A stretch of DNA of 64,000 bases from Sedimenticola sp. (GTDB lineage Bacteria > Pseudomonadota > Gammaproteobacteria > Chromatiales > Chromatiaceae): NCBI GenBank assembly GCA_002869585.1, contig PKUO01000104.1:1-64000 (forward strand), in the 5' to 3' direction. Position numbers and translations under genes: made by a program. The notes under the pieces are model-generated. The model was not told the DNA's origin. It was given only the letters and a program-made list of their open reading frames with translations, and ran no database searches. Within the stretch, counting starts at the first letter, position 1; each line of letters starts with the position of its first letter. This document shows positions 1-64,000 of this stretch, one piece after another.

Positions 1-1
1 C

Positions 2-1186
2 ATTCTGAAGGGTATCCGGAAGTTACCACCGGCGACCATCCGCGTGTACGAAAAGGACGGTAGACAGCGAGACGAAACCTATTGGCGTCTGCGGGTAGGC
101 TCAAGCGAGGCGGACAAAAAGATTTCGCCTGAAGATTGGCAAGAGTGCGTTATCAATGCCCTTCGTCTCGCCGTCAAAAGACGTATGGTGGCGGACGTAC
201 CGGTCGGGGTGCTGCTCTCGGGCGGCCTCGATTCCAGCCTGATTGTTGGATTGCTGGCCGAACAGGGACAGACCGGGCTGGCGACCTTCTCCGTAGGGTT
301 TGAAGAAGCAGGCGGGGAGAAAGGCGACGAGTTTCAGTATTCCGACCTGATCGCAGCACACTTCGGTACCAACCATCACAAGATCGAGGTGCCCTCGAAG
401 GTGCTGCTTGACACGCTCCCGGAAACATTCGCGGCCATGTCCGAGCCGATGGTCAGCTACGACAACATCGGTTTTTATCTCCTTTCCCGAGAAGTGTCCC
501 AACACCTGAAAGTCGTGCAGTCCGGCCAGGGCGCCGACGAAGTATTTGGCGGCTATCATTGGTATCCACCGCTACGGGACAGCGCCGATCCCGCAGCCGA
601 CTACAGCCGGCTGTTCATGGATCGGGACTTCGCCGAATACAGCACGGCGGTCCATCAAAACTATGTCGAGTCCGATTATGCCCGGTCATACATCGATCTG
701 CGCTTTGGCTTTAAAGACGGCATCGAACCGATCGACAAGGCGCTCCATCTCGACACTACCGTCATGTTGGTCGATGACCCGGTAAAACGGGTGGACAACA
801 TGACCATGGCCTGGGGCCTGGAGGCCAGGGTGCCCTTCCTCGATCATGAACTGGTTGAACTGGCAGCGCGTATACCGGCAGATCTGAAAGTACGTGACGA
901 CGGAAAGTGGATACTGAAAGAGGCCGCCAGAAGTGTCATACCGGCCCAAGTGATCGACCGCCCGAAGGGTTACTTTCCAGTCCCCGCCCTGAAGTACATC
1001 GAAGGGCCATATCTCGAATATGTGGCTGACGCACTCAACTCGCAGGCCGCGCGAGACAGGGGGTTGTTTCAACGGCCCTATCTCGACAACCTGCTGAACA
1101 ATCCCAAAGCGCATATCACGCCGCTACGCGGTTCCAAGCTATGGCAGGTGGCGCTGCTTGAATTGTGGCTGCAAACGCACCTCTGA
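2..1186 (+). CDS. asnO: N-acetylglutaminylglutamine amidotransferase, asparagine synthase family (5' truncated)
   Basis: The gene runs in from the left edge; the reading frame is open from base 2, so the N-terminal glutaminase domain lies outside the window. The visible part is the ATP-pyrophosphatase synthetase domain. It has the PP-loop SGGLDSS (bases 218-238), the downstream GQGADEVFGGY segment and the DNMTMAWGLEARVPFLDHELVE segment split over bases 793-870, typical of AsnB-like enzymes. The next two genes are the GNAT/ATP-grasp synthetase and M42 peptidase that accompany this subfamily. From that context it should amidate N-acetylglutaminylglutamine, using glutamine nitrogen and ATP, to give the osmolyte NAGGN. 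An ordinary asparagine synthetase is the alternative, but the neighbours argue against it. The internal GTG at 44 is not the true start. Confidence 0.88.
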   Translation: MLKGIRKLPPATIRVYEKDGRQRDETYWRLRVGSSEADKKISPEDWQECVINALRLAVKRRMVADVPVGVLLSGGLDSSLIVGLLAEQGQTGLATFSVGFEEAGGEKGDEFQYSDLIAAHFGTNHHKIEVPSKVLLDTLPETFAAMSEPMVSYDNIGFYLLSREVSQHLKVVQSGQGADEVFGGYHWYPPLRDSADPAADYSRLFMDRDFAEYSTAVHQNYVESDYARSYIDLRFGFKDGIEPIDKALHLDTTVMLVDDPVKRVDNMTMAWGLEARVPFLDHELVELAARIPADLKVRDDGKWILKEAARSVIPAQVIDRPKGYFPVPALKYIEGPYLEYVADALNSQAARDRGLFQRPYLDNLLNNPKAHITPLRGSKLWQVALLELWLQTHL

Positions 1187-1200
1187 CAAGGACAAGACCG

Positions 1201-2952
1201 ATGACGGCACACAAAAGCCAGTCACTTGATATCGAACAAATGGCGTCGCTGAAGAGCTGGGGTGAACCGCCAAGCGCCCTGGCAGACGACTTGAACAAGC
1301 AGTCAGTGGTCGACTGCGGCTGGGGGCGATTGTTGTTTGCACAGAACTTCAACTCCACCACGGAGCTGGCCGCACAACTACGCAACGAGGCTGAGGGACA
1401 GCGCGATGTAGCTCTGTACACCCGCAACCCCCAGGTGGTGCTTTCCCAAGCGCCGCAGGAGTTGTTTATAGACCCCTCACTGACATACCGCCTCGATTTG
1501 AAGAAAAACACCCTGACAGAAGCAGTCCCCGAGGGTCTGAAGGTCTGTCCCTTGCGCGATGTCGATGACGAATACCATGTGAACCGTATTTTCAAGACAC
1601 GCGGCATGGTGCCTCTGCATGAGGGATTTTACGACCATTTCACCAATGAGCCCGCCCTGGAAACACTGGTGGCGATCGACAGACGGAGCAATGCCGTCAT
1701 CGGTACGGTCACCGGCGTCGATCACCATGCCGCATTTCAGGACCCGGATAACGGCTCCAGCCTGTGGGCCCTCGCCGTCGACCCGCAATGCCTACGTCCC
1801 GGCGTCGGCAGGGCGTTGGTGGTTTCGCTTGCGCAACGCTTCAAGCAGGCAGGAAGATCATTCATGGATCTGTCGGTCATGCACGATAACCAACAGGCCA
1901 TTCAGCTATACACCGCGCTGGGGTTTTATCAGGTTCCGGTCTACTGCATCAAAAAAAAGAACGCCATCAACGAACGCCTCTATATCGGACCGAAGCAGGA
2001 AGAAGATCTCAATATATACGCCCAGATCATCATCGACGAGGCCTATCGGCGCGGCATTGCAGTAGAGGTTGTCGACGCTGCAGACGGATTCTTCGACCTC
2101 AGCCTGGGTGGCAGGACCGTCAGTTGCCGCGAATCGCTGACCGATTTTACCAGCGCCGTCGCTCTGAGCCGCTGCGACGACAAGGAGATCACTCACCGGT
2201 TCTTACAGCGTGAAGGACTCAATGTACCAACACAGACAACGCTGGAAAACGAACTGGAGGCGCAGACATTTCTGGAAAAACATCAGCGCATTGTCATAAA
2301 GCCGGCCCAAGGCGAACAGGGCACAGGGGTATTCGTCGACCTGAAACAAGCCGACGAGGTTAGGGAGGCCTATCGCTTTGCCCGTGGACTTTGTGACAAG
2401 GTCATCGGCGAGCAATTCATCGACGGTCATGACCTGCGCATCATCGTTATCGACAACACCGTGGTCGCGGCGGCCATCCGCAAACCGGCCTCAATCGTAG
2501 GCGATGGTGTACATAGTATTCACGAGCTGATACACAAGCAGAGCAGACGGCGCAAAGCGGCAACCCAGGGGGAGAGCGAGATCCCGATCGACGCCGAGAC
2601 AAAACGCTGCATTGCCGATGCCGGTTTCGGTCTCGATCAGATCCTCCCCAGCGGCACGGAACTGCGGGTGCGCAAGACCGCCAACCTGCATACCGGTGGC
2701 ACGCTACACGACGTCACCAGTCAACTGCACCCGGTGTTGATAGACGCAGCTGTCCGCGGCGCCCTGGCCCTGAAAATGCCCCTGGTCGGTTTTGATTTTA
2801 TCGTACAACAACCGAACCAACCGGATTACGTCATCATCGAAGCGAATGAACGGCCTGGCCTGGCCAATCATGAACCACAGCCAACCGCGAAACGATTTAT
2901 CGACATGCTGTTTCCGCAAACAATCACAGAACCAGTCCCGGAACAAGAATAG
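1201..2952 (+). CDS. ngs: N-acetylglutaminylglutamine synthetase (GNAT-ATP-grasp fusion)
   Basis: A 583-residue two-domain protein. A GNAT acetyltransferase domain covers roughly residues 110-255 and includes the acetyl-CoA loop LRPGVGRALV. An ATP-grasp ligase domain covers roughly residues 320-580, with VIKPAQGEQGTGVFV, GEQFIDGHDLRIIVID and the metal-binding VIIEANERPG. This fusion is the NAGGN synthetase of the osmoprotectant pathway: it acetylates glutamine and ligates it to a second glutamine in the cytoplasm. I chose ATG 1201 over GTG 1165 because AAGGAC lies about 8 bases upstream and the GTG would overlap the preceding gene. The M42 peptidase follows 4 bases after the stop, so the three genes are probably one operon. 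Confidence 0.9.
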   Translation: MTAHKSQSLDIEQMASLKSWGEPPSALADDLNKQSVVDCGWGRLLFAQNFNSTTELAAQLRNEAEGQRDVALYTRNPQVVLSQAPQELFIDPSLTYRLDLKKNTLTEAVPEGLKVCPLRDVDDEYHVNRIFKTRGMVPLHEGFYDHFTNEPALETLVAIDRRSNAVIGTVTGVDHHAAFQDPDNGSSLWALAVDPQCLRPGVGRALVVSLAQRFKQAGRSFMDLSVMHDNQQAIQLYTALGFYQVPVYCIKKKNAINERLYIGPKQEEDLNIYAQIIIDEAYRRGIAVEVVDAADGFFDLSLGGRTVSCRESLTDFTSAVALSRCDDKEITHRFLQREGLNVPTQTTLENELEAQTFLEKHQRIVIKPAQGEQGTGVFVDLKQADEVREAYRFARGLCDKVIGEQFIDGHDLRIIVIDNTVVAAAIRKPASIVGDGVHSIHELIHKQSRRRKAATQGESEIPIDAETKRCIADAGFGLDQILPSGTELRVRKTANLHTGGTLHDVTSQLHPVLIDAAVRGALALKMPLVGFDFIVQQPNQPDYVIIEANERPGLANHEPQPTAKRFIDMLFPQTITEPVPEQE

Positions 2953-2956
2953 CGCC

Positions 2957-4015
2957 ATGAAAACACTGAATATCGACCACACCTATCTGCACGACACACT
3001 ATTAGCGTTACTCAACATCGCCAGCCCGACAGGCATGACCGATAGCGTCGTTACATTTGTCTGTGAGCAATTGGATGCGCTGAAAATCGACTACGAAGTC
3101 ACTCGCAGAGGCGCCATACGGGCGAATCTGCCTGGCCAGATCCACACCCCCGACCGCGCTATCGCGGCCCATCTCGATACACTTGGTGCAATGGTTAAAA
3201 ACCTGAAAAAAAATGGGCGTCTTGAAGTTGTTCCCATCGGCACCTGGCCGGCCCGTTCCGCTGAAGGCGCCAGGATCACCCTGTTCAATGAACGTGGGGA
3301 GCAGTTCAGAGGAACCTTGCTACCGATGAAGGCCTCCGGCCATGTCTATGGCAAACAAGTGGACACCCAGGAGTCGAGTTGGAACAACCTTGAATTGAGA
3401 CTTGACGAGAAGACATCCAATCAACAGGAGTTGGAAGGTCTCAACATCCATGTCGGAGATATGGTCACCATCGACCCAATGCCGGAATTACTCGCCAATG
3501 GGTTCTGGGTGTCGCGTTTTCTGGATGATAAGGCCGGCGTCGCCGCGGTGCTGGCGGCGGCCAAGGACATCGTCGACAACCAGCAACCCCTGCCGATGGA
3601 CTGTCATCTTCTGTTTACCATCTCCGAGGAAACCGGCGCTGGCGCATCGCATATACTGCATGGCGATGTCGCGGAGTTGATCGCCGTGGACAACGGCACC
3701 ATAGCCCCCGGGCAAAATACCTGTGAATACGGCGTAACCATCAGTATGCAAGACTCTACTGGACCTTTCGACTGGTACCTGACGCGCCGCCTGATTGCAC
3801 TTTGCCAAACCCACGCGATTGAACACTCGCGGGATGTGTTCAACTATTATCGTTCAGATGCGGCGGCAGCTGTCGAAGCTGGTAACGACATTCGTACCGC
3901 ACTGATCTGTTTCGCCCTTGACGGCTCCCATGGGTACGAACGAACCCATGAGGATTCCTTGCTCGCAGTCGCACAACTACTGGTCCTCTATATGCAAAGC
4001 GGCCCCCTGTTCTAG
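2957..4015 (+). CDS. M42-family metallopeptidase of the NAGGN locus
   Basis: A 352-residue M42 (glutamyl/endoglucanase-type) dinuclear zinc aminopeptidase. Metal ligands and catalytic residues are visible: H72 and D74 in AAHLDTLGAMV, D190/D191 in FLDDKAG, E224/E225 in SEETGAG, D245 in VDNGT and H325 in GSHGYER. The ATG at 2957 follows the synthetase stop by 4 bases. An in-frame start at 2792 would lie inside the synthetase gene and is rejected. M42 peptidases of this type recur as the third member of NAGGN loci. Breakdown or trimming of the dipeptide is a reasonable inference, but its substrate is not shown by the sequence. Confidence 0.87.
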   Translation: MKTLNIDHTYLHDTLLALLNIASPTGMTDSVVTFVCEQLDALKIDYEVTRRGAIRANLPGQIHTPDRAIAAHLDTLGAMVKNLKKNGRLEVVPIGTWPARSAEGARITLFNERGEQFRGTLLPMKASGHVYGKQVDTQESSWNNLELRLDEKTSNQQELEGLNIHVGDMVTIDPMPELLANGFWVSRFLDDKAGVAAVLAAAKDIVDNQQPLPMDCHLLFTISEETGAGASHILHGDVAELIAVDNGTIAPGQNTCEYGVTISMQDSTGPFDWYLTRRLIALCQTHAIEHSRDVFNYYRSDAAAAVEAGNDIRTALICFALDGSHGYERTHEDSLLAVAQLLVLYMQSGPLF

Positions 4016-4143
4016 AGAGACAAACAGGCCATTGGACCCTTGGCAGACTTTCCCGAAGATCCTAACGACTGGGATGAGACGAATTTCACGGAATCCTGAT
4101 CTGCGGAGATCCCTACATTTTGTCGAGTGTGCCGGGGGATATG

Positions 4144-6273
4144 TCAGCCCCGGCCCTTCCCTCTCTTTCCTGCGGCTGATTTTCTGCCCGATTGGCGTAT
4201 ACGCGATGAAGGGCTTTTAGACCCCTGCACCCTTTTTCGTCCCTCACCACCTGTCCCTGCAGGCTGCCAGGCCGGCACCAGATGTTTCTTGCCGTTACCG
4301 ATCAAATCCGACCGCCCCATATTTTTCAGCGTTTCCCGCAACAGCGGCCAGTTTTCCGGATCATGGTAGCGTAAAAATGCCTTGTGTAACCGGCGCTGGC
4401 GCGTGCCGCTCGGCACACTGACAACCTCGGACCTTTTTTTGATCTTCTTCAGGGGATTGCGTCCGGTGTGGTACATCGCCGAGGCGATCGCCAATGGCGT
4501 CGGGAGAAAGGCCTGCACCTGATCCGGTCGAAAATCATTCTGTTTCAGCCAAAGGGCAAGATTGAGCATATCCTCATCCGAGGTGCCCGGGTGCGCAGAG
4601 ATGAAATAGGGAATCAGATACTGCTCCTTGCCCGCCTCTTGCGAGTATTTATCGAACAGTTTCTTGAACTGGTAGTAGCTGTCGATACCCGGCTTCATCA
4701 TCTTGTCCAGGGGACCACTCTCGGTATGTTCGGGCGCGATTTTCAGGTATCCCCCAACGTGGTGGGTGACCAGTTCCTTGATATATTCCGGGTCTTTTAC
4801 CGCCAGGTCGTAACGCAAGCCCGAGGCAACAAACACCCTTTTGACACCGGGTATCTTGCGTGCACGGCGATAGAGCTTGATTAACGGCCGGTGATCAGTG
4901 GACATGTGCGGGCAGATGTCGGGAAACACGCAGGAGAGTCTGCGGCAGGCAGATTCAATCTTCTCATCCTTGCAACGCAGGCGGTACATATTTGCCGTTG
5001 GTCCACCCAGGTCGGAGATGTTGCCGGTAAACCCCGGAACCGTATCCCTGATCGTCTCGATCTCATGAATGACGGAGTCTTCCGAGCGACTCTGTATCAC
5101 CCGCCCTTCGTGCTCGGTGATGGAACAGAAGGTGCACCCACCAAAACAGCCGCGCATGATCGGTATGGAAAAACGGATCATCTCCCAGGCAGGGTTTTTT
5201 GCATCTCCATAGGCCGGGTGCGGTTGGCGGGTGTAGGGAAATTCATAGAGACGGTCAAACTCCTTGGTTTCAAGCGGTATCGGTGGCGGGTTCAGCCAGA
5301 CATCCCGCTTACCATGCCGCTGCACCAAGGCCCGGGCGTTACCCGGATTGGTCTCCAGGTGAAACACCCTTGAGGCATGCGCGTAGAGGACCGGATCGGT
5401 GTTGACCTGGTCGAAACTGGGTAGACGCACCACCGTATGCTCACGATCCATGCCTTTCGGTCGGCGATGAAAGCTGATTACCCTGGCGCCTTGCTTCTCA
5501 CCCTCGGCACAAGCGGGTTCAGTGGCATAGGGATCGACTTTCGGCGCCAGTGGTCCTGGTTCATCCAGATGGGTGGAGTCGATCTCTGTCCAACCCTGCG
5601 GTACAGCCTGCCGCATGAAACCGCTGCCACGCACATCGGTGATATCGCCGATCGCCTCGCCATTGGCCAAACGATGGGCAACCTCGACGATCGCTCGCTC
5701 GGCATTGCCATAGATCAGCATATCCGCTTTAGAATCGGGCAGAATGGAACGACGCACCTTGTCCGACCAGTAATCGAAATGGGCGATGCGCCGCAGGCTG
5801 GCCTCGATGCCGCCAACGATAATGGGAACCCCCTTGAAGGCCTCGCGCGCCCGCTGGGTATAGACGATCACCGACCGGTCTGGACGCTTGCCGCCTTCGC
5901 CATTCGGGGTATAGGCGTCGTTCGAGCGAATTCTCCGGTCCGAGGTGTAACGATTGACCATTGAATCCATGTTACCGGCGGTGATTCCGAAAAATAGATT
6001 TGGCCTGCCCAGACGCTGAAAATCCACCGGTGAGGACCAATCGGGCTGGGCGATGATGCCGACCCGAAATCCCTGGGATTCAAGCAGTCGGCCAATCAAT
6101 GCCATACCAAAACTGGGATGGTCTACATAGGCGTCGCCGGTAATCAGGATCACATCACAGCTATCCCAACCAAGACGCTCCATCTCTTCCAGGGTCATCG
6201 GCAACACCGGGGCGGTACCGAATCGTTTCGCCCAGTATTGGCGGTAGGAGAACAGATCTTGCGCTGTGAGCAT
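4144..6273 (-). CDS. ygiQ: YgiQ-family radical SAM protein
   Basis: 709 residues, very close in layout to E. coli YgiQ. The N-terminal part carries [20 protein letters not shown] and a stretch starting [14 protein letters not shown]. The radical SAM cluster motif is C376-X3-C380-X2-C383 within [19 protein letters not shown]. The [14 protein letters not shown] and [13 protein letters not shown] segments of the UPF0313 family follow. The tail is basic (KRGKGRG). The enzyme should bind a [4Fe-4S] cluster and cleave S-adenosylmethionine; its substrate is not established. It lies 116 bases downstream of the DUF938 gene on the same strand and converges on the NAGGN genes. Confidence 0.95.
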
Positions 6274-6389
6274 AGTCAGAAAGCCGGGAAAAGGGAGTGA
6301 GAAGGAATTATAACCGATTAAAATCCCGCGAGGCTAAACGGCAAAGATACTTTCAACCCTTCAGTTTCAGCGGAAAAAAGTCGATCGCA

Positions 6390-6998
6390 TCAGATTTTAC
6401 GCCACACGAGGATGCGGTTATTCACCGGCATCTCCAGATCCTCGGACAATTCCATGCCGGACTGTTTCGCCAACTGTTTCAGCCAGACCAGATCACGCAC
6501 CCCGCGATGGGGCGCCTGTATTCGCAACCAGTGATCAAACTGCTCATTACTTGGGGCGGTATGCTTCCCTGAATACATAAAGGGTCCGTAGAGCAGGAAC
6601 TGCCCTTGCCTGTTCAGAATGCGACCGATGCCGGAAAACATTGCGGCTACCCCATCGGCAGACATGATGTGTGCCGTGTTGGCGCTGTATACAGCGTCGT
6701 ATTGCTGATCAGGCCATTGCGATGCAATTTCCACATCCAGCGCGATGGGATTCAACACATTGCCGAGACCGGCCTCATCCAGCCATAACCGGATACCCGC
6801 GTGCATTTCGGGGAGTTCGCTGGTCTGCCAGATCAGCATTGGCATCGCTTCACCTAAATAAACCGCGTGCTGCCCGGTGCCGCTGCCTATTTCCAACACC
6901 GTTCGGGCAGTAGACAATCTCTCGGCCAATACGCGCAGAATCGGCCGCTTGTTCTCCTCACTGGACTCAGCAAATGGCTTTCGTATCGCGTCATTCAT
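6390..6998 (-). CDS. DUF938 SAM-dependent methyltransferase-like protein
   Basis: 202 residues with a class I methyltransferase fold. Motif I is VLEIGSGTGQHAVYLGEAMP near residues 36-55, followed by LDVEIASQWPDQQYDAVYSANTAHIM and LLYGPFMYSG. The family (DUF938) has no proven substrate; thiol-related methylation has been suggested for relatives, but nothing here identifies the target. The start codon overlaps the end of nhaA by 4 bases (ATGA), so translation is probably coupled to nhaA. A functional link to the antiporter is not evident. Confidence 0.88.
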   Translation of the reverse strand: MNDAIRKPFAESSEENKRPILRVLAERLSTARTVLEIGSGTGQHAVYLGEAMPMLIWQTSELPEMHAGIRLWLDEAGLGNVLNPIALDVEIASQWPDQQYDAVYSANTAHIMSADGVAAMFSGIGRILNRQGQFLLYGPFMYSGKHTAPSNEQFDHWLRIQAPHRGVRDLVWLKQLAKQSGMELSEDLEMPVNNRILVWRKI

Positions 6999-8173
6999 GC
7001 TGCTACTTTTACCGCCTTGCGTATGACGAAGTAGCCCGCCACAGCGGACACTACCGAACCGATGATAATCCCCAACCTTTCATCAAACAGCATGTTTTCA
7101 CCTGACGACTCAAAGGCAAGCGAGCCGATGAACAGACTCATGGTGAAACCTATGCCACAAAGCAGCGAAACACCGTAAAGGGTCATCCAGTTTATATCCG
7201 CAGGCAGTTTTAGCAGACGCAGTTGAACACCCAGCCAACAGAACAGGAAGACACCAATCTGTTTACCAAAAAACAATCCGAAAGAGATACCCAGAGGCAC
7301 GGGATGCAGCAGATACTCCATTCCCACACCTTGCAGCGAGATGCCCGAGTTGACGAAGGCAAACAAGGGAAGAATTACGAAGGCTACCATTGAGTGCAGA
7401 TCATGTTCCATTTCACGTAGCGGTGACCGCCGGGCATCGAGGGGATCCTGAAGCGGGATGAACATGGCGAGCAGTACGCCAGCCAGTGTGGCATGCACAC
7501 CTGACTTGAGCACGGCAACCCACATAATCAAACCGACAACGATATAGGGTGAAAATTTAGTCTCGCCGCGCCTGTTGTAAACGAACAGCAGGGCCAGACA
7601 TGCCAGTGTGATGACCAGTGCGCTGACTGACAGCCCCTCGGTATAAAAGATTGCAATGATCAGAATCGCGCCTACATCATCGAAGATCGCGAGAGAGGTC
7701 AAAAAGACCTTAAGCGCAATGGGTATGCGTGTGCCGAACAGTGATAATACAGCCAGCGCAAAGGCAATATCTGTAGCAGCAGGAATAGCCCAGCCTTTGG
7801 CGGTCATCGGATCGTCCCAGTTGAAGGCCAGATAGATCAAGGCAGGTACGACCATTCCGCCTATTGCGCCAACCAGGGGCAAGGTAATGGAGCGCCAGTC
7901 AGACAGATTACCGTCCAGCATTTCGCGTTTCAGTTCCAGCCCGACAACAAAGAAGAACACCGCCATCAAACCATCATTGATCCATAGAATCAGTGGCTTG
8001 GCCAGTTCAAACGGACCTACTCTGATCTCCACAGGGACATCAATCAGCATGTCGTAGTAGAGCGCCAGAGGTGAGTTGGCGATCACCATCGCCAGTACAG
8101 CGGCGATGATCAGGATGATGCCACCGGCCGATTCCAGCTTTATGAATTCTTTGGGCGAGATGATGATAGGCAT
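6995..8173 (-). CDS. nhaA: Na+/H+ antiporter NhaA
   Basis: A 392-residue inner-membrane antiporter exchanging cytoplasmic Na+ for external H+. About 12 hydrophobic segments are visible. The ion-binding aspartates are in place: D165/D166 in FDDVGAILIIAIFYT, matching D163/D164 of E. coli NhaA, and D135 in ATDIAFALAVLSLFG. The conserved VFFFVVGLELKREML and GIGFTMSLFIGSLAF segments are present. Only a weak ribosome-binding site precedes the ATG. It is followed by the DUF938 gene with a 4-base overlap. The gene fits a saline habitat, as do the osmolyte genes nearby. Confidence 0.97.
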   Translation of the reverse strand: MPIIISPKEFIKLESAGGIILIIAAVLAMVIANSPLALYYDMLIDVPVEIRVGPFELAKPLILWINDGLMAVFFFVVGLELKREMLDGNLSDWRSITLPLVGAIGGMVVPALIYLAFNWDDPMTAKGWAIPAATDIAFALAVLSLFGTRIPIALKVFLTSLAIFDDVGAILIIAIFYTEGLSVSALVITLACLALLFVYNRRGETKFSPYIVVGLIMWVAVLKSGVHATLAGVLLAMFIPLQDPLDARRSPLREMEHDLHSMVAFVILPLFAFVNSGISLQGVGMEYLLHPVPLGISFGLFFGKQIGVFLFCWLGVQLRLLKLPADINWMTLYGVSLLCGIGFTMSLFIGSLAFESSGENMLFDERLGIIIGSVVSAVAGYFVIRKAVKVAA

Positions 8174-8234
8174 AAAAATAATATTAGAACTTCAGCAGCC
8201 AGCAAGACCGTTCAATGTGGAATTGATTGAGTTT

Positions 8235-9209
8235 TCATAACCAGTTTTTCCACCGAAACAGAAATATCTGGAGCACGACAATCACAAGCAGAATACCCAT
8301 GAACACCCAGAAGGCCCAGGGGTACTCAGCCCCGGGAATACCCCCGACATTGATCCCCAACAACCCGGTCAGGAATCCCAGCGGCAAAAAGATGGCTGCA
8401 ACTACGGACAATACATACATGCGCGAGTTCAACTGCTCTGATAGCCGGCTCAACAGCTCCTCCTGGGCAACCGCTGCCCTATCCCTGATAGCGTCGAGAT
8501 CCTCAATATGCCTTAACAGGCGGTCATTGACTTCACGCAACCTGAGACGATGATCCTCATCCAGCCAACTGACCTTTTCAACAATCAGTCGTGCGAGGGC
8601 ATCCCGCTGGGGCGCCAGATAACGCCTCAGGGTAATGATTTTACGGCGTATTATCGCCAGCTCGTACTTAAGAGAAGCAGCACCCGTACCCATGATCTGC
8701 TCTTCGCGGTCGGAGACACCTTCCTCAAACTGGTCAATGGTATCGCTCATGTGCCATATCAGATAATCGACCAGGTCAATCAGAAAATCAGCGGCATTTG
8801 ACGGTCCCTTCGCTGTATCGAACTGCTTTTTCACATCGTTGATTGAAACAAGGTCGCGCCGGCGTGTAGTGATAATGCGTGTTTTCTCGATCCAGATGCG
8901 GATTGAGACCATGTCCTCAGGGTCAGCGCCAGGATTAAGATTAACCCCCCTTAGGGCAATCAAAAGACCATCATCCATTTCATGGATTCTTGGCCTTGTA
9001 TCCTCGGTCAACAGCGCCTCAACCACCAGGGGGTCGAGCCCCGATGATTCATCGATCCAACGCACATCCTCGGCTGCCGAATAGTTGAGATGCACCCAGA
9101 GAACACCCTGTTCAGGCTGCCAGGCCGAGAGTTGACCACTGCTCAGCGGTTTTGCGCCACCCGCACCATCCAGCAGGTAACTCTCAAGAACAGACTTCTC
9201 TTGTCCCAT
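8235..9209 (-). CDS. zntB: CorA/ZntB-family divalent metal transporter
   Basis: 324 residues. A long acidic cytoplasmic domain (about 1-260) is rich in helices with a coiled-coil region, followed by two C-terminal membrane segments. The loop signature is GIN (GLLGINVGGIPG), as in ZntB, rather than the GMN of CorA magnesium channels. ZntB-type proteins move Zn2+, so zinc is the likely substrate, though related proteins with GIN loops may move other divalent cations. GGGGACAG lies just upstream of the ATG. It is probably monocistronic, with nhaA 61 bases downstream. Confidence 0.9.
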   Translation of the reverse strand: MGQEKSVLESYLLDGAGGAKPLSSGQLSAWQPEQGVLWVHLNYSAAEDVRWIDESSGLDPLVVEALLTEDTRPRIHEMDDGLLIALRGVNLNPGADPEDMVSIRIWIEKTRIITTRRRDLVSINDVKKQFDTAKGPSNAADFLIDLVDYLIWHMSDTIDQFEEGVSDREEQIMGTGAASLKYELAIIRRKIITLRRYLAPQRDALARLIVEKVSWLDEDHRLRLREVNDRLLRHIEDLDAIRDRAAVAQEELLSRLSEQLNSRMYVLSVVAAIFLPLGFLTGLLGINVGGIPGAEYPWAFWVFMGILLVIVVLQIFLFRWKNWL

Positions 9210-9306
9210 TCGCTGTCCCCATTACTTCAGCCAATTAGTGAATACCTCGCCTGGATATCTAGTCGAGATGTATGAATTTCAACAGGATTATAGCCCAGAG
9301 CGTTTC

Positions 9307-10179
9307 TCAAAGTACAAATGCCAGGGTGATGGGGATAACAATGACACTGGCAAGATTGCCAAGCATGACGATTGATGCGACCCGTTGCGGCTCTTGAGTG
9401 AAGCGCTCCGAAACCATGTAGTTGAGTACCGCAGGAGGCAATGCGCCAAACACCAGTAACATGGCAAACTGCTCTGCGGGCAGACTCAGCACCAGGTTGA
9501 TGCCCAAGGCCATGACAATACCGGTGAGTGGACAGACAACGGCACCGACAACCCCTATCCGCCAGTCGCTCCAGTCAACACTAAGCAGACGAACCCCCAG
9601 GGAGAAGAGCATCAACGGTATGGCAATCTGGCCCAGCATTTCTATTGGAATGGCAATCACCGATGGTATCTGGACAGGGGTGACTGCCACTGCCAAACCG
9701 GCAAAGGTGGCGATCAGCATCGGCAAACGTAACAGCCCCAGCAATGATGTAGTTGCATCCATCATCTTCATGCCGATGCTGAAATTGAACAGATTTTCGA
9801 CGATAAACAGCACAACAGCTGCTGGGAGTGCCTGCTCGCCAAAGGCAAACAGAGCGAGTGGCAACCCCATATTCCCCGAATTCGAAAACATCATCGGCGG
9901 CACAAAGGTTTTCACCTGGAAGTTAAACAGCCTGGCGACAGGCCATGCCAACAGGCCCGAGCCCAGCACCACGACTGCCCCGCCCATCGCCAGAAACTGG
10001 TATTCTGCCAGGTAAAAATCCTTCCCGGAGAGCACATGAAAGATCAACGCCGGAGTGAAGATATCGATATTGAGCTTGTTGGCCGCAGCCATATCGGGCG
10101 CATGCCGGCGGGCATAAATAAACCCAACCAGAACAATGGAGAAGATGGGAAATACAATGTTGAATATCTGCCAGATCAC
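9307..10179 (-). CDS. AEC family (auxin efflux carrier-like) transporter
   Basis: A 290-residue membrane protein with about ten hydrophobic segments in two halves. It includes MMFSNSGNMGLPLALFAFGEQAL, the unwound-helix region of the first half, and LPPAVLNYMVSERFTQEP in the second, both characteristic of the AEC/BART superfamily. The start is GTG at 10179. Family members export or exchange small organic acids such as malate, but the substrate cannot be read here. It is transcribed divergently from lutABC across a 330-base gap, so transport of lactate or another carboxylate is a possible but unproven link. Confidence 0.88.
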   Translation of the reverse strand: MIWQIFNIVFPIFSIVLVGFIYARRHAPDMAAANKLNIDIFTPALIFHVLSGKDFYLAEYQFLAMGGAVVVLGSGLLAWPVARLFNFQVKTFVPPMMFSNSGNMGLPLALFAFGEQALPAAVVLFIVENLFNFSIGMKMMDATTSLLGLLRLPMLIATFAGLAVAVTPVQIPSVIAIPIEMLGQIAIPLMLFSLGVRLLSVDWSDWRIGVVGAVVCPLTGIVMALGINLVLSLPAEQFAMLLVFGALPPAVLNYMVSERFTQEPQRVASIVMLGNLASVIVIPITLAFVL

Positions 10180-10509
10180 TATCGCGCCCTGCCTATAAAA
10201 CTGATTACCAGACTACTGAACAAACAGCGACCGGTGACAATTTCTTCTCGCATGGGGTTTATTTGACTACACTTGGCTGTTATGTTTTTGACCAGCAGTA
10301 AAGTCATCACATCGCCCCGCCGGACCTATCATGGACCATATACTATCCAGCGGGTAGTGGCGAGACAGAATGGACATCCCGGAGAAGTTTCAGGCAGTGT
10401 AGATGACTCAAGATCTGACAAGACACAGAGGACCATGCGGTTTGCACCGATGTGTATTCCGTAACTTATCCGATACAACTGTATAACACCATACTGACAG
10501 GCTGCTACA
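10180..10509. other. Divergent intergenic region, AEC transporter / lutA
   Basis: 330 bases with no supported gene. A 63-codon plus-strand ORF (10273-10464) has no recognisable motif or ribosome-binding site. The region must hold promoters for both flanking genes. A possible -10 (TATAAC near 10484) precedes lutA, but no convincing -35 or operator was seen. Confidence 0.5.
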
Positions 10510-11280
10510 TTGATCAACAACAAGCGCGTGTACCCGGACAAACCAACCAAAGTCTATTTCTTTGGAACCTGCCTGGTTGACCTGCTCTACCCCGAAGCAG
10601 GAGTGGATGGAATGCGACTTATCGCCCGAGAGGGCGTCAAGGTCATCTATCCACAGAATCAGACATGTTGCGGCCAACCGGCATGGAACTCGGGCTATCG
10701 GGAGCAGGCCCGTGCAGTCGCACGTCAGCAAATGTCCTGTTTCCCAAACAATCATCCGATTATCGTACCCTCTGGCTCCTGTGCCGGCATGATGCGTTAT
10801 CACTATCCTGAACTCTTCAAAGGTGAGCGTGAAGAAACAACGGTTCAGGCCTTTGCGCAACGGATATTTGAACTCACCGAATTTCTCGTTCATGTGCTGA
10901 AAATCAACCGACAGGATCTGGGCAAGCCCATCAAGGTCGCATTGCATACCTCCTGTTCGGCGCGCCGCGAGATGGGCGTCGCAGAAGAGCACGAAAGGCT
11001 TTTGGCGCAACTGGAGAATGTCGAGATTGCCCAGCACATGCGAAAAGAGGAGTGTTGCGGCTTTGGCGGCACCTTTGCCATAAAACATCCGGAAATCTCG
11101 GCCGCCATGGTCGAGGAGAAAAGCGATGCCCTGCTACAGGAAAATCCCGAAAGAGTGATCAGCGGGGATTGCGGCTGCCTGATGAACATAACGGGTCATC
11201 TGAAACAGAGAGAGAGCCGATTACGCGGCCAGCATATCGCCAGTTTTCTCTGGGAGCGGACAAATGCAACAGACAGTTGA
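10510..11280 (+). CDS. lutA: LutA/YkgE family Fe-S oxidoreductase subunit
   Basis: 256 residues made of two CCG-type cysteine-rich domains: QTCCGQPAWNSGY and GSCAGMM in the first half, SCSARREMG and EECCGFGGTFAIKHPEIS in the second, ending GDCGCLMNITG. This is the LutA component of the LutABC iron-sulfur complex that oxidises L-lactate to pyruvate. The start is uncertain: TTG at 10510 has a CAGG 8 bases upstream, while an in-frame GTG at 10528 has no clear ribosome-binding site. lutB begins 17 bases before the stop, so the genes are translationally coupled. Confidence 0.93.
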   Translation: MINNKRVYPDKPTKVYFFGTCLVDLLYPEAGVDGMRLIAREGVKVIYPQNQTCCGQPAWNSGYREQARAVARQQMSCFPNNHPIIVPSGSCAGMMRYHYPELFKGEREETTVQAFAQRIFELTEFLVHVLKINRQDLGKPIKVALHTSCSARREMGVAEEHERLLAQLENVEIAQHMRKEECCGFGGTFAIKHPEISAAMVEEKSDALLQENPERVISGDCGCLMNITGHLKQRESRLRGQHIASFLWERTNATDS

Positions 11281-12682
11281 TTTCCAAAACAGGTCACATA
11301 ATGCGCTTGGCGACCCCCAGATCAGAAAGAATTTCCGCTCTGCGATGGATGGCCTGATCCAGAAACGTCGTCAGGCCTTCCCTGAACGGGAGGCATTGGA
11401 GCAGCTACGCTGGAAAGGCGAAAAAATCAAGGCAAATGCCCTGTCGAAACTGCCTGCACTCCTGGCCCAGCTTGAGGAAAACTGTGTAAAAAACGGCATA
11501 CAGGTGCACTGGGCGGAGACCGTTGAGGAAGCGAATCATATCGTACTCGACATCATGAACAGGCACGATGCGAAACAACTGATCAAAGGTAAATCCATGG
11601 TCTCTGAGGAGATGGACCTGAACCATTTCCTCGAACAGCATGGCATTGAATGCCTGGAATCCGATCTCGGTGAATTCATCATTCAGCTGATCAACGAGAA
11701 ACCCTCGCATATCATCGCCCCCGCCATCCATATGAACCGGTTGCAGGTTGCGAAACTGTTCAATGAAAAATTTCCCGAGATACCCTACACCGATGACGTT
11801 GACACGATGACACGCAACGCCCGGGATATCCTGCGCCGAAAGTTTTACGAAGCCCCTGTGGGTCTGTCCGGGGTCAACTTTGCCGTCGCGGAAACCGGGA
11901 CCCTCTGTCTGGTAGAAAATGAAGGCAATGGCCGCATGTGCGCCACAGTACCGCAGGTGCATATTGCCGTTACCGGGATCGAAAAGGTGGTGGAAAAACT
12001 ATCGGATATCCCCACACTATTGCGGCTACTGACCCGTTCCGCCACCGGCCAGCCCATCACCACCTATTTCAACATGATCAACGCCCCGCGCCAATCCGGG
12101 GAGAAAGATGGTCCCAAAGAGGTTCACCTGGTCCTGCTCGACAATGGCCGATCGCGCATATTTCAGGATGCCGAGTTGATCAGCACCCTGCGCTGTATAC
12201 GTTGCGGTGCCTGCATGAATAACTGTCCGGTCTACGCACGCATTGGCGGCCATGCCTATGGCACAACCATTCCCGGCCCGATTGGCTCGATACTGGAGCC
12301 GCAAAAGAGCGGACTGGATGAACTCGGAGACCTGCCTACTGCATCAACGCTCTGTGGTGCATGTGCAGAGGTCTGCCCGGTGCGTATCCCCATTCCGAAG
12401 CTTCTGAATCGACTTCGTTTTGAAAAAAACCGTACAGACGAAACCGGTTCTGTCAAAGGTGCGGGGAGTGGCCGGGAATGGAAAGAGGCTACCCTCTGGA
12501 AACTCTGGCAGATACTGCATGCCACCCCTCCGCTTTACCGCATCGGCGTTAAAATAATCACCAGGCTGAGGGGCTTGATGCCCACACAACTCGGCCCCTG
12601 GACCAGTGTCAGGAAAGCACCGAGAATCGCCAAAAAGTCTCTGCATGAGTTGGCCCAAGAAGAGGGTTTTGACCATGAGTAA
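11264..12682 (+). CDS. lutB: LutB family iron-sulfur protein of lactate oxidation
   Basis: 472 residues. The N-terminal DUF162-type domain (about 60-290) contains the GVNFAVAETGTLCLVENEGNGRM region, split over bases 11871-11940. The C-terminal ferredoxin part has two [4Fe-4S] motifs, CIRCGACMNNCP and CGACAEVCPVRIPIP. This matches LutB of the LutABC lactate dehydrogenase system, the electron-carrying subunit in the cytoplasm. It overlaps lutA by 17 bases and lutC by 8 bases. The C-terminal extension after the second cluster (about 90 residues) is normal for the family. Confidence 0.95.
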   Translation: MQQTVDFQNRSHNALGDPQIRKNFRSAMDGLIQKRRQAFPEREALEQLRWKGEKIKANALSKLPALLAQLEENCVKNGIQVHWAETVEEANHIVLDIMNRHDAKQLIKGKSMVSEEMDLNHFLEQHGIECLESDLGEFIIQLINEKPSHIIAPAIHMNRLQVAKLFNEKFPEIPYTDDVDTMTRNARDILRRKFYEAPVGLSGVNFAVAETGTLCLVENEGNGRMCATVPQVHIAVTGIEKVVEKLSDIPTLLRLLTRSATGQPITTYFNMINAPRQSGEKDGPKEVHLVLLDNGRSRIFQDAELISTLRCIRCGACMNNCPVYARIGGHAYGTTIPGPIGSILEPQKSGLDELGDLPTASTLCGACAEVCPVRIPIPKLLNRLRFEKNRTDETGSVKGAGSGREWKEATLWKLWQILHATPPLYRIGVKIITRLRGLMPTQLGPWTSVRKAPRIAKKSLHELAQEEGFDHE

Positions 12683-13331
12683 CGCACGGGAACGGATATT
12701 CAGACGTTTACAACAGGCAGAAACAGGCATTCAGATCGATTACGACTCGACGTTTACAACCAATATCGAAATGACGAAAGCGGAGAGAATTGCTCATTTC
12801 TGCGAAAGAATGACCAGTGTTAGTGCCGAAGTGCACGTTACCGCGAAAGACCAGTGGCTCACAAAGCTAAAAGGTATTGTCAAAGAAAAACAGCTGAATA
12901 ACCTGCTGTATGCTGCAGAAGGTCCACTGGGTGATGCATTAACAGCGACCTGGACCGACGAAGATCTTCCCCCCCTAATCAGCAAGTCTGCCGACATCGA
13001 CGAATGGAAAGACGAGTTGTTTTTTGGCATTGATGCGGCCATCACATCCTCCAGGGCGGGCATCGCGGAAACCGGCACACTGGTTATCTGGCCCACGGAA
13101 CAGGAGCCGCGAACCTACTCCCTCGTACCCCCGATTCACATAGCGGTCTTATATAGCGACAGACTCTACACCAGCTTCGAGGAGACCATTAAAAAGGAAC
13201 AATGGCGAGGGGGTATGCCGAGCAATGTCCTGCTGATCTCCGGGCCATCAAAATCAGCCGATATTGAACAGACATTGGCCTATGGAGTGCATGGCCCTAC
13301 GGAATTAATTGTTCTACTGATCTCAGAGTGA
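12675..13331 (+). CDS. lutC: LutC/YkgG family lactate utilisation protein
   Basis: 218 residues of the LUD (DUF162) family, with the typical ISSRAGIAETGTLVIWP-like core, here TSSRAGIAETGTLVIWPT, and the C-terminal SADIEQTLAYGVHGP sequence. LutC is the third component of the LutABC complex for L-lactate oxidation. I chose ATG 12675, which overlaps the lutB stop by 8 bases and gives the usual N terminus MSNARERIFRRL. An upstream in-frame ATG at 12606 would lie deep inside lutB. Confidence 0.95.
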   Translation: MSNARERIFRRLQQAETGIQIDYDSTFTTNIEMTKAERIAHFCERMTSVSAEVHVTAKDQWLTKLKGIVKEKQLNNLLYAAEGPLGDALTATWTDEDLPPLISKSADIDEWKDELFFGIDAAITSSRAGIAETGTLVIWPTEQEPRTYSLVPPIHIAVLYSDRLYTSFEETIKKEQWRGGMPSNVLLISGPSKSADIEQTLAYGVHGPTELIVLLISE

Positions 13332-13384
13332 CAACATACTCCAAGATTCAGCGTATTCACCGAAAAACACCAGGAGCTCGACAG

Positions 13385-13654
13385 ATGATCACATCCATCA
13401 TTCTACTGAATATCAAAAGAGGCAAGGTCAACGAGATTGCCGAACAGTTGGCAGGTATACGGGAAATATCGGAGGTCTATTCGGTCACTGGTAACTATGA
13501 CCTCGTCACCATCGTCAGGGTGGAAACCAACGATGAACTGGCTGCACTCGTAACCGACCAGTTGGCCAAAATGGACGGCATTGAAAAAACGGACACAATG
13601 CTCGCTTTCAAGGCCTATTCAAAACACGATTTGGAGGCCATGTTTTCTATATAA
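13385..13654 (+). CDS. Lrp/AsnC-type ligand-binding (RAM) domain protein without HTH
   Basis: 89 residues forming only the C-terminal effector domain of the Lrp/AsnC family. It runs MITSIILLNIKRG, then the SVTGNYDLVTIVRV beta strand and a TDTMLAFKAYSKH end. There is no DNA-binding helix-turn-helix, and none is encoded upstream in frame. AGGAG lies 8 bases before ATG 13385. Stand-alone RAM domains form oligomeric rings that bind small ligands such as amino acids. It follows lutC closely and is probably cotranscribed, but whether it serves lactate metabolism is unknown. Confidence 0.85.
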   Translation: MITSIILLNIKRGKVNEIAEQLAGIREISEVYSVTGNYDLVTIVRVETNDELAALVTDQLAKMDGIEKTDTMLAFKAYSKHDLEAMFSI

Positions 13655-13697
13655 ACGCCATAGCAAAGCATACTTCAGACAGCCCTGTTCCGCTGCG

Positions 13698-14720
13698 CTA
13701 CTCACCCAGCATAAGCATTGCCATCGGTTTTGTCCTTCGCCAAAATCGGCGGAGTTTATTCCTGTTTATTCGGTAAACCGAACCATCACAGGGATAGAGA
13801 AACAACTCTGCCTGCGGGCTCGCATAGAGGAGATCAACCAGGGGCTGGATAAAGGCATCGAGCTTCTGCAGGGCCTCACTCCAGTCATAAGGATCCGCTC
13901 GCCAGACAGGCCGGTGTAGCGCATCATAGGTAATCAGCTGATTGCCGGACAACCGATCCAATGTCGCCGGCAGACAGGCCTGGCTGACACCAGCCAATTT
14001 GGCCAGACCCCATGCCAGTGTGCTGTCGGTCAATACCGTATCGAATGGGGTCTGTACCGCATCAGGCAACACTCCACCCCCCGATATCCAGACGCCATTG
14101 ATCGGCAGTTTGCCTGCACTCTCGCGTAATTGATTGACCTCGGCGCCGTGAAAAAGCATTTGCGTTTCATTGAGGATACTGTGCCAACGCAAGGCATCGA
14201 TGCCTTCCGGTAGAAACCGGTCGATACTGCGTCCAAAAACCTCATCGATACTGCTGGTTGTTATGCGGGGAATTTCATCGACTGCCAAATACCAGCGATG
14301 AGGCGTAACCACTTCCAGATGCCAGCCCTCTGCGGAAAAATGCTGATTGAACAGTGCAGCCAACGCCTTTGACTCAGCAAGCGTGAAATCAAGATAGAAA
14401 CTGTCAAACAGCAGCAGCCTGTCCTGATCAGGCCGCAGAGACACCGGATTGATCTGAAACCAGAAACGTTGATCTCTCTGGAGCCCGTCGGCTAACCCAT
14501 TCACGGCGCCAGTAGGAAAATCTTTACCCGCAGCCGTAATACCAAAGAGCCTGAAAAGGGTTGATTGATAACGCTGATCTGCAAACGGCGATTTATCCGC
14601 CCTGGCAATCAGACGCTCGATCAAGGCTGCTGATGGCGGAGACTCCAGATCGGCGACATGTTTCATTGGCCCGAGCAGTCCAGGCACCAGTAAATGTATT
14701 TGAGTATGCGCCATTGACAT
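13698..14720 (-). CDS. Conserved hypothetical protein, possibly RpfE-like (phosphoglycerate mutase-like annotation)
   Basis: About 340 residues, no signal peptide or membrane segments. The sequence starts IHLLVPGLLGPM and contains WHLEVVTPHRWYLAVDEIP, NETQMLFHGAEVN and NGVWISGGGVLP. This resembles the gammaproteobacterial family annotated as RpfE-type or predicted phosphoglycerate mutase, often found beside hom and recJ. That assignment is from memory and tentative, and no catalytic site could be confirmed. I prefer ATG 14720 because the longer TTG start (14738) lies in the T-tract of the hom terminator. ATG 14714 is also possible. Confidence 0.72.
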   Translation of the reverse strand: MSMAHTQIHLLVPGLLGPMKHVADLESPPSAALIERLIARADKSPFADQRYQSTLFRLFGITAAGKDFPTGAVNGLADGLQRDQRFWFQINPVSLRPDQDRLLLFDSFYLDFTLAESKALAALFNQHFSAEGWHLEVVTPHRWYLAVDEIPRITTSSIDEVFGRSIDRFLPEGIDALRWHSILNETQMLFHGAEVNQLRESAGKLPINGVWISGGGVLPDAVQTPFDTVLTDSTLAWGLAKLAGVSQACLPATLDRLSGNQLITYDALHRPVWRADPYDWSEALQKLDAFIQPLVDLLYASPQAELFLYPCDGSVYRINRNKLRRFWRRTKPMAMLMLGE

Positions 14721-14737
14721 GTGAATTTTCAGTCCCA

Positions 14738-14786
14738 ATAAAAAACCGCGTATGCATGGCGATCACATATCGCACGCATACGCGGT
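14738..14786 (-). terminator. Rho-independent terminator of hom
   Basis: A perfect 11-bp inverted repeat (ACCGCGTATGC at 14745-14755 and its complement at 14776-14786) is followed on the minus strand by TTTTTTATT. It sits 15 bases after the hom stop codon. Confidence 0.88.
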
Positions 14787-14801
14787 TCATTCTGTTTTCA
14801 A

Positions 14802-16115
14802 TCAGCCTGCGAGTTCTTCCATGCGAATACGTACAACCTGATCAGTCACAGTATCCAGCGATTCGATGGCGGCTATCGCCTGATTCATCTGCCGCTCCAT
14901 CACCGGATGGGTCAACATGATCAACTGAACCTGGGTCTCTCCTTCAGCGGGTTCGACCTGCTTGATCGCCTCGATACTGATGCCGTGATCGGCAAAAATG
15001 CCAGCGATTTTCGCCATCACGCCCAGTTTGTCCACCACCAGCATGCGTACATAATAGGCAGTCGTCACCTCTTCCATATCCAGAATCGGCATATCAGACA
15101 ACTCGTTTGCCTGGAAGGCCAGATGAGGCACGCGATTTTCCGGATCGGTGGTCAATGCCCTGACCACATCGACGACATCAGCAACCACCGCCGATGCCGT
15201 TGGCTCAGCACCGGCTCCAGCTCCATAGTAGAGGGTTGGACCAACCGCATCACCTTTGACCAGTACCGCATTCATCACGCCATCCACATTGGCAATAAGT
15301 CGCCGCTCAGGGATCAACGTTGGGTGAACCCGCATCTCGATTCCCTTGCCGTTTTTCCGAGCTATTCCCAAATGCTTGATACGGTAACCCAGATCACCCG
15401 CATAAGAGACATCCTGCTTCTCGATCCGGGTAATCCCTTCCGTATAGGTCTTGTCAAACTGCAACGGAATGCCAAAGGCGATTGAACTGAGAATCGTCAA
15501 CTTATGGGCGGCATCAATGCCCTCGACATCGAAGGTGGGGTCCGCTTCTGCGTAACCCAGTGCCTGTGCCTCGGCCAACACATCATCAAAGTCCCTGCCT
15601 TTGTCTCGCATCTCGGTCAGGATGAAATTGCCTGTACCATTAATGATGCCGGTAACCCATTCGATGCGGTTTGCCGCCAACCCCTCGCGCATCGCCTTGA
15701 TAATAGGGATGCCGCCGGCAACCGCGGCTTCGAAGGCCACGGTGACCCCTTTCGCCTGGGCCGCTGCGAATATCTCATTTCCATGCAGGGCAATCAGCGC
15801 CTTGTTCGCAGTGACCACATGTTTGCCGTTTTCGATGGCCTTGAGCACCAACTCCTTGGCCGGTGAATAGCCGCCAATCAGTTCGATAACGATCGCTACT
15901 TCCGGATCATTCACCACCTCGTAGGCATCCTGGGTGATGGTGATCTGATCCAGCCCCTGAATGGCATCAGCATCATAACGGTGTGCGGCGGCATGCGATA
16001 TCACAATGCCGCGACCCGCCCGTCGCGCAATCTCACGCGCATTCCGGGCCAGTACATTGGCAGTACCACCGCCGACCGTGCCCAGCCCTAACAGACCAAC
16101 CTTGACTGGTTCCAC
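14802..16115 (-). CDS. hom: Homoserine dehydrogenase
   Basis: 437 residues: NAD(P)-binding domain starting VGLLGLGTVGGGT, catalytic domain with AAVAGGIPIIKAMREGL and GIINGTGNFILTEM (residues about 135-185), and a C-terminal ACT domain from about 350 (YYVRMLVVDKLGVMAKIAGI) that should mediate threonine feedback. It reduces aspartate semialdehyde to homoserine for threonine and methionine synthesis. It lies 29 bases downstream of alaC, so the two are probably cotranscribed, and a strong terminator follows. The usual neighbour thrC is not present here. Confidence 0.97.
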   Translation of the reverse strand: MEPVKVGLLGLGTVGGGTANVLARNAREIARRAGRGIVISHAAAHRYDADAIQGLDQITITQDAYEVVNDPEVAIVIELIGGYSPAKELVLKAIENGKHVVTANKALIALHGNEIFAAAQAKGVTVAFEAAVAGGIPIIKAMREGLAANRIEWVTGIINGTGNFILTEMRDKGRDFDDVLAEAQALGYAEADPTFDVEGIDAAHKLTILSSIAFGIPLQFDKTYTEGITRIEKQDVSYAGDLGYRIKHLGIARKNGKGIEMRVHPTLIPERRLIANVDGVMNAVLVKGDAVGPTLYYGAGAGAEPTASAVVADVVDVVRALTTDPENRVPHLAFQANELSDMPILDMEEVTTAYYVRMLVVDKLGVMAKIAGIFADHGISIEAIKQVEPAEGETQVQLIMLTHPVMERQMNQAIAAIESLDTVTDQVVRIRMEELAG

Positions 16116-16144
16116 AATTAGTTCTCCTAGTAACGACTCGATGC

Positions 16145-17350
16145 TCAGGAACCCGCTTTGGAATCCTTGCGCATCATTTCCCGGATGCCGCGTATCGCTT
16201 GCCGGGTACGGTGTTCATTCTCGATCAGTCCGAAGCGGACGTGATCATCGCCATGCTCGCCGAAACCGATACCTGGCGATACCGCCACCTTGGCCTCGGT
16301 AAGCAGTTTTTTAGAAAATTCGATTGAGCCCATGTCACGATACTGTTCGGGTATGGACGCCCAGACAAACATCGTCGCCTTAGGCTTCTCGATGGGCCAA
16401 CCTGCCGCTTGCAGGCCTTCGCACAAGACATCGCGGCGCTTCTCATACATGCCGGCAATCTCTTTGACGCAATCCTGTGGGCCTTCGAGCGCGGTAATCG
16501 CTGCAACCTGAATCGGTGTGAACATGCCGTAATCCAGGTAAGACTTCATTCTCGCCAGCGCTGCCACCAGAGTCTTGTTGCCGCACATAAAACCGACACG
16601 CCAACCGGGCATATTGTAGCTTTTCGAGAGCGAGAAGAACTCTACCGCCACCTCTTCCGCACCAGGCACCTGGAGTATGGAGGGTGCGGTATACCCATCG
16701 AACACGATATCGGCATAGGCGAGATCGTGAATCACCCAGATGTTGTACTCCTTGGCGATGGCAATCACCTTTTCGAAGAAATCCAGTTCAACGCACTGCG
16801 CGGTCGGATTTCCCGGAAAGTTCAACACCAGCATCTTCGGACGCGGCCATGAATCCTTGATCGCCTCTTCCAGTTTCTCGAAGAAATCCACACCCGGCAC
16901 CATCGGTACATGACGGATATCGGCACCAGCGATGACAAAACCGTACGGATGGATCGGATAGGCGGGATTGGGCACCAGTACAGAATCACCCGGACCGATA
17001 CACGCCAGCGCCAGATGCGCCAGCCCCTCTTTCGAGCCGATGGTCACAATCGCTTGGGTTTCCGGGTCCAGATCGACATCGTAGCGGGTTTTGTACCAGT
17101 TACAAATCGCCCGGCGCAAGCGCGGAATACCCTTGGACAACGAGTAACGGTGGGAGTCTTTACGCTGCGCCACTTCGACCAGTTTGTCGACAATATGCTG
17201 CGGTGTCGGCTGGTCGGGATTGCCCATGCCAAAATCGATAATGTCTTCGCCTCGCGCTCGCGCCGCCGCCTTCAATTCACCAACAATATTGAAAACGTAG
17301 GGCGGTAAGCGCTTGATTCGGCGAAACTCTTCCATTTCTGGCGTAGACAC
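16145..17350 (-). CDS. alaC: Alanine transaminase AlaC-type aminotransferase
   Basis: A 401-residue class I/II PLP aminotransferase. The sequence has [11 protein letters not shown] near the N terminus, [26 protein letters not shown] and the PLP-binding lysine in [15 protein letters not shown]. The profile matches AlaC, which makes alanine from pyruvate and glutamate. Its position directly upstream of hom is common in gammaproteobacteria. The only AlaC-versus-aspartate-aminotransferase evidence is overall resemblance. Confidence 0.92.
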
Positions 17351-17493
17351 GTGGACCTCTTCTGTAAAGTAATGACTATCGAAAAAAGGGGTTAAAGTAA
17401 CCGAGCATCCATTAAAATGTCAATGAAATTAAATGGATAGGCAAATAGAAAAACGACTTTGCAGTCTCCCACTCATCCTGATAATTTGACTCC

Positions 17494-17865
17494 ATGAAAA
17501 TCTCTATCGACAGCGGTGCCAGCGGCCACGTCATCAATGCCTATAGTGACGAGCACATAGTGGTCTCAGGCAGCCGTTACAACTCCAGCCTGATCGTTCT
17601 TCCGGATCAGATCATCGTCGACTGGCCCGTCAGCACATTTGAGCAGTTGGGCGCGGACTCCTTTGCAATGCTTGCAGAACTGGCACCCGATATTGTTATT
17701 CTGGGGACAGGGAGAGTCCAGCGGTTTCCAAGACCGGAGACATACAAGAGTCTGATCCAGGCGCATATCGGCCTGGATGTGATGACCACCTCTGCCGCCT
17801 GCCGCACCTACAATATCCTGATGTCTGAAGACCGCCGCGTGGCCGCCGCACTAATTCTCGATTAA
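17494..17865 (+). CDS. Mth938-like (DUF498) domain protein
   Basis: 123 residues spanning a single Mth938/DUF498 domain. The pattern is an N-terminal strand, NAYSDEHIVVSG, DQIIVDWPVSTFEQL, PDIVILGTGRVQRFP and GLDVMTTSAACRTYNIL. The fold is shared with the human mitochondrial protein NDUFAF3, but the role in bacteria is unknown. It is divergent from alaC across 143 bases and converges on the membrane gene at 17882. Confidence 0.88.
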   Translation: MKISIDSGASGHVINAYSDEHIVVSGSRYNSSLIVLPDQIIVDWPVSTFEQLGADSFAMLAELAPDIVILGTGRVQRFPRPETYKSLIQAHIGLDVMTTSAACRTYNILMSEDRRVAAALILD

Positions 17866-17881
17866 ATTAAGTCTGCGACAA

Positions 17882-18412
17882 CTAATCGTCGTACTTAAAC
17901 TCATCCTCAATCACCGCAATGCCTGGATTGGGGTATTTCTCCAGAATACTCTTCGGCAGGCGATGCTGTGATGCCTGATGCAAGGCATCCGACTCCATGA
18001 TGATCTGGATCAGCACGGTCACCATCACTGGCAACACACCCATACCGCCAATGATTGCAAACACCGCCACCTCCATCATCCCCAGATAGGTATAACCCAC
18101 CCAGCCTAGCAGGCCCACAGTTGCCAGCAACAGCAGCATATAGATGAACACAAGACTCCGTCTGGCGGCAATCTGCCAGTGACACATCACATACCAGCTG
18201 TCTGATTTCAGAGATTTGCGCGCGCGCCACAGGACATAGGCCAGAGAGGCAACGGATACAATCGGGACCAGCGCCATGGGCTGCCAATAGGTCTTTACCG
18301 TTCCCAGAGCAGCGACGAACCAGAGAATGTGGTTACCGATCAGGTTGGTCAGGAAAATCTCATGCGGAATTTTTGCCCGCTTGCTTTCCTCTGCACTGAT
18401 ATCAAACTTCAT
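17882..18412 (-). CDS. Hypothetical membrane protein
   Basis: 176 residues from ATG 18412; a TTG at 18427 would add five. Four hydrophobic segments are visible: about residues 30-42, 48-65, 85-108 and 112-136. The tail is hydrophilic and acidic (ENDING VIEDEFKYDD). The N terminus is charged and cytoplasmic-looking. I do not recognise the family. It is on the same strand as, and 114 bases downstream of, a 61-residue single-span protein. Confidence 0.7.
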   Translation of the reverse strand: MKFDISAEESKRAKIPHEIFLTNLIGNHILWFVAALGTVKTYWQPMALVPIVSVASLAYVLWRARKSLKSDSWYVMCHWQIAARRSLVFIYMLLLLATVGLLGWVGYTYLGMMEVAVFAIIGGMGVLPVMVTVLIQIIMESDALHQASQHRLPKSILEKYPNPGIAVIEDEFKYDD

Positions 18413-18526
18413 AAACCACAACCCCAATCCGTGTAAAACCGCCTACTCGGCATAGTAACCGGGCAAATTACCATTTGCCGGAAGGAATTTCACCTGAAAT
18501 CGGGGAATTAGTGGCTGAAGGAAAAT

Positions 18527-18712
18527 TCAGCCTGGCGGCAGTTGATCCTTTTCCGCCTTTTCTTCACGCGCTTTTTTTTCCTGGTTTCTGGCGTAAAAAT
18601 AGACGACGAGATTCTTAGAGGCGAACATGATGGTTATAAAGGCAAGACCGATCAGAAAACCAAGCCAGGGCTTCTCTTTCAAGATGGTAATAAACCAGAG
18701 CGTATTGCCCAT
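18527..18712 (-). CDS. Small single-span membrane protein, unknown
   Basis: 61 residues: one membrane span near residues 15-38 (LGFLIGLAFITIMFASKNLV) followed by a highly charged tail of Lys, Glu and Arg. No family is recognised. It is divergently transcribed from the exported protein at 18830 and is followed by the four-span protein at 17882. The clean charged tail and start position support it as real, but there is no conserved motif to prove it. Confidence 0.55.
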   Translation of the reverse strand: MGNTLWFITILKEKPWLGFLIGLAFITIMFASKNLVVYFYARNQEKKAREEKAEKDQLPPG

Positions 18713-18829
18713 ATACTATCCGCCATTTGTTGAACATCAATTCTAAGTTAAAATAGCACCCTTTAGTGCACCAAACGATGACAATTATCAACCATCTGCC
18801 TGCAGTTCCCTCCGCATCAGGATTATTTA

Positions 18830-19528
18830 ATGGATCGAAAAACAGTATTCGGCTTGACCAGTCTCATCCTCATCATGCTTGCATTCGCTATCCTGATCCC
18901 TGGTGGGAAGGCGCCGGATACCAACCCGAAACTGCCCTGGGATATCCGGGTGACAAGCAGCGGTGCAGTGGAGGTATTTGGCCTCATCCTGGGTAAAAGC
19001 ACCCTGAGTGATGTTCAGGCCATGCTCCGGGAGCGCGGAAAGACCAGCCTGTTTGTCTCTCCGGAAAACAACCACTACATCGAATCCTATTTCGAAAGCA
19101 TGACCCTTAGCGGCATCAAGGCCTCGTTCGTCATCACCCTGAATGTTGACCAGCCGTTGGCGCAGGAGATGTTTAAGCGGGGCCTGCGCATGAAGAGCCT
19201 GGCGACCGGCAACAAACAGGTCAGTCTTACCTCTGAGGATATTGACAATCTCGGCAGCGCAACCATTGACCACATCACCTACATCCCGGTTGCGAATCTG
19301 GACGAGGCGATGATCCAGGGACGTTTTGGCGAACCCAAATTCAAGTTGCCCGACGAGGAAGCCGGGGTGATGCATTGGCTCTATCCGGATAAAGGATTGG
19401 ATATCGCTATCCATACAGAGGGGAAAGAGGTAATCCAGTACATCAGACCAAGTGATTTCGGGCGGATACTTGAACCACTAAGGGCAATGCAGCAGGCAGT
19501 AAATACGGAGAACGGGGTGAACCAGTAA
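18830..19528 (+). CDS. Conserved hypothetical exported protein
   Basis: 232 residues with an N-terminal hydrophobic segment (about residues 8-25), probably an uncleaved signal anchor. The rest is soluble and presumably periplasmic, with GLILGKSTLSDVQAMLRERG and GRFGEPKFKLPDEEAGVMHWLYPDKG. No catalytic motif is evident. The LGKST-L-DV segment resembles substrate-recognition modules only loosely. It converges on ccoS with a gap of 10 bases, so it may simply be a neighbour of the cbb3 assembly genes. Confidence 0.72.
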   Translation: MDRKTVFGLTSLILIMLAFAILIPGGKAPDTNPKLPWDIRVTSSGAVEVFGLILGKSTLSDVQAMLRERGKTSLFVSPENNHYIESYFESMTLSGIKASFVITLNVDQPLAQEMFKRGLRMKSLATGNKQVSLTSEDIDNLGSATIDHITYIPVANLDEAMIQGRFGEPKFKLPDEEAGVMHWLYPDKGLDIAIHTEGKEVIQYIRPSDFGRILEPLRAMQQAVNTENGVNQ

Positions 19529-19538
19529 GCTCTCGCGT

Positions 19539-19748
19539 TCACTCACTGGAGGTTTTGGTTTCTGTGGTTTTGTGTTCTGTCTGCTCTTGCTTGCCAGTGG
19601 TTGGCGGCAGATCGTCATCCATAAGTATCCGATGCGCCTCGCCTTCCAGATCATCAAACTGACCGCTTTTGGCCGCCCAGAACAGAATGGCCACCCCAAG
19701 TAAACCGAGGATGATCATTCCAGGGATCAAACCGTAAATAACGTCCAT
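19539..19748 (-). CDS. ccoS: cbb3-type cytochrome oxidase assembly protein CcoS
   Basis: 69 residues: one N-terminal membrane span followed by the diagnostic CcoS sequence WAAKSGQFDDLEGEAHRILMDDD, split over bases 19620-19690. CcoS is needed to load heme and copper into the CcoN subunit. It lies 27 bases after ccoI on the same strand, completing ccoH-I-S. The tail after the DDD motif is Lys/Thr/Glu-rich and variable. Confidence 0.95.
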   Translation of the reverse strand: MDVIYGLIPGMIILGLLGVAILFWAAKSGQFDDLEGEAHRILMDDDLPPTTGKQEQTEHKTTETKTSSE

Positions 19749-19775
19749 TAACTCGCTCCAATAGCAGGAATTGCT

Positions 19776-22301
19776 TCAGGTAGTGCGGCGAAACATCATC
19801 CTGATTCTGGCCGCGTTGCCGATTACCAGCAGTGAACTGATCGGCATCGAAATGGCGGCAACCAGCGGCGTAACAAAAGACGCCATAGCCAAAGGTACCA
19901 TAATCAGATTATAGGTGATTGAGATGCCGATATTCTGCCTGATGGTTCGCAATGTCCTGCGTGACAGTCGTGATGCCTGATGCACCTTCTCCAGCTGACT
20001 GCTCATCAGCACAATATCCGCACTGGCAATAGAGACATCGGTCCCTGAACCCAGGGCGATACCGACATCAGCCCTTACCAGCGCAGGGGCGTCATTAACC
20101 CCATCACCGACCATCGCAACTTTGTGGCGACTTTGCTGCAACTGTCCGATGACCCGGTCCTTGTCCTCCGGCAGTACATCGGCGATCACCTCCATGCCAC
20201 CCAGACGCTCGGCGATCGCCATAGCCGTCTGCTTGCGATCACCGCTGAGCAGGGTGAGTTGCATCCCTTCTTCCTTCAACACCTGGATCAATTGCGGCGC
20301 ATCGGGGCGGATACGATCTTCGACGGCAATCAGGGCAATCTCGCTGCCGTCTATTGCACAGCGAAACGAGCCTATTCCCTGTTCATCGAGACGACGGGCT
20401 TTTTCGGCGAGCACCAAGTTGGCTGCTACACCGTTTTTTTCCAGCCAGGCGCTATTGCCGAGCAATATGCGCTCTCCCGCCACCGACGCGGAAACTCCGA
20501 AGCCGGGGCTGGCGAGGAAATTCGCGGCCTTCACTCCGGAATCAATTGCATTGTGCGACTCGGCAATCACTACGATCGCCTCAGCCAGTGGATGTTCCGA
20601 GAGTCGTTCAACCGCGGCAAGCTTAGTCAGAAGCCCCTTTATCGGCTCCGGAATTCTCTCCTGATCCAGAGTCCATGATTCACCAGGGGTTTCAATCGAG
20701 GTGACCGCCACTCGCCCCTCCGTCAGGGTGCCGGTTTTGTCGAAGACAAAATGATCGATGGCTGAGAGGGTTTCCAACACCTCACCATTCTTGACCAGAA
20801 TGCCATGCCGCGCACCGGCGCCTGAGGCTACGGCAATCGACATGGGAGTCGCCAGACCAAAAGCGCAGGGACAGGTGATGATCAATACCGCGGTGGCCGC
20901 CATCAGCGCCTGCTCGAAGTCGCTGCGCACCCACCAGAGGAAGGTAATCAGCGCCAGACCGATGGTGACCGCAACAAACCAGGGGACAATCTGATCGGCG
21001 ACACACTGTATAGGCGCCTTGCTTGCCTGGGCATCCTCCACCAGGCGAATAATTCGGCCCAGGGCGGTATCCTTCAGCAGTCCCTCGACCTCCATGTAGA
21101 GCGCGCCCTGACCGTTGATGGTTCCCGCCGAAACGCTGTCACCCACCGCCTTCGACACCGGGATGGACTCACCGGTCAACATCGCTTCGTTGATACTGCT
21201 CTGCCCCTCGGTGACGACACCATCGGCTGGAATACGCTCTCCCGGCCGAACCAGCAGCAGATCGCCAATTTTCACCCCACGGATGGGGACGGTTTTCTCT
21301 TCACCATCGCGTATCACCCTGGCCACCCGGGGCTGCAGATCGAGCAGTCGCTGGGTGGATGCCACCGCCTGTTTTTTCGACATCGCCTCGAGATAGCGCC
21401 CCACCAGAATCACGAACAGAAAATTGACCACGGTATCGTAGTAGACCTCCCCGGTCGTTGACCCGGAAAGAGTCACGTACAGCGAATAGAGGTAGGTGAT
21501 TGTTGCGCCGATAGCGATGGGAAGATCCATGCTAAGGTGCATATTTCTCAGGCCCGACAACGCCCCCTTGTAGAAGGGATAGCCGGAATAGAGCAACGTC
21601 GGGGTTGCCAGGCAGAAACCCACCCAGTGGAACATGGTGCGGAATTCACCCTTGTCTGCCCCTGAATAGAGGGCAATCGAGATCCACAGCAGATTCATCA
21701 TGCCAAAACCGGCAAACGCCATGCGATACATCAGCTTGCGGTTTTCTTTCTGCAACTGCCCCTCCGCCGCCTCCGGATCATAGGGAACGGCGGCGTAGCC
21801 GATCTGCACCAATCGCTGGATGATGGCTGAGAGCCTGATCTGATTATTATTCCATTTTACATGAAGGCGTCGGCCGGAGAGGTTTACCCGCGCCTCAACA
21901 ATTCCGGGATGGGCCTTGAGGGTATTTTCAATAAGCCAGACACAGGCAGCGCAATGTATGCCTTCGACCAACAGGTGGATGTCACGCAGATCACCCAGGG
22001 AGTCGACGAACTCTTCCTGAATCTCATCCAGGTCGTAAAGCGCCAACTCTTTCGGAAGCTCGGGTGGTGGCGCGAGGGGTGCACCCTCGGGGGTGCGCTG
22101 GTAAAAGCCCTGCAGACCGGCGGCGTAAATCGCCTCACATACCGACTTGCAACCGATACAGCAGAAATCACGCGTCTTGCCTTCGATCTCGGCCAGTATG
22201 TTTTCCGCAGGGTCTACAGGCAGCGCGCAGTGAAAACAGGAGGGATGCGCCGGATGGTCTTCGGTCGATTCAACCGGGCCTGCACTCGCCTCCCCAGCCA
22301 T
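19776..22301 (-). CDS. ccoI: Copper-transporting P1B-type ATPase CcoI/FixI
   Basis: An 841-residue inner-membrane copper exporter supplying Cu to cbb3 oxidase. The N terminus has cysteine clusters (C22-X2-C25 and CCIGC at 47-51) and an HMA domain with C117-X2-C120 (GIHCAAC). The ATPase core has the [11 protein letters not shown] metal-site motif, phosphorylation motif DKTGTLT and the hinge sequence [14 protein letters not shown]. About eight membrane spans are expected. ccoH lies 3 bases upstream and ccoS 27 bases downstream, forming an assembly operon. Confidence 0.97.
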
Positions 22302-22304
22302 GGC

Positions 22305-22802
22305 CTATTTCACACCCGCACTGATTCGGCTGTCCTCATTGAGTTCGAACTCATCCTTTTTCACGCTGACCAGGATATCCCAGACTCCGAGCAGCGGAAA
22401 GGTGATATCTGCCTGGTAATAACCGGGCTCCACCAACTCCATCGGTACCGAAAAATCCTGTGAATCATCCGCCGGACGATAGACAAAAAAGGTGACCGAA
22501 TCCGCCACCACTGGCAATCCCTGCTTGTCGGAGATGCGGAATCCGTATTTCACCGGCATTCCAATATCGGCATACTCGGGCTTTTCAATTTTCGTTTTCC
22601 AGCCCAGCTCACGCACCTTTGCCTGACGCTTGAGCATGTTTTTCTCATAATCCTGACCACGGTCGTAATAATCATCAACAACCAGACCCGGACGATCAAT
22701 GGCCAGATAGATCATAATAATGTTGGCGATAACGAAGATGATCAGCATGCTGATCCAACCGATGATCCAGGGGCTTCGAAACGCCGACTGTTTTTTAGAC
22801 AT
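22305..22802 (-). CDS. ccoH: CcoH/FixH family cbb3 oxidase assembly protein
   Basis: 165 residues with one N-terminal membrane span (about 12-34) and a periplasmic FixH domain. It contains YLAIDRPGLVVDDYYDRGQDYE, the family signature, and ends with a beta-rich part (YYQADITFPLLGVWDILVSV). It is required for stable assembly of the oxidase. It is separated from ccoG by a terminator, so ccoH-ccoI-ccoS probably starts its own transcript or relies on read-through. Confidence 0.93.
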   Translation of the reverse strand: MSKKQSAFRSPWIIGWISMLIIFVIANIIMIYLAIDRPGLVVDDYYDRGQDYEKNMLKRQAKVRELGWKTKIEKPEYADIGMPVKYGFRISDKQGLPVVADSVTFFVYRPADDSQDFSVPMELVEPGYYQADITFPLLGVWDILVSVKKDEFELNEDSRISAGVK

Positions 22803-22840
22803 AACAGCTCTCTGTGAGAACTATTCGCAGGTTATTAAAC

Positions 22841-22880
22841 CAAAAACAGGAAGGGCGAGCCATCCGGCCCGCCCTTCCTG
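22841..22880 (-). terminator. Rho-independent terminator after ccoG
   Basis: An 11-bp perfect stem (CAGGAAGGGCG at 22847-22857 with 22870-22880) is followed on the minus strand by TTTTTG. It lies 17 bases after the ccoG stop and upstream of ccoH. Confidence 0.85.
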
Positions 22881-22897
22881 GCTCATACTAGCCAAAC

Positions 22898-24325
22898 TTA
22901 CTTCTTCGGCCCGAAAAACACGCTTGACCGTTTGTGGCTGAATTTCTGACCTGATTTATCCGTCGCCTCAACATGGAAGACAATGGGTACAGATTCGCCT
23001 TTCAGGTTTTCACGGGGCACCCTGACAAATACAGTACGTGGGCTGACCTTGCCCTTGGTGGCTGACACAGCTTCTTCAGCCCCCACCAGCACCAGACCAT
23101 CCAGTCCCGAAGCGCTGATCGTGACATCCATATCCTCGGTCATCTTGTTCAGCACTTTAAGCATGTACTTGTTCTGAATGGAACCGTCGCTCTGCTGAAC
23201 AAACAGAGGCAGCCGATCATGAATAACTTTCAGTTCAACGGCATCAATGCTGCTAAGGCCATAGGCGATACCCGACAACGCAGCCAAAAGTATGCCTGCA
23301 TAGACCCAGACACGTGGGCGTTTGTACAGGGCCCGTGCCTCATGCCCTTCAAGCTCATCAAGGGATTCATAACGGATCAGCCCCTTGGGTCGATCCAGCT
23401 TTTCCATCACCGCGTCGCAGGCATCGATACAGAGCGCGCACATGATGCAGCCTTCCTGCTGACCGTGTCTGATATCCACCCCGGTGGGACAGACAGCTAC
23501 ACACTGATTACAATCGACGCAGTCACCCAGATCACTGCCTTCCTGACCTTTTCTTACCCTGTCGCGCGGTTCGCCCCGATAAAAATCATAGGTGGGCACA
23601 GCAGTGGTCTGGTCGATCATCACCGCCTGGATACGGGCATAGGGGCACAGCCATAGACAGGTCTGCTCTCTGAGAAAACCGGCCAGCAGATAGGTACCTG
23701 CAGTAAACAGGGCGATGGTTCCCAGCGCAACAGGCCCGGCTTCAAAGGCCAGAAGATCACTCCACAATTGCCGGTCGTCAACAAACCAGGCGACAAATGA
23801 AATGCCTGTCAACACGGCTACAATCAGCCAGATCAGATGCTTTGTGGCTTTGATGCGAAATTTAGCAAAATTCCAGGGCGCCTCTTCCATCTTGCGGCGT
23901 TTCTGCGGAGTCCCTTCAAGCCAGTCTTCAACCCAGGTGTAGACATCCGTCCAGACCGTCTGGAAACAGAAAAAACCACACCAGACACGTCCAACCAATG
24001 CCGTTACCACCGCCAACAGAATTGCAAAAAACAGCAGCAGCAGCGACAGCATCCAGAAATCCTGGGGAAGGATTGTGATACCGAAGATATGAAACTGTCG
24101 ATTGGGGATATCGAACAACACTGCCTGGCGATCTCCCCAGCGCAGATAGGGGCCCAGGAAGAGAATCATCCAGAAGGCGTTACCCACCCATTTCAGATTG
24201 CGCCACTTTCCGCCCATTCGCTTGGCATGAATGGTTTTCTCACCGGTATTGAGTTCAAAATGCCCCGCTTCGGCATACAACTCTTCGATTGCGGCGTCAC
24301 GCTTGGATTGATTTTGATCGCTCAA
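22898..24325 (-). CDS. ccoG: Cytochrome c oxidase accessory protein CcoG (FixG)
   Basis: A 475-residue polytopic membrane protein. Hydrophobic segments in the first 220 residues include GRVWCGFFCFQTVWTD. A ferredoxin-type region follows with two [4Fe-4S] motifs, CVDCNQCVAVCP and CIMCALCIDAC. A last membrane span and a C-terminal Ig-like FixG domain complete it. CcoG reduces copper during assembly of cbb3 oxidase. A terminator follows. The 266-base gap upstream, beyond the terminator of the ccoNOQP transcript, should hold its promoter. Confidence 0.96.
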   Translation of the reverse strand: MSDQNQSKRDAAIEELYAEAGHFELNTGEKTIHAKRMGGKWRNLKWVGNAFWMILFLGPYLRWGDRQAVLFDIPNRQFHIFGITILPQDFWMLSLLLLFFAILLAVVTALVGRVWCGFFCFQTVWTDVYTWVEDWLEGTPQKRRKMEEAPWNFAKFRIKATKHLIWLIVAVLTGISFVAWFVDDRQLWSDLLAFEAGPVALGTIALFTAGTYLLAGFLREQTCLWLCPYARIQAVMIDQTTAVPTYDFYRGEPRDRVRKGQEGSDLGDCVDCNQCVAVCPTGVDIRHGQQEGCIMCALCIDACDAVMEKLDRPKGLIRYESLDELEGHEARALYKRPRVWVYAGILLAALSGIAYGLSSIDAVELKVIHDRLPLFVQQSDGSIQNKYMLKVLNKMTEDMDVTISASGLDGLVLVGAEEAVSATKGKVSPRTVFVRVPRENLKGESVPIVFHVEATDKSGQKFSHKRSSVFFGPKK

Positions 24326-24503
24326 CTGAATCTCTCCTGTCAGTTCTAATCACCAGCATCTCGTCGCCTTCAGATGCGTGTCCGATAGTCGGCAGGAATC
24401 GAGGCCAGGGGATGAGATGTAGGACTGTTATACGATAGAAAAGTTTCTCACGAAACAGCTAGTTAACTGGGATAAAGTGTACAAAATACCCCGTTTAAAA
24501 CCA

Positions 24504-24517
24504 TTGCGATTTATCAA
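24504..24517. promoter_or_regulatory. Weak FNR-like dyad upstream of ccoG
   Basis: TTGCGATTTATCAA matches the FNR consensus TTGAT-N4-ATCAA with one perfect and one imperfect half. A second loose dyad, CTGACAAATATCAG, lies at 24525-24538. Both sit upstream of ccoG and downstream of the ccoP terminator region. The matches are too loose to be more than a suggestion. Confidence 0.3.
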
Positions 24518-24536
24518 TTAGTTACTGACAAATATC

Positions 24537-24568
24537 AGAAAAAGAAAAGGGGGAAATTAATCCCCCTT
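24537..24568 (-). terminator. Rho-independent terminator of the ccoNOQP transcript
   Basis: An 8-bp stem (AAGGGGGA at 24547-24554 with 24561-24568) with a 6-base loop is followed on the minus strand by TTTTCTTTTTCT. It lies 23 bases after the stop of the 41-codon ORF, so that ORF is inside the cco transcript. Confidence 0.87.
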
Positions 24569-24591
24569 CTGCCTTGATACTACAAAATGTC

Positions 24592-24717
24592 TTATTTGTT
24601 ATGACGTTCGGCGTCTTTCTTCATCAACTGACCCACTTTTACGGCCAGAAATCCAATGATGACCACACAAATAACAACTGAGATCACTGAACCCCAAAAT
24701 ACTGCATCCGCATTCAT
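24592..24717 (-). CDS. Small single-span membrane protein at the end of the cco operon
   Basis: A 41-codon ORF reading MNADAVFWGSVISVV at its start and VGQLMKKDAERHNK at its end, with one hydrophobic span of about 20 residues between. It starts at ATG 24717 with AGGGGG 9 bases upstream, ends in TAA, and is followed at once by the operon terminator. The layout (short periplasmic N end, one span, basic-acidic tail) resembles accessory cbb3 subunits such as CcoM or the DUF3149 family, but I cannot assign it. It is likely cotranscribed with ccoNOQP. Confidence 0.75.
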   Translation of the reverse strand: MNADAVFWGSVISVVICVVIIGFLAVKVGQLMKKDAERHNK

Positions 24718-24744
24718 AGCAAACTACCCCCTAGTTTGTAGGCC

Positions 24745-24775
24745 CTGTACGGGGCGTGTTTTCCACCCCGTACAG
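24745..24775 (-). other. Intercistronic hairpin between ccoP and the small ORF
   Basis: CTGTACGGGG (24745-24754) pairs perfectly with 24766-24775 over 10 bp, loop 11 bases. No T-tract follows on either strand, so it is more likely an mRNA-stabilising or processing stem than a terminator. It lies 12 bases after the ccoP stop. Confidence 0.55.
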
Positions 24776-24787
24776 AGTTAGTCAGAG

Positions 24788-25630
24788 TTACTGACCACCG
24801 CCCAGTTTGTAGACGAAAACTGCCAGCTTCTTGATGTCGTCTTTCGAGAGACGGTCACCGAAAGCAGGCATTTCAGCTTCGCGGGTCTGTGGATCCGTGC
24901 TGTCGTTAACGCCATGGGCAATGGTGTATTTGACACTTGCCAGCTGATCAGCTTCTGCGAAACGCCATACTGAGTCAGTCAGGTTGGCCGCGCCAAGGGC
25001 CTGCAGGCCTTTGCCGTCCATACCGTGACAGGCAATACATCCTTTCTGCAGGAACAGAGGATTGGTTGCCGGATCACCCTCCATGACTGACTGAGCCAGG
25101 GATTCAATCTCATCGGCAGAAAGAATCTTGCCATGCGCAGTCATCACACCCTTGCGACCCATAGCGATGGTCTGCTCGATCGTGCCAATTGCTCCACCGT
25201 AGATCCACTCATCGTCAGCCAGCACAGGGAAGCTAGGACCACCCTGACCACCTGAACCATGACAGGCCGCACAGTTGTCACCAAACAGTACTTTTGCAGA
25301 CGCAATGGTGTATGCAGAAAGACCTTCGTCGGCCAGGATTTGATCAGCCGTCATGGCTGCGATCTTGGTCTCGAACTCTGCACGCACTGCCTCGACTTCA
25401 TCAACGCCTTCCTGGAACTCCTTGATCTGCGTCCAGCCGGTAAAGCCTTTGGTAGACTCATGACCAATCGGATACATTGGATAGATGAAGCCATAGACAA
25501 TGAACCAGATGATTGATGCCCAGAAGGCAATCATCCACCAGCGCGGGGGCGGATTGCTCAGCTCCCGCAGATTATCGTCCCATATATGCCCGGTATTGTT
25601 CTCACCCGGAAAAGGATTTTTATCCGCCAT
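24788..25630 (-). CDS. ccoP: cbb3-type cytochrome c oxidase diheme subunit CcoP
   Basis: 280 residues: N-terminal membrane span (about 30-52) and two periplasmic c-type heme domains with CAACHGSGG (near 119) and CIACHGMDGKG (near 199). Distal Met ligands are likely in the AEMPAFGDRLS segment. It passes electrons from soluble cytochrome c to CcoO and CcoN. The start overlaps ccoQ by 11 bases. The gene belongs to ccoNOQP, and the small ORF follows 70 bases later. Confidence 0.98.
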   Translation of the reverse strand: MADKNPFPGENNTGHIWDDNLRELSNPPPRWWMIAFWASIIWFIVYGFIYPMYPIGHESTKGFTGWTQIKEFQEGVDEVEAVRAEFETKIAAMTADQILADEGLSAYTIASAKVLFGDNCAACHGSGGQGGPSFPVLADDEWIYGGAIGTIEQTIAMGRKGVMTAHGKILSADEIESLAQSVMEGDPATNPLFLQKGCIACHGMDGKGLQALGAANLTDSVWRFAEADQLASVKYTIAHGVNDSTDPQTREAEMPAFGDRLSKDDIKKLAVFVYKLGGGQ

Positions 25631-25835
25631 TTTTATCTCCGCTTTCTATACTTTCGTCATCGTCCATTGGAATATGCTTATGTGCTTCAAGCTTATCCTT
25701 GTTCTTTGGACGCAGGACGTAGACGTATGCCACAACCATCAGGAGGAAGATGACTACTGTCAGGATCGTACCGACCCAGTCATTGGTGGTCATCGCCTCC
25801 CAATCGGTGTGGAAGTAATCGCCAAGGCTACTCAC
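25620..25835 (-). CDS. ccoQ: cbb3-type cytochrome oxidase subunit CcoQ
   Basis: 71 residues with one membrane span ([21 protein letters not shown] near residues 22-44) and a charged cytoplasmic tail, matching FixQ/CcoQ in size, layout and position. CcoQ stabilises the oxidase complex. It overlaps ccoO by 8 bases and ccoP by 11 bases, so the three are tightly coupled. Confidence 0.93.
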
Positions 25836-26541
25836 GATAGACCTTGTTCTCGTCCAGTTTGGCCATAGTGCCCAGCACCTGAAGGTATGCCACTACGGCA
25901 TCTTCTTCGTTTTTACCAGCCACTTGCTCATTTGCAGCAGCAATGTCGGCATCGGTGTATGGAACACCCATCAGCTGCATGGCGCTCATGTGATCAGCAA
26001 TATTCATGCTGTCCACACTCGCATCCTTGAGCCAGGGGTAGTTGGGCATGACGGACTCAGGTACCACGGCGCGTGGTGCACGCAAGTGCTTGCGGTGCCA
26101 GTCGTCAGAGTATTTGCCACCCAAACGGGCGATATCAGGACCAGTACGTTTTGAACCCCATTGGAACGGGTGATCGTACATAGACTCTGAAGCCAGTGAG
26201 TAGTGGCCATAACGCTCTTTTTCGTCACGGAAAGGACGGACCATCTGAGAGTGGCAGGTGTAACAGCCTTCGCGAATATAGACTGCACGGCCGGCTAGTT
26301 CCAGCGGAGTGTAGGGACGGACGCCATCCCCTGGTTTATGATCAGCCAGGGTTTGACCTTCCTTGCGTTGCCATACGATTTCAGGTGCGGCATTGTGTTC
26401 CATCGTGCTCTTCATGGTGAACAGCGGAACAATCTCAACAATACCACACACTGAAAGCGCAATGGCCAGGATGAAGATCAGCGCCCAGATGTTGACTTCC
26501 ATTTTTTCCTGGAAGCTTTTGGGTTTTACATTATTTGCCAT
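25828..26541 (-). CDS. ccoO: cbb3-type cytochrome c oxidase monoheme subunit CcoO
   Basis: 237 residues. The N-terminal membrane span (about 14-35) is followed by a periplasmic heme c domain with [15 protein letters not shown] (near residue 96) and the family sequences [23 protein letters not shown] and [11 protein letters not shown]. It hands electrons to the CcoN catalytic centre. ccoN is 14 bases upstream; ccoQ overlaps by 8 bases. Confidence 0.98.
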
Positions 26542-26555
26542 TTTCCAATCTCCCC

Positions 26556-27989
26556 TTACGCGCTGGCTGCGGCAGTACGTGCCTGCTGCAGACTGCCTTC
26601 AGATACTGATTTGCGTACAGTCATCAGTACGTTGACCAGCATGATTACAGCACCCAGCAGGAAGACGATACCGCCTACTGCGCGCATGGCGTAGTATGGA
26701 TGCATGGCTTCTACTGATTCCGCAAAGGTGTAGGCCAGAGTGCCGTACTCGTCATAGGCACGCCACATCAGACCCTGCATGATCCCAGATACCCACATTG
26801 CGACGATATAGATCACCGCGCCGATAGTAGCGGTCCAGAAGTGCAGATTCACCATCTTCGTGCTGTACATCTTGGTGTGGAATGTGCGCTCGATCATGTG
26901 GTAAATGGCGCCCATACCCACCATGGCAACCCAACCCAGAGCGCCGGAGTGTACATGTCCAACTGTCCAGTCGGTGTAGTGCGACAGAGCATTGACCGTC
27001 TTGATTGACATGACCGGACCTTCGAAGGTGGACATGGCATAGAAGGCCAGAGACATGATCAGGAAGCGCAGGACATAGTCAGTACGCAGCTTGTCCCAGG
27101 CACCAGACAGGGTCATCATGCCGTTGACCGCGCCACCCCATGAAGGAATGATCATGGCCAGGGAAACAGCGGCACCAAGAGAACCGGTCCAGTCAGGCAG
27201 TGCGGTGTATTGCAGGTGATGCGCACCCAGCCATACATAGCCGAACATCAACGCCCAGAAGTGGATAACCGACAGACGATAAGAGTAAACCGGACGGTTG
27301 GCCTGCTTGGGTACGAAGTAGTACATGATGCCCAGGAAGCCGGCTGTCAGGTAGAAACCTACCGCATTATGACCCCACCACCACTGGATCATGGCATCCT
27401 GAACGCCAGAGAACAGTGAATAGGAATCGGTCAGGCTCACAGGAACGGCCAGGCTGTTGACAACGTGAAGATAGGTAATCATCAGCATCATGCCCAGAAA
27501 GAACCAGTTCGACACATAGATGTGCGAGCTCTTGCGGGTGGCGATGGTCATCACGAAGTTGAACATGTAGGAGAGCCAGACCACAGCAATGGCGATATCA
27601 ATCGGCCATTCCAGTTCGGCATACTCTTTGCCCTGTGTCATACCCAGCGGCAGAGTGATCACAGCAGCGACGACGATCAGATTCCAGCCCCAGAAGGTAA
27701 ACCAGGCCATCTTGTCGCTCCACAGGCGAACACCACAGGTGCGCTGTACGCTGTAGAAGGCAGACGCCATCAGCACAGACCCGCCGAAAGCAAAAATGAC
27801 CGCATTGGTATGAAGTGGGCGCAGACGCCCGAATGAAAGATAAGGACTATCAAAGTTTAGTACCGGCCATGCCAGTTCGGAAGCGATATACACTCCGACC
27901 AGGGCGCCTACAACCACGTAGACGACTGCCATGACGGCGAACCAGCGTACAACATCGAAGCTGTACTTCTGTTCAGCTGTGGCGTCCAT
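26556..27989 (-). CDS. ccoN: cbb3-type cytochrome c oxidase catalytic subunit CcoN
   Basis: A 477-residue, 12-span heme-copper oxidase subunit holding the low-spin heme b and the heme b3-CuB site that reduces O2 and pumps protons. Histidine-bearing helices are visible: [43 protein letters not shown] and [25 protein letters not shown] precedes the ATG. It heads ccoNOQP. The 265-base gap upstream holds FNR-like sites, consistent with low-oxygen control. Confidence 0.98.
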
Positions 27990-28111
27990 GAACCCCCCTT
28001 GATTCTAGTTGAGGTAAAAACGTATAAAAATACAAACACGCGAGTAAAAAAAAGCCCAATACCCAATCGGGGATATCCCTCAATTAGGCGGGTGATATAA
28101 CACTCTAAACC

Positions 28112-28125
28112 TTGACAAATGTCAA
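28112..28125. promoter_or_regulatory. FNR-like dyad upstream of ccoN
   Basis: TTGACAAATGTCAA is a perfect dyad one base per half from the FNR consensus TTGAT-N4-ATCAA. It lies about 120 bases upstream of the ccoN start, a plausible activator position given a leader of about 90 bases. A hairpin-like stretch and an A8/T8 run occupy 28046-28080 between it and ccoN. Confidence 0.55.
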
Positions 28126-28219
28126 GATGACAAAGCTTGTTATGGGGCTATAAACCAGAAATGACGGAATTGTAACTTACTGTATTATATGAATATTTTT
28201 TAACGGCCGATATTACCAA

Positions 28220-28233
28220 TTGACCTGCATCAA
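28220..28233. promoter_or_regulatory. FNR-like dyad near the end of fnr
   Basis: TTGACCTGCATCAA matches TTGAT-N4-ATCAA except at one base. It lies 22 bases beyond the stop of fnr and about 230 bases upstream of ccoN, too far for a simple activator site by itself. It may act with the site at 28112 or be coincidental. Confidence 0.42.
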
Positions 28234-28254
28234 GAAAATGCGAATAAACTAATT

Positions 28255-29007
28255 CTACTGCTTGGAGATTGCTTCAAGGACGGCCAAATCCTGTATCCAG
28301 ACCATTTTGTGATCCAGCTTGAGCAAGCCCCGGTTTTGAAATTTGGTAAATACCCGGCTGACGGTCTCGCTGGCCAGTCCCAGATAGTTGCCGATATCGC
28401 CACGTGACATGGTCAGGGTGACGCCCTGCTCAGCCATTTTTCGACGCTCGAGGCGTCGAAAAATATCCAGAATGAAGCCCGCGATGCGCTGTTCCGCGCT
28501 CTGGTGCACCAACGAGGCGATCAGTTCGCGATTAAACGCCACCTCCTGGCCCAGAAGTTTGATCACCGCCTGCTGGACCTCATCCAGGGCCTTCCCCGAT
28601 TCCGGCAGTCGATCCAGGAAAAGTTCACAGACACTGCTGTTCTCAAGCGCCCTGACCGAATAGGGGTAATGGCCGCTCGCCATCCCCTCGGTGCCTATCA
28701 GTTCCCCGGCAAGATGGAAACCGACGATCTGATCGAGTTCATCCTGCTGGGGGACAAACGCCTTGAATGATCCGGATTTGACGGCAAAAAAGGAGATGAA
28801 TTTTTGATCCCTGCGAAACAGCGTTTCGCCGCGCTTGACTGCCTGGCGTCTGACCAGTATTCCTTCCGGAACACCGCTCTCGGGCTCGGAGTATTCAAGC
28901 ACCGCGCAGATCGGGTCGAGACCACAATCCTCACACTCCACCTCACGGCCGCGCGCCGTTAGTTTATCGCAGCGATTACAGCCAGATTGTATTGACGCCA
29001 TGACCAT
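28255..29007 (-). CDS. fnr: FNR-family oxygen-responsive regulator with extra N-terminal CxxC
   Basis: 250 residues: cNMP-binding-like domain and C-terminal HTH with SRGDIGNYLGLASETVSR, where the E-X2-SR recognition residues are those of FNR. C25-X2-C28-X5-C34 plus the Cys in SSVCELFLDR reproduce the four [4Fe-4S] ligands. An additional CNRC (C10, C13) precedes them, which standard FNR lacks. The gene stands between rpoS and ccoN on the same strand, so it is well placed to activate the oxidase when O2 is low. ATG 29007 or 29001 could be the start. Confidence 0.92.
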   Translation of the reverse strand: MVMASIQSGCNRCDKLTARGREVECEDCGLDPICAVLEYSEPESGVPEGILVRRQAVKRGETLFRRDQKFISFFAVKSGSFKAFVPQQDELDQIVGFHLAGELIGTEGMASGHYPYSVRALENSSVCELFLDRLPESGKALDEVQQAVIKLLGQEVAFNRELIASLVHQSAEQRIAGFILDIFRRLERRKMAEQGVTLTMSRGDIGNYLGLASETVSRVFTKFQNRGLLKLDHKMVWIQDLAVLEAISKQ

Positions 29008-29087
29008 ATCTCATTTCAGAATATCCTCAGTATTGGCGGCATCCTGCCATCAACCCGTTGGGGCTGCACTGATTTATGTCATTTTTG

Positions 29088-30077
29088 TCACTTGAAGATG
29101 GTATCGACCGAAAACCCTTCCTTCTCCAGGATAATCCGCAGACGCCGCAGCGCATCCATCTGAATCTGCCGGACTCTTTCCCGGGTTACGCCCAACTCAT
29201 TGGCCACCTGCTCCAGGGTCGAATTCTCGTAGCCATGCAGGCCAAAGCGCCGCTCGACCACCTCCCGCTGCTTGTCATTGAGCTTTTTCAGCCACTCATC
29301 CAGGTTGGCGTTCAGGCCGTCGTTTTGCAGGTTATCGGAGGGGTCCTTGCAATCGACATCGGCAATAGTGTCCAGCAACGGCTTGTCAGCCTCTTTGCAA
29401 AACGGGGTATCAACCGAGGTAATGCGCTCGTTTAGGCCGAGCATGCGTTTCACTTCATCCAGCGGCTTTTCCAGAAGATCGGCTATCTCCTCCGGGGTCG
29501 GCTCGTGATCAAGAGTTTGCGCCAATTGCCTGGCGGCGCGCAGATAGACGTTGATCTCCTTGACCACATGTATCGGCAACCGGATAGTGCGGGTTTGATT
29601 CATGATCGCCCGCTCGATGGTCTGCCTGATCCACCAGGTGGCGTAGGTGGAAAAGCGGAAACCGCGTTCCGGATCGAACTTCTCCACGGCGCGGATCAAT
29701 CCCAGGTTGCCTTCCTCGATCAGGTCCAACAGCGCCAGACCACGGTTCATGTAGCGTCGGGCAATCTTCACCACCAGTCGCAGATTACTCTCGATCATCC
29801 GCTGCCGCGAGGGCAGATCGCCTTTCTGTGCCAGCCTGGAGAAATAGACCTCCTCCTCCGCAGTCAGCAGATTTGCATTGCCGATTTCGCTCAGATAGAG
29901 CCGGGTGGCATCCATCTGTGCGGCGAAGTCTGCCGCATCGACACGACCCGACCCGGTTACTTTCGCATCAGGAATCTCTTCCTCGTCGTTATCCGGTGAG
30001 ACATCATCGTCCTCTGCATCCTCGGAAATAGTGAACTCCTCATCCAAATCCTCATCATCCACCCGACCACCTCGCAT
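29088..30077 (-). CDS. rpoS: RNA polymerase sigma factor RpoS
   Basis: 329 residues with an acidic N terminus (many D/E to residue 40), then sigma regions 1.2-2 ([19 protein letters not shown] and [17 protein letters not shown]), region 3, and region 4.2 [22 protein letters not shown]. It directs the general stress and stationary-phase response. Adjacent nlpD is 28 bases upstream, the typical nlpD-rpoS order. In E. coli the main rpoS promoter lies within nlpD; no such promoter was traced here. Confidence 0.98.
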
Positions 30078-30105
30078 GATGGATACTCCTTCGAAACTGT
30101 ATTTT

Positions 30106-31020
30106 TCAACTTCTTGGCAATAATATAAGTGGGTCTACTGGTGTGCCATTCCTTCGGATCTCGAAGTGCAGTTGGGAACCGCCCGTACTGTTGGTGCCCA
30201 TCTCTGCGATCTTTGCACCCTTCGAAACCTGATCGCCTTCCTTGACCAGGATCTTTCTATTGTACCCGTAAGCACTCAGATAGTTCTTATTGTGTTTTAT
30301 TATTATCAACCGGCCATAACCGATCAGACCGCTCCCCGCATAGACTACCTTACCAGACTCCGCGGCCAAAACCGACTGACCCAGACGCCCCGAGATTTTC
30401 ACCCCTTTACGGGATGGATCACCCGGCAGATACTTCTCTTTGACAACGCCCTTTGTCGGCCAATTCCAAGATAACTTTACTCTCTCAGCAGGAGTTTGAA
30501 CACTGCTGTCTTTGGGTGTAGGCCTTGCAGTTTCTGCGTTTTTCCCTGTTGGGCTCGGGGCAACCGGGATACTCTTTTTGTCCGGGCTATCCTTTCTCTG
30601 TGGTATTTTTTGTACTGTCGACCTGGGCGGCGTTGTCTTGGCAACCTGCCTGGGGCTACCTCTGGGCGGAATCAAGCGCAGTGTCTGCCCCGGATAAATA
30701 ATGAAAGGCGCTGAGATTCGGTTCCAACTCGACAGATCCTCCTGATCCAGTCCGTTTTCCCAAGCGATAGAATACAGGGTGTCGCCCTTGCGCACCCGAT
30801 AGAATGTGCGTTTCTTCGTCGCGACCGCTGCCGGTTTTTTCACCGAGAGGTCATGTGAAACAACCGGCGCCCTGCGCGGGGCGCTGCAGCCACTCAGCCC
30901 GCTGATGATCAGCAAACAGATGATGACAGGAATAACGAACAGGGACAGGCCGGCGTTTGAAAAAAAACGTCCTGAACGGTGATCAGCACCACCCTGCCTG
31001 TTGCGCAGCCTGTCACGCAA
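30106..31020 (-). CDS. nlpD: NlpD-type murein hydrolase activator lipoprotein
   Basis: 304 residues. A lipobox (LSGC, Cys at about 45) follows a hydrophobic segment. One LysM domain lies near 75-119 ([17 protein letters not shown]), then a Pro/Lys/Ser-rich linker and a C-terminal LytM/M23 domain. The M23 site is degenerate: [10 protein letters not shown] lacks the zinc-binding His and Asp, and only one His of the HxH motif remains (LHFEIR). As in E. coli NlpD it should activate amidase rather than cut. The start is TTG 31020, supported by AAGGAGG 5 bases upstream. Confidence 0.92.
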
Positions 31021-31086
31021 AACATCCTCCTTGTAAGTCCAGGATGCAAGATTTCATCTGCAACCCAACGATTGGATTAATCTCTG

Positions 31087-31668
31087 TTATCGGTAGCTGT
31101 AAACAAGAATAAACCCCACCAGAAATAAGACAACCAACCAACCGATTCGATCAATATATTTTTTCAGGCCGGCCTCCATACGCTCACCGCCCCAGGCCAT
31201 CAAAGCCGCGACCAGAAAAAAACGCGCTCCACGACCAACGAATGAGGCGAGAACGAAGGGTAAGAGCGACATTGAAATGACGCCGGCGGTTATCGTGAAC
31301 ACCTTATAGGGTATAGGTGAAAAACCGGCGACAAAGATCGCCCAGAAACCCCACTCCTCAAACCAACCCTTGGCCTGCAGGTACTTGGGATAGTAGCCTG
31401 CATCATGCAGCAGTGGTTCGATCATCTCAAAGGCGAAAACGCCAATATAAAAACCCAGGACGCCACCCACGACCGAGGCCAGCGTGGTCAACAATGCGAA
31501 GTACCAGGCCCGCTTGGGATTGGCCAGGGTCATGGGGGCCAACATCACATCCGGCGGTATCGGAAAAAAAGATGACTCGGCAAAACTCAGGCCAGCCAGA
31601 TAGCGCGGGGCGTGGGGATGCCGCGACCAGATCATCACCCGCTCATACAGTGCCGAAAACAGCCGCAC
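31087..31668 (-). CDS. yqaA: YqaA/DedA (VTT-domain) family membrane protein
   Basis: 193 residues with four or five membrane segments and the VTT-domain hallmarks: SFFPIPPDVMLAPMTLANP at the N-terminal loop, GFSPIPYKVFTITAGV mid-protein and GRGARFFLVAALMAWG. YqaA-like proteins are DedA relatives that affect membrane integrity; a lipid-flippase activity is known for some members. It overlaps pcm by 1 base, so it belongs to the surE-pcm-yqaA operon preceding nlpD. Confidence 0.88.
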   Translation of the reverse strand: MRLFSALYERVMIWSRHPHAPRYLAGLSFAESSFFPIPPDVMLAPMTLANPKRAWYFALLTTLASVVGGVLGFYIGVFAFEMIEPLLHDAGYYPKYLQAKGWFEEWGFWAIFVAGFSPIPYKVFTITAGVISMSLLPFVLASFVGRGARFFLVAALMAWGGERMEAGLKKYIDRIGWLVVLFLVGFILVYSYR

Positions 31669-32300
31669 TATTGCACGCCTCCAAGCAGTGGCACGAAGAT
31701 GACCTGTTCCAGAATCTCCTTCTGATAACCCTCATTGGTCTTAAGCACCCGAACCAGCACCTGCTCACTCTGATTTCCCACCGGCAGCACCATTATGCCC
31801 CCGGGTTTCAGCTGGGAGACCAGGGCCAGGGGAATACCTTCAGGCGCGGCTGTCACCAGGATCCCGTCGAAGGGCGCATATTCCGGCAGACCCATGCCGC
31901 CATCACTGTGCCTAAGGCGGATATTGCGCAGGCCCAAAGCCTGAAAGCGTTTTCGCGCCTGGAGTTGCAATGCCTCAATCCGCTCCACGCTATATACCCG
32001 GTTAACCAGGCGCGACAGAATTGCCGTCTGATAGCCTGAACCTGTGCCCACTTCGAGTACGGTATCCAGCGGTCCTTTCTCCAGCAGCAACTCGGTCATG
32101 CGGGCCACGATGTAGGGTTGGGAGATGGTCTGGCCATGCCCGATCGGTAGTGCCGTATCCTCGTAGGCGCGACTGGCCAGGGCCTCTTCTATGAAGATAT
32201 GCCTGGGGGTATTGCGGATCGCTTCCAGCACCTTGTAATCACGTATGCCTTCCTCCTTCAGACGCTGTATCAAACGCTCCCGGGTCCGCTGGGAGGTCAT
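31668..32300 (-). CDS. pcm: Protein-L-isoaspartate O-methyltransferase
   Basis: 210 residues from ATG 32300. It repairs isoaspartyl damage in proteins by methylating the abnormal carboxyl group. Motif I is [15 protein letters not shown], with [17 protein letters not shown] before it and [12 protein letters not shown] and GGIMVLPVG after. AGAGG about 8 bases before 32300, and alignment with the E. coli N terminus, favour this start. ATG 32330, which directly abuts the surE stop, would add ten residues. Confidence 0.95.
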
Positions 32301-32330
32301 ACCTATACCTCTATGAAAAGTACTGTTCAT

Positions 32331-33080
32331 CTAGTTCAACCCAACCAGCCAATCGCCCATCTGATCCAACGCAGTATACCTGGTCAGGTCAACCTGGAGC
32401 GGGGTGACCGACACAAAGCCATTCTTGACCGCGTAAACATCCGTGCCCGGCCCGGCATCCTGCTCGGCACCCGCCGGGCCGACCCAATAGATTTTTCGGC
32501 CGCGCGGGTCCAGTGCAGCAACCACCGGCTCCGATTTATGCCGGTGGCCCAGGCGCGTAGCCTGAAAGCCTTTCAGGTCCTCAAAGGGCAGATCCGGAAC
32601 ATTGACATTGATAATGGTGTCGGGAGCCAAGGGTTTGCTCTCGATCTGCCTGATCAGCGCCGCAGCCACTTTGGCGCCAGTTTCGAAATACTGGGGATTA
32701 TGCGAATTCATGGAGATGGCGATGGCCGGAAAACCCAGAAAGCGCCCTTCCGTGGCCGCCGCCACCGTGCCTGAATAGAGAACATCATCACCCATGTTCG
32801 CCCCATCATTGATCCCGGCCACCACCATGTCCGGCTCTTCATCCAGCAGACCGGTTATGGCCAGGTGCACGCAATCGGTTGGCGTGCCATCCACAAAGAC
32901 AAATCCATTTTCCGCAACCTGGGCACGCACCGGGTTGTTCAGCGTCAACGAATTACTCGCACCGCTACGGTTGCGATCGGGTGCTACCACGGTGATATCC
33001 GCAATCTCGGCCAGGGCCAGGGCCAGGGCTCTTATCCCCGGCGACTGATACCCGTCATCATTGCTTATCAGGATTCTCAT
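32331..33080 (-). CDS. surE: 5'/3'-nucleotidase SurE
   Basis: 249 residues with the SurE metal and phosphate sites: [12 protein letters not shown] at the N terminus, [32 protein letters not shown] and PAIAISM. SurE is a metal-dependent survival-associated nucleotidase of the cytoplasm. pcm follows with no gap. The gene was truD's neighbour before the plus-strand smrB insertion between them. Confidence 0.96.
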
Positions 33081-33190
33081 TCAACAAGGGCCTCTCACGG
33101 CTGATGGGAAACGGCTATTGACCAAACCCGCAAACTATACTTCAAATGATCCACTCTCTCATCTTCTCTGCCCATTTTTCCTCGGACCGC

Positions 33191-33199
33191 TGGTATACT
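33191..33199 (+). promoter_or_regulatory. Candidate extended -10 promoter for smrB
   Basis: TGGTATACT gives an extended -10 (TG-N-TATACT) about 29 bases before the smrB start. No clear -35 was found, which extended -10 promoters tolerate. Confidence 0.45.
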
Positions 33200-33227
33200 T
33201 CGCGATCACACTGTCTCAAGAAAAACC

Positions 33228-33788
33228 ATGAGTGAGAAGAAAAAACAACTACTTAGCGATGAAGACGCCTCGATTTTCCGACAGGAGGTGGAAGCCGACC
33301 GGCAACTTCATCACGACAAGGCCGAGCCTTTTCGCCGTCGCCGCAGACCTGTGCCCCTGCCTCCCAATCCCCAGGTAACCGGAGAGGAGGTGGAAGAGGG
33401 TTTTGTCGATCTGTCGATTGAGACCTCGGACGAGCTGAGCTTCGTACGCCCGGGCGTACAGACCCGGCTGTTCCAGGAATTGCGGCGCGGGCATATCCGG
33501 CCCGATGACCTGCTCGATCTCCACGGCCTGCGGGTCGCCGAGGCGCGATCCATCCTGGCTCAATTTCTGGCCAACGCAAAACGGCACAGATTGCGCGTGG
33601 TGCACATCATCCACGGCAAAGGCTACGGCTCCCAGGAGCAGCAGCCGATCCTGAAACAGAAAATCAACCAATGGTTGCGCCAGCGGGATGAGGTGCTCGC
33701 TTTCTGTTCCGCTCCCAGGTTTGATGGCGGGACCGGCGCTGCTTACGTGCTCTTGTCGAGAAAAAAGGGCGATGATGAGCGACGCTGA
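33228..33788 (+). CDS. smrB: Smr/MutS2-domain endonuclease, SmrB-like
   Basis: 186 residues: a charged N terminus then a C-terminal Smr domain (about 92-183) with DLHGLRVAEARSIL and HIIHGKGYGS, whose His/Gly residues mark the nuclease site, and GGTGAAYVLL at the end. In E. coli, SmrB cuts mRNA at collided ribosomes; the related protein here may do the same. It lies on the plus strand inside a block of minus-strand genes, divergent from surE and convergent with truD, 8 bases apart. Confidence 0.9.
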   Translation: MSEKKKQLLSDEDASIFRQEVEADRQLHHDKAEPFRRRRRPVPLPPNPQVTGEEVEEGFVDLSIETSDELSFVRPGVQTRLFQELRRGHIRPDDLLDLHGLRVAEARSILAQFLANAKRHRLRVVHIIHGKGYGSQEQQPILKQKINQWLRQRDEVLAFCSAPRFDGGTGAAYVLLSRKKGDDERR

Positions 33789-33796
33789 CGCGGCGA

Positions 33797-34846
33797 TCAC
33801 TGCCCGCCGCGTCCAGCCTCCCGATAATCGAGCAGCTCCCTTAGCAGCACGGTCGCAAAGCTGCCTTTCGGCAGGGTAAACCCGAGCGTCAGCCGGTCAC
33901 CGTCAAAATCCCACTCCAGGCTTTCAACTTTCGCCCTCAGACTGCGTCGCTCCTTCTCCAGCCCGAAGCGTTCCAGCCCTTCCATCCAGGCCTGATAATC
34001 GGCAAGCACCCGACTCTCGAGTGCGAGAACCTCGTCTGTAACGTCCTGATCACCGCGCCCCCAGAGTAATCCGGACGGGTGGATATCCATCTCCTGACAG
34101 CGCTGCGCCAGTACGTCATCCATCTGTTCGGCGATAAAACTGCTGCGGCTGCCATCAAGCAGACAACGCTCTCCGGGGAGAATCCGGTTCCAGCTGCCGT
34201 CAGCCACCCGCACTGCCAGCAACTGGTTGAATAGGAGCGAGCGCGCCGCAGACAGGTAATGACTGCGCTTGTGACGGGGCACGCGTTTGAGCTCCCCGGC
34301 AAATAACGCCTGCGCCGACTGGATATTGCCATCCTGATTGCCAAACCGTTGCTCGCCGAAGTAGTTGGGCATGCCCTGGATCTTTATCTGCTCCAGAACC
34401 CGCGCCAATGCCTGCTGATCTCCGGTAAAATCCCTCACAGTAATCGTGAAACGATTACCTCGCAAAGCACCCCGCTTCAGTTTGCGATTGTGGCGTTCGC
34501 ACTGCAGCACACAGATCCCGTCTGTATTTAATGCAGCCCAATCCGGTTCAACCCGGCCTGCCATCCGGACAGAAAACCACTGGCGGGTGACCGCATGGCG
34601 ATCCTTCTGGCCGGCATAACTCACATCTCGTGGATGCACCCCGGCGAGTCTGGAGAGCTGTTTGGCCACCCAGTCGGTATTGTTGTTCCGTTTCTGGATA
34701 TGCAGCAGACAGTGCTCACCCTCTCCGGATGGCTCAACGGACGGGATCTCATCGACGATAAAATCTTCCGGTACTGTGCGAATGACACCGCTACCGACTG
34801 GTCCCCCGAAAGCACGGGGCAACTCTTCCACGAATGACTCTGACAA
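33797..34846 (-). CDS. truD: tRNA pseudouridine(13) synthase TruD
   Basis: 349 residues. The catalytic Asp is in YAGQKDRHAVTRQW, with LKRGALRGNRFTI and MPNYFGEQRFGNQDGN as further family signatures and a C-terminal TRUD insertion domain. It makes pseudouridine at position 13 of tRNA-Glu. The start appears to be TTG 34846, preceded by AGGG at a 6-7 base distance; GTG 34831 is possible. ispF lies 62 bases upstream on the same strand. Confidence 0.95.
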   Translation of the reverse strand: MSESFVEELPRAFGGPVGSGVIRTVPEDFIVDEIPSVEPSGEGEHCLLHIQKRNNNTDWVAKQLSRLAGVHPRDVSYAGQKDRHAVTRQWFSVRMAGRVEPDWAALNTDGICVLQCERHNRKLKRGALRGNRFTITVRDFTGDQQALARVLEQIKIQGMPNYFGEQRFGNQDGNIQSAQALFAGELKRVPRHKRSHYLSAARSLLFNQLLAVRVADGSWNRILPGERCLLDGSRSSFIAEQMDDVLAQRCQEMDIHPSGLLWGRGDQDVTDEVLALESRVLADYQAWMEGLERFGLEKERRSLRAKVESLEWDFDGDRLTLGFTLPKGSFATVLLRELLDYREAGRGGQ

Positions 34847-34908
34847 ACTGATACCCTGGGTAACTAGATTTAGATGGAACAGATTCCAACCAGATGCTGG
34901 TATGACAA

Positions 34909-35382
34909 TCAGGTCTGATTGAGTAACACCACGGCATAACAGGCGATGCCCTCTCCCCTGCCGGCAAAGCCCATGCCTTCTGTGGTCGTCGCCTTGACGC
35001 TGACATGGTTCAGCTCAACCCCCAGATCCTCAGCCAGATTCCGGCGCATATCATCGATGTGAGGTGCCAGTTTTGGCGCCTGGGCGACCACTGTGACATC
35101 AATATTGCCGATGCCCAGCCCAAGCTGTGTGATCTTGCCCACCACCTCACGGAGCAGGACACGGCTATCTATGCCGCGGAATTGCTCGCTGTTATCGGGA
35201 AAGTGCTTGCCGATATCACCCAGTGCCGCCGCGCCCAGTATCGCATCGCACAGGGCATGCACCAGGACATCGCCATCGGAATGGGCCGCCAGGCCGAAAT
35301 CATGCGGGACATCGACGCCGCCCAGGATCAGCGGTCTGCCTGGGGCAAACCTGTGTGCGTCATACCCTTGTCCAATACGCAT
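34909..35382 (-). CDS. ispF: 2-C-methyl-D-erythritol 2,4-cyclodiphosphate synthase
   Basis: 157 residues from ATG 35382, with an N terminus [15 protein letters not shown] equal in position to E. coli IspF. Metal ligands are visible in GYDAHRF and [18 protein letters not shown], and [17 protein letters not shown] closes the active site. It cyclises CDP-ME 2-phosphate in the MEP isoprenoid pathway. It is separated from ispD by the opposite-strand DsrC-like gene, whereas in most relatives the two genes adjoin. Confidence 0.97.
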
Positions 35383-35518
35383 TTGCAACAACCGTCTTTA
35401 AACGTTGATCTCACAAGCTCCAGTTAATAACCCCATAAACTGGATCTTTTATATTCCCAGTATTCTACTAGATTTTTATTGAATCTATATGTTTTTTAGA
35501 TTACCCGATTATAAATAA

Positions 35519-35533
35519 GGTCATTGATTGACC
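35519..35533. promoter_or_regulatory. Perfect dyad upstream of the DsrC-like gene
   Basis: GGTCATTGATTGACC has 5-bp perfect arms around a 5-base centre. It lies 30 bases upstream of the DsrC-like ATG, just after a possible -10 (TATAAA, 35510-35515). Its position over the likely transcription start suits a repressor operator. The binding protein is unknown. Confidence 0.4.
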
Positions 35534-35562
35534 GCTTAAAACCACACTGGAGGAGACCGGCG

Positions 35563-35907
35563 ATGACGAGAACTGACCCACTTTCCACAGAAACCATCAA
35601 GGTTCCTGATAATTTTAATGACTGGAATGAAGCCTATGCCCTTGAACTGGCGGCCGAGGAGAACATTGAAATGACGGACGAGCACTGGCGAGTCATCCAT
35701 TTCATACGTAATCACTGCAAAGAGAATGGAACCTCATGCAGCGCGCGACTGCTGCTCAAGGCGATTACCAACAATTTCAAGACTGAGGGTGGAAAACGTT
35801 ATCTCTACACCCTGTTTCCGAGAGGCCCGGTTGTTCAGGCCTGCAAGATTGCCGGGATTCCCCTGCCTGCCTACTCGCTGGACCTCTCCTTCGGCAGCGT
35901 CCATTAG
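35563..35907 (+). CDS. DsrC/TusE-family protein lacking the C-terminal CysA
   Basis: 114 residues with the family's helical fold, from WNEAYALELAAEENIEMTDEHW to LFPRGPVVQACKIAGIP. In DsrC two cysteines are conserved: CysB in the ACKLAG-like motif and CysA at the C end, 11 residues later. Here CysB is C94 but the CysA position is Ser105, and nine residues follow. TusE has only CysA, so this is neither TusE nor canonical DsrC. A regulatory (RspA-like) role in sulfur metabolism is possible. GGAGGAG precedes the ATG by about 7 bases. Confidence 0.87.
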   Translation: MTRTDPLSTETIKVPDNFNDWNEAYALELAAEENIEMTDEHWRVIHFIRNHCKENGTSCSARLLLKAITNNFKTEGGKRYLYTLFPRGPVVQACKIAGIPLPAYSLDLSFGSVH

Positions 35908-35917
35908 TCAAAACAAT

Positions 35918-35944
35918 ACCTGGGAACCTATACGGTTCCCAGGT
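35918..35944. terminator. Hairpin between the DsrC-like gene and ispD
   Basis: An 11-bp perfect stem (ACCTGGGAACC at 35918-35928 with 35934-35944) with a 5-base loop lies between the two convergent stops. The minus-strand side is followed by TATTGTTTT, so it fits termination of ispD best; on the plus strand the T-tract is poor. Confidence 0.65.
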
Positions 35945-35953
35945 CACTCTGCC

Positions 35954-36673
35954 TCATTCCTCTTCTTGCTGCCGGAGATAGAACTCAGCCAGCAGCAGGT
36001 CTTCCGGACGGGTTATCTTGATATTGTCCGAGCGGCCCTCGACCAGCTGCGGAGAGTATCCGGCAAGCTCCATTGCGCTGGCCTCGTCAGTGACATCGAG
36101 CTGTTTTTCAAGCGCCGACTCCAGAGCGCGCCTCAATAACCCGATGGGGAACATTTGTGGGGTGAAAGCCCGCCAGAAACGCTCCCTGGGTAGCGTCTTT
36201 TCCACGCAAGGAGTGTCGGGTTTGGAAAGTTTCAGGGTGTCGTGCAGAGGGATCGCCAGAAGCCCTCCTGGCCCCACACCCGGTCCGCCAGCAATCACTG
36301 CCTCGATCAGACGGTCGATATCGCTGGCGTGCAAACAGGGGCGTGCCGCATCATGCACCAGCACCCAGTCATCAGGACTCGCCAGCCCTTCCAGGCGGCG
36401 CAGACCATTCAGCACCGAGTTCGCCCTCTCCTCACCCCCCTCGACCGTCAGGATCCGACTATCCGAGGCCAGGGACAACTGCCGCCACCAGAGATCCCCC
36501 GCGGAGAGTACAACACAGACCCCCCGTACTGACGGATGGTCAAGCAACCGCGAGAGACTCTGTTCTATCACCCGCCTGCCACCCAGTGGCAGATACTGCT
36601 TGGGAATCTCACCCCCCATTCTACGACCGACACCGGCGGCGGGCACCACGGCCCAGCAGGCTGGAGAACTCAC
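35954..36673 (-). CDS. ispD: 2-C-methyl-D-erythritol 4-phosphate cytidylyltransferase
   Basis: 239 residues. The nucleotide-binding start is WAVVPAAGVGRRMGGEIPKQYL; VLVHDAARPCL and EKTLPRERFWRAFTPQMFP follow, with the D-E-ASAME region near residue 195. It makes CDP-methylerythritol in the MEP pathway. It overlaps ftsB by 4 bases (ATGA). ispF lies beyond the DsrC-like gene. Confidence 0.96.
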   Translation of the reverse strand: MSSPACWAVVPAAGVGRRMGGEIPKQYLPLGGRRVIEQSLSRLLDHPSVRGVCVVLSAGDLWWRQLSLASDSRILTVEGGEERANSVLNGLRRLEGLASPDDWVLVHDAARPCLHASDIDRLIEAVIAGGPGVGPGGLLAIPLHDTLKLSKPDTPCVEKTLPRERFWRAFTPQMFPIGLLRRALESALEKQLDVTDEASAMELAGYSPQLVEGRSDNIKITRPEDLLLAEFYLRQQEEE

Positions 36674-36960
36674 TGTTTTTTCTCCTTGGGTTTCTCGATC
36701 ACCTGATAGAAGGTCTCTCCCTCCCGGATCATCCCCAGTTCATTTCGCGCCCGCGCCTCGATCGCCTCGACACCCTTCTTCAAATCCTCGACTTCCGCCT
36801 GTAGCGCCTTGTTCCTCTGCTGGAGACGCTCAAGCTCCTGACCCTGTTCAGTGATCGCCTTTTTCAGGGAATAGACCTCGGCCAGGCTCCCCTCGCCAAC
36901 CCAGAGGCGATACTGAAGCACAACAAGTATCAGGAGCAGAATGAAGGTCAGAATCCGCAT
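36670..36960 (-). CDS. ftsB: Cell division protein FtsB
   Basis: 96 residues from ATG 36960: one membrane span (about 3-20), a coiled coil from about 28 to 62 (EQGQELERLQQRNKALQAEV) and the conserved ARNELGMIREGETFYQVIE tail. FtsB joins FtsL and FtsQ in the divisome at the septum. An upstream in-frame start at 36999 lacks support. The stop overlaps the ispD start. A terminator lies upstream, so ftsB likely has its own promoter. Confidence 0.95.
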   Translation of the reverse strand: MRILTFILLLILVVLQYRLWVGEGSLAEVYSLKKAITEQGQELERLQQRNKALQAEVEDLKKGVEAIEARARNELGMIREGETFYQVIEKPKEKKQ

Positions 36961-37000
36961 GGGCGTTAAGCGCCTGTGTCTCAAGCAATCCCTAAACAAT

Positions 37001-37055
37001 AAAAGGGGCGTGAAGATAGGGTCTCTGATTTCCAGACAACCTACCCGTCACGCCC
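37001..37055 (-). terminator. Terminator downstream of eno
   Basis: GGGCGTGA (37006-37013) pairs with TCACGCCC (37048-37055), with further imperfect pairing inside. On the minus strand the stem is followed by TTTTATTG. It lies 40 bases past the eno stop and 41 bases before ftsB. Confidence 0.7.
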
Positions 37056-37094
37056 TCGATCCCTGCCCGCTCAGGGGCAGAACTGCCAAGCGGA

Positions 37095-38405
<1,311 letters not shown>

Positions 38406-38423
38406 TTACTATACATAACCAGG

Positions 38424-41273
<2,850 letters not shown>

Positions 41274-41666
41274 ATGAAAAACTACACAAAGATTCTCGGC
41301 ACTGCAGCCATTGTTGGAGCCGCACTGGTATCTATGCAACCCGCCCAAGCTTGGTGGGGTGGCGGTCCTGGCGGCTGGGGTGGCCCAGGCGGCGGTGGCT
41401 GGGGAGACGATATGTGGGGTGACGGTTCAGGTGACTTCAACATGAACTTCAGCGGTAGCGGCCGTGGCGCAGGTAGCGGATATGGCCGTGGCTACGGTTA
41501 CGGAAACCCCTATTACGGCGGTTACGGCTATCCCTATGGCGGCGGCTACGGTGGTTACCCCTATGGCGGCTACGGCGGCCCATACGGTGGCGGTCCTGGT
41601 TGGGGCGCTCCCTATGGCGCACCAGCCTATCCAGCACCTCAAGCGGCTCCTGCCCCGCAGAAATAA
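41274..41666 (+). CDS. Secreted Gly/Tyr-rich protein, probable sulfur globule protein
   Basis: 130 residues. A Sec signal peptide ends at AQA (residue 26). The mature chain is Gly/Tyr/Pro/Trp-rich: [31 protein letters not shown], then repeats such as [10 protein letters not shown] and a C-terminal run of Ala-Pro. Composition, size, export signal and [13 protein letters not shown] match sulfur globule proteins of the SgpA/SgpB type, which coat periplasmic sulfur deposits in purple sulfur bacteria. The family call is by resemblance, since low-complexity proteins can converge. GAGGAG precedes the ATG and a strong terminator follows. Confidence 0.75.
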
Positions 41667-41690
41667 CGATCGTCTGATCGATTGACCACA

Positions 41691-41722
41691 CCCCCCATCA
41701 GTAACAACTGGTGGGGGGTTTT
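41691..41722 (+). terminator. Rho-independent terminator of the sulfur-globule-like gene
   Basis: CCCCCCA (41691-41697) pairs with TGGGGGG (41712-41718), with CAG/CTG extending the stem around a TAACAA loop. TTTT follows. It is 24 bases after the stop codon. Confidence 0.92.
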
Positions 41723-41792
41723 GCATTTCTGTCACGGGTTTTGTGAACAAATACAGCAACAAGCGGCGCTATCGAACAGAAACGCCAAACTA

Positions 41793-41806
41793 TTGACCCA
41801 CATCAA
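41793..41806. promoter_or_regulatory. FNR-like dyad 1 upstream of the second fnr
   Basis: TTGACCCACATCAA differs from TTGAT-N4-ATCAA at one base. Its centre is exactly 22 bases (two helical turns) from the perfect site at 41815. Confidence 0.6.
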
Positions 41807-41814
41807 AAAAACAC

Positions 41815-41828
41815 TTGATCCATATCAA
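41815..41828. promoter_or_regulatory. Perfect FNR box upstream of the second fnr
   Basis: TTGATCCATATCAA is an exact match to the FNR/ANR consensus TTGAT-N4-ATCAA. It lies 15 bases upstream of a candidate -10 (TATAAC, 41843-41848), so it overlaps the -35 region, where binding would most likely repress. Autoregulation is the simplest reading. Confidence 0.8.
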
Positions 41829-41872
41829 CTTGCGCTGCACAATATAACAATCAAAAAAAGAAGGTGGTGGTC

Positions 41873-42628
41873 GTGAACGGACGTAAAATTATATCGTTCG
41901 AAAATATCAAAGTTGCGTGTAGAAACTGCAGTCTTACAACCCTCTGTCTACCGATGGGGTTGGAGCCTGATGATGTTGAAAAGCTTGATGACATCGTCAA
42001 GCGAAACCGTCCGCTGCATCGAGGCGATCACCTGTTTCGTGACGGTGACCGCTTTCACAGTCTCTATGTAGTCAAAACCGGTTCGGTCAAGACCTACGCC
42101 CCCAGCGAAGACGGCGGCGAGCAGGTGCTCGGCTTCCATCTGCCAGGCGAGTTGATCGGTCTTGATGCCATCGAGCACGAGATGCACAACTGCTCGGCCA
42201 AGATCCTTGAGACCTCGGCAGTCTGCGAAATCCCTTTTGAACATCTCGAAGAATTGAGCAGCACCATCCCCAGCCTGCAGCATCAGATGTTCCGCCTGCT
42301 GAGCCGGGAGATCGGCCATGACGAAGGGATGCTGACCTTGTTGGGCAAAAAGAATGCGGAAGAACGGCTGGCGGCATTTCTGGTCAGCCTGTCGGACCGT
42401 TTCAAACGCCGCGGCTTCTCCTCCACCGATTTCTACCTGAGCATGTCACGCCATGAAATCGGCAACTACCTGGGTCTCGCTGTTGAAACAGTGAGCAGAC
42501 TGTTTACCCGCTTTCAGGAAGAAGGCCTGTTGAATGTCGAACGCAAGCACATACAACTGCTGGATACGGATAAACTGCATAACATAGTTCAGGGCGAAGA
42601 CAGCGACAGCAAGCGTCAATACCCGTAA
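41873..42628 (+). CDS. fnr: FNR-type [4Fe-4S] oxygen-sensing transcription regulator
   Basis: 251 residues from GTG 41873; GTG 41864 and 41867 are in the same frame, but AAGAAGG fits 41873 best. The cluster ligands match E. coli FNR: C16-X2-C19-X5-C25 (ACRNCSLTTLC) plus the Cys in SAVCEIPFEHL. The HTH SMSRHEIGNYLGLAVETVSRLF has the E-X2-SR recognition residues. It is the canonical FNR of the window; the gene at 28255 is a divergent paralogue. Two FNR boxes lie upstream. Confidence 0.95.
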   Translation: MNGRKIISFENIKVACRNCSLTTLCLPMGLEPDDVEKLDDIVKRNRPLHRGDHLFRDGDRFHSLYVVKTGSVKTYAPSEDGGEQVLGFHLPGELIGLDAIEHEMHNCSAKILETSAVCEIPFEHLEELSSTIPSLQHQMFRLLSREIGHDEGMLTLLGKKNAEERLAAFLVSLSDRFKRRGFSSTDFYLSMSRHEIGNYLGLAVETVSRLFTRFQEEGLLNVERKHIQLLDTDKLHNIVQGEDSDSKRQYP

Positions 42629-42686
42629 CACCCACCCCATAACCGACTGTTTTAATTACCCGCCAATACCTGAACCTCGGGCGCTA

Positions 42687-43406
42687 TCAAGGCTGTTCGG
42701 TCTTTCGCCAGACACAGTGACCATCGCTTGCTTTTTCGATCGCCTGTAGCCGCTGTTCATGCAGCGCCAACTCTTCCGGGCTAACCCTTACCACCTTCAA
42801 GCGGGGACGGTCTACCGGTAACCGCTGAATGCCATCGGCGTTCGATTCCTCCCCCTCCGTCGCATCACCCTCCAGAAACAGGATGGTCTGTCCACCGGTC
42901 ATCTCCAGATAGACATCGGCGAGAATCTCGGCATCCAGCAAGGCGCCATGCAGTTCCCGATGGCTGTTGTTGATGGTGTAGCGTTTGCACAGGGCATCCA
43001 GGCTGTTTCGCTGGCCCGGATGCAGCTTCTTTGCCATTACCAGGGTATCGATTATCACGCATTCGCTGGCGAGCTTTCCCCAACCCGGGTCGAGGCGTTT
43101 CAGTTCGTGCTCGATAAACCCGACATCGAAGGGAGCGTTATGGATAATCAGCTCTGCCCCGCGGATGTAGTTCATGAAGTCATCGACCACATCGGCGAAT
43201 CTTGGCTTGTCCTCGAGAAACTCATTGGTGATGCCGTGCACCTCTATCGCCGCCTGATCGATTTCACGGTCCGGTTGGAGGTACTGATGGAAGTTATTCC
43301 CGGTCAGTCTCCTATCGACCATCTCCACGCAACCGATTTCGATAATCCGGTGCCCCTGCTGAGGCTCGAGACCCGTAGTCTCGGTATCAAGAACAATCTG
43401 TCTCAT
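42687..43406 (-). CDS. dnaQ: DNA polymerase III epsilon subunit (proofreading exonuclease)
   Basis: 239 residues with the DEDDh exonuclease motifs: LDTETTG (Exo I), IIHNAPFDVGFIEHEL (Exo II) and HGALLDAEILADVYLEMTGG (Exo III). It removes misincorporated bases during replication. AGGAG precedes the ATG. rnhA lies 23 bases upstream on the same strand, as in many gammaproteobacteria where they adjoin, though in E. coli they are divergent. Confidence 0.97.
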   Translation of the reverse strand: MRQIVLDTETTGLEPQQGHRIIEIGCVEMVDRRLTGNNFHQYLQPDREIDQAAIEVHGITNEFLEDKPRFADVVDDFMNYIRGAELIIHNAPFDVGFIEHELKRLDPGWGKLASECVIIDTLVMAKKLHPGQRNSLDALCKRYTINNSHRELHGALLDAEILADVYLEMTGGQTILFLEGDATEGEESNADGIQRLPVDRPRLKVVRVSPEELALHEQRLQAIEKASDGHCVWRKTEQP

Positions 43407-43429
43407 GCACGCTCCTCATGCAGATGTGG

Positions 43430-43864
43430 CTATAGGGATTCGATGCCTTTATTGGCCAACAGGTCTGCCAGTTCATTTTCCGGGTGGCCGCTGTGGCCCT
43501 TCACCCAATGCCATTCGATATCATGCTGGGTGACAAGTTGATCAAGACGCTGCCACAGGTCCACATTCTTCACCGCCTTTTTTGCCGCGGTGCGCCAGCC
43601 ATTGCGTTTCCAGTTATGTATCCACTGGGTAATGCCGTTTTTCACATATTGCGAATCGGTAGTGATGGCCACCTTGCTGTTGCGCGTCAGAGCGCCTAGG
43701 GCACTGATTACGGCCAGCAGTTCCATTCGATTGTTGGTGGTATCCGCTTCACCGCCAAACAGCTGTTTCTCATGCCCTTTGTAGCGCAACAGTGCCCCCC
43801 AGCCCCCCGGACCGGGATTGCCTTTGCAGGCGCCGTCAGTAAATATCTCGACCCTGTCAGCCAC
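43430..43864 (-). CDS. rnhA: Ribonuclease HI
   Basis: 144 residues with the four acidic catalytic residues in [41 protein letters not shown] and [10 protein letters not shown]. It cuts RNA in RNA-DNA hybrids. It overlaps the upstream methyltransferase by 8 bases and precedes dnaQ. Confidence 0.97.
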
Positions 43865-44558
43865 GGTTACTGCTCCGCGCCGACGGCTCGGCCACCTGAT
43901 TGCTGATGCCCCGGGTTCTCAGTTTCCAGGCCGCCCGCCGGGGTGTCAGCGGGGTCACACGTTTCACCGCCTGGATGACATAGACGCCAGAGAATAGTGG
44001 CCAGAACCTTCGTCCCCAGGAATCCAGGCGACTTAATCTGCGCATCAGCCCCCGATGATTGAACGGTGGTCTGAACATCAGCGGGCGCTTCTTCTCCACC
44101 TCAAACCCCAGCAGTGACAGCCAGTCCAACACCCTGGATGGAGAGACAAACTGACCGCACCAGGGAACCTTGCCACTGCGCATGTGGAACAGACGCCAAA
44201 GCCCCCACAGGCTCCAGGGGTTGAAGGCAGTGATCAGTACCCGTCCTTCCGCAATCAGGACCCGATCCACTTCCCGCAATACCTGATGCGGTTCTGCCGA
44301 AAAATCCAGGGTGTGGGGCAGAATCGCCACATCGATTGTATCCGAGACAACTGGCAACAGATCGAGCCGGCAACGGATATACGAGAGAGAGAGATCACTG
44401 GCAGGCCGTAGCCGGGCTGTATCCAGCAGCACCTGTGAACGAATCTTGCTGGCGGTCAGATGCCGCTCCTGCTGGCCCAGTTGGCCCACCTGGATCAGAT
44501 GATATCCGAACAGATGGCCAAGCAACCCCTCCAGGCAGTCCCACTCCTGCTCCAGCAA
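43857..44558 (-). CDS. YafS-like SAM-dependent methyltransferase, start uncertain
   Basis: 233 residues from TTG 44558, the longest ORF with an ordinary start. [38 protein letters not shown] and [17 protein letters not shown] match the YafS family, usually beside rnhA. The frame stays open upstream to a TAA at 44637-44639 and encodes SLVAWFRTPAGQF before LLEQE, which looks like the missing N-terminal part of the family. It has no ATG, GTG or TTG; the only ATG (44615-44617) is one base out of frame. The true gene therefore starts near 44617 with a frameshift, or uses a rare start. It overlaps rnhA by 8 bases. Confidence 0.82.
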
Positions 44559-44833
44559 GAACTGGCCAGCCGGTGTGCGAAACCAGGCAACCAGGCTATC
44601 GGACAGATCCGGCGCATTAAAGCAAAACTGTTTTTTTTACATTTATATAATAATCAATTAATTACCAAACTTAGTTGGTGATTTACTTAATATTCACTAC
44701 AGACATTTACCGGTCCGCCGATACCTTATGCAGAGGATCTTTGTCTAGAAATGGATGCCGCCTTTGCGTATAGTCCAATTCCATGTTTCAGCCCCCCTCT
44801 GGTGGCTAAATCCCAGATATCCAGGACGAGTAG

Positions 44834-46495
44834 ATGGCATCGAATAACAACACCCTAGTGGCCCTCGCCTTGCCAGTCATTCTCACCATTTCCGGTTGTA
44901 ATTCGGTAATGACTAAGAATGCCCCCGAAGCGGCAGTGGAACCCCCCGCCCGGGAGACAACCACCGATAGAGCCAAGGAGACCATTACTCCTCCGCTGAA
45001 AAAGCCATCAAGCGGCACACAACTTTCTCTCAAGCCAAGACTCTCTATTGAGGATACCAGCAATACCAGCCTGCCAGAAGAACCCGCCAAGGCCCACGAG
45101 AAGCTCTGGCAAAGGATACAGGATAAATTCGCCCTGGATATCCCCGAGAATGACAGGGTTGAGCGTGAAATCGAACGTTTTGTTCGCTACGACAAACACC
45201 TGCAACAGGTTCAGGAGCGCGCAGTACCCTATCTGTTCTTCATCGCCGAGGAGATCGAGAAACGCAATCTGCCCGGCGAACTGGCACTGCTACCGGTAAT
45301 AGAGAGCGCCTACCGGCCGTTCGCCTTCTCGGCCGGACGGGCTGCGGGCCTATGGCAATTCATACCCTCCACAGGAAAACTCTATGGCCTCGAACAGAAC
45401 TGGTGGTATGACGGACGTCGTGATGTAGTAGCAGCCACGCATGCCGCACTGGATCACTTGAAGGAGTTGTCGGAGCAGTTTGATGGCGACTGGGAGCTGG
45501 CTCTGGCGGCCTACAATGCCGGCCCAGGCGGTGTCTCCCGGGCAATCCGCAGCAACAGCGACAAGGGCGAGCCGACCGACTTCTGGAGCCTGGACCTGCC
45601 GAAAGAGACAAAGCACTATGTTCCGCGTCTGCTGGCGCTGGCAAAGATGTTCTCAGATCCGGAAAAATACAGCCTCACCCTGTCTGCCATACCCAATCGA
45701 CCCTATTTCGAAAGCATTGACACCCAATCCCAACTCGACCTGGCATTGGCGGCGGACATGGCTGGCATATCGATTGATGACCTGTATAGACTGAATCCGG
45801 GATTCAACCGCTGGGCAACCGCACCCGATGGGCCTCATCGTCTGAATATTCCGGTCAACAACTCTGGCACCTTCAAACAGAAACTGGCACAACTGTCTCA
45901 GAATGACCGGCTAAAATGGACCCGTTACCAGATCGGCCAAGGCGATAATCTCGGCAGCATTGCCAACAAATTCGGGACAACAGTGACTCTGCTCAAGCAG
46001 GTGAACAAACTGCGTGACAATCGAATCAGAGCCGGAAAACACCTGCTGATACCGGTTCCGTCACAAAACCCCGAACAGTACGCCTCTTTAGCAGAGTCAT
46101 CCCCTACCCCGAAAGACAGGACCATCCACTACACCGTACGCGCCGGGGACTCCTTCTGGGGGATTGGCAGAAAGTACAATATCAGCCCCAAGGTGTTGGC
46201 CGGCTGGAACAATCTCGCCCTGAACAGCACCCTGCGTCCGGGACAGAAACTGATCATCAAGGTGCAAACGGCATCGAATCGAGCCATCAGCCTCCCAACG
46301 CGCGCACAGTCCAAGGTCTCCAGCAGAAGCTCAGTGCGCTATCGTGTACGCAAGGGCGACTCGCTGTTCAGTATTGCTGAACGCTTCCAGGTATCGGTCG
46401 CCGATCTGCGAAAATGGAACAGCCTACCCAGCAAATACCTCCAGCCTGGCCAGAAAATTAATCTCTACGTGGATCAGACAGCTCAGACCCTCTGA
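44834..46495 (+). CDS. mltD: Membrane-bound lytic murein transglycosylase D
   Basis: 553 residues. The lipobox ISGC gives a lipid-anchored Cys near residue 22. The SLT catalytic domain (about 105-260) includes the Glu in LPVIESAYRPFAFSAGRAAGLWQF. Three LysM domains follow: QIGQGDNLGSIANKFG, TVRAGDSFWGIGRKYN and RVRKGDSLFSIAERFQ. It cuts peptidoglycan glycan strands in the periplasm. It diverges from the yafS-like gene, as near E. coli mltD-gloB-yafS, but gloB is absent. Confidence 0.95.
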   Translation: MASNNNTLVALALPVILTISGCNSVMTKNAPEAAVEPPARETTTDRAKETITPPLKKPSSGTQLSLKPRLSIEDTSNTSLPEEPAKAHEKLWQRIQDKFALDIPENDRVEREIERFVRYDKHLQQVQERAVPYLFFIAEEIEKRNLPGELALLPVIESAYRPFAFSAGRAAGLWQFIPSTGKLYGLEQNWWYDGRRDVVAATHAALDHLKELSEQFDGDWELALAAYNAGPGGVSRAIRSNSDKGEPTDFWSLDLPKETKHYVPRLLALAKMFSDPEKYSLTLSAIPNRPYFESIDTQSQLDLALAADMAGISIDDLYRLNPGFNRWATAPDGPHRLNIPVNNSGTFKQKLAQLSQNDRLKWTRYQIGQGDNLGSIANKFGTTVTLLKQVNKLRDNRIRAGKHLLIPVPSQNPEQYASLAESSPTPKDRTIHYTVRAGDSFWGIGRKYNISPKVLAGWNNLALNSTLRPGQKLIIKVQTASNRAISLPTRAQSKVSSRSSVRYRVRKGDSLFSIAERFQVSVADLRKWNSLPSKYLQPGQKINLYVDQTAQTL

Positions 46496-46527
46496 GAACA
46501 CCTGATCCGGCGCTTAAACTGCCGGGA

Positions 46528-48537
46528 TCATGGGGTGACTTTGAAGCAGCTGACCCGATGCGACGCGCTGACAACCACCTCACCGGGATAGCCCTTTCGG
46601 CACTCCTCACTCGCTTGGGGGCATCTTGGATGGAAATGACACCCGGCAGGGGGATGGGCAGGAGACGGCATATCCCCTTCCAACCGGATTACCTGCCGTC
46701 GGGTTGCGGCATCGACAACCGGCACCGCCGACAACAGCGCCTGAGTGTAAGGGTGCCTGGGGGAGCCGAGTATCTCATCCACCCCGCCCTGCTCGACTAT
46801 CCGCCCCAGATACATCACCGCCACTTCATGGGCCAGATAGGCGACCACTGATATATTGTGGGTGATGAACAGGTAGGAGAGCCTGTGCTCATCCTGGAGG
46901 GATTTGAGCAGGTTGAGAATTTGCGCCTGGACAGACACATCCAGCGCGCTGGTAGGTTCATCGCAGATGATCAGGCGCGGGTCCACCGCAAGGGAACGGG
47001 CAACACAAATCCGCTGGCGTTGGCCACCGGAAAATTCATGCGGGTAGCGGTTTATAGCATCACCAGAGAGCCCGACATGAGAGAGCAGATCAGCAATACG
47101 CGCCGATCGCTGTTGCGCGGAGCCACCCAGCCCCTGTGCCTTCATGCCCTCTTCGATGATATCGCCCACCAGCAAACGCGGATTCATTGAGGCCATCGGA
47201 TCCTGAAAGATGATCTGCAGATCAGAGCGGCGCTTGCGCATGCGCTCCCCCTTCAACTCGGTCAACTCATCTCCATCGAACAGTACACTGCCAGCCGTGG
47301 GCCGAAGCAGTTGCAGAATGCCTTTTCCCACCGTTGTCTTGCCACAGCCTGACTCTCCCACCAGGGCCAGGGTTCTGGCCGCCCCGATCGAAAGGGAAAG
47401 ACCATCCACCGCCTTCACCTGCCCCACGACGCGCTTGAACACCCCCTTGTGAATCGGGAAATGGACCCGCAGCCCCTCAACCTTGAGCAGCGGTTCGGCA
47501 CTTGCAGGTTCATCCGGGGGCGAATGCTTCGTCGCTTCCTCAATACTGTTTGTTGCTGCATCAGGATTATGACAGCGCAGTGCATGATCGGCACCCAGCT
47601 GAATCCACTGCGGCACTTCGCGGCTGCACAGGTCACTGGCCCGATCACAGCGATCGATGAAACGGCAACCTGTGAAGGTTTGATTCAGGGACGGGACCGA
47701 GCCTTTTATCACCGCCAGCTTGTGCGAGCGCTTTTCCTGGCCTGGCAGGGAATCGAACAGTTTCTGGCTGTAGGGGTGTTTTGGATTAGAAAAAAACTGG
47801 TCACGGCTCGCCTCTTCGACAATATGCCCGGCATACATCACCGCCACCCGGTCTGCCACTTCCGAAACCACCCCAAGATCGTGGGTAATCAGCAGAATCG
47901 CCATCTCGGTCTTCCGCTGCAGATCCCGCATCAGTTTCAAAACCTGCGCCTGAATCGTCACATCCAGTGCCGTGGTCGGCTCATCAGCAATCAGCAACTC
48001 CGGATTGCCCGCCAGCGCCATCGCAATCATCACACGTTGCTTCATGCCCCCGGAGAGCTGATGGGGATACTCATTGATCCTGCGTTCGGGGTCGGGGATA
48101 CCCACGGCATGCAACAGTTCCAGCACCCGCTTGTCGCCGCGAACGTCCGACACCGCGTCATGAATCCTGATCGCTTCGCTTATCTGATCCCCAATGGACA
48201 TGACCGGGTTGAGCGAGGTCATCGGCTCCTGGAAAATCATCGCCAGGCGCCCGCCACGTTCGTTGCGCATATCTCGCTCAGGCAAGTCGAGTAGCTGAGT
48301 CTCTCCCAGCAAAACCTGGCCATCCACCACCCGACCGACCGGGGGTAGCAGACGCATGATCGACAGCGCGGTCATCGATTTGCCACAGCCCGATTCACCG
48401 AGCAGCGCGAAGGTCTCACCCTTGCGGATACTGAGATCGACACCATCCACCGCACGGGCCGGATTGTCATCGCTACCCAGCCAGGTCTGGAGGTTTTCAA
48501 CTTTCAGCAGGATGTCGCTCATTGATTGGTTGCCCAT
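46528..48537 (-). CDS. Dipeptide/oligopeptide ABC transporter, fused double ATPase (YejF-like)
   Basis: 669 residues with two full ABC ATPase domains, each followed by an oligopeptide-binding C-terminal extension ([14 protein letters not shown] and [14 protein letters not shown]). The Walker A sites are GESGCGKSM and [11 protein letters not shown]; the signatures are QLSGGMKQR and EFSGGQRQR. It powers import of peptides or related solutes. Starts at 48537 or 48522 are possible. It is the last gene of the four-gene operon, 6 bases after the permease at 48544. Confidence 0.95.
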
Positions 48538-48543
48538 TCAGAT

Positions 48544-49956
48544 CTAGCGGTTATGCCGCAATCTTGGATCGAAGGCGTCACGTACCACATCTGAAAACAG
48601 ATTGGCAGACAACACCAGGGTAAACATGAACACCATGGCGGCGGCCAGCGACCACCAGACAATCGGCTCCCGGGCCATTTCCAAACGAGCGCTGTTGATC
48701 ATGTTGCCCCAACTGTTCATCGTTGGATCAACGCCGATATTGACGTAGGAGAGCACCGCCTCGGCCAGCACCAGCCCGGAAAAGTCGAGCACCACGGTGA
48801 TCAGAACAATGTGCAGCACGTTGGGAAGTATATGGCGCATGATGATCTGAAAATGCCCAACGCCAAACGCCGTGGCAGCCTGGACATAATCAATCTCGCG
48901 GAGCTTCATCGCCTCGCCACGCAACAACCGGCAAAGTCCGGTCCAGCTGGTCACGCCGAGAATGATGCAGAGAAACAGCAGGCGCAGATCGGCCCGCTCG
49001 ACAATACTGTTGAACTCCTCGGCATGATTGCTCATATAGATCTGCAGCATCAGGATGGCCGCGGCAATCAACAGCACCCCGGGGATCGAATTGAGGGTGG
49101 TATAGAGATACTGGATTACATCATCCACCCAACCACGGAAATAGCCGGCCATGATCCCCAACAGCACCGCCGCAGGCAGCATCACCAGGGTGGTCAGGGT
49201 GCCAATCAACAGCCCGGTACGGATGCTTTTCAGCGCCTGGTAGAAGACATCCTCACCCACTTTGTCGGTTCCAAATAGGTGGTAGACACGGGCCAGCTCC
49301 ATCGCTGAGAACAACAGCACCAGGACCACCGTCAGGGTCATCAGCATGACTCGCCAGGGGATCTCGGTTTTCCCCGCTATTATCTCTTTCGCCACCTGGC
49401 CGAAGTGCCTGGCGCTGCGCATACTGATCAGCATAAACAGGATATTCGCCAGCACCAGGCTGACCACAATCCCCTTCAGCGAGCCGAGCATGGTCCGCTG
49501 GATAACATCCGGCAACCACTCCTGCTGGGGATCGGTCAAGTGTGCGCCACCGTGAACCAGCCGGGGAAAATCACGGACTGTGGTTCCATCCGCCAGTTCT
49601 ATCGTCTCCTTGGCGTACAGATAGACGGCAAGCGGGGCAGAATAGGTCTTCTCCTGACGGGTTCGCAAGCCGTCGACCATCTGGTCGAACAGGCTGATGA
49701 TCTCGGTGGAGTACTTGCCTTCGCCACCCTGCTCTTCGGCTGGCAGTTGCGGGTGGAAGTGGATCGAGTCAAGCAAACCAATCGCCAGATAAAAGCACAG
49801 TACCACCAGGGTGCCCATGCCGGTGCGACTGCGGATCACCCGCCCCCAGGGTGCGCGCAGGTGCTCCTTCTTCGAGGCGTAGATCGCAAAAGCGGTGGTT
49901 ACGACCACCAGCACAAAGACCAGGAAGTCTGTCCAGAGAATCACCATACCCGCCAT
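48544..49956 (-). CDS. ABC transporter permease (DppC/OppC-type)
   Basis: 470 residues, long for the family. It has a first span, then a periplasmic part of about 100 residues (FHPQLPAEEQGGEGKY onward) and a second insertion, before the C-terminal inner-membrane domain with the EAA-loop region MKLREIDYVQAATAFGVGH and HILPNVLHIVLITVVL. It overlaps the upstream permease by 1 base (TGATG). It forms the channel with its partner permease. Confidence 0.9.
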   Translation of the reverse strand: MAGMVILWTDFLVFVLVVVTTAFAIYASKKEHLRAPWGRVIRSRTGMGTLVVLCFYLAIGLLDSIHFHPQLPAEEQGGEGKYSTEIISLFDQMVDGLRTRQEKTYSAPLAVYLYAKETIELADGTTVRDFPRLVHGGAHLTDPQQEWLPDVIQRTMLGSLKGIVVSLVLANILFMLISMRSARHFGQVAKEIIAGKTEIPWRVMLMTLTVVLVLLFSAMELARVYHLFGTDKVGEDVFYQALKSIRTGLLIGTLTTLVMLPAAVLLGIMAGYFRGWVDDVIQYLYTTLNSIPGVLLIAAAILMLQIYMSNHAEEFNSIVERADLRLLFLCIILGVTSWTGLCRLLRGEAMKLREIDYVQAATAFGVGHFQIIMRHILPNVLHIVLITVVLDFSGLVLAEAVLSYVNIGVDPTMNSWGNMINSARLEMAREPIVWWSLAAAMVFMFTLVLSANLFSDVVRDAFDPRLRHNR

Positions 49957-50933
49957 CAGGAGAGCCTCACGCGCGGATCGACCAGGGTGTAGGAGATATC
50001 GGTCAGAATCAGACCAAGGATATAGAGTGCCGAGCCGAGAAACACCATCGCCCTGACGATGGCAAAGTCCTGGCTGCTGATGGCGTCGATGGTGTAACTG
50101 CCCAATCCGGGTATGCCGAAAAAGGATTCGGTGATCAGGCTCCCCATGAACAGCAGCGGCAATACCACCACTACACCGGTGAGGATCGGGATCATGGCGT
50201 TTTTCAGGACATGGCGGAAGAGTACCACCGTTTCCGAGAGGCCCTTGGCGCGGGCGGTGCGCACATAATCCTTGTTGATCTCTTCCAGAAACAGGGTTCG
50301 ATACCAGCGCGTGCCCGAGCCGATACCGCCGATCACGCCGATAATCACCGGCAGCACCAGGAACTTGATTGCACTGATGCCCGTGTCATAACCGGAAATC
50401 GGCACCAGATGGAGCAGCTTGCTCACCAGATACTGCCCACCGATGATGTAGAACAGTCCGGATATCGACATCATCACCACGCACAGCACCACACTCCAGA
50501 AATCGATGTAGGTCGCCCGAAAAAAGGCGATCAGCAGAGCGTAGGTGATATTCACCAACAGTCCGATCAACAGCACCGGAATCGCAATCGCCAGACTCGG
50601 CCACATGCGCTGGGATATGTCGTAGCCGATATCCCGACCGCTGTCAGAGGTGCCGAAATCGAACTGAAAGAGTTTCAGGGACTTCTGGAAAAAGATGGTC
50701 TCTGTGAGCTTGCCCGTCCCACTTGCGGATTGATTCACCAGCAGCGGCTGGTCATAGCCCCGCTCTCTTTTCCAATTCTCGACTGCCTCGGGCGTCACGC
50801 GTTTCATGCCCAGGTGCATGCGGGCCATGTCATCCGGTGAATTGATCACAAAAAACAACAGAAAGGTCAGCACGTTGACGCCGACCAGGATAGGTATGGC
50901 ATAGAGAATACGCCGTATGATATAGGCCATCAT
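49956..50933 (-). CDS. ABC transporter permease (DppB/OppB-type)
   Basis: 325 residues from ATG 50933, with GAGAGGAG 9 bases upstream; an upstream in-frame extension to 51041 overlaps the binding protein and is rejected. The start AYIIRRILYAIPILVGVNVL and the loop DYVRTARAKGLSETVVLFRHVLKNAMIPIL are typical of DppB. The ATG overlaps the stop of the binding-protein gene by 4 bases. Confidence 0.93.
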   Translation of the reverse strand: MMAYIIRRILYAIPILVGVNVLTFLLFFVINSPDDMARMHLGMKRVTPEAVENWKRERGYDQPLLVNQSASGTGKLTETIFFQKSLKLFQFDFGTSDSGRDIGYDISQRMWPSLAIAIPVLLIGLLVNITYALLIAFFRATYIDFWSVVLCVVMMSISGLFYIIGGQYLVSKLLHLVPISGYDTGISAIKFLVLPVIIGVIGGIGSGTRWYRTLFLEEINKDYVRTARAKGLSETVVLFRHVLKNAMIPILTGVVVVLPLLFMGSLITESFFGIPGLGSYTIDAISSQDFAIVRAMVFLGSALYILGLILTDISYTLVDPRVRLS

Positions 50934-53116
50934 CGTGCCGCGCTCCTCTCGTGCCTGCGGTAGAGAACTACCGCGGGAATGACTGTCAACACCAGTAACA
51001 GCCCGATAATCACAATGGGCCAGACAACCGGCGGGTTCCATGCCTGGCGCTGTTGCTCCCGCAGGGCTGTGTCCACCCGCTTGTACTTCAGGGTGTTGTT
51101 GGCCATCAGATTCGGTTTCACGTTTTTGTACCAGCTATGGAACAAGGAAAATGCCTTGGGATGAAATCCCCACACCCAGGGAGCGTCATGCTGCAGGATG
51201 GTTATCATCCGATCGATGATCTGTTGCCGCTGCGAATTGTTCTCCATGTTTTTCATCTGCACGAACAACTGGTCAAATTCGGCATTGCTGTAATTGACGG
51301 CATTCTCTCCACCATGCTCCAGCTTGCCGTTTGGCCCATACAGCAGAAACAGAAAATTCTCCGGGTCCGGATAGTCGGCATTCCAGCCCCACATAAAGAT
51401 CTGCGCTGTGCCCTTGCGAGTCTTCTCCTGAAAACGGTTGTAATCGGTCGCACGGATCACCAGTTGAATGCCCAGCTTGGCAAACTGTTTTCTGATCCAG
51501 TTGAGGCGCGCCTTGTCATCCGGTCCCGAGGCGGTGGTGTCATAGTAGAGAATCAGCGATTTGCCGGTCTTGGCGTCCCGGCCATCGGCATAGCCGGCTT
51601 GTTTCATCAACTGCCTTGCATAGTCAATGCCTTTGCGCCGGGGTGTGCCGTTGACCATGTCATACACCTGCTGATTGATGCCTGCCTCACCCGGTCGATT
51701 GCCGAAGATACCCGGTGGAAGCGGGCTCTGTGCAGCTATCCCTCTGCCATTGTTGAAAATGGATATATACTCTTCGAAATCCATGGCGATGGAGATCGCC
51801 TGGCGCAGCAGACGGGCGCTCTCGGAATCACCGCCCACCACCGGGTCGGCCATGTTGAACCCCATGTAATAGACAGAGGTGGTAACGTCGGTCATCAACT
51901 CGATACCCTTCGCCTGCATCGCTTCGGTCAGACCAAGTTCACCTCGATCGGAAAACTGTACGGCCTGATCGAAGCTGTCCGATGAGACCCCGGAGGTATC
52001 GTAATAGCCCTGCAGGAATTTATTCCAGTAGGGTATGGTCTCCTTCTCCAGGCTGTAGATCGCCTTGTCGATGAACGGCATCGGTTTTCCGGCATCGTCC
52101 AGCAGACCCAGTTCCCGATCACCTGGATCGCCCTCCGACGGATAAGCCTCACCGTGAAAATGGGGGTTGCGCTCCAGCACCATACGCAGATTCGGGTTGT
52201 TTTCCGACAACATGAACGGGCCGCTGCCGATCGGGTACCAATCCAGGGAGAGATTGCGCGCCTCCATTCCGGGTTGCGAATAGAAGGCATCCGCCTCCCA
52301 GGGCATGGGGGCGAAAAACGGCATCGCCAGCCAGTAGACAAACTGGGGATACTTGCCGTGCAATCTGATCCGGTATCGGTATTTATCGACGGCGTAGACC
52401 CCTTCCATATCGAACTGACGCAGATCCAGATAGGGTTTATCCTCCCCGGTCTCGGTTTTCAGTTGCTCATACTGACGATCGAGCAGTTTGCCAAAATCAT
52501 CCAGACCGACAATATACTCCCCCATCAGCCCGGCAATGGGTGAATGCAGGGCAGGAAAGGCCAGGCGTTTGATCTGGTAGACGTAATCCTCAGCAACCAC
52601 CTCCCTGGTCCCGGTTTCGGTAAAATCCCCCAGGGTGTTCAATTCCTCTATATCCGCCTGGCCGAGGTGATGATAGATATATCCACCCTGCTGATCTGCG
52701 GCCAGTGCCGGGTGCGGCTGGTAGCCCATGCCAGGTCTGATATTGATCTCATATTCGCTAATGGCAATCTGTTCCGGTTCTGCATCCATCGGCAGCAGAT
52801 TACCCTGCTCATCAAAATAGCGCGCCTCGGGCACCGCCGTGGCGGCGAGCGGTTCCAAAAGGTAGGGTCTTTTCAGAAAGTGATACTGCAAGGGTGGATC
52901 ATAGATCTGGGCGATGAATGCGTACTCATTGGAACTGTACGCCCTGACCGGATCAAGATGCTTGGGGCGCTCGCTAAATGAGCTGTATATGATGTTCTGT
53001 TCAGACTCTGACAGCGGATAGGGGTTGTTCCAGGCACCCTCCCGGCAGCCATTGAGTAACAGCAGACCGGCAGTCAGGAGGAGAAGATACCAACGCTTTG
53101 AACTTCGCTCTTGCAA
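50930..53116 (-). CDS. Peptide ABC transporter solute-binding lipoprotein with C-terminal membrane span
   Basis: 728 residues, larger than the common 530-600. The lipobox LLNGC places a lipidated Cys at 24. An SBP_bac_5 domain fills most of the protein (KHLDPVRAYSSNEY, SGPFMLSENNPNLRMVLERNPHF). A membrane span near 697-718 and a short basic tail (YRRHERSAAR) close it. Such a C-terminal span plus an N-terminal lipid anchor would tether it doubly, which is unusual for a binding protein. It heads the operon with the two permeases and ATPase. The substrate is not readable. Confidence 0.88.
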   Translation of the reverse strand: MQERSSKRWYLLLLTAGLLLLNGCREGAWNNPYPLSESEQNIIYSSFSERPKHLDPVRAYSSNEYAFIAQIYDPPLQYHFLKRPYLLEPLAATAVPEARYFDEQGNLLPMDAEPEQIAISEYEINIRPGMGYQPHPALAADQQGGYIYHHLGQADIEELNTLGDFTETGTREVVAEDYVYQIKRLAFPALHSPIAGLMGEYIVGLDDFGKLLDRQYEQLKTETGEDKPYLDLRQFDMEGVYAVDKYRYRIRLHGKYPQFVYWLAMPFFAPMPWEADAFYSQPGMEARNLSLDWYPIGSGPFMLSENNPNLRMVLERNPHFHGEAYPSEGDPGDRELGLLDDAGKPMPFIDKAIYSLEKETIPYWNKFLQGYYDTSGVSSDSFDQAVQFSDRGELGLTEAMQAKGIELMTDVTTSVYYMGFNMADPVVGGDSESARLLRQAISIAMDFEEYISIFNNGRGIAAQSPLPPGIFGNRPGEAGINQQVYDMVNGTPRRKGIDYARQLMKQAGYADGRDAKTGKSLILYYDTTASGPDDKARLNWIRKQFAKLGIQLVIRATDYNRFQEKTRKGTAQIFMWGWNADYPDPENFLFLLYGPNGKLEHGGENAVNYSNAEFDQLFVQMKNMENNSQRQQIIDRMITILQHDAPWVWGFHPKAFSLFHSWYKNVKPNLMANNTLKYKRVDTALREQQRQAWNPPVVWPIVIIGLLLVLTVIPAVVLYRRHERSAAR

Positions 53117-53321
53117 CAGAAAATTCCCTGGTGTTGTTATTCAGGCGCTTCTTTCCGCCCCAGCCTTATGATTGACCACAAGCATGTTCAGTGGTTCTGC
53201 GGCAATGATATGTTTTCCAACCTGCCACATTTTATTATCATACTGCCTGCAGGGCATATAATCGCATCCTGTACCACTAAGGTCAGCCTGTCTGGCGATA
53301 ACTTCAGATCAAGGAATTCTC

Positions 53322-54098
53322 ATGGGTTTTTTACAAAACAAGCGAATCCTCATCGTTGGCGTTGCCAGCACTCGTTCAATTGCATGGGGTACCGCTCAGG
53401 CCATGCACCGCGAGGGGGCTCAGCTCGCCTTCACTTATCAATCCGATAAGCTGAAAAAACGCGTGGAGGATATGGCTGCTGATCTGGGGTCAGATATCGC
53501 CCTGCCACTGGATGTCGCATCCGATCAGCAAATCGACGATCTGTTCAGCGAACTGGGAAAGACCTGGGACGGTCTCGACGGGATTATCCACTCTGTCGGT
53601 TTTGCCCCGCGCGATCAGTTGGAGGGCAGCTATATCGACGCGGTCACCCGCGAAGGCTTCGCCATCGCCCACGACATCAGCTCCTACAGCTTCGCGGCTC
53701 TGGCGAAAGGCGGCCGGGAGATGATGCGCGACAGAAATGGCGCACTGCTAACCATGAGTTACCTGGGCGCAGTGCGAACCATCCCCAATTACAATGTCAT
53801 GGGTGTTGCAAAGGCCAGCCTTGAGGCCAACGTACGTTATCTTGCCGATTCCCTGGGTCCAGAAGGGACCCGGGTCAACGCGATCTCGGCCGGTCCGATC
53901 AGAACCCTGGCTGCATCCGGCATCAGCGGATTCAAAGGCATGCTGGCAGAGGGGGAGAAGAAAAACCCACTTCGCCGCAATGTAACCATTGACGAGGTCG
54001 GCAACGCCGCTGCATTCCTGTGCTCCGACCTGGCATCGGGTATTACCGGTGACATCCTCTATGTCGATTCAGGCTACCATATCGTCGGCATGGCATGA
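53322..54098 (+). CDS. fabI: Enoyl-[acyl-carrier-protein] reductase (NADH) FabI
   Basis: 258 residues of the SDR-type FabI family. The nucleotide-binding start is [20 protein letters not shown]; the catalytic pair is in [12 protein letters not shown] (Tyr-X6-Lys). It performs the last reduction in each fatty acid elongation cycle. Ribosome-binding sequence AAGGA lies before the ATG. It converges on ppiD, with a shared terminator between. Confidence 0.97.
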
Positions 54099-54139
54099 TG
54101 TAACCAGCAAGGCAGCTGCTGTTTGGCGGCCTCAAAACG

Positions 54140-54170
54140 AAAAGGCCGTTTCCTGAGGAAACGGCCTTTT
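54140..54170. terminator. Bidirectional terminator between fabI and ppiD
   Basis: A 14-bp perfect stem (54140-54153 with 54157-54170) with a 3-base loop starts AAAA and ends TTTT, so both strands have the A-stem-T layout. It lies between convergent stops. Confidence 0.9.
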
Positions 54171-54193
54171 CTGTTTGACAATAGTGCCAAGGG

Positions 54194-56113
54194 TTATTCC
54201 GATGACGTTTTGTTCTGAACCACAATCTTCGCATTACTGCGCAGCTGATCCACCAGCAGTTGGAAATAACGATCGGCCTTGGCGCGTTCCAATGCCTGCT
54301 TGATCGTATCCTTTCCACCCAATTGATCAACACTGTCGATTTTCCCATCCTCAACCTTGGTCAAGGCAATGATCGCATAGCCGCCATCCGGCATCTCTGC
54401 CTCGCCATAACTGATCTTCCCTTCAGCCGGACGGGCAATCTGAAACGCGCTGCGTACAATGGAGAGCGGTATCTCGCGATTATCGCGATTGATCATACCC
54501 TTCGCTTCAACCGCCAATGCCTCTTTATCCGCAAGGACCGGAAGAGTCTCGCCATTATTCAGCTCGGCCAGCAGCTCTTCGCCTTTTTTCCGGGTCAGTT
54601 CCGAGGCCTTCTTCTTTTTCAGGATTGCCTCAACTTCTGACTTCACCTCGTCCAGGGAACGCAGAGTTGATTCCTCATGCTCAGTGACGCGGACCACCGC
54701 CACATGTTCGGGGCCCAACTCAATCGCCTCGCTGTTGTTCCCCGAGCGCAGCACATCGTCACTGAATACCGCATTCATGATCTTTGGTGCAGAAAAGATG
54801 CCTTCCTTGCTGTCACGGGTGATCCAGTCGCTGGTCTGCACCTCAATTCCTAATGCATCCGCTGCCGGTTGCAGGCTGTTGGGGTCTTCATAGGCATGAT
54901 TACTCAGGCGTTCTGCGTATTCGTAGAACAGCCGCTGGGCCTCATTTTTCAGATAGGCTTTTTCCAGATCGGCTTTGGCTTCCTCGTAGGATTTGCCCTG
55001 GGCCGCGCGAACCGCTGTCAGTTCAATGATATGAAAACCAAAGGTGCTTCGAACCGGTTCGCTGATCTCGCCTTCCGCCATCGAGATAACTGTCTCGTCG
55101 AATGCCTTGTCCATGATCCCGGTCTCGAAAAAGCCGAGATCACCGCCGCTTTCAGCAGAGCCAGGGTCCTGGGAGAGCTCTTTTGCCACAGCGGCAAAAT
55201 CCTCGCCATCGCGAATTCTCTGCAGAGCTGCCTTGGCGTCATCCTCTGCCTGCTGCACGGCAGCGGCATCTGCACCCTCATCGAGGGCAAACAGGATATG
55301 CCGTGCCTGACGCTGCTCAGGAGAGATGTATTCGTTCTTGTGCTGCTCATAATAACCAAGCAGGTTCTCTTCATCCGCTGACAGAGTGCCGGAGATTTTG
55401 TCGATTTCAAGGTCGATGTAATTCACCTTGACTCTCTCGGGCGCCATGAAATCACCCGGATTGGCATCGTAATGTGCCTGTATTTCAGCGTCAGTGACAG
55501 CGACCTGGTCCGCCACTTTTGCAGTGGGGATGACCAGATAGCTGATCTCCCGCTGCTGCAGACGCATCTTGACGATGGTGTCGAGTTCGGACTGGGTGGA
55601 GAATTCCGACCCACCTATGGCCTTCGACATCTGATCCGAAACGATTGCCGCCCTGACCCGCTCTTCGAATCCGGTTGGGGTCAGTCCCTGCGACTGCACA
55701 CCGCGCTCGTAGGCCTGCTGATTGAAGCGGCCATCAACCTGGAAACTGGGAATACCCAAAATGGTCTGGCTGACTAGATCATTGCCAGCACGCAACCCGA
55801 GTTCATCGGATGCCTGCATGATCAACTCGTTTCTGATCATGCTATCGAGCACCTCCTTACGCAGAAGGGCTTCATCCAACAGTTCAGGACGGTAGTTGCT
55901 CCCGAGGCGCTGACGCAGGTTCTGGCGAAAATCGCGATAGCGGTTTTCAAATTCACGTTCAGTAATATCCCGGTCGTTGACAGAGGCCACTACTGGCTCT
56001 GAACCGACACCCAGATACTCCTGAATACCCCAAAGGGCGAAAGGCACACTGATGAGGATAACAATGATCCAGGCTATTACCCCTTGTGCACGTTCCCTGA
56101 TCGATTGAAGCAT
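54194..56113 (-). CDS. ppiD: Periplasmic folding chaperone PpiD
   Basis: 639 residues: N-terminal membrane anchor (about 12-32), SurA/PpiD-like N domain and one parvulin domain near residues 264-360 (ARHILFALDEGADA, LGFFETGIMDKAFDE and FGFHIIELTAV). The C-terminal part is helical. Inner-membrane PpiD assists folding of exported proteins at the Sec translocon. It is downstream of the tRNA pair and hupB, the common order. Confidence 0.93.
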   Translation of the reverse strand: MLQSIRERAQGVIAWIIVILISVPFALWGIQEYLGVGSEPVVASVNDRDITEREFENRYRDFRQNLRQRLGSNYRPELLDEALLRKEVLDSMIRNELIMQASDELGLRAGNDLVSQTILGIPSFQVDGRFNQQAYERGVQSQGLTPTGFEERVRAAIVSDQMSKAIGGSEFSTQSELDTIVKMRLQQREISYLVIPTAKVADQVAVTDAEIQAHYDANPGDFMAPERVKVNYIDLEIDKISGTLSADEENLLGYYEQHKNEYISPEQRQARHILFALDEGADAAAVQQAEDDAKAALQRIRDGEDFAAVAKELSQDPGSAESGGDLGFFETGIMDKAFDETVISMAEGEISEPVRSTFGFHIIELTAVRAAQGKSYEEAKADLEKAYLKNEAQRLFYEYAERLSNHAYEDPNSLQPAADALGIEVQTSDWITRDSKEGIFSAPKIMNAVFSDDVLRSGNNSEAIELGPEHVAVVRVTEHEESTLRSLDEVKSEVEAILKKKKASELTRKKGEELLAELNNGETLPVLADKEALAVEAKGMINRDNREIPLSIVRSAFQIARPAEGKISYGEAEMPDGGYAIIALTKVEDGKIDSVDQLGGKDTIKQALERAKADRYFQLLVDQLRSNAKIVVQNKTSSE

Positions 56114-56185
56114 GATCGTACTCGCGAAATACTGTCTGGTTGAAAAACAAACGGGGTATCAATTGATACCCCGCTGTTTGGATGT

Positions 56186-56262
56186 TGGCGGAGCGGACGG
56201 GACTCGAACCCGCGACCCCCGGCGTGACAGGCCGGTATTCTAACCAACTGAACTACCGCTCC
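56186..56262 (-). tRNA. tRNA-Asp (anticodon GTC)
   Basis: 77 bases including an encoded CCA end. The acceptor stem GGAGCGG pairs with CCGCTCC. The T-loop sequence GGTTCGAGTCC is present, and the anticodon GTC (plus-strand GAC at 56226-56228) is in a seven-base loop. Confidence 0.97.
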
Positions 56263-56268
56263 AGGTAT

Positions 56269-56344
56269 TGGTGGGTGCTGCAGGGATCGAACCTGCGACC
56301 CTCGCCTTGTAAGGGCGATGCTCTCCCAGCTGAGCTAAGCACCC
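56269..56344 (-). tRNA. tRNA-Val (anticodon TAC)
   Basis: 76 bases with encoded CCA. The acceptor stem GGGTGCT pairs with AGCACCC. The anticodon loop CTTACAA contains TAC. It is 6 bases upstream of tRNA-Asp, so they form one unit. Confidence 0.97.
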
Positions 56345-56356
56345 TGGAAAGGCCGG

Positions 56357-56629
56357 CTAGTTTACGGCATCTTTCAGTGCTTTGCCAGCCTTAAATGCAG
56401 GATTTTTTTATGCCTTGATTTCAATCGCCTGACCCGTCTGTGGGTTACGTCCTGTACGGGCTGCACGCTCGCGTACGGAGAAAGAACCGAAGCCCACGAT
56501 GGTCACCTGGTCGTCTTTCTTCAGTGCGCCGGTAATGGCTTCAATCATGCCGTCCAGTGCACGTCCTGCTGCAGCCTTGGAAATATCAGCGCTATCCGCC
56601 ATTGCATCTATCAATTCCGTCTTATTCAT
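56357..56629 (-). pseudogene. hupB: HU-family DNA-binding protein, in-frame TAA at codon 74
   Basis: The frame begins [20 protein letters not shown] and covers 90 codons plus TAG, the usual HU length. Codon 74 (56408-56410) is TAA, so the ordinary product is 73 residues, ending [17 protein letters not shown]. Beyond it the same frame continues with 16 codons that read KNPAFKAGKALKDAVN, the normal HU end. A Ser codon (TCA) is the likely ancestor since relatives have KASKNP there; only a C-to-A change is needed. The lost part contains the terminal helix, so the short protein is probably impaired. Consensus error is possible. Confidence 0.72.
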
Positions 56630-56843
56630 TAATTATGTCTCCCCTTGTGGTGTTTGGATTACGACAGAAACAATCCGATGCCTGCCGATAATGATCTGGT
56701 GTTTACTACAAAAAACGGGCTCAATTTATACCAGTGCAGAAGAAGGGGTGTCAAGCGCAGTATCTGCAAGGAAGCCTTATTTTATGCGCCTTCCAGGGCA
56801 ATTACACGTTTTTTCACACTTGACAACGCGCATGTTTTAAGCG

Positions 56844-56873
56844 TTGCAGCACAATCCCAGGATTGTGCTGCAA
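56844..56873 (-). other. Perfect hairpin downstream of lon
   Basis: A 14-bp inverted repeat (56844-56857 with 56860-56873) lies 28 bases past the lon stop, between lon and hupB. No T-tract follows on either strand, so it could stabilise the lon end or be a weak terminator. Confidence 0.5.
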
Positions 56874-56900
56874 CAGGTCAGCCAGGCTATGTACCCGGGA

Positions 56901-59357
56901 TTAGTGCTGGGTAACCCCGCTACGTTTTTTTGCGGTTCGCTTTCGTGTGGTCGTCTTGGGCTTTACAGTCGATACGACCGCTTCTTCATCGCCGCCCTGT
57001 CTGGGTTGTGGCATGCGCGTCAACGCAATTTCCAGCACCTGATCAATCCAACGTACGGGTTTTATGGTCAAATGCTTCTTTATGTTGTCAGGGATCTCCA
57101 CCAGATCACGCTCATTCTCTTCGGGAATAATCACTGTCTTGATCCCCCCGCGATGAGCTGCCAGCAGTTTCTCCTTCAGGCCGCCAATCGGTAATACCTC
57201 GCCCCGCAGGGTGATTTCACCGGTCATGGCGACATCCGCCCGGACAGGAATCTGTGTCAATGCGGACACCAGACAGGTACACATACCGATACCGGCGCTG
57301 GGGCCATCTTTCGGTGTTGCCCCTTCAGGGACATGGATATGCACGTCCGACTTCTGGTGAAAATCCGGTTCCAGACCGAGCATGCCCGCACGACTACGAA
57401 CAACGGTCATTGCCGCCTGGATCGACTCCTGCATCACCTCACCCAGCTTACCGGTATGGCTCAGCCTGCCTTTACCCGGCACCAGCGCGGCCTCGATAGT
57501 CAACAGTTCGCCACCCACTTCGGTCCATGCCAGACCGGTTACCTGTCCAATCTGGTCATGCTCTTCAGCCTCGCCATAGCGGAATCGCTGAACGCCCAGG
57601 TATTTGTCCAGGCTGTTTGCGGTGATCACCAGTGTTTTCGCAGGCTTTTTCAGCAGTATATCTTTCACCACCTTGCGGCAGATCTTTGAAATCTCTCGCT
57701 CCAGGTTACGTACCCCGGCTTCACGGGTGTAATAGCGTACGATATCCCTGATGGCGGCCTCTCTGATCTGAAGCTCACTCTTCTTCAACCCGTTGTTCTC
57801 CATCTGCTTGGGTACCAGATAGCGAGTGGCTATATTTACCTTCTCATCTTCGGTGTAACCGGACAGGCGGATCACCTCCATGCGGTCCAGCAGTGCCGGG
57901 GGAATATTCAGAGTGTTCGCGGTTGCCACGAACATCACTTCGGACAGATCGTAATCCACCTCCAGATAGTGATCGGCAAAGGTGTGATTCTGCTCCGGAT
58001 CAAGCACTTCGAGCAGCGCGGAGGCTGGATCACCGCGAAAATCCATCGCCATCTTGTCGATTTCATCCAACAGATAGAGGGGGTTTCTGGTGCCGATTTT
58101 CGATAGATTCTGGATGATTTTACCGGGTAATGCCCCGATATAGGTGCGGCGATGCCCGCGTATTTCCGCCTCGTCGCGCACGCCGCCGAGCGCCATGCGG
58201 ACAAACTTACGGTTGGTTGCCCTAGCGATGGACTGTCCGACCGAGGTCTTCCCCACGCCTGGGGGACCGACCAGACAGAGTATCGGACCTTTGAGTTTGC
58301 GCACCCGCTGTTGAACTGCAAGATATTCGATGATGCGCTCTTTGACCTTCTCCAGGCCATAGTGATCGTTTTCCAGAACTTCCTCGGCAGCGGCCAGATC
58401 ATTGCGGATCTTGCTGCGCTTTTTCCAGGGAACACTGACCAGGGTATCGATGTAGTTACGAACCACGGTAGCCTCGGCCGACATCGGCGACATCAGCTTG
58501 AGCTTGTTCAGCTCGCCCATCGCCTTATCCTTGGCTTCTTTGGTCATGCCGGCGGTTTCAATGCGGTTGGTCAGATCTTCAATTTCATTAGGCGCATCAT
58601 CCAGTTCGCCCAACTCCTTCTGGATCGCCTTCATCTGCTCATTCAGATAGTACTCGCGCTGGTTCTTCTCCATCTGGCGCTTGACGCGGCCGCGAATACG
58701 CTTTTCCATCTGCAGCAGGTCATTTTCCGACTCCATCAGCCCCATCAGGTGTTCCAGACGTTAACGCACAATGGCCATTTCCAGGACCCGCTGCTTATCT
58801 TCCAATTTCAGCGACATGTGCGCCGACATGGTGTCCGCCAGGCGACTGGGGTCTTCGATACTGGAAAGTGAGGTGAGCACTTCCGGGGGTACTTTCTTGT
58901 TGAGCTTGACGTATTGATCAAACAGAGCGGTCGCTGAACGCGCCAACACCTCCATCTCCCGCTCGTCTATGCCCATCTCTTCCTGAACAGACCGGAATTC
59001 AGCCGCAAAATAGCTCTCTTGGGTGACGTAATTGTCCAACTGCGCACGTGCACTACCCTCAACCAGCACCTTCACGGTACCGTCAGGCAGTTTGAGCAGT
59101 TGCAGAATATTGGCCAGTGTCCCCACCTCATACAGATCCTTGATTTGCGGATCATCGGTATCTGCGCTTCGCTGTGCGACAAGCAGGATCTGCTTGTTGT
59201 CTTTCATTGCGGCATCCAGGGCGAGAATTGACTTTTCACGACCCACAAATAGCGGAATAACCATATGGGGATAAACGACTACATCCCTCAGAGGCAGAAC
59301 GGGAATGATGTTACTTGAGGCTGTCGTCATCGCTGAGGTGATATCGCTTTTCCCCAT
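56901..59357 (-). pseudogene. lon: ATP-dependent protease Lon, interrupted by one in-frame TAA
   Basis: The frame from ATG 59357 (AGGAG upstream) to 56901 is 818 codons long and holds every Lon part in order. The N domain begins IIPVLPLRDVVVYPHMVIPL; the AAA+ Walker A is GPPGVGKTS; the protease Ser is in GPSAGIGM and Lys in [13 protein letters not shown]. Codon 199 (58761-58763) is TAA, giving a 198-residue N fragment; a new ATG at 58745 could start a 614-residue piece. E. coli Lon has Glu here (NERLEYL against R-stop-RLEHL), so GAA-to-TAA is likely. Real loss of Lon function and a consensus error are both possible. Confidence 0.78.
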
Positions 59358-59596
59358 AACGGGTACTCCTATCTAGATGGTATGGACTGATCAGTTATTC
59401 CTGGAAAGAACAGGTCTATTGCTGTTGCGGAAATCAACTGAAGAGTCAAAAACTGTCCCGTGTACTGTTAACAAGCATACACGTTATCGGACCATTTAGT
59501 GAATGGTTGGGGCGGGGGTATGGATATTCAACTGTCAGGGGTATATTTTCCGCGCGCCCCTGCCGGAATGACAATCGGCACGCGGTTACAATGCAA

Positions 59597-60871
<1,275 letters not shown>

Positions 60872-61084
60872 ACAGGCATCCTCTTACATCCCCTACTTCA
60901 ACAGTTATCTTTAGCAAATGGTGCTTCGTAGGGTGAAATTCAACGCTGGGCAAGGACACAACCTGCAATTCAACCACAAAAATCCCATTTTATGCGGTTG
61001 CCAGCGCTAGAAATTGATTTCAACGCTTACTCTTTTTATAGCCTATGGCGAAAAAATTCAATCTTATTCCGCACAGGGTATATG

Positions 61085-61729
61085 TTATTTCTCGGTAGCG
61101 GCATCCGGACGTTTGTCCAGAACCTGGTCAATCAGGCCGTATGATGTGGCATCTTCGCCACTCATGAAGTTATCACGTTCGGTATCGCGTTCAATGACCT
61201 CGAGGGGCTGTCCTGTATGGTGGGCCAGAATATGATTCAGCTTATCACGCAGTAACAGGATTTCCCTGGCATGGATCTCAATATCGGTCGCCTGACCATG
61301 AAAACCGCCCAGAGGCTGATGGATCATCATCCGGGAGTGTGGCAGGCAGAAACGCTTGCCTGCCTGACCACCGGCCAGTAGCAGCGCACCCATGCTCGCC
61401 GCCTGCCCGATGCACATGGTGCTGACGTCCGGACGGATGAACTGCATGGTGTCATAAATTGCCATGCCAGCGGTTACAGAGCCACCCGGAGAGTTGATAT
61501 AGATGTGAATATCCTTATCCGGATTTTCCGACTCAAGAAACAACAACTGAGCCACAATCAGATTGGCCATATGGTCTTCAACCTGCCCTACCAGGAAGAT
61601 CACGCGCTCTTTCAGCAGGCGGGAATAGATATCATAGGAGCGCTCACCGCGGGATGTCTGTTCGACAACCATCGGAATCAATCCCAGATTTTTTGTATCC
61701 AAAGCACCCATGTGGCTGTTATCGGTCAT
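61085..61729 (-). CDS. clpP: ATP-dependent Clp protease proteolytic subunit ClpP
   Basis: 214 residues with the catalytic Ser in [14 protein letters not shown], His in [13 protein letters not shown] and Asp in the [11 protein letters not shown] region. It is the barrel protease paired with ClpX. It lies 24 bases downstream of tig, in the standard tig-clpP-clpX order. Confidence 0.98.
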
Positions 61730-61753
61730 GTCAGAGAAAACCTTTAAAATTGT

Positions 61754-63076
61754 TTATTCAGATTCCTGATCAGACGGCTGCTTGGGATTCATCACCTCTT
61801 CAAAAGTTGAATTCTGTTCTTCAACCTTGACCTGCTGTGTGATCCAGTCAACAACCTGATCTTCGAGTACTACGTTTTCTACTCCTGCAAGCTGTTGTTT
61901 GTTGCTGTAGTAGTAGTCAACAACCTCTTGCGGCATTTCATATGACTGCGCAAACTGCTCGACCTTGGCGCGCACGCGGTCCTGATCCAGCTCGATGTTG
62001 TGCTGCTTGATGATTTCACCCATCACCAGACCCAACTGAACACGGCGCTTGGCCTGACCTTCAAACAGACTCAGCGGCAAATCAATCTGGCTACTCTGTC
62101 CACTTTGGGCCATATTCGCCTTGGCCTGTTGCAACAACGCCTTGGCCTCCTGGCGTATCAGTGCACCGGGTACATCGAAGCTATTGCTCTCGACCAGTAT
62201 GTCCATGGCCTGCTGCTTGACGTTGGCGCTGATCTTCTCTTCCAGCTCACGCTCCATGTTCGAGCGGATCTCTTTCTGGAATGCCTCGACACCACCTTCT
62301 GTGACACCGAAGATCTTGGCAAACTCTTCATCTACTTCGGGCAGAACCGGTTCAGCAACCTTGGAAACCTCTACCTCGAAGGTTGACTCTTTTCCGGCCA
62401 GCTTTTCAACCCGGTAATTATCTGGAAATTTCAATTCGAGAGTCTTCTTGTCACCGGCTTTGCAACCCACCAGACCCGCTTCAAATCCATCGATCATGGA
62501 ATTGGACCCGAGAACCAGAGGAACGTTCTCTGCCGAACCGCCATCGAATGCCTCGCCATCGATAAAGCCCTTGAAAGAGAGGGTCACCTGATCGCCATCC
62601 TGTGCGGCGCGTTCGACTTCGTTCCAGGTGGTGCGCTGAGAACGCAGTTTTTCAATCATGCTGTCGAGATCGGCATCGGAAACTGTGGCGATCGCTTTGG
62701 TTATCACCTTATCGCTCATGTCCGCGATAGTGATTTCCGGCATCACTTCAAAGGTGGCCACATAGCCAACACCTTGCTGGGGATCGATTTCGAGAGGCTT
62801 GATGCTCGGCTCGCCGGCCGGTTGCAGCTTTTCCTGGGAAAGGGCCTGGAAATAGGTGGATTGAATCAGTTCACCAAAGACCTCATCCCGTACCTGACCG
62901 GTATAACGCTTACGAACGACCGACAGTGGTACCTTGCCTGGACGAAAACCATCCATTTTCACTGTGCGTGCGATCTCTTTTAAACGCTTTTCAACCGCTG
63001 TATTCACCTGCTCGGCAGGCAATTCAACGGTCATCTTACGCTCAAGCCCTTCAGTGGAATCAACCGAAACTTGCAT
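61754..63076 (-). CDS. tig: Trigger factor
   Basis: 440 residues from ATG 63076, with AGAGG 6 bases upstream; an in-frame upstream start (63112) adds 12 poorly supported residues. Ribosome-binding segment is VKMDGFRPGKVPLSVV (residues about 37-52), a PPIase domain is near 150-245 (VTLSFKGFIDGEAFDGG), and a helical C-terminal chaperone domain follows. It guards nascent chains at the ribosome exit. Confidence 0.97.
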   Translation of the reverse strand: MQVSVDSTEGLERKMTVELPAEQVNTAVEKRLKEIARTVKMDGFRPGKVPLSVVRKRYTGQVRDEVFGELIQSTYFQALSQEKLQPAGEPSIKPLEIDPQQGVGYVATFEVMPEITIADMSDKVITKAIATVSDADLDSMIEKLRSQRTTWNEVERAAQDGDQVTLSFKGFIDGEAFDGGSAENVPLVLGSNSMIDGFEAGLVGCKAGDKKTLELKFPDNYRVEKLAGKESTFEVEVSKVAEPVLPEVDEEFAKIFGVTEGGVEAFQKEIRSNMERELEEKISANVKQQAMDILVESNSFDVPGALIRQEAKALLQQAKANMAQSGQSSQIDLPLSLFEGQAKRRVQLGLVMGEIIKQHNIELDQDRVRAKVEQFAQSYEMPQEVVDYYYSNKQQLAGVENVVLEDQVVDWITQQVKVEEQNSTFEEVMNPKQPSDQESE

Positions 63077-63186
63077 GAAAAACCTCTCTGGCAGAAATGT
63101 CTGCCATATCATCGACTGTAATTAAGATTTAATGTTATTGGATGTCACCGCAACGGAATATACCCGGCGATGATCAGCATCAATCA

Positions 63187-63271
<85 letters not shown>

Positions 63272-63479
63272 AAAACTCTTTTAACGAGGGGGAGAGGCAA
63301 CTCAAGAATTACATTCCCCAAATCAAACGACCATTATATAACATAGATCGCGTCCGATTCTAATCCAAAAATTGTCATCCTGGCGAAAAATGCTCCCGGA
63401 TCCGGGTTCTTTACCCAAAATAACGATGAACATGCTGATTTAAAAAGAGTTTTCACCCCAAAAAAACAGCCACTTTTTC

Positions 63480-64000
63480 TCAGATTACCCGTGAAAAATT
63501 CTTCTGCTGGGATAATGGCGGCAGGTATTTATCAAACGCCATGCAGATATTTCTGATTAGCAACCGGCCCCGCGGCAAAACGACCAGACCATTGGCGTGT
63601 TTTTCCAGTAATCCGTCATCGATCATCGGCTCCATCCGGGCCAACTCTTCGGTGAAATAATCTGTGCAACTGATGCCCCAGGCCTGATCAATCCGCTCAA
63701 AAGGCAGGGTAAAGTTGCAGATCAGCTGGGTGATCACATCGCGCCGGATCAGGTCATCCTGGCTCAACTCGATTCCGCGCAACACGGGCAATTTACCTGC
63801 ATCCAAGCGCTCATAGTAACTTTCCAGGTCACGTACATTCTGGCTGTAGGTATTACCCACCATGCTGATGGAGGTCACGCCCATGGCCACCAGGTCACAA
63901 TCCGAGTGTGTCGAATAACCCTGGAAATTGCGATACAGAGAGCCTTCACGCTGGGCAATGGCAAGCTCGTCATCCGGACGGGCAAAATGATCCATACCCA
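63480..64000 (-). CDS. hemN: Oxygen-independent coproporphyrinogen III oxidase HemN (N terminus outside window)
   Basis: The visible C-terminal 173 residues read GMDHFARPDDELAIAQ, LYRNFQGYSTHSDCDLVAMG and GRLLIRNICMAFDKYL, matching E. coli HemN closely; the radical SAM part lies beyond the right edge. The frame is still open at base 64000, so ATG 63995 is internal. It oxidatively decarboxylates coproporphyrinogen III without O2. In relatives it is usually FNR-controlled, but its promoter is not visible. Confidence 0.96.
   Translation of the reverse strand, partial: GMDHFARPDDELAIAQREGSLYRNFQGYSTHSDCDLVAMGVTSISMVGNTYSQNVRDLESYYERLDAGKLPVLRGIELSQDDLIRRDVITQLICNFTLPFERIDQAWGISCTDYFTEELARMEPMIDDGLLEKHANGLVVLPRGRLLIRNICMAFDKYLPPLSQQKNFSRVI

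Follow-up and report, generated by a model that had tools for sequence, protein, structure and literature searches.

The window, that is, the whole stretch of 64,000 nucleotides analysed here, forms part of one contig (C24) of a Sedimenticola sp. genome that comprises 3.93 Mb in 109 contigs and is rated 100% complete. On its minus strand lie hupB, which encodes a protein of the HU-beta type, and the adjacent gene lon, each interrupted by one in-frame TAA, together with clpX and clpP, each of which carries a missense change of one and the same mutation class (G:C>T:A). The features that matter for the analysis, with the evidence for each of them, are as follows.

56357..56359, minus strand: TAG, natural end of the hupB frame (translation and relatives)
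56360..56629, minus strand: hupB (HU-beta type), 90-codon frame broken at codon 74 (translation, homologue alignment and NCBIfam)
56408..56410, minus strand: in-frame TAA, hupB codon 74 (TCA in the same-genus relative G001)
56904..59357, minus strand: lon, 818-codon frame broken at codon 199 (NF008053 pieces and homologues)
58761..58763, minus strand: in-frame TAA, lon codon 199 (GAG in G001, GAA in the relative G004)
59768..59770, minus strand: clpX codon 368, Glu (GAA) versus Ala in 87 homologues, G:C>T:A missense (alignment)
61298..61300, minus strand: clpP codon 131, His (CAT) versus Gln in 66 homologues, G:C>T:A missense (alignment)

The minus-strand translation of hupB starts with MNKTELID and spans 90 codons from 56629 to 56360, and it confirms the TAA at codon 74 with the rest of the frame running on to codon 90, as well as the run of seven A that starts inside the stop codon, both of which had been described in an earlier note on this DNA. 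The best family for the gene is the NCBIfam HU-beta family NF007945, which matches all 90 positions with 134.9 bits when the stop is read as X and is again the best match, with 105.6 bits, without read-through, both scores falling under the curated cut-off of 157 bits. The sequence is thus of the HU type and not of the IHF type, IhfA and IhfB being encoded by separate genes. Gammaproteobacterial HU-beta proteins, which hupB resembles in this match over 90 positions (under the cut-off) and in adjoining lon, are products of 90-91 residues with an end like FKAGKALKDAVN, whereas the product as written stops at residue 73. Such a 73-residue product would presumably be without the last strand and helix of HU. 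The sequence beyond the stop, KNPAFKAGKALKDAVN, is still conserved.

Among 94 distinct hupB relatives, codon 74 encodes Ser in 82, Ala in 10 and Thr in 2, and is a stop in none; every aligned row from other genomes is 90 or 91 residues long, and no family truly ending at residue 73 was found among these relatives. The stretch reads GCT TCA AAA AAT CCT in G001 and GCA TAA AAA AAT CCT in the window, so that codon 74 differs by one base, C>A (TCA to TAA), which agrees with the TCA ancestor assumed in the earlier note. A homopolymer indel, a concern raised there, is rejected since the number of bases is the same as in G001, and the assembly moreover looks like a short-read one. Hence, the hupB stop is present in the assembly and, as judged from these sequence comparisons, is a single G:C>T:A change that belongs to a widespread set.

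A second HU gene, which had been suggested as a point to check, could have made up for the loss of hupB. However, the search of the whole genome yielded four matches to the HU/IHF family, namely hupB itself, IhfA (C32), IhfB (C96) and a Lys-rich HU-fold protein (C101), leaving hupB as the only ordinary HU gene, and compensation by a second one was rejected. The HU/IHF-fold protein on C101 (L004:1498-2010; G000:C101:77200-77493) has a Lys/Ala-rich N-terminal tail whose composition we take to be histone-H1-like.

The neighbouring gene lon does carry the nonsense codon that had been claimed, a TAA at codon 199 of an 818-codon frame, and matches NF008053 in two pieces, the N-terminal one at positions 11-189 and the C-terminal one at positions 197-776. 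The genome studied is alone with a stop at position 199 among 96 aligned rows (its own included), in which this position is occupied by Glu in 33, Lys in 14, Ala in 14, Gln in 10 and by other residues. The GAA ancestor assumed for this stop is plausible in view of GAG in G001 and GAA in G004, although the site is too variable to prove it. Among the matches listed, most of the closest lon genes belong to Sedimenticola bins or other bins of the Chromatiales type, and a Lamellibrachia endosymbiont is also one of the relatives listed. In G001 and G004, too, hupB adjoins lon. Much had been made of two neighbouring genes being broken. Nevertheless, about 0.65 pairs of stops as close as these two are expected by chance among 20 stops; therefore, the proximity needs no explanation, and a functional link between the two losses was rejected.

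The search for further genes with a single stop, which the note had also proposed, was carried out on 1.37 Mb of the 3.93-Mb genome (1,368,652 non-N bases, window included) with a phase-specific Markov model that detects single stops inside coding frames, a simple codon score having proved too noisy. When G:C>T:A stops were simulated in genes, 64% of the sites passed the thresholds. There were 91 candidate rows (49 + 42), of which 18 were accepted as internal and 73 dropped; the latter comprise three rows in a decayed transposase (L174), one site at which the same-genus genome stops too (L147), an fdx/iscX boundary (L155) and rows that visual inspection assigned to gene ends or antisense frames. 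With hupB and lpxR added by homology, 20 genes with one internal stop were obtained: hupB, lon, a fleQ-like activator, a znuC-like ATPase, sixA, fdhA, adhC, a metallo-beta-lactamase-fold gene, wzc, a TonB receptor, an M23 peptidase, sulP, cca, a sensor kinase, nadE, a narX-like kinase, a dihaem cytochrome, ackA, mazG and lpxR. These names were assigned by resemblance and are, for several of the genes, presumptive. Coding sequence goes on behind each of the 20 stops, and a Pfam domain spans the stop in wzc, the sensor kinase, the narX-like gene, the cytochrome, lpxR and cca. For mazG, where two stretches pass, the best one (24-97 of 259) does not include the stop. No internal stop was present in the ABC-ATPase domains of this genome that were listed out of 59 matches.

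The same scan of 400 kb of G004, used as a control, gave 20 rows and no confirmed stop, two of the rows being without a Pfam match and the others being boundaries by eye. The excess of stops over this control amounts to P = 0.02 if no control stop is counted, and is not significant (P = 0.28) if both of the unmatched rows are.

Most of the stops that can be traced share a mutation class, as the earlier note had proposed for hupB and lon, and the pattern reaches beyond the window. The 20 stops comprise 9 TAA, 10 TAG and 1 TGA, against 8.8, 8.1 and 3.1, respectively, expected from G:C>T:A changes. Relatives carry Glu or Ser, which fits this class, at 12 of the 14 stop sites with a readable residue (P = 5.5e-6 against the 26% expected if every base change had the same rate), a set that excludes wzc, both kinases and the cytochrome. 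Besides hupB, the residue is Glu in both G001 and G004 for lon, the fleQ-like gene and the M23 peptidase; Glu in G001 for fdhA and adhC; Glu in G001 and Ala in G004 for sixA; Glu in G004 for the metallo-beta-lactamase-fold gene; Ser in G004 for the TonB receptor; and Ser in two G004 genes, only 45% identical, for sulP. Alignments to solved structures give Glu, Glu and Asp for nadE and Glu in all three cases for ackA. The znuC-like site, with Arg or Ser in relatives, is ambiguous, and the Gln found at the lpxR site in G004, the one relative seen, is unexplained by G:C>T:A. The cca site aligns weakly to Ser, and mazG gave no clear alignment.

Missense changes point in the same direction. In a stretch of ribosomal-protein genes (L136:1-12000), 11 residues at otherwise invariant columns are unique to this genome, and G:C>T:A accounts for 7 of its 10 single-step changes versus 53 of 275 in 29 relatives (P = 0.001); one example is a Trp-to-Cys change in a gene that we take to encode S3. 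Unique changes of any class at invariant columns of this stretch number 0 in G001, 5 in G004 and 2 in G016. In lon, hupB, clpX and clpP taken together, both of the two single-step changes at invariant sites are G:C>T:A, versus 39 of 137 in other loci.

A three-way comparison of this genome with G001 and G004 over 6,153 codons places 57, 20 and 104 G:C>T:A changes at codon positions 1, 2 and 3 on its own branch and 44, 17 and 153 on that of G001, with 45 versus 85 at fourfold sites. These position counts make the events look unfiltered by selection, and no own-lineage surplus at third positions was found among these codons, in a test that a surplus below about 0.8% of sites would escape (hand estimate). 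In a pairwise set of 63 genes (20,011 residues) compared with G004, no surplus of G:C>T:A missense was found in conserved context (19:18); over all contexts, G:C>T:A changes outnumber the reverse at both nonsynonymous (301:226) and synonymous (731:476) sites, the transitions being 216:213 and 1991:1776, respectively. This surplus may predate the split from G001, as the sequences suggest, since G004 is richer in G+C (58.1% versus 54.6%) and the synonymous part occurs equally on the G001 branch.

Nonsense changes occupy 0.069% of the sites capable of them (CI 0.042-0.107; 0.062% for the 18 scan finds alone), and missense changes occupy 0.38% of such sites at invariant columns (0.17-0.72), an interval clear of the former. 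The rarity of nonsense relative to missense looks as if selection had removed some nonsense in living cells, yet the two rates do not settle whether the changes are artefact or real mutation.

The alignments to 110 frames of G004 (31,397 residues) and 49 of G001 (9,656 residues) contain no frameshift row in the genes of this genome; some of these frames are antisense, and hence they are no clean gene counts. The same homology comparison gave 27 stop rows versus G004 proteins and 14 versus G001 proteins, of which the accepted ones lie in 11 of the 20 genes named above; these counts represent no rate, since the loci were largely fetched for their broken genes. In the reverse control, 11 stop rows and one frameshift row (in a tRNA region) appeared in G004 and none of either in G001. 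The G004 rows were all set aside as antisense frames, tRNA region or alignment edges, a longer opposite-strand frame being present at several, not all, of the stop rows. Moreover, when 70 contig ends were compared, three pairs turned out to share an overlap of exactly 99 bases, presumably a mark of de Bruijn assembly from short reads. The longest contigs reach 323 kb, and neither 16S nor 23S was found in this genome, despite its completeness rating, 16S being missing from 6 of the 9 genomes searched, this one included. Taken as a whole, the genome looks like a short-read bin.

The hupB stop is probably damage or error and not the origin of a new, short HU. We favour, with a probability of roughly one half, an oxidised-guanine error fixed in the consensus of a low-complexity short-read library over a recent burst of hypermutation. 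According to this explanation, the hupB stop would be one of many G:C>T:A substitutions spread over the assembled genome and arising outside selection: 8-oxoguanine (8-oxoG), formed by oxidative damage in the DNA sample or library, would pair with A, and the damage would then have been fixed in the short-read consensus. HU with all of its 90 residues and an unbroken Lon would then be made in the living organism. This reading is supported by the dominance of one class, its wide spread, the lack of frameshifts in the compared genes, the intact relatives, the 99-base contig overlaps, the missing third-position surplus in the three-way comparison and the open frames of mutY, mutM and miaA, and the known 8-oxoG sequencing artefact resembles it both in the single class of change (C>A/G>T; 12 of 14 stops, and 7 of 10 and 2 of 2 missense changes, with lpxR against) and in having no indel component. 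PMC6417284 describes read errors of the C>A/G>T type that are specific to a sample and may stem from 8-oxoG stress. The literature searched contained no paper that dealt with 8-oxoG in metagenome-assembled genomes or with errors in their consensus.

Several observations nevertheless speak against an artefact. Firstly, the known artefact usually affects a minority of reads, and its entry into the consensus, as required here, would need few template molecules; contigs of up to 323 kb with 99-base overlaps suggest a fair depth, which should keep random read errors out of the consensus and, thus, a low-complexity library has to be assumed. Secondly, a pure artefact should hit all types of site alike, yet the rate of nonsense is below that of missense at invariant sites, although the conserved context in the pairwise set with G004 gives no missense surplus. 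Thirdly, the lpxR residue does not fit, the stop excess loses significance with both extra G004 rows, and over all contexts there is a G:C>T:A surplus relative to G004, even if it may predate the G001 split. Finally, we take most of the broken genes to be dispensable, a pattern that real mutation would give as well. If the artefact reading is right, several dozen genes are falsely broken in a genome rated 100% complete (20 in one third), and single stops tracing to Glu and Ser codons offer a simple test to reveal such genomes; if the changes are real, this is a wild hypermutator of unknown cause.

A real, recent and largely unpurged episode of G:C>T:A hypermutation in a clonal population, brought about by loss of 8-oxoG repair or by oxidative stress and leaving HU and Lon truncated in living cells, is the main alternative, a tentative one that carries some weight. 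It would account for the dominance of one class and for the deficit of nonsense, as selection on live cells would produce, and the contig-end overlaps suggest an assembly deep enough for its consensus bases to be real. Mutators of the GO-system (mutY/mutM) or miaA type cause the same base change with genome-wide scatter, and PMC5793043 describes G:C>T:A changes in stored isolates, there read as probably due to oxidative stress, and miaA mutations that raise this class. However, the frames of mutY, mutM and miaA are open in this genome, and structure alignments, for mutY with the E. coli protein, show that MutY keeps SEIMLQQTQ, LPGIGRSTAGA, LDGNV and its cysteine motifs, while MutM retains PELPEVET at its start and a zinc-finger end, features with presumed roles in function; they speak against a gross loss of MutY or MutM, if less so against a subtle one. 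Furthermore, a third-position surplus would be expected if a mutator had persisted for long under purifying selection, and none is seen here (104 versus 153, and 45 versus 85 at fourfold sites) down to the detection limit of about 0.8% of sites. It would also be costly to lose the sole ordinary HU gene. That a natural Sedimenticola-related population lives as a G:C>T:A hypermutator although MutY, MutM and MiaA appear intact, and copes with losing Lon and its only ordinary HU, is, in our opinion, rather unlikely.

Relaxed selection, which the earlier note had offered beside damage, a mutator and consensus error, is the one of these causes that is disfavoured, as there are no frameshifts in the aligned genes and, in the three-way comparison, no third-position surplus of its own lineage. 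Ordinary pseudogene formation, as in a host-restricted lineage, would be consistent with the scattered single stops, the transposase-like gene with several stops in L174 and the Lamellibrachia endosymbiont among the relatives. However, pseudogenes typically combine frameshifts, deletions and several classes of change, and here the aligned genes contain no frameshift, one class explains 12 of 14 readable cases and the coding fraction is 0.88, which makes this explanation improbable.

Lon degrades HU in E. coli, and a functional 73-residue HU, perhaps tied to the loss of Lon, might be suspected where both genes are broken side by side; nevertheless, it is very improbable, for no compared relative has a short HU, the sequence past the stop is still conserved and chance provides for so close a pair. 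Even less credible is readthrough or recoding of the stops in vivo by ochre or amber suppression, with full-length HU and Lon being made. TAA and TAG form 19 of the 20 stops, with coding sequence continuing past each; however, these codons are also the ends of 214 and 200, respectively, of the 891 long frames used for training, the replaced residues differ (Glu, Ser) and the 12 tRNAs detected in 61 scanned sources, which cover part of the genome, include no suppressor-type anticodon.

Some further observations were made along the way. The adhC, fdhA and metallo-beta-lactamase-fold stops lie within 20 kb of one another on contig C28 (L163), above the average density. The nadE stop (L286:10984-10986) falls between the glutaminase-like and synthetase parts, the latter being open behind it, and nadE is the only match in this genome above the NAD synthetase cut-off. 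The transposase-like gene with several stops (L174:13169-13546) is presumably IS66-like. A cbiM-like frame on the minus strand of L278 (about 1030-1081) has ATC at the expected start codon with an AGGAG motif ahead of it, a change that is not G:C>T:A and was left out of the set.
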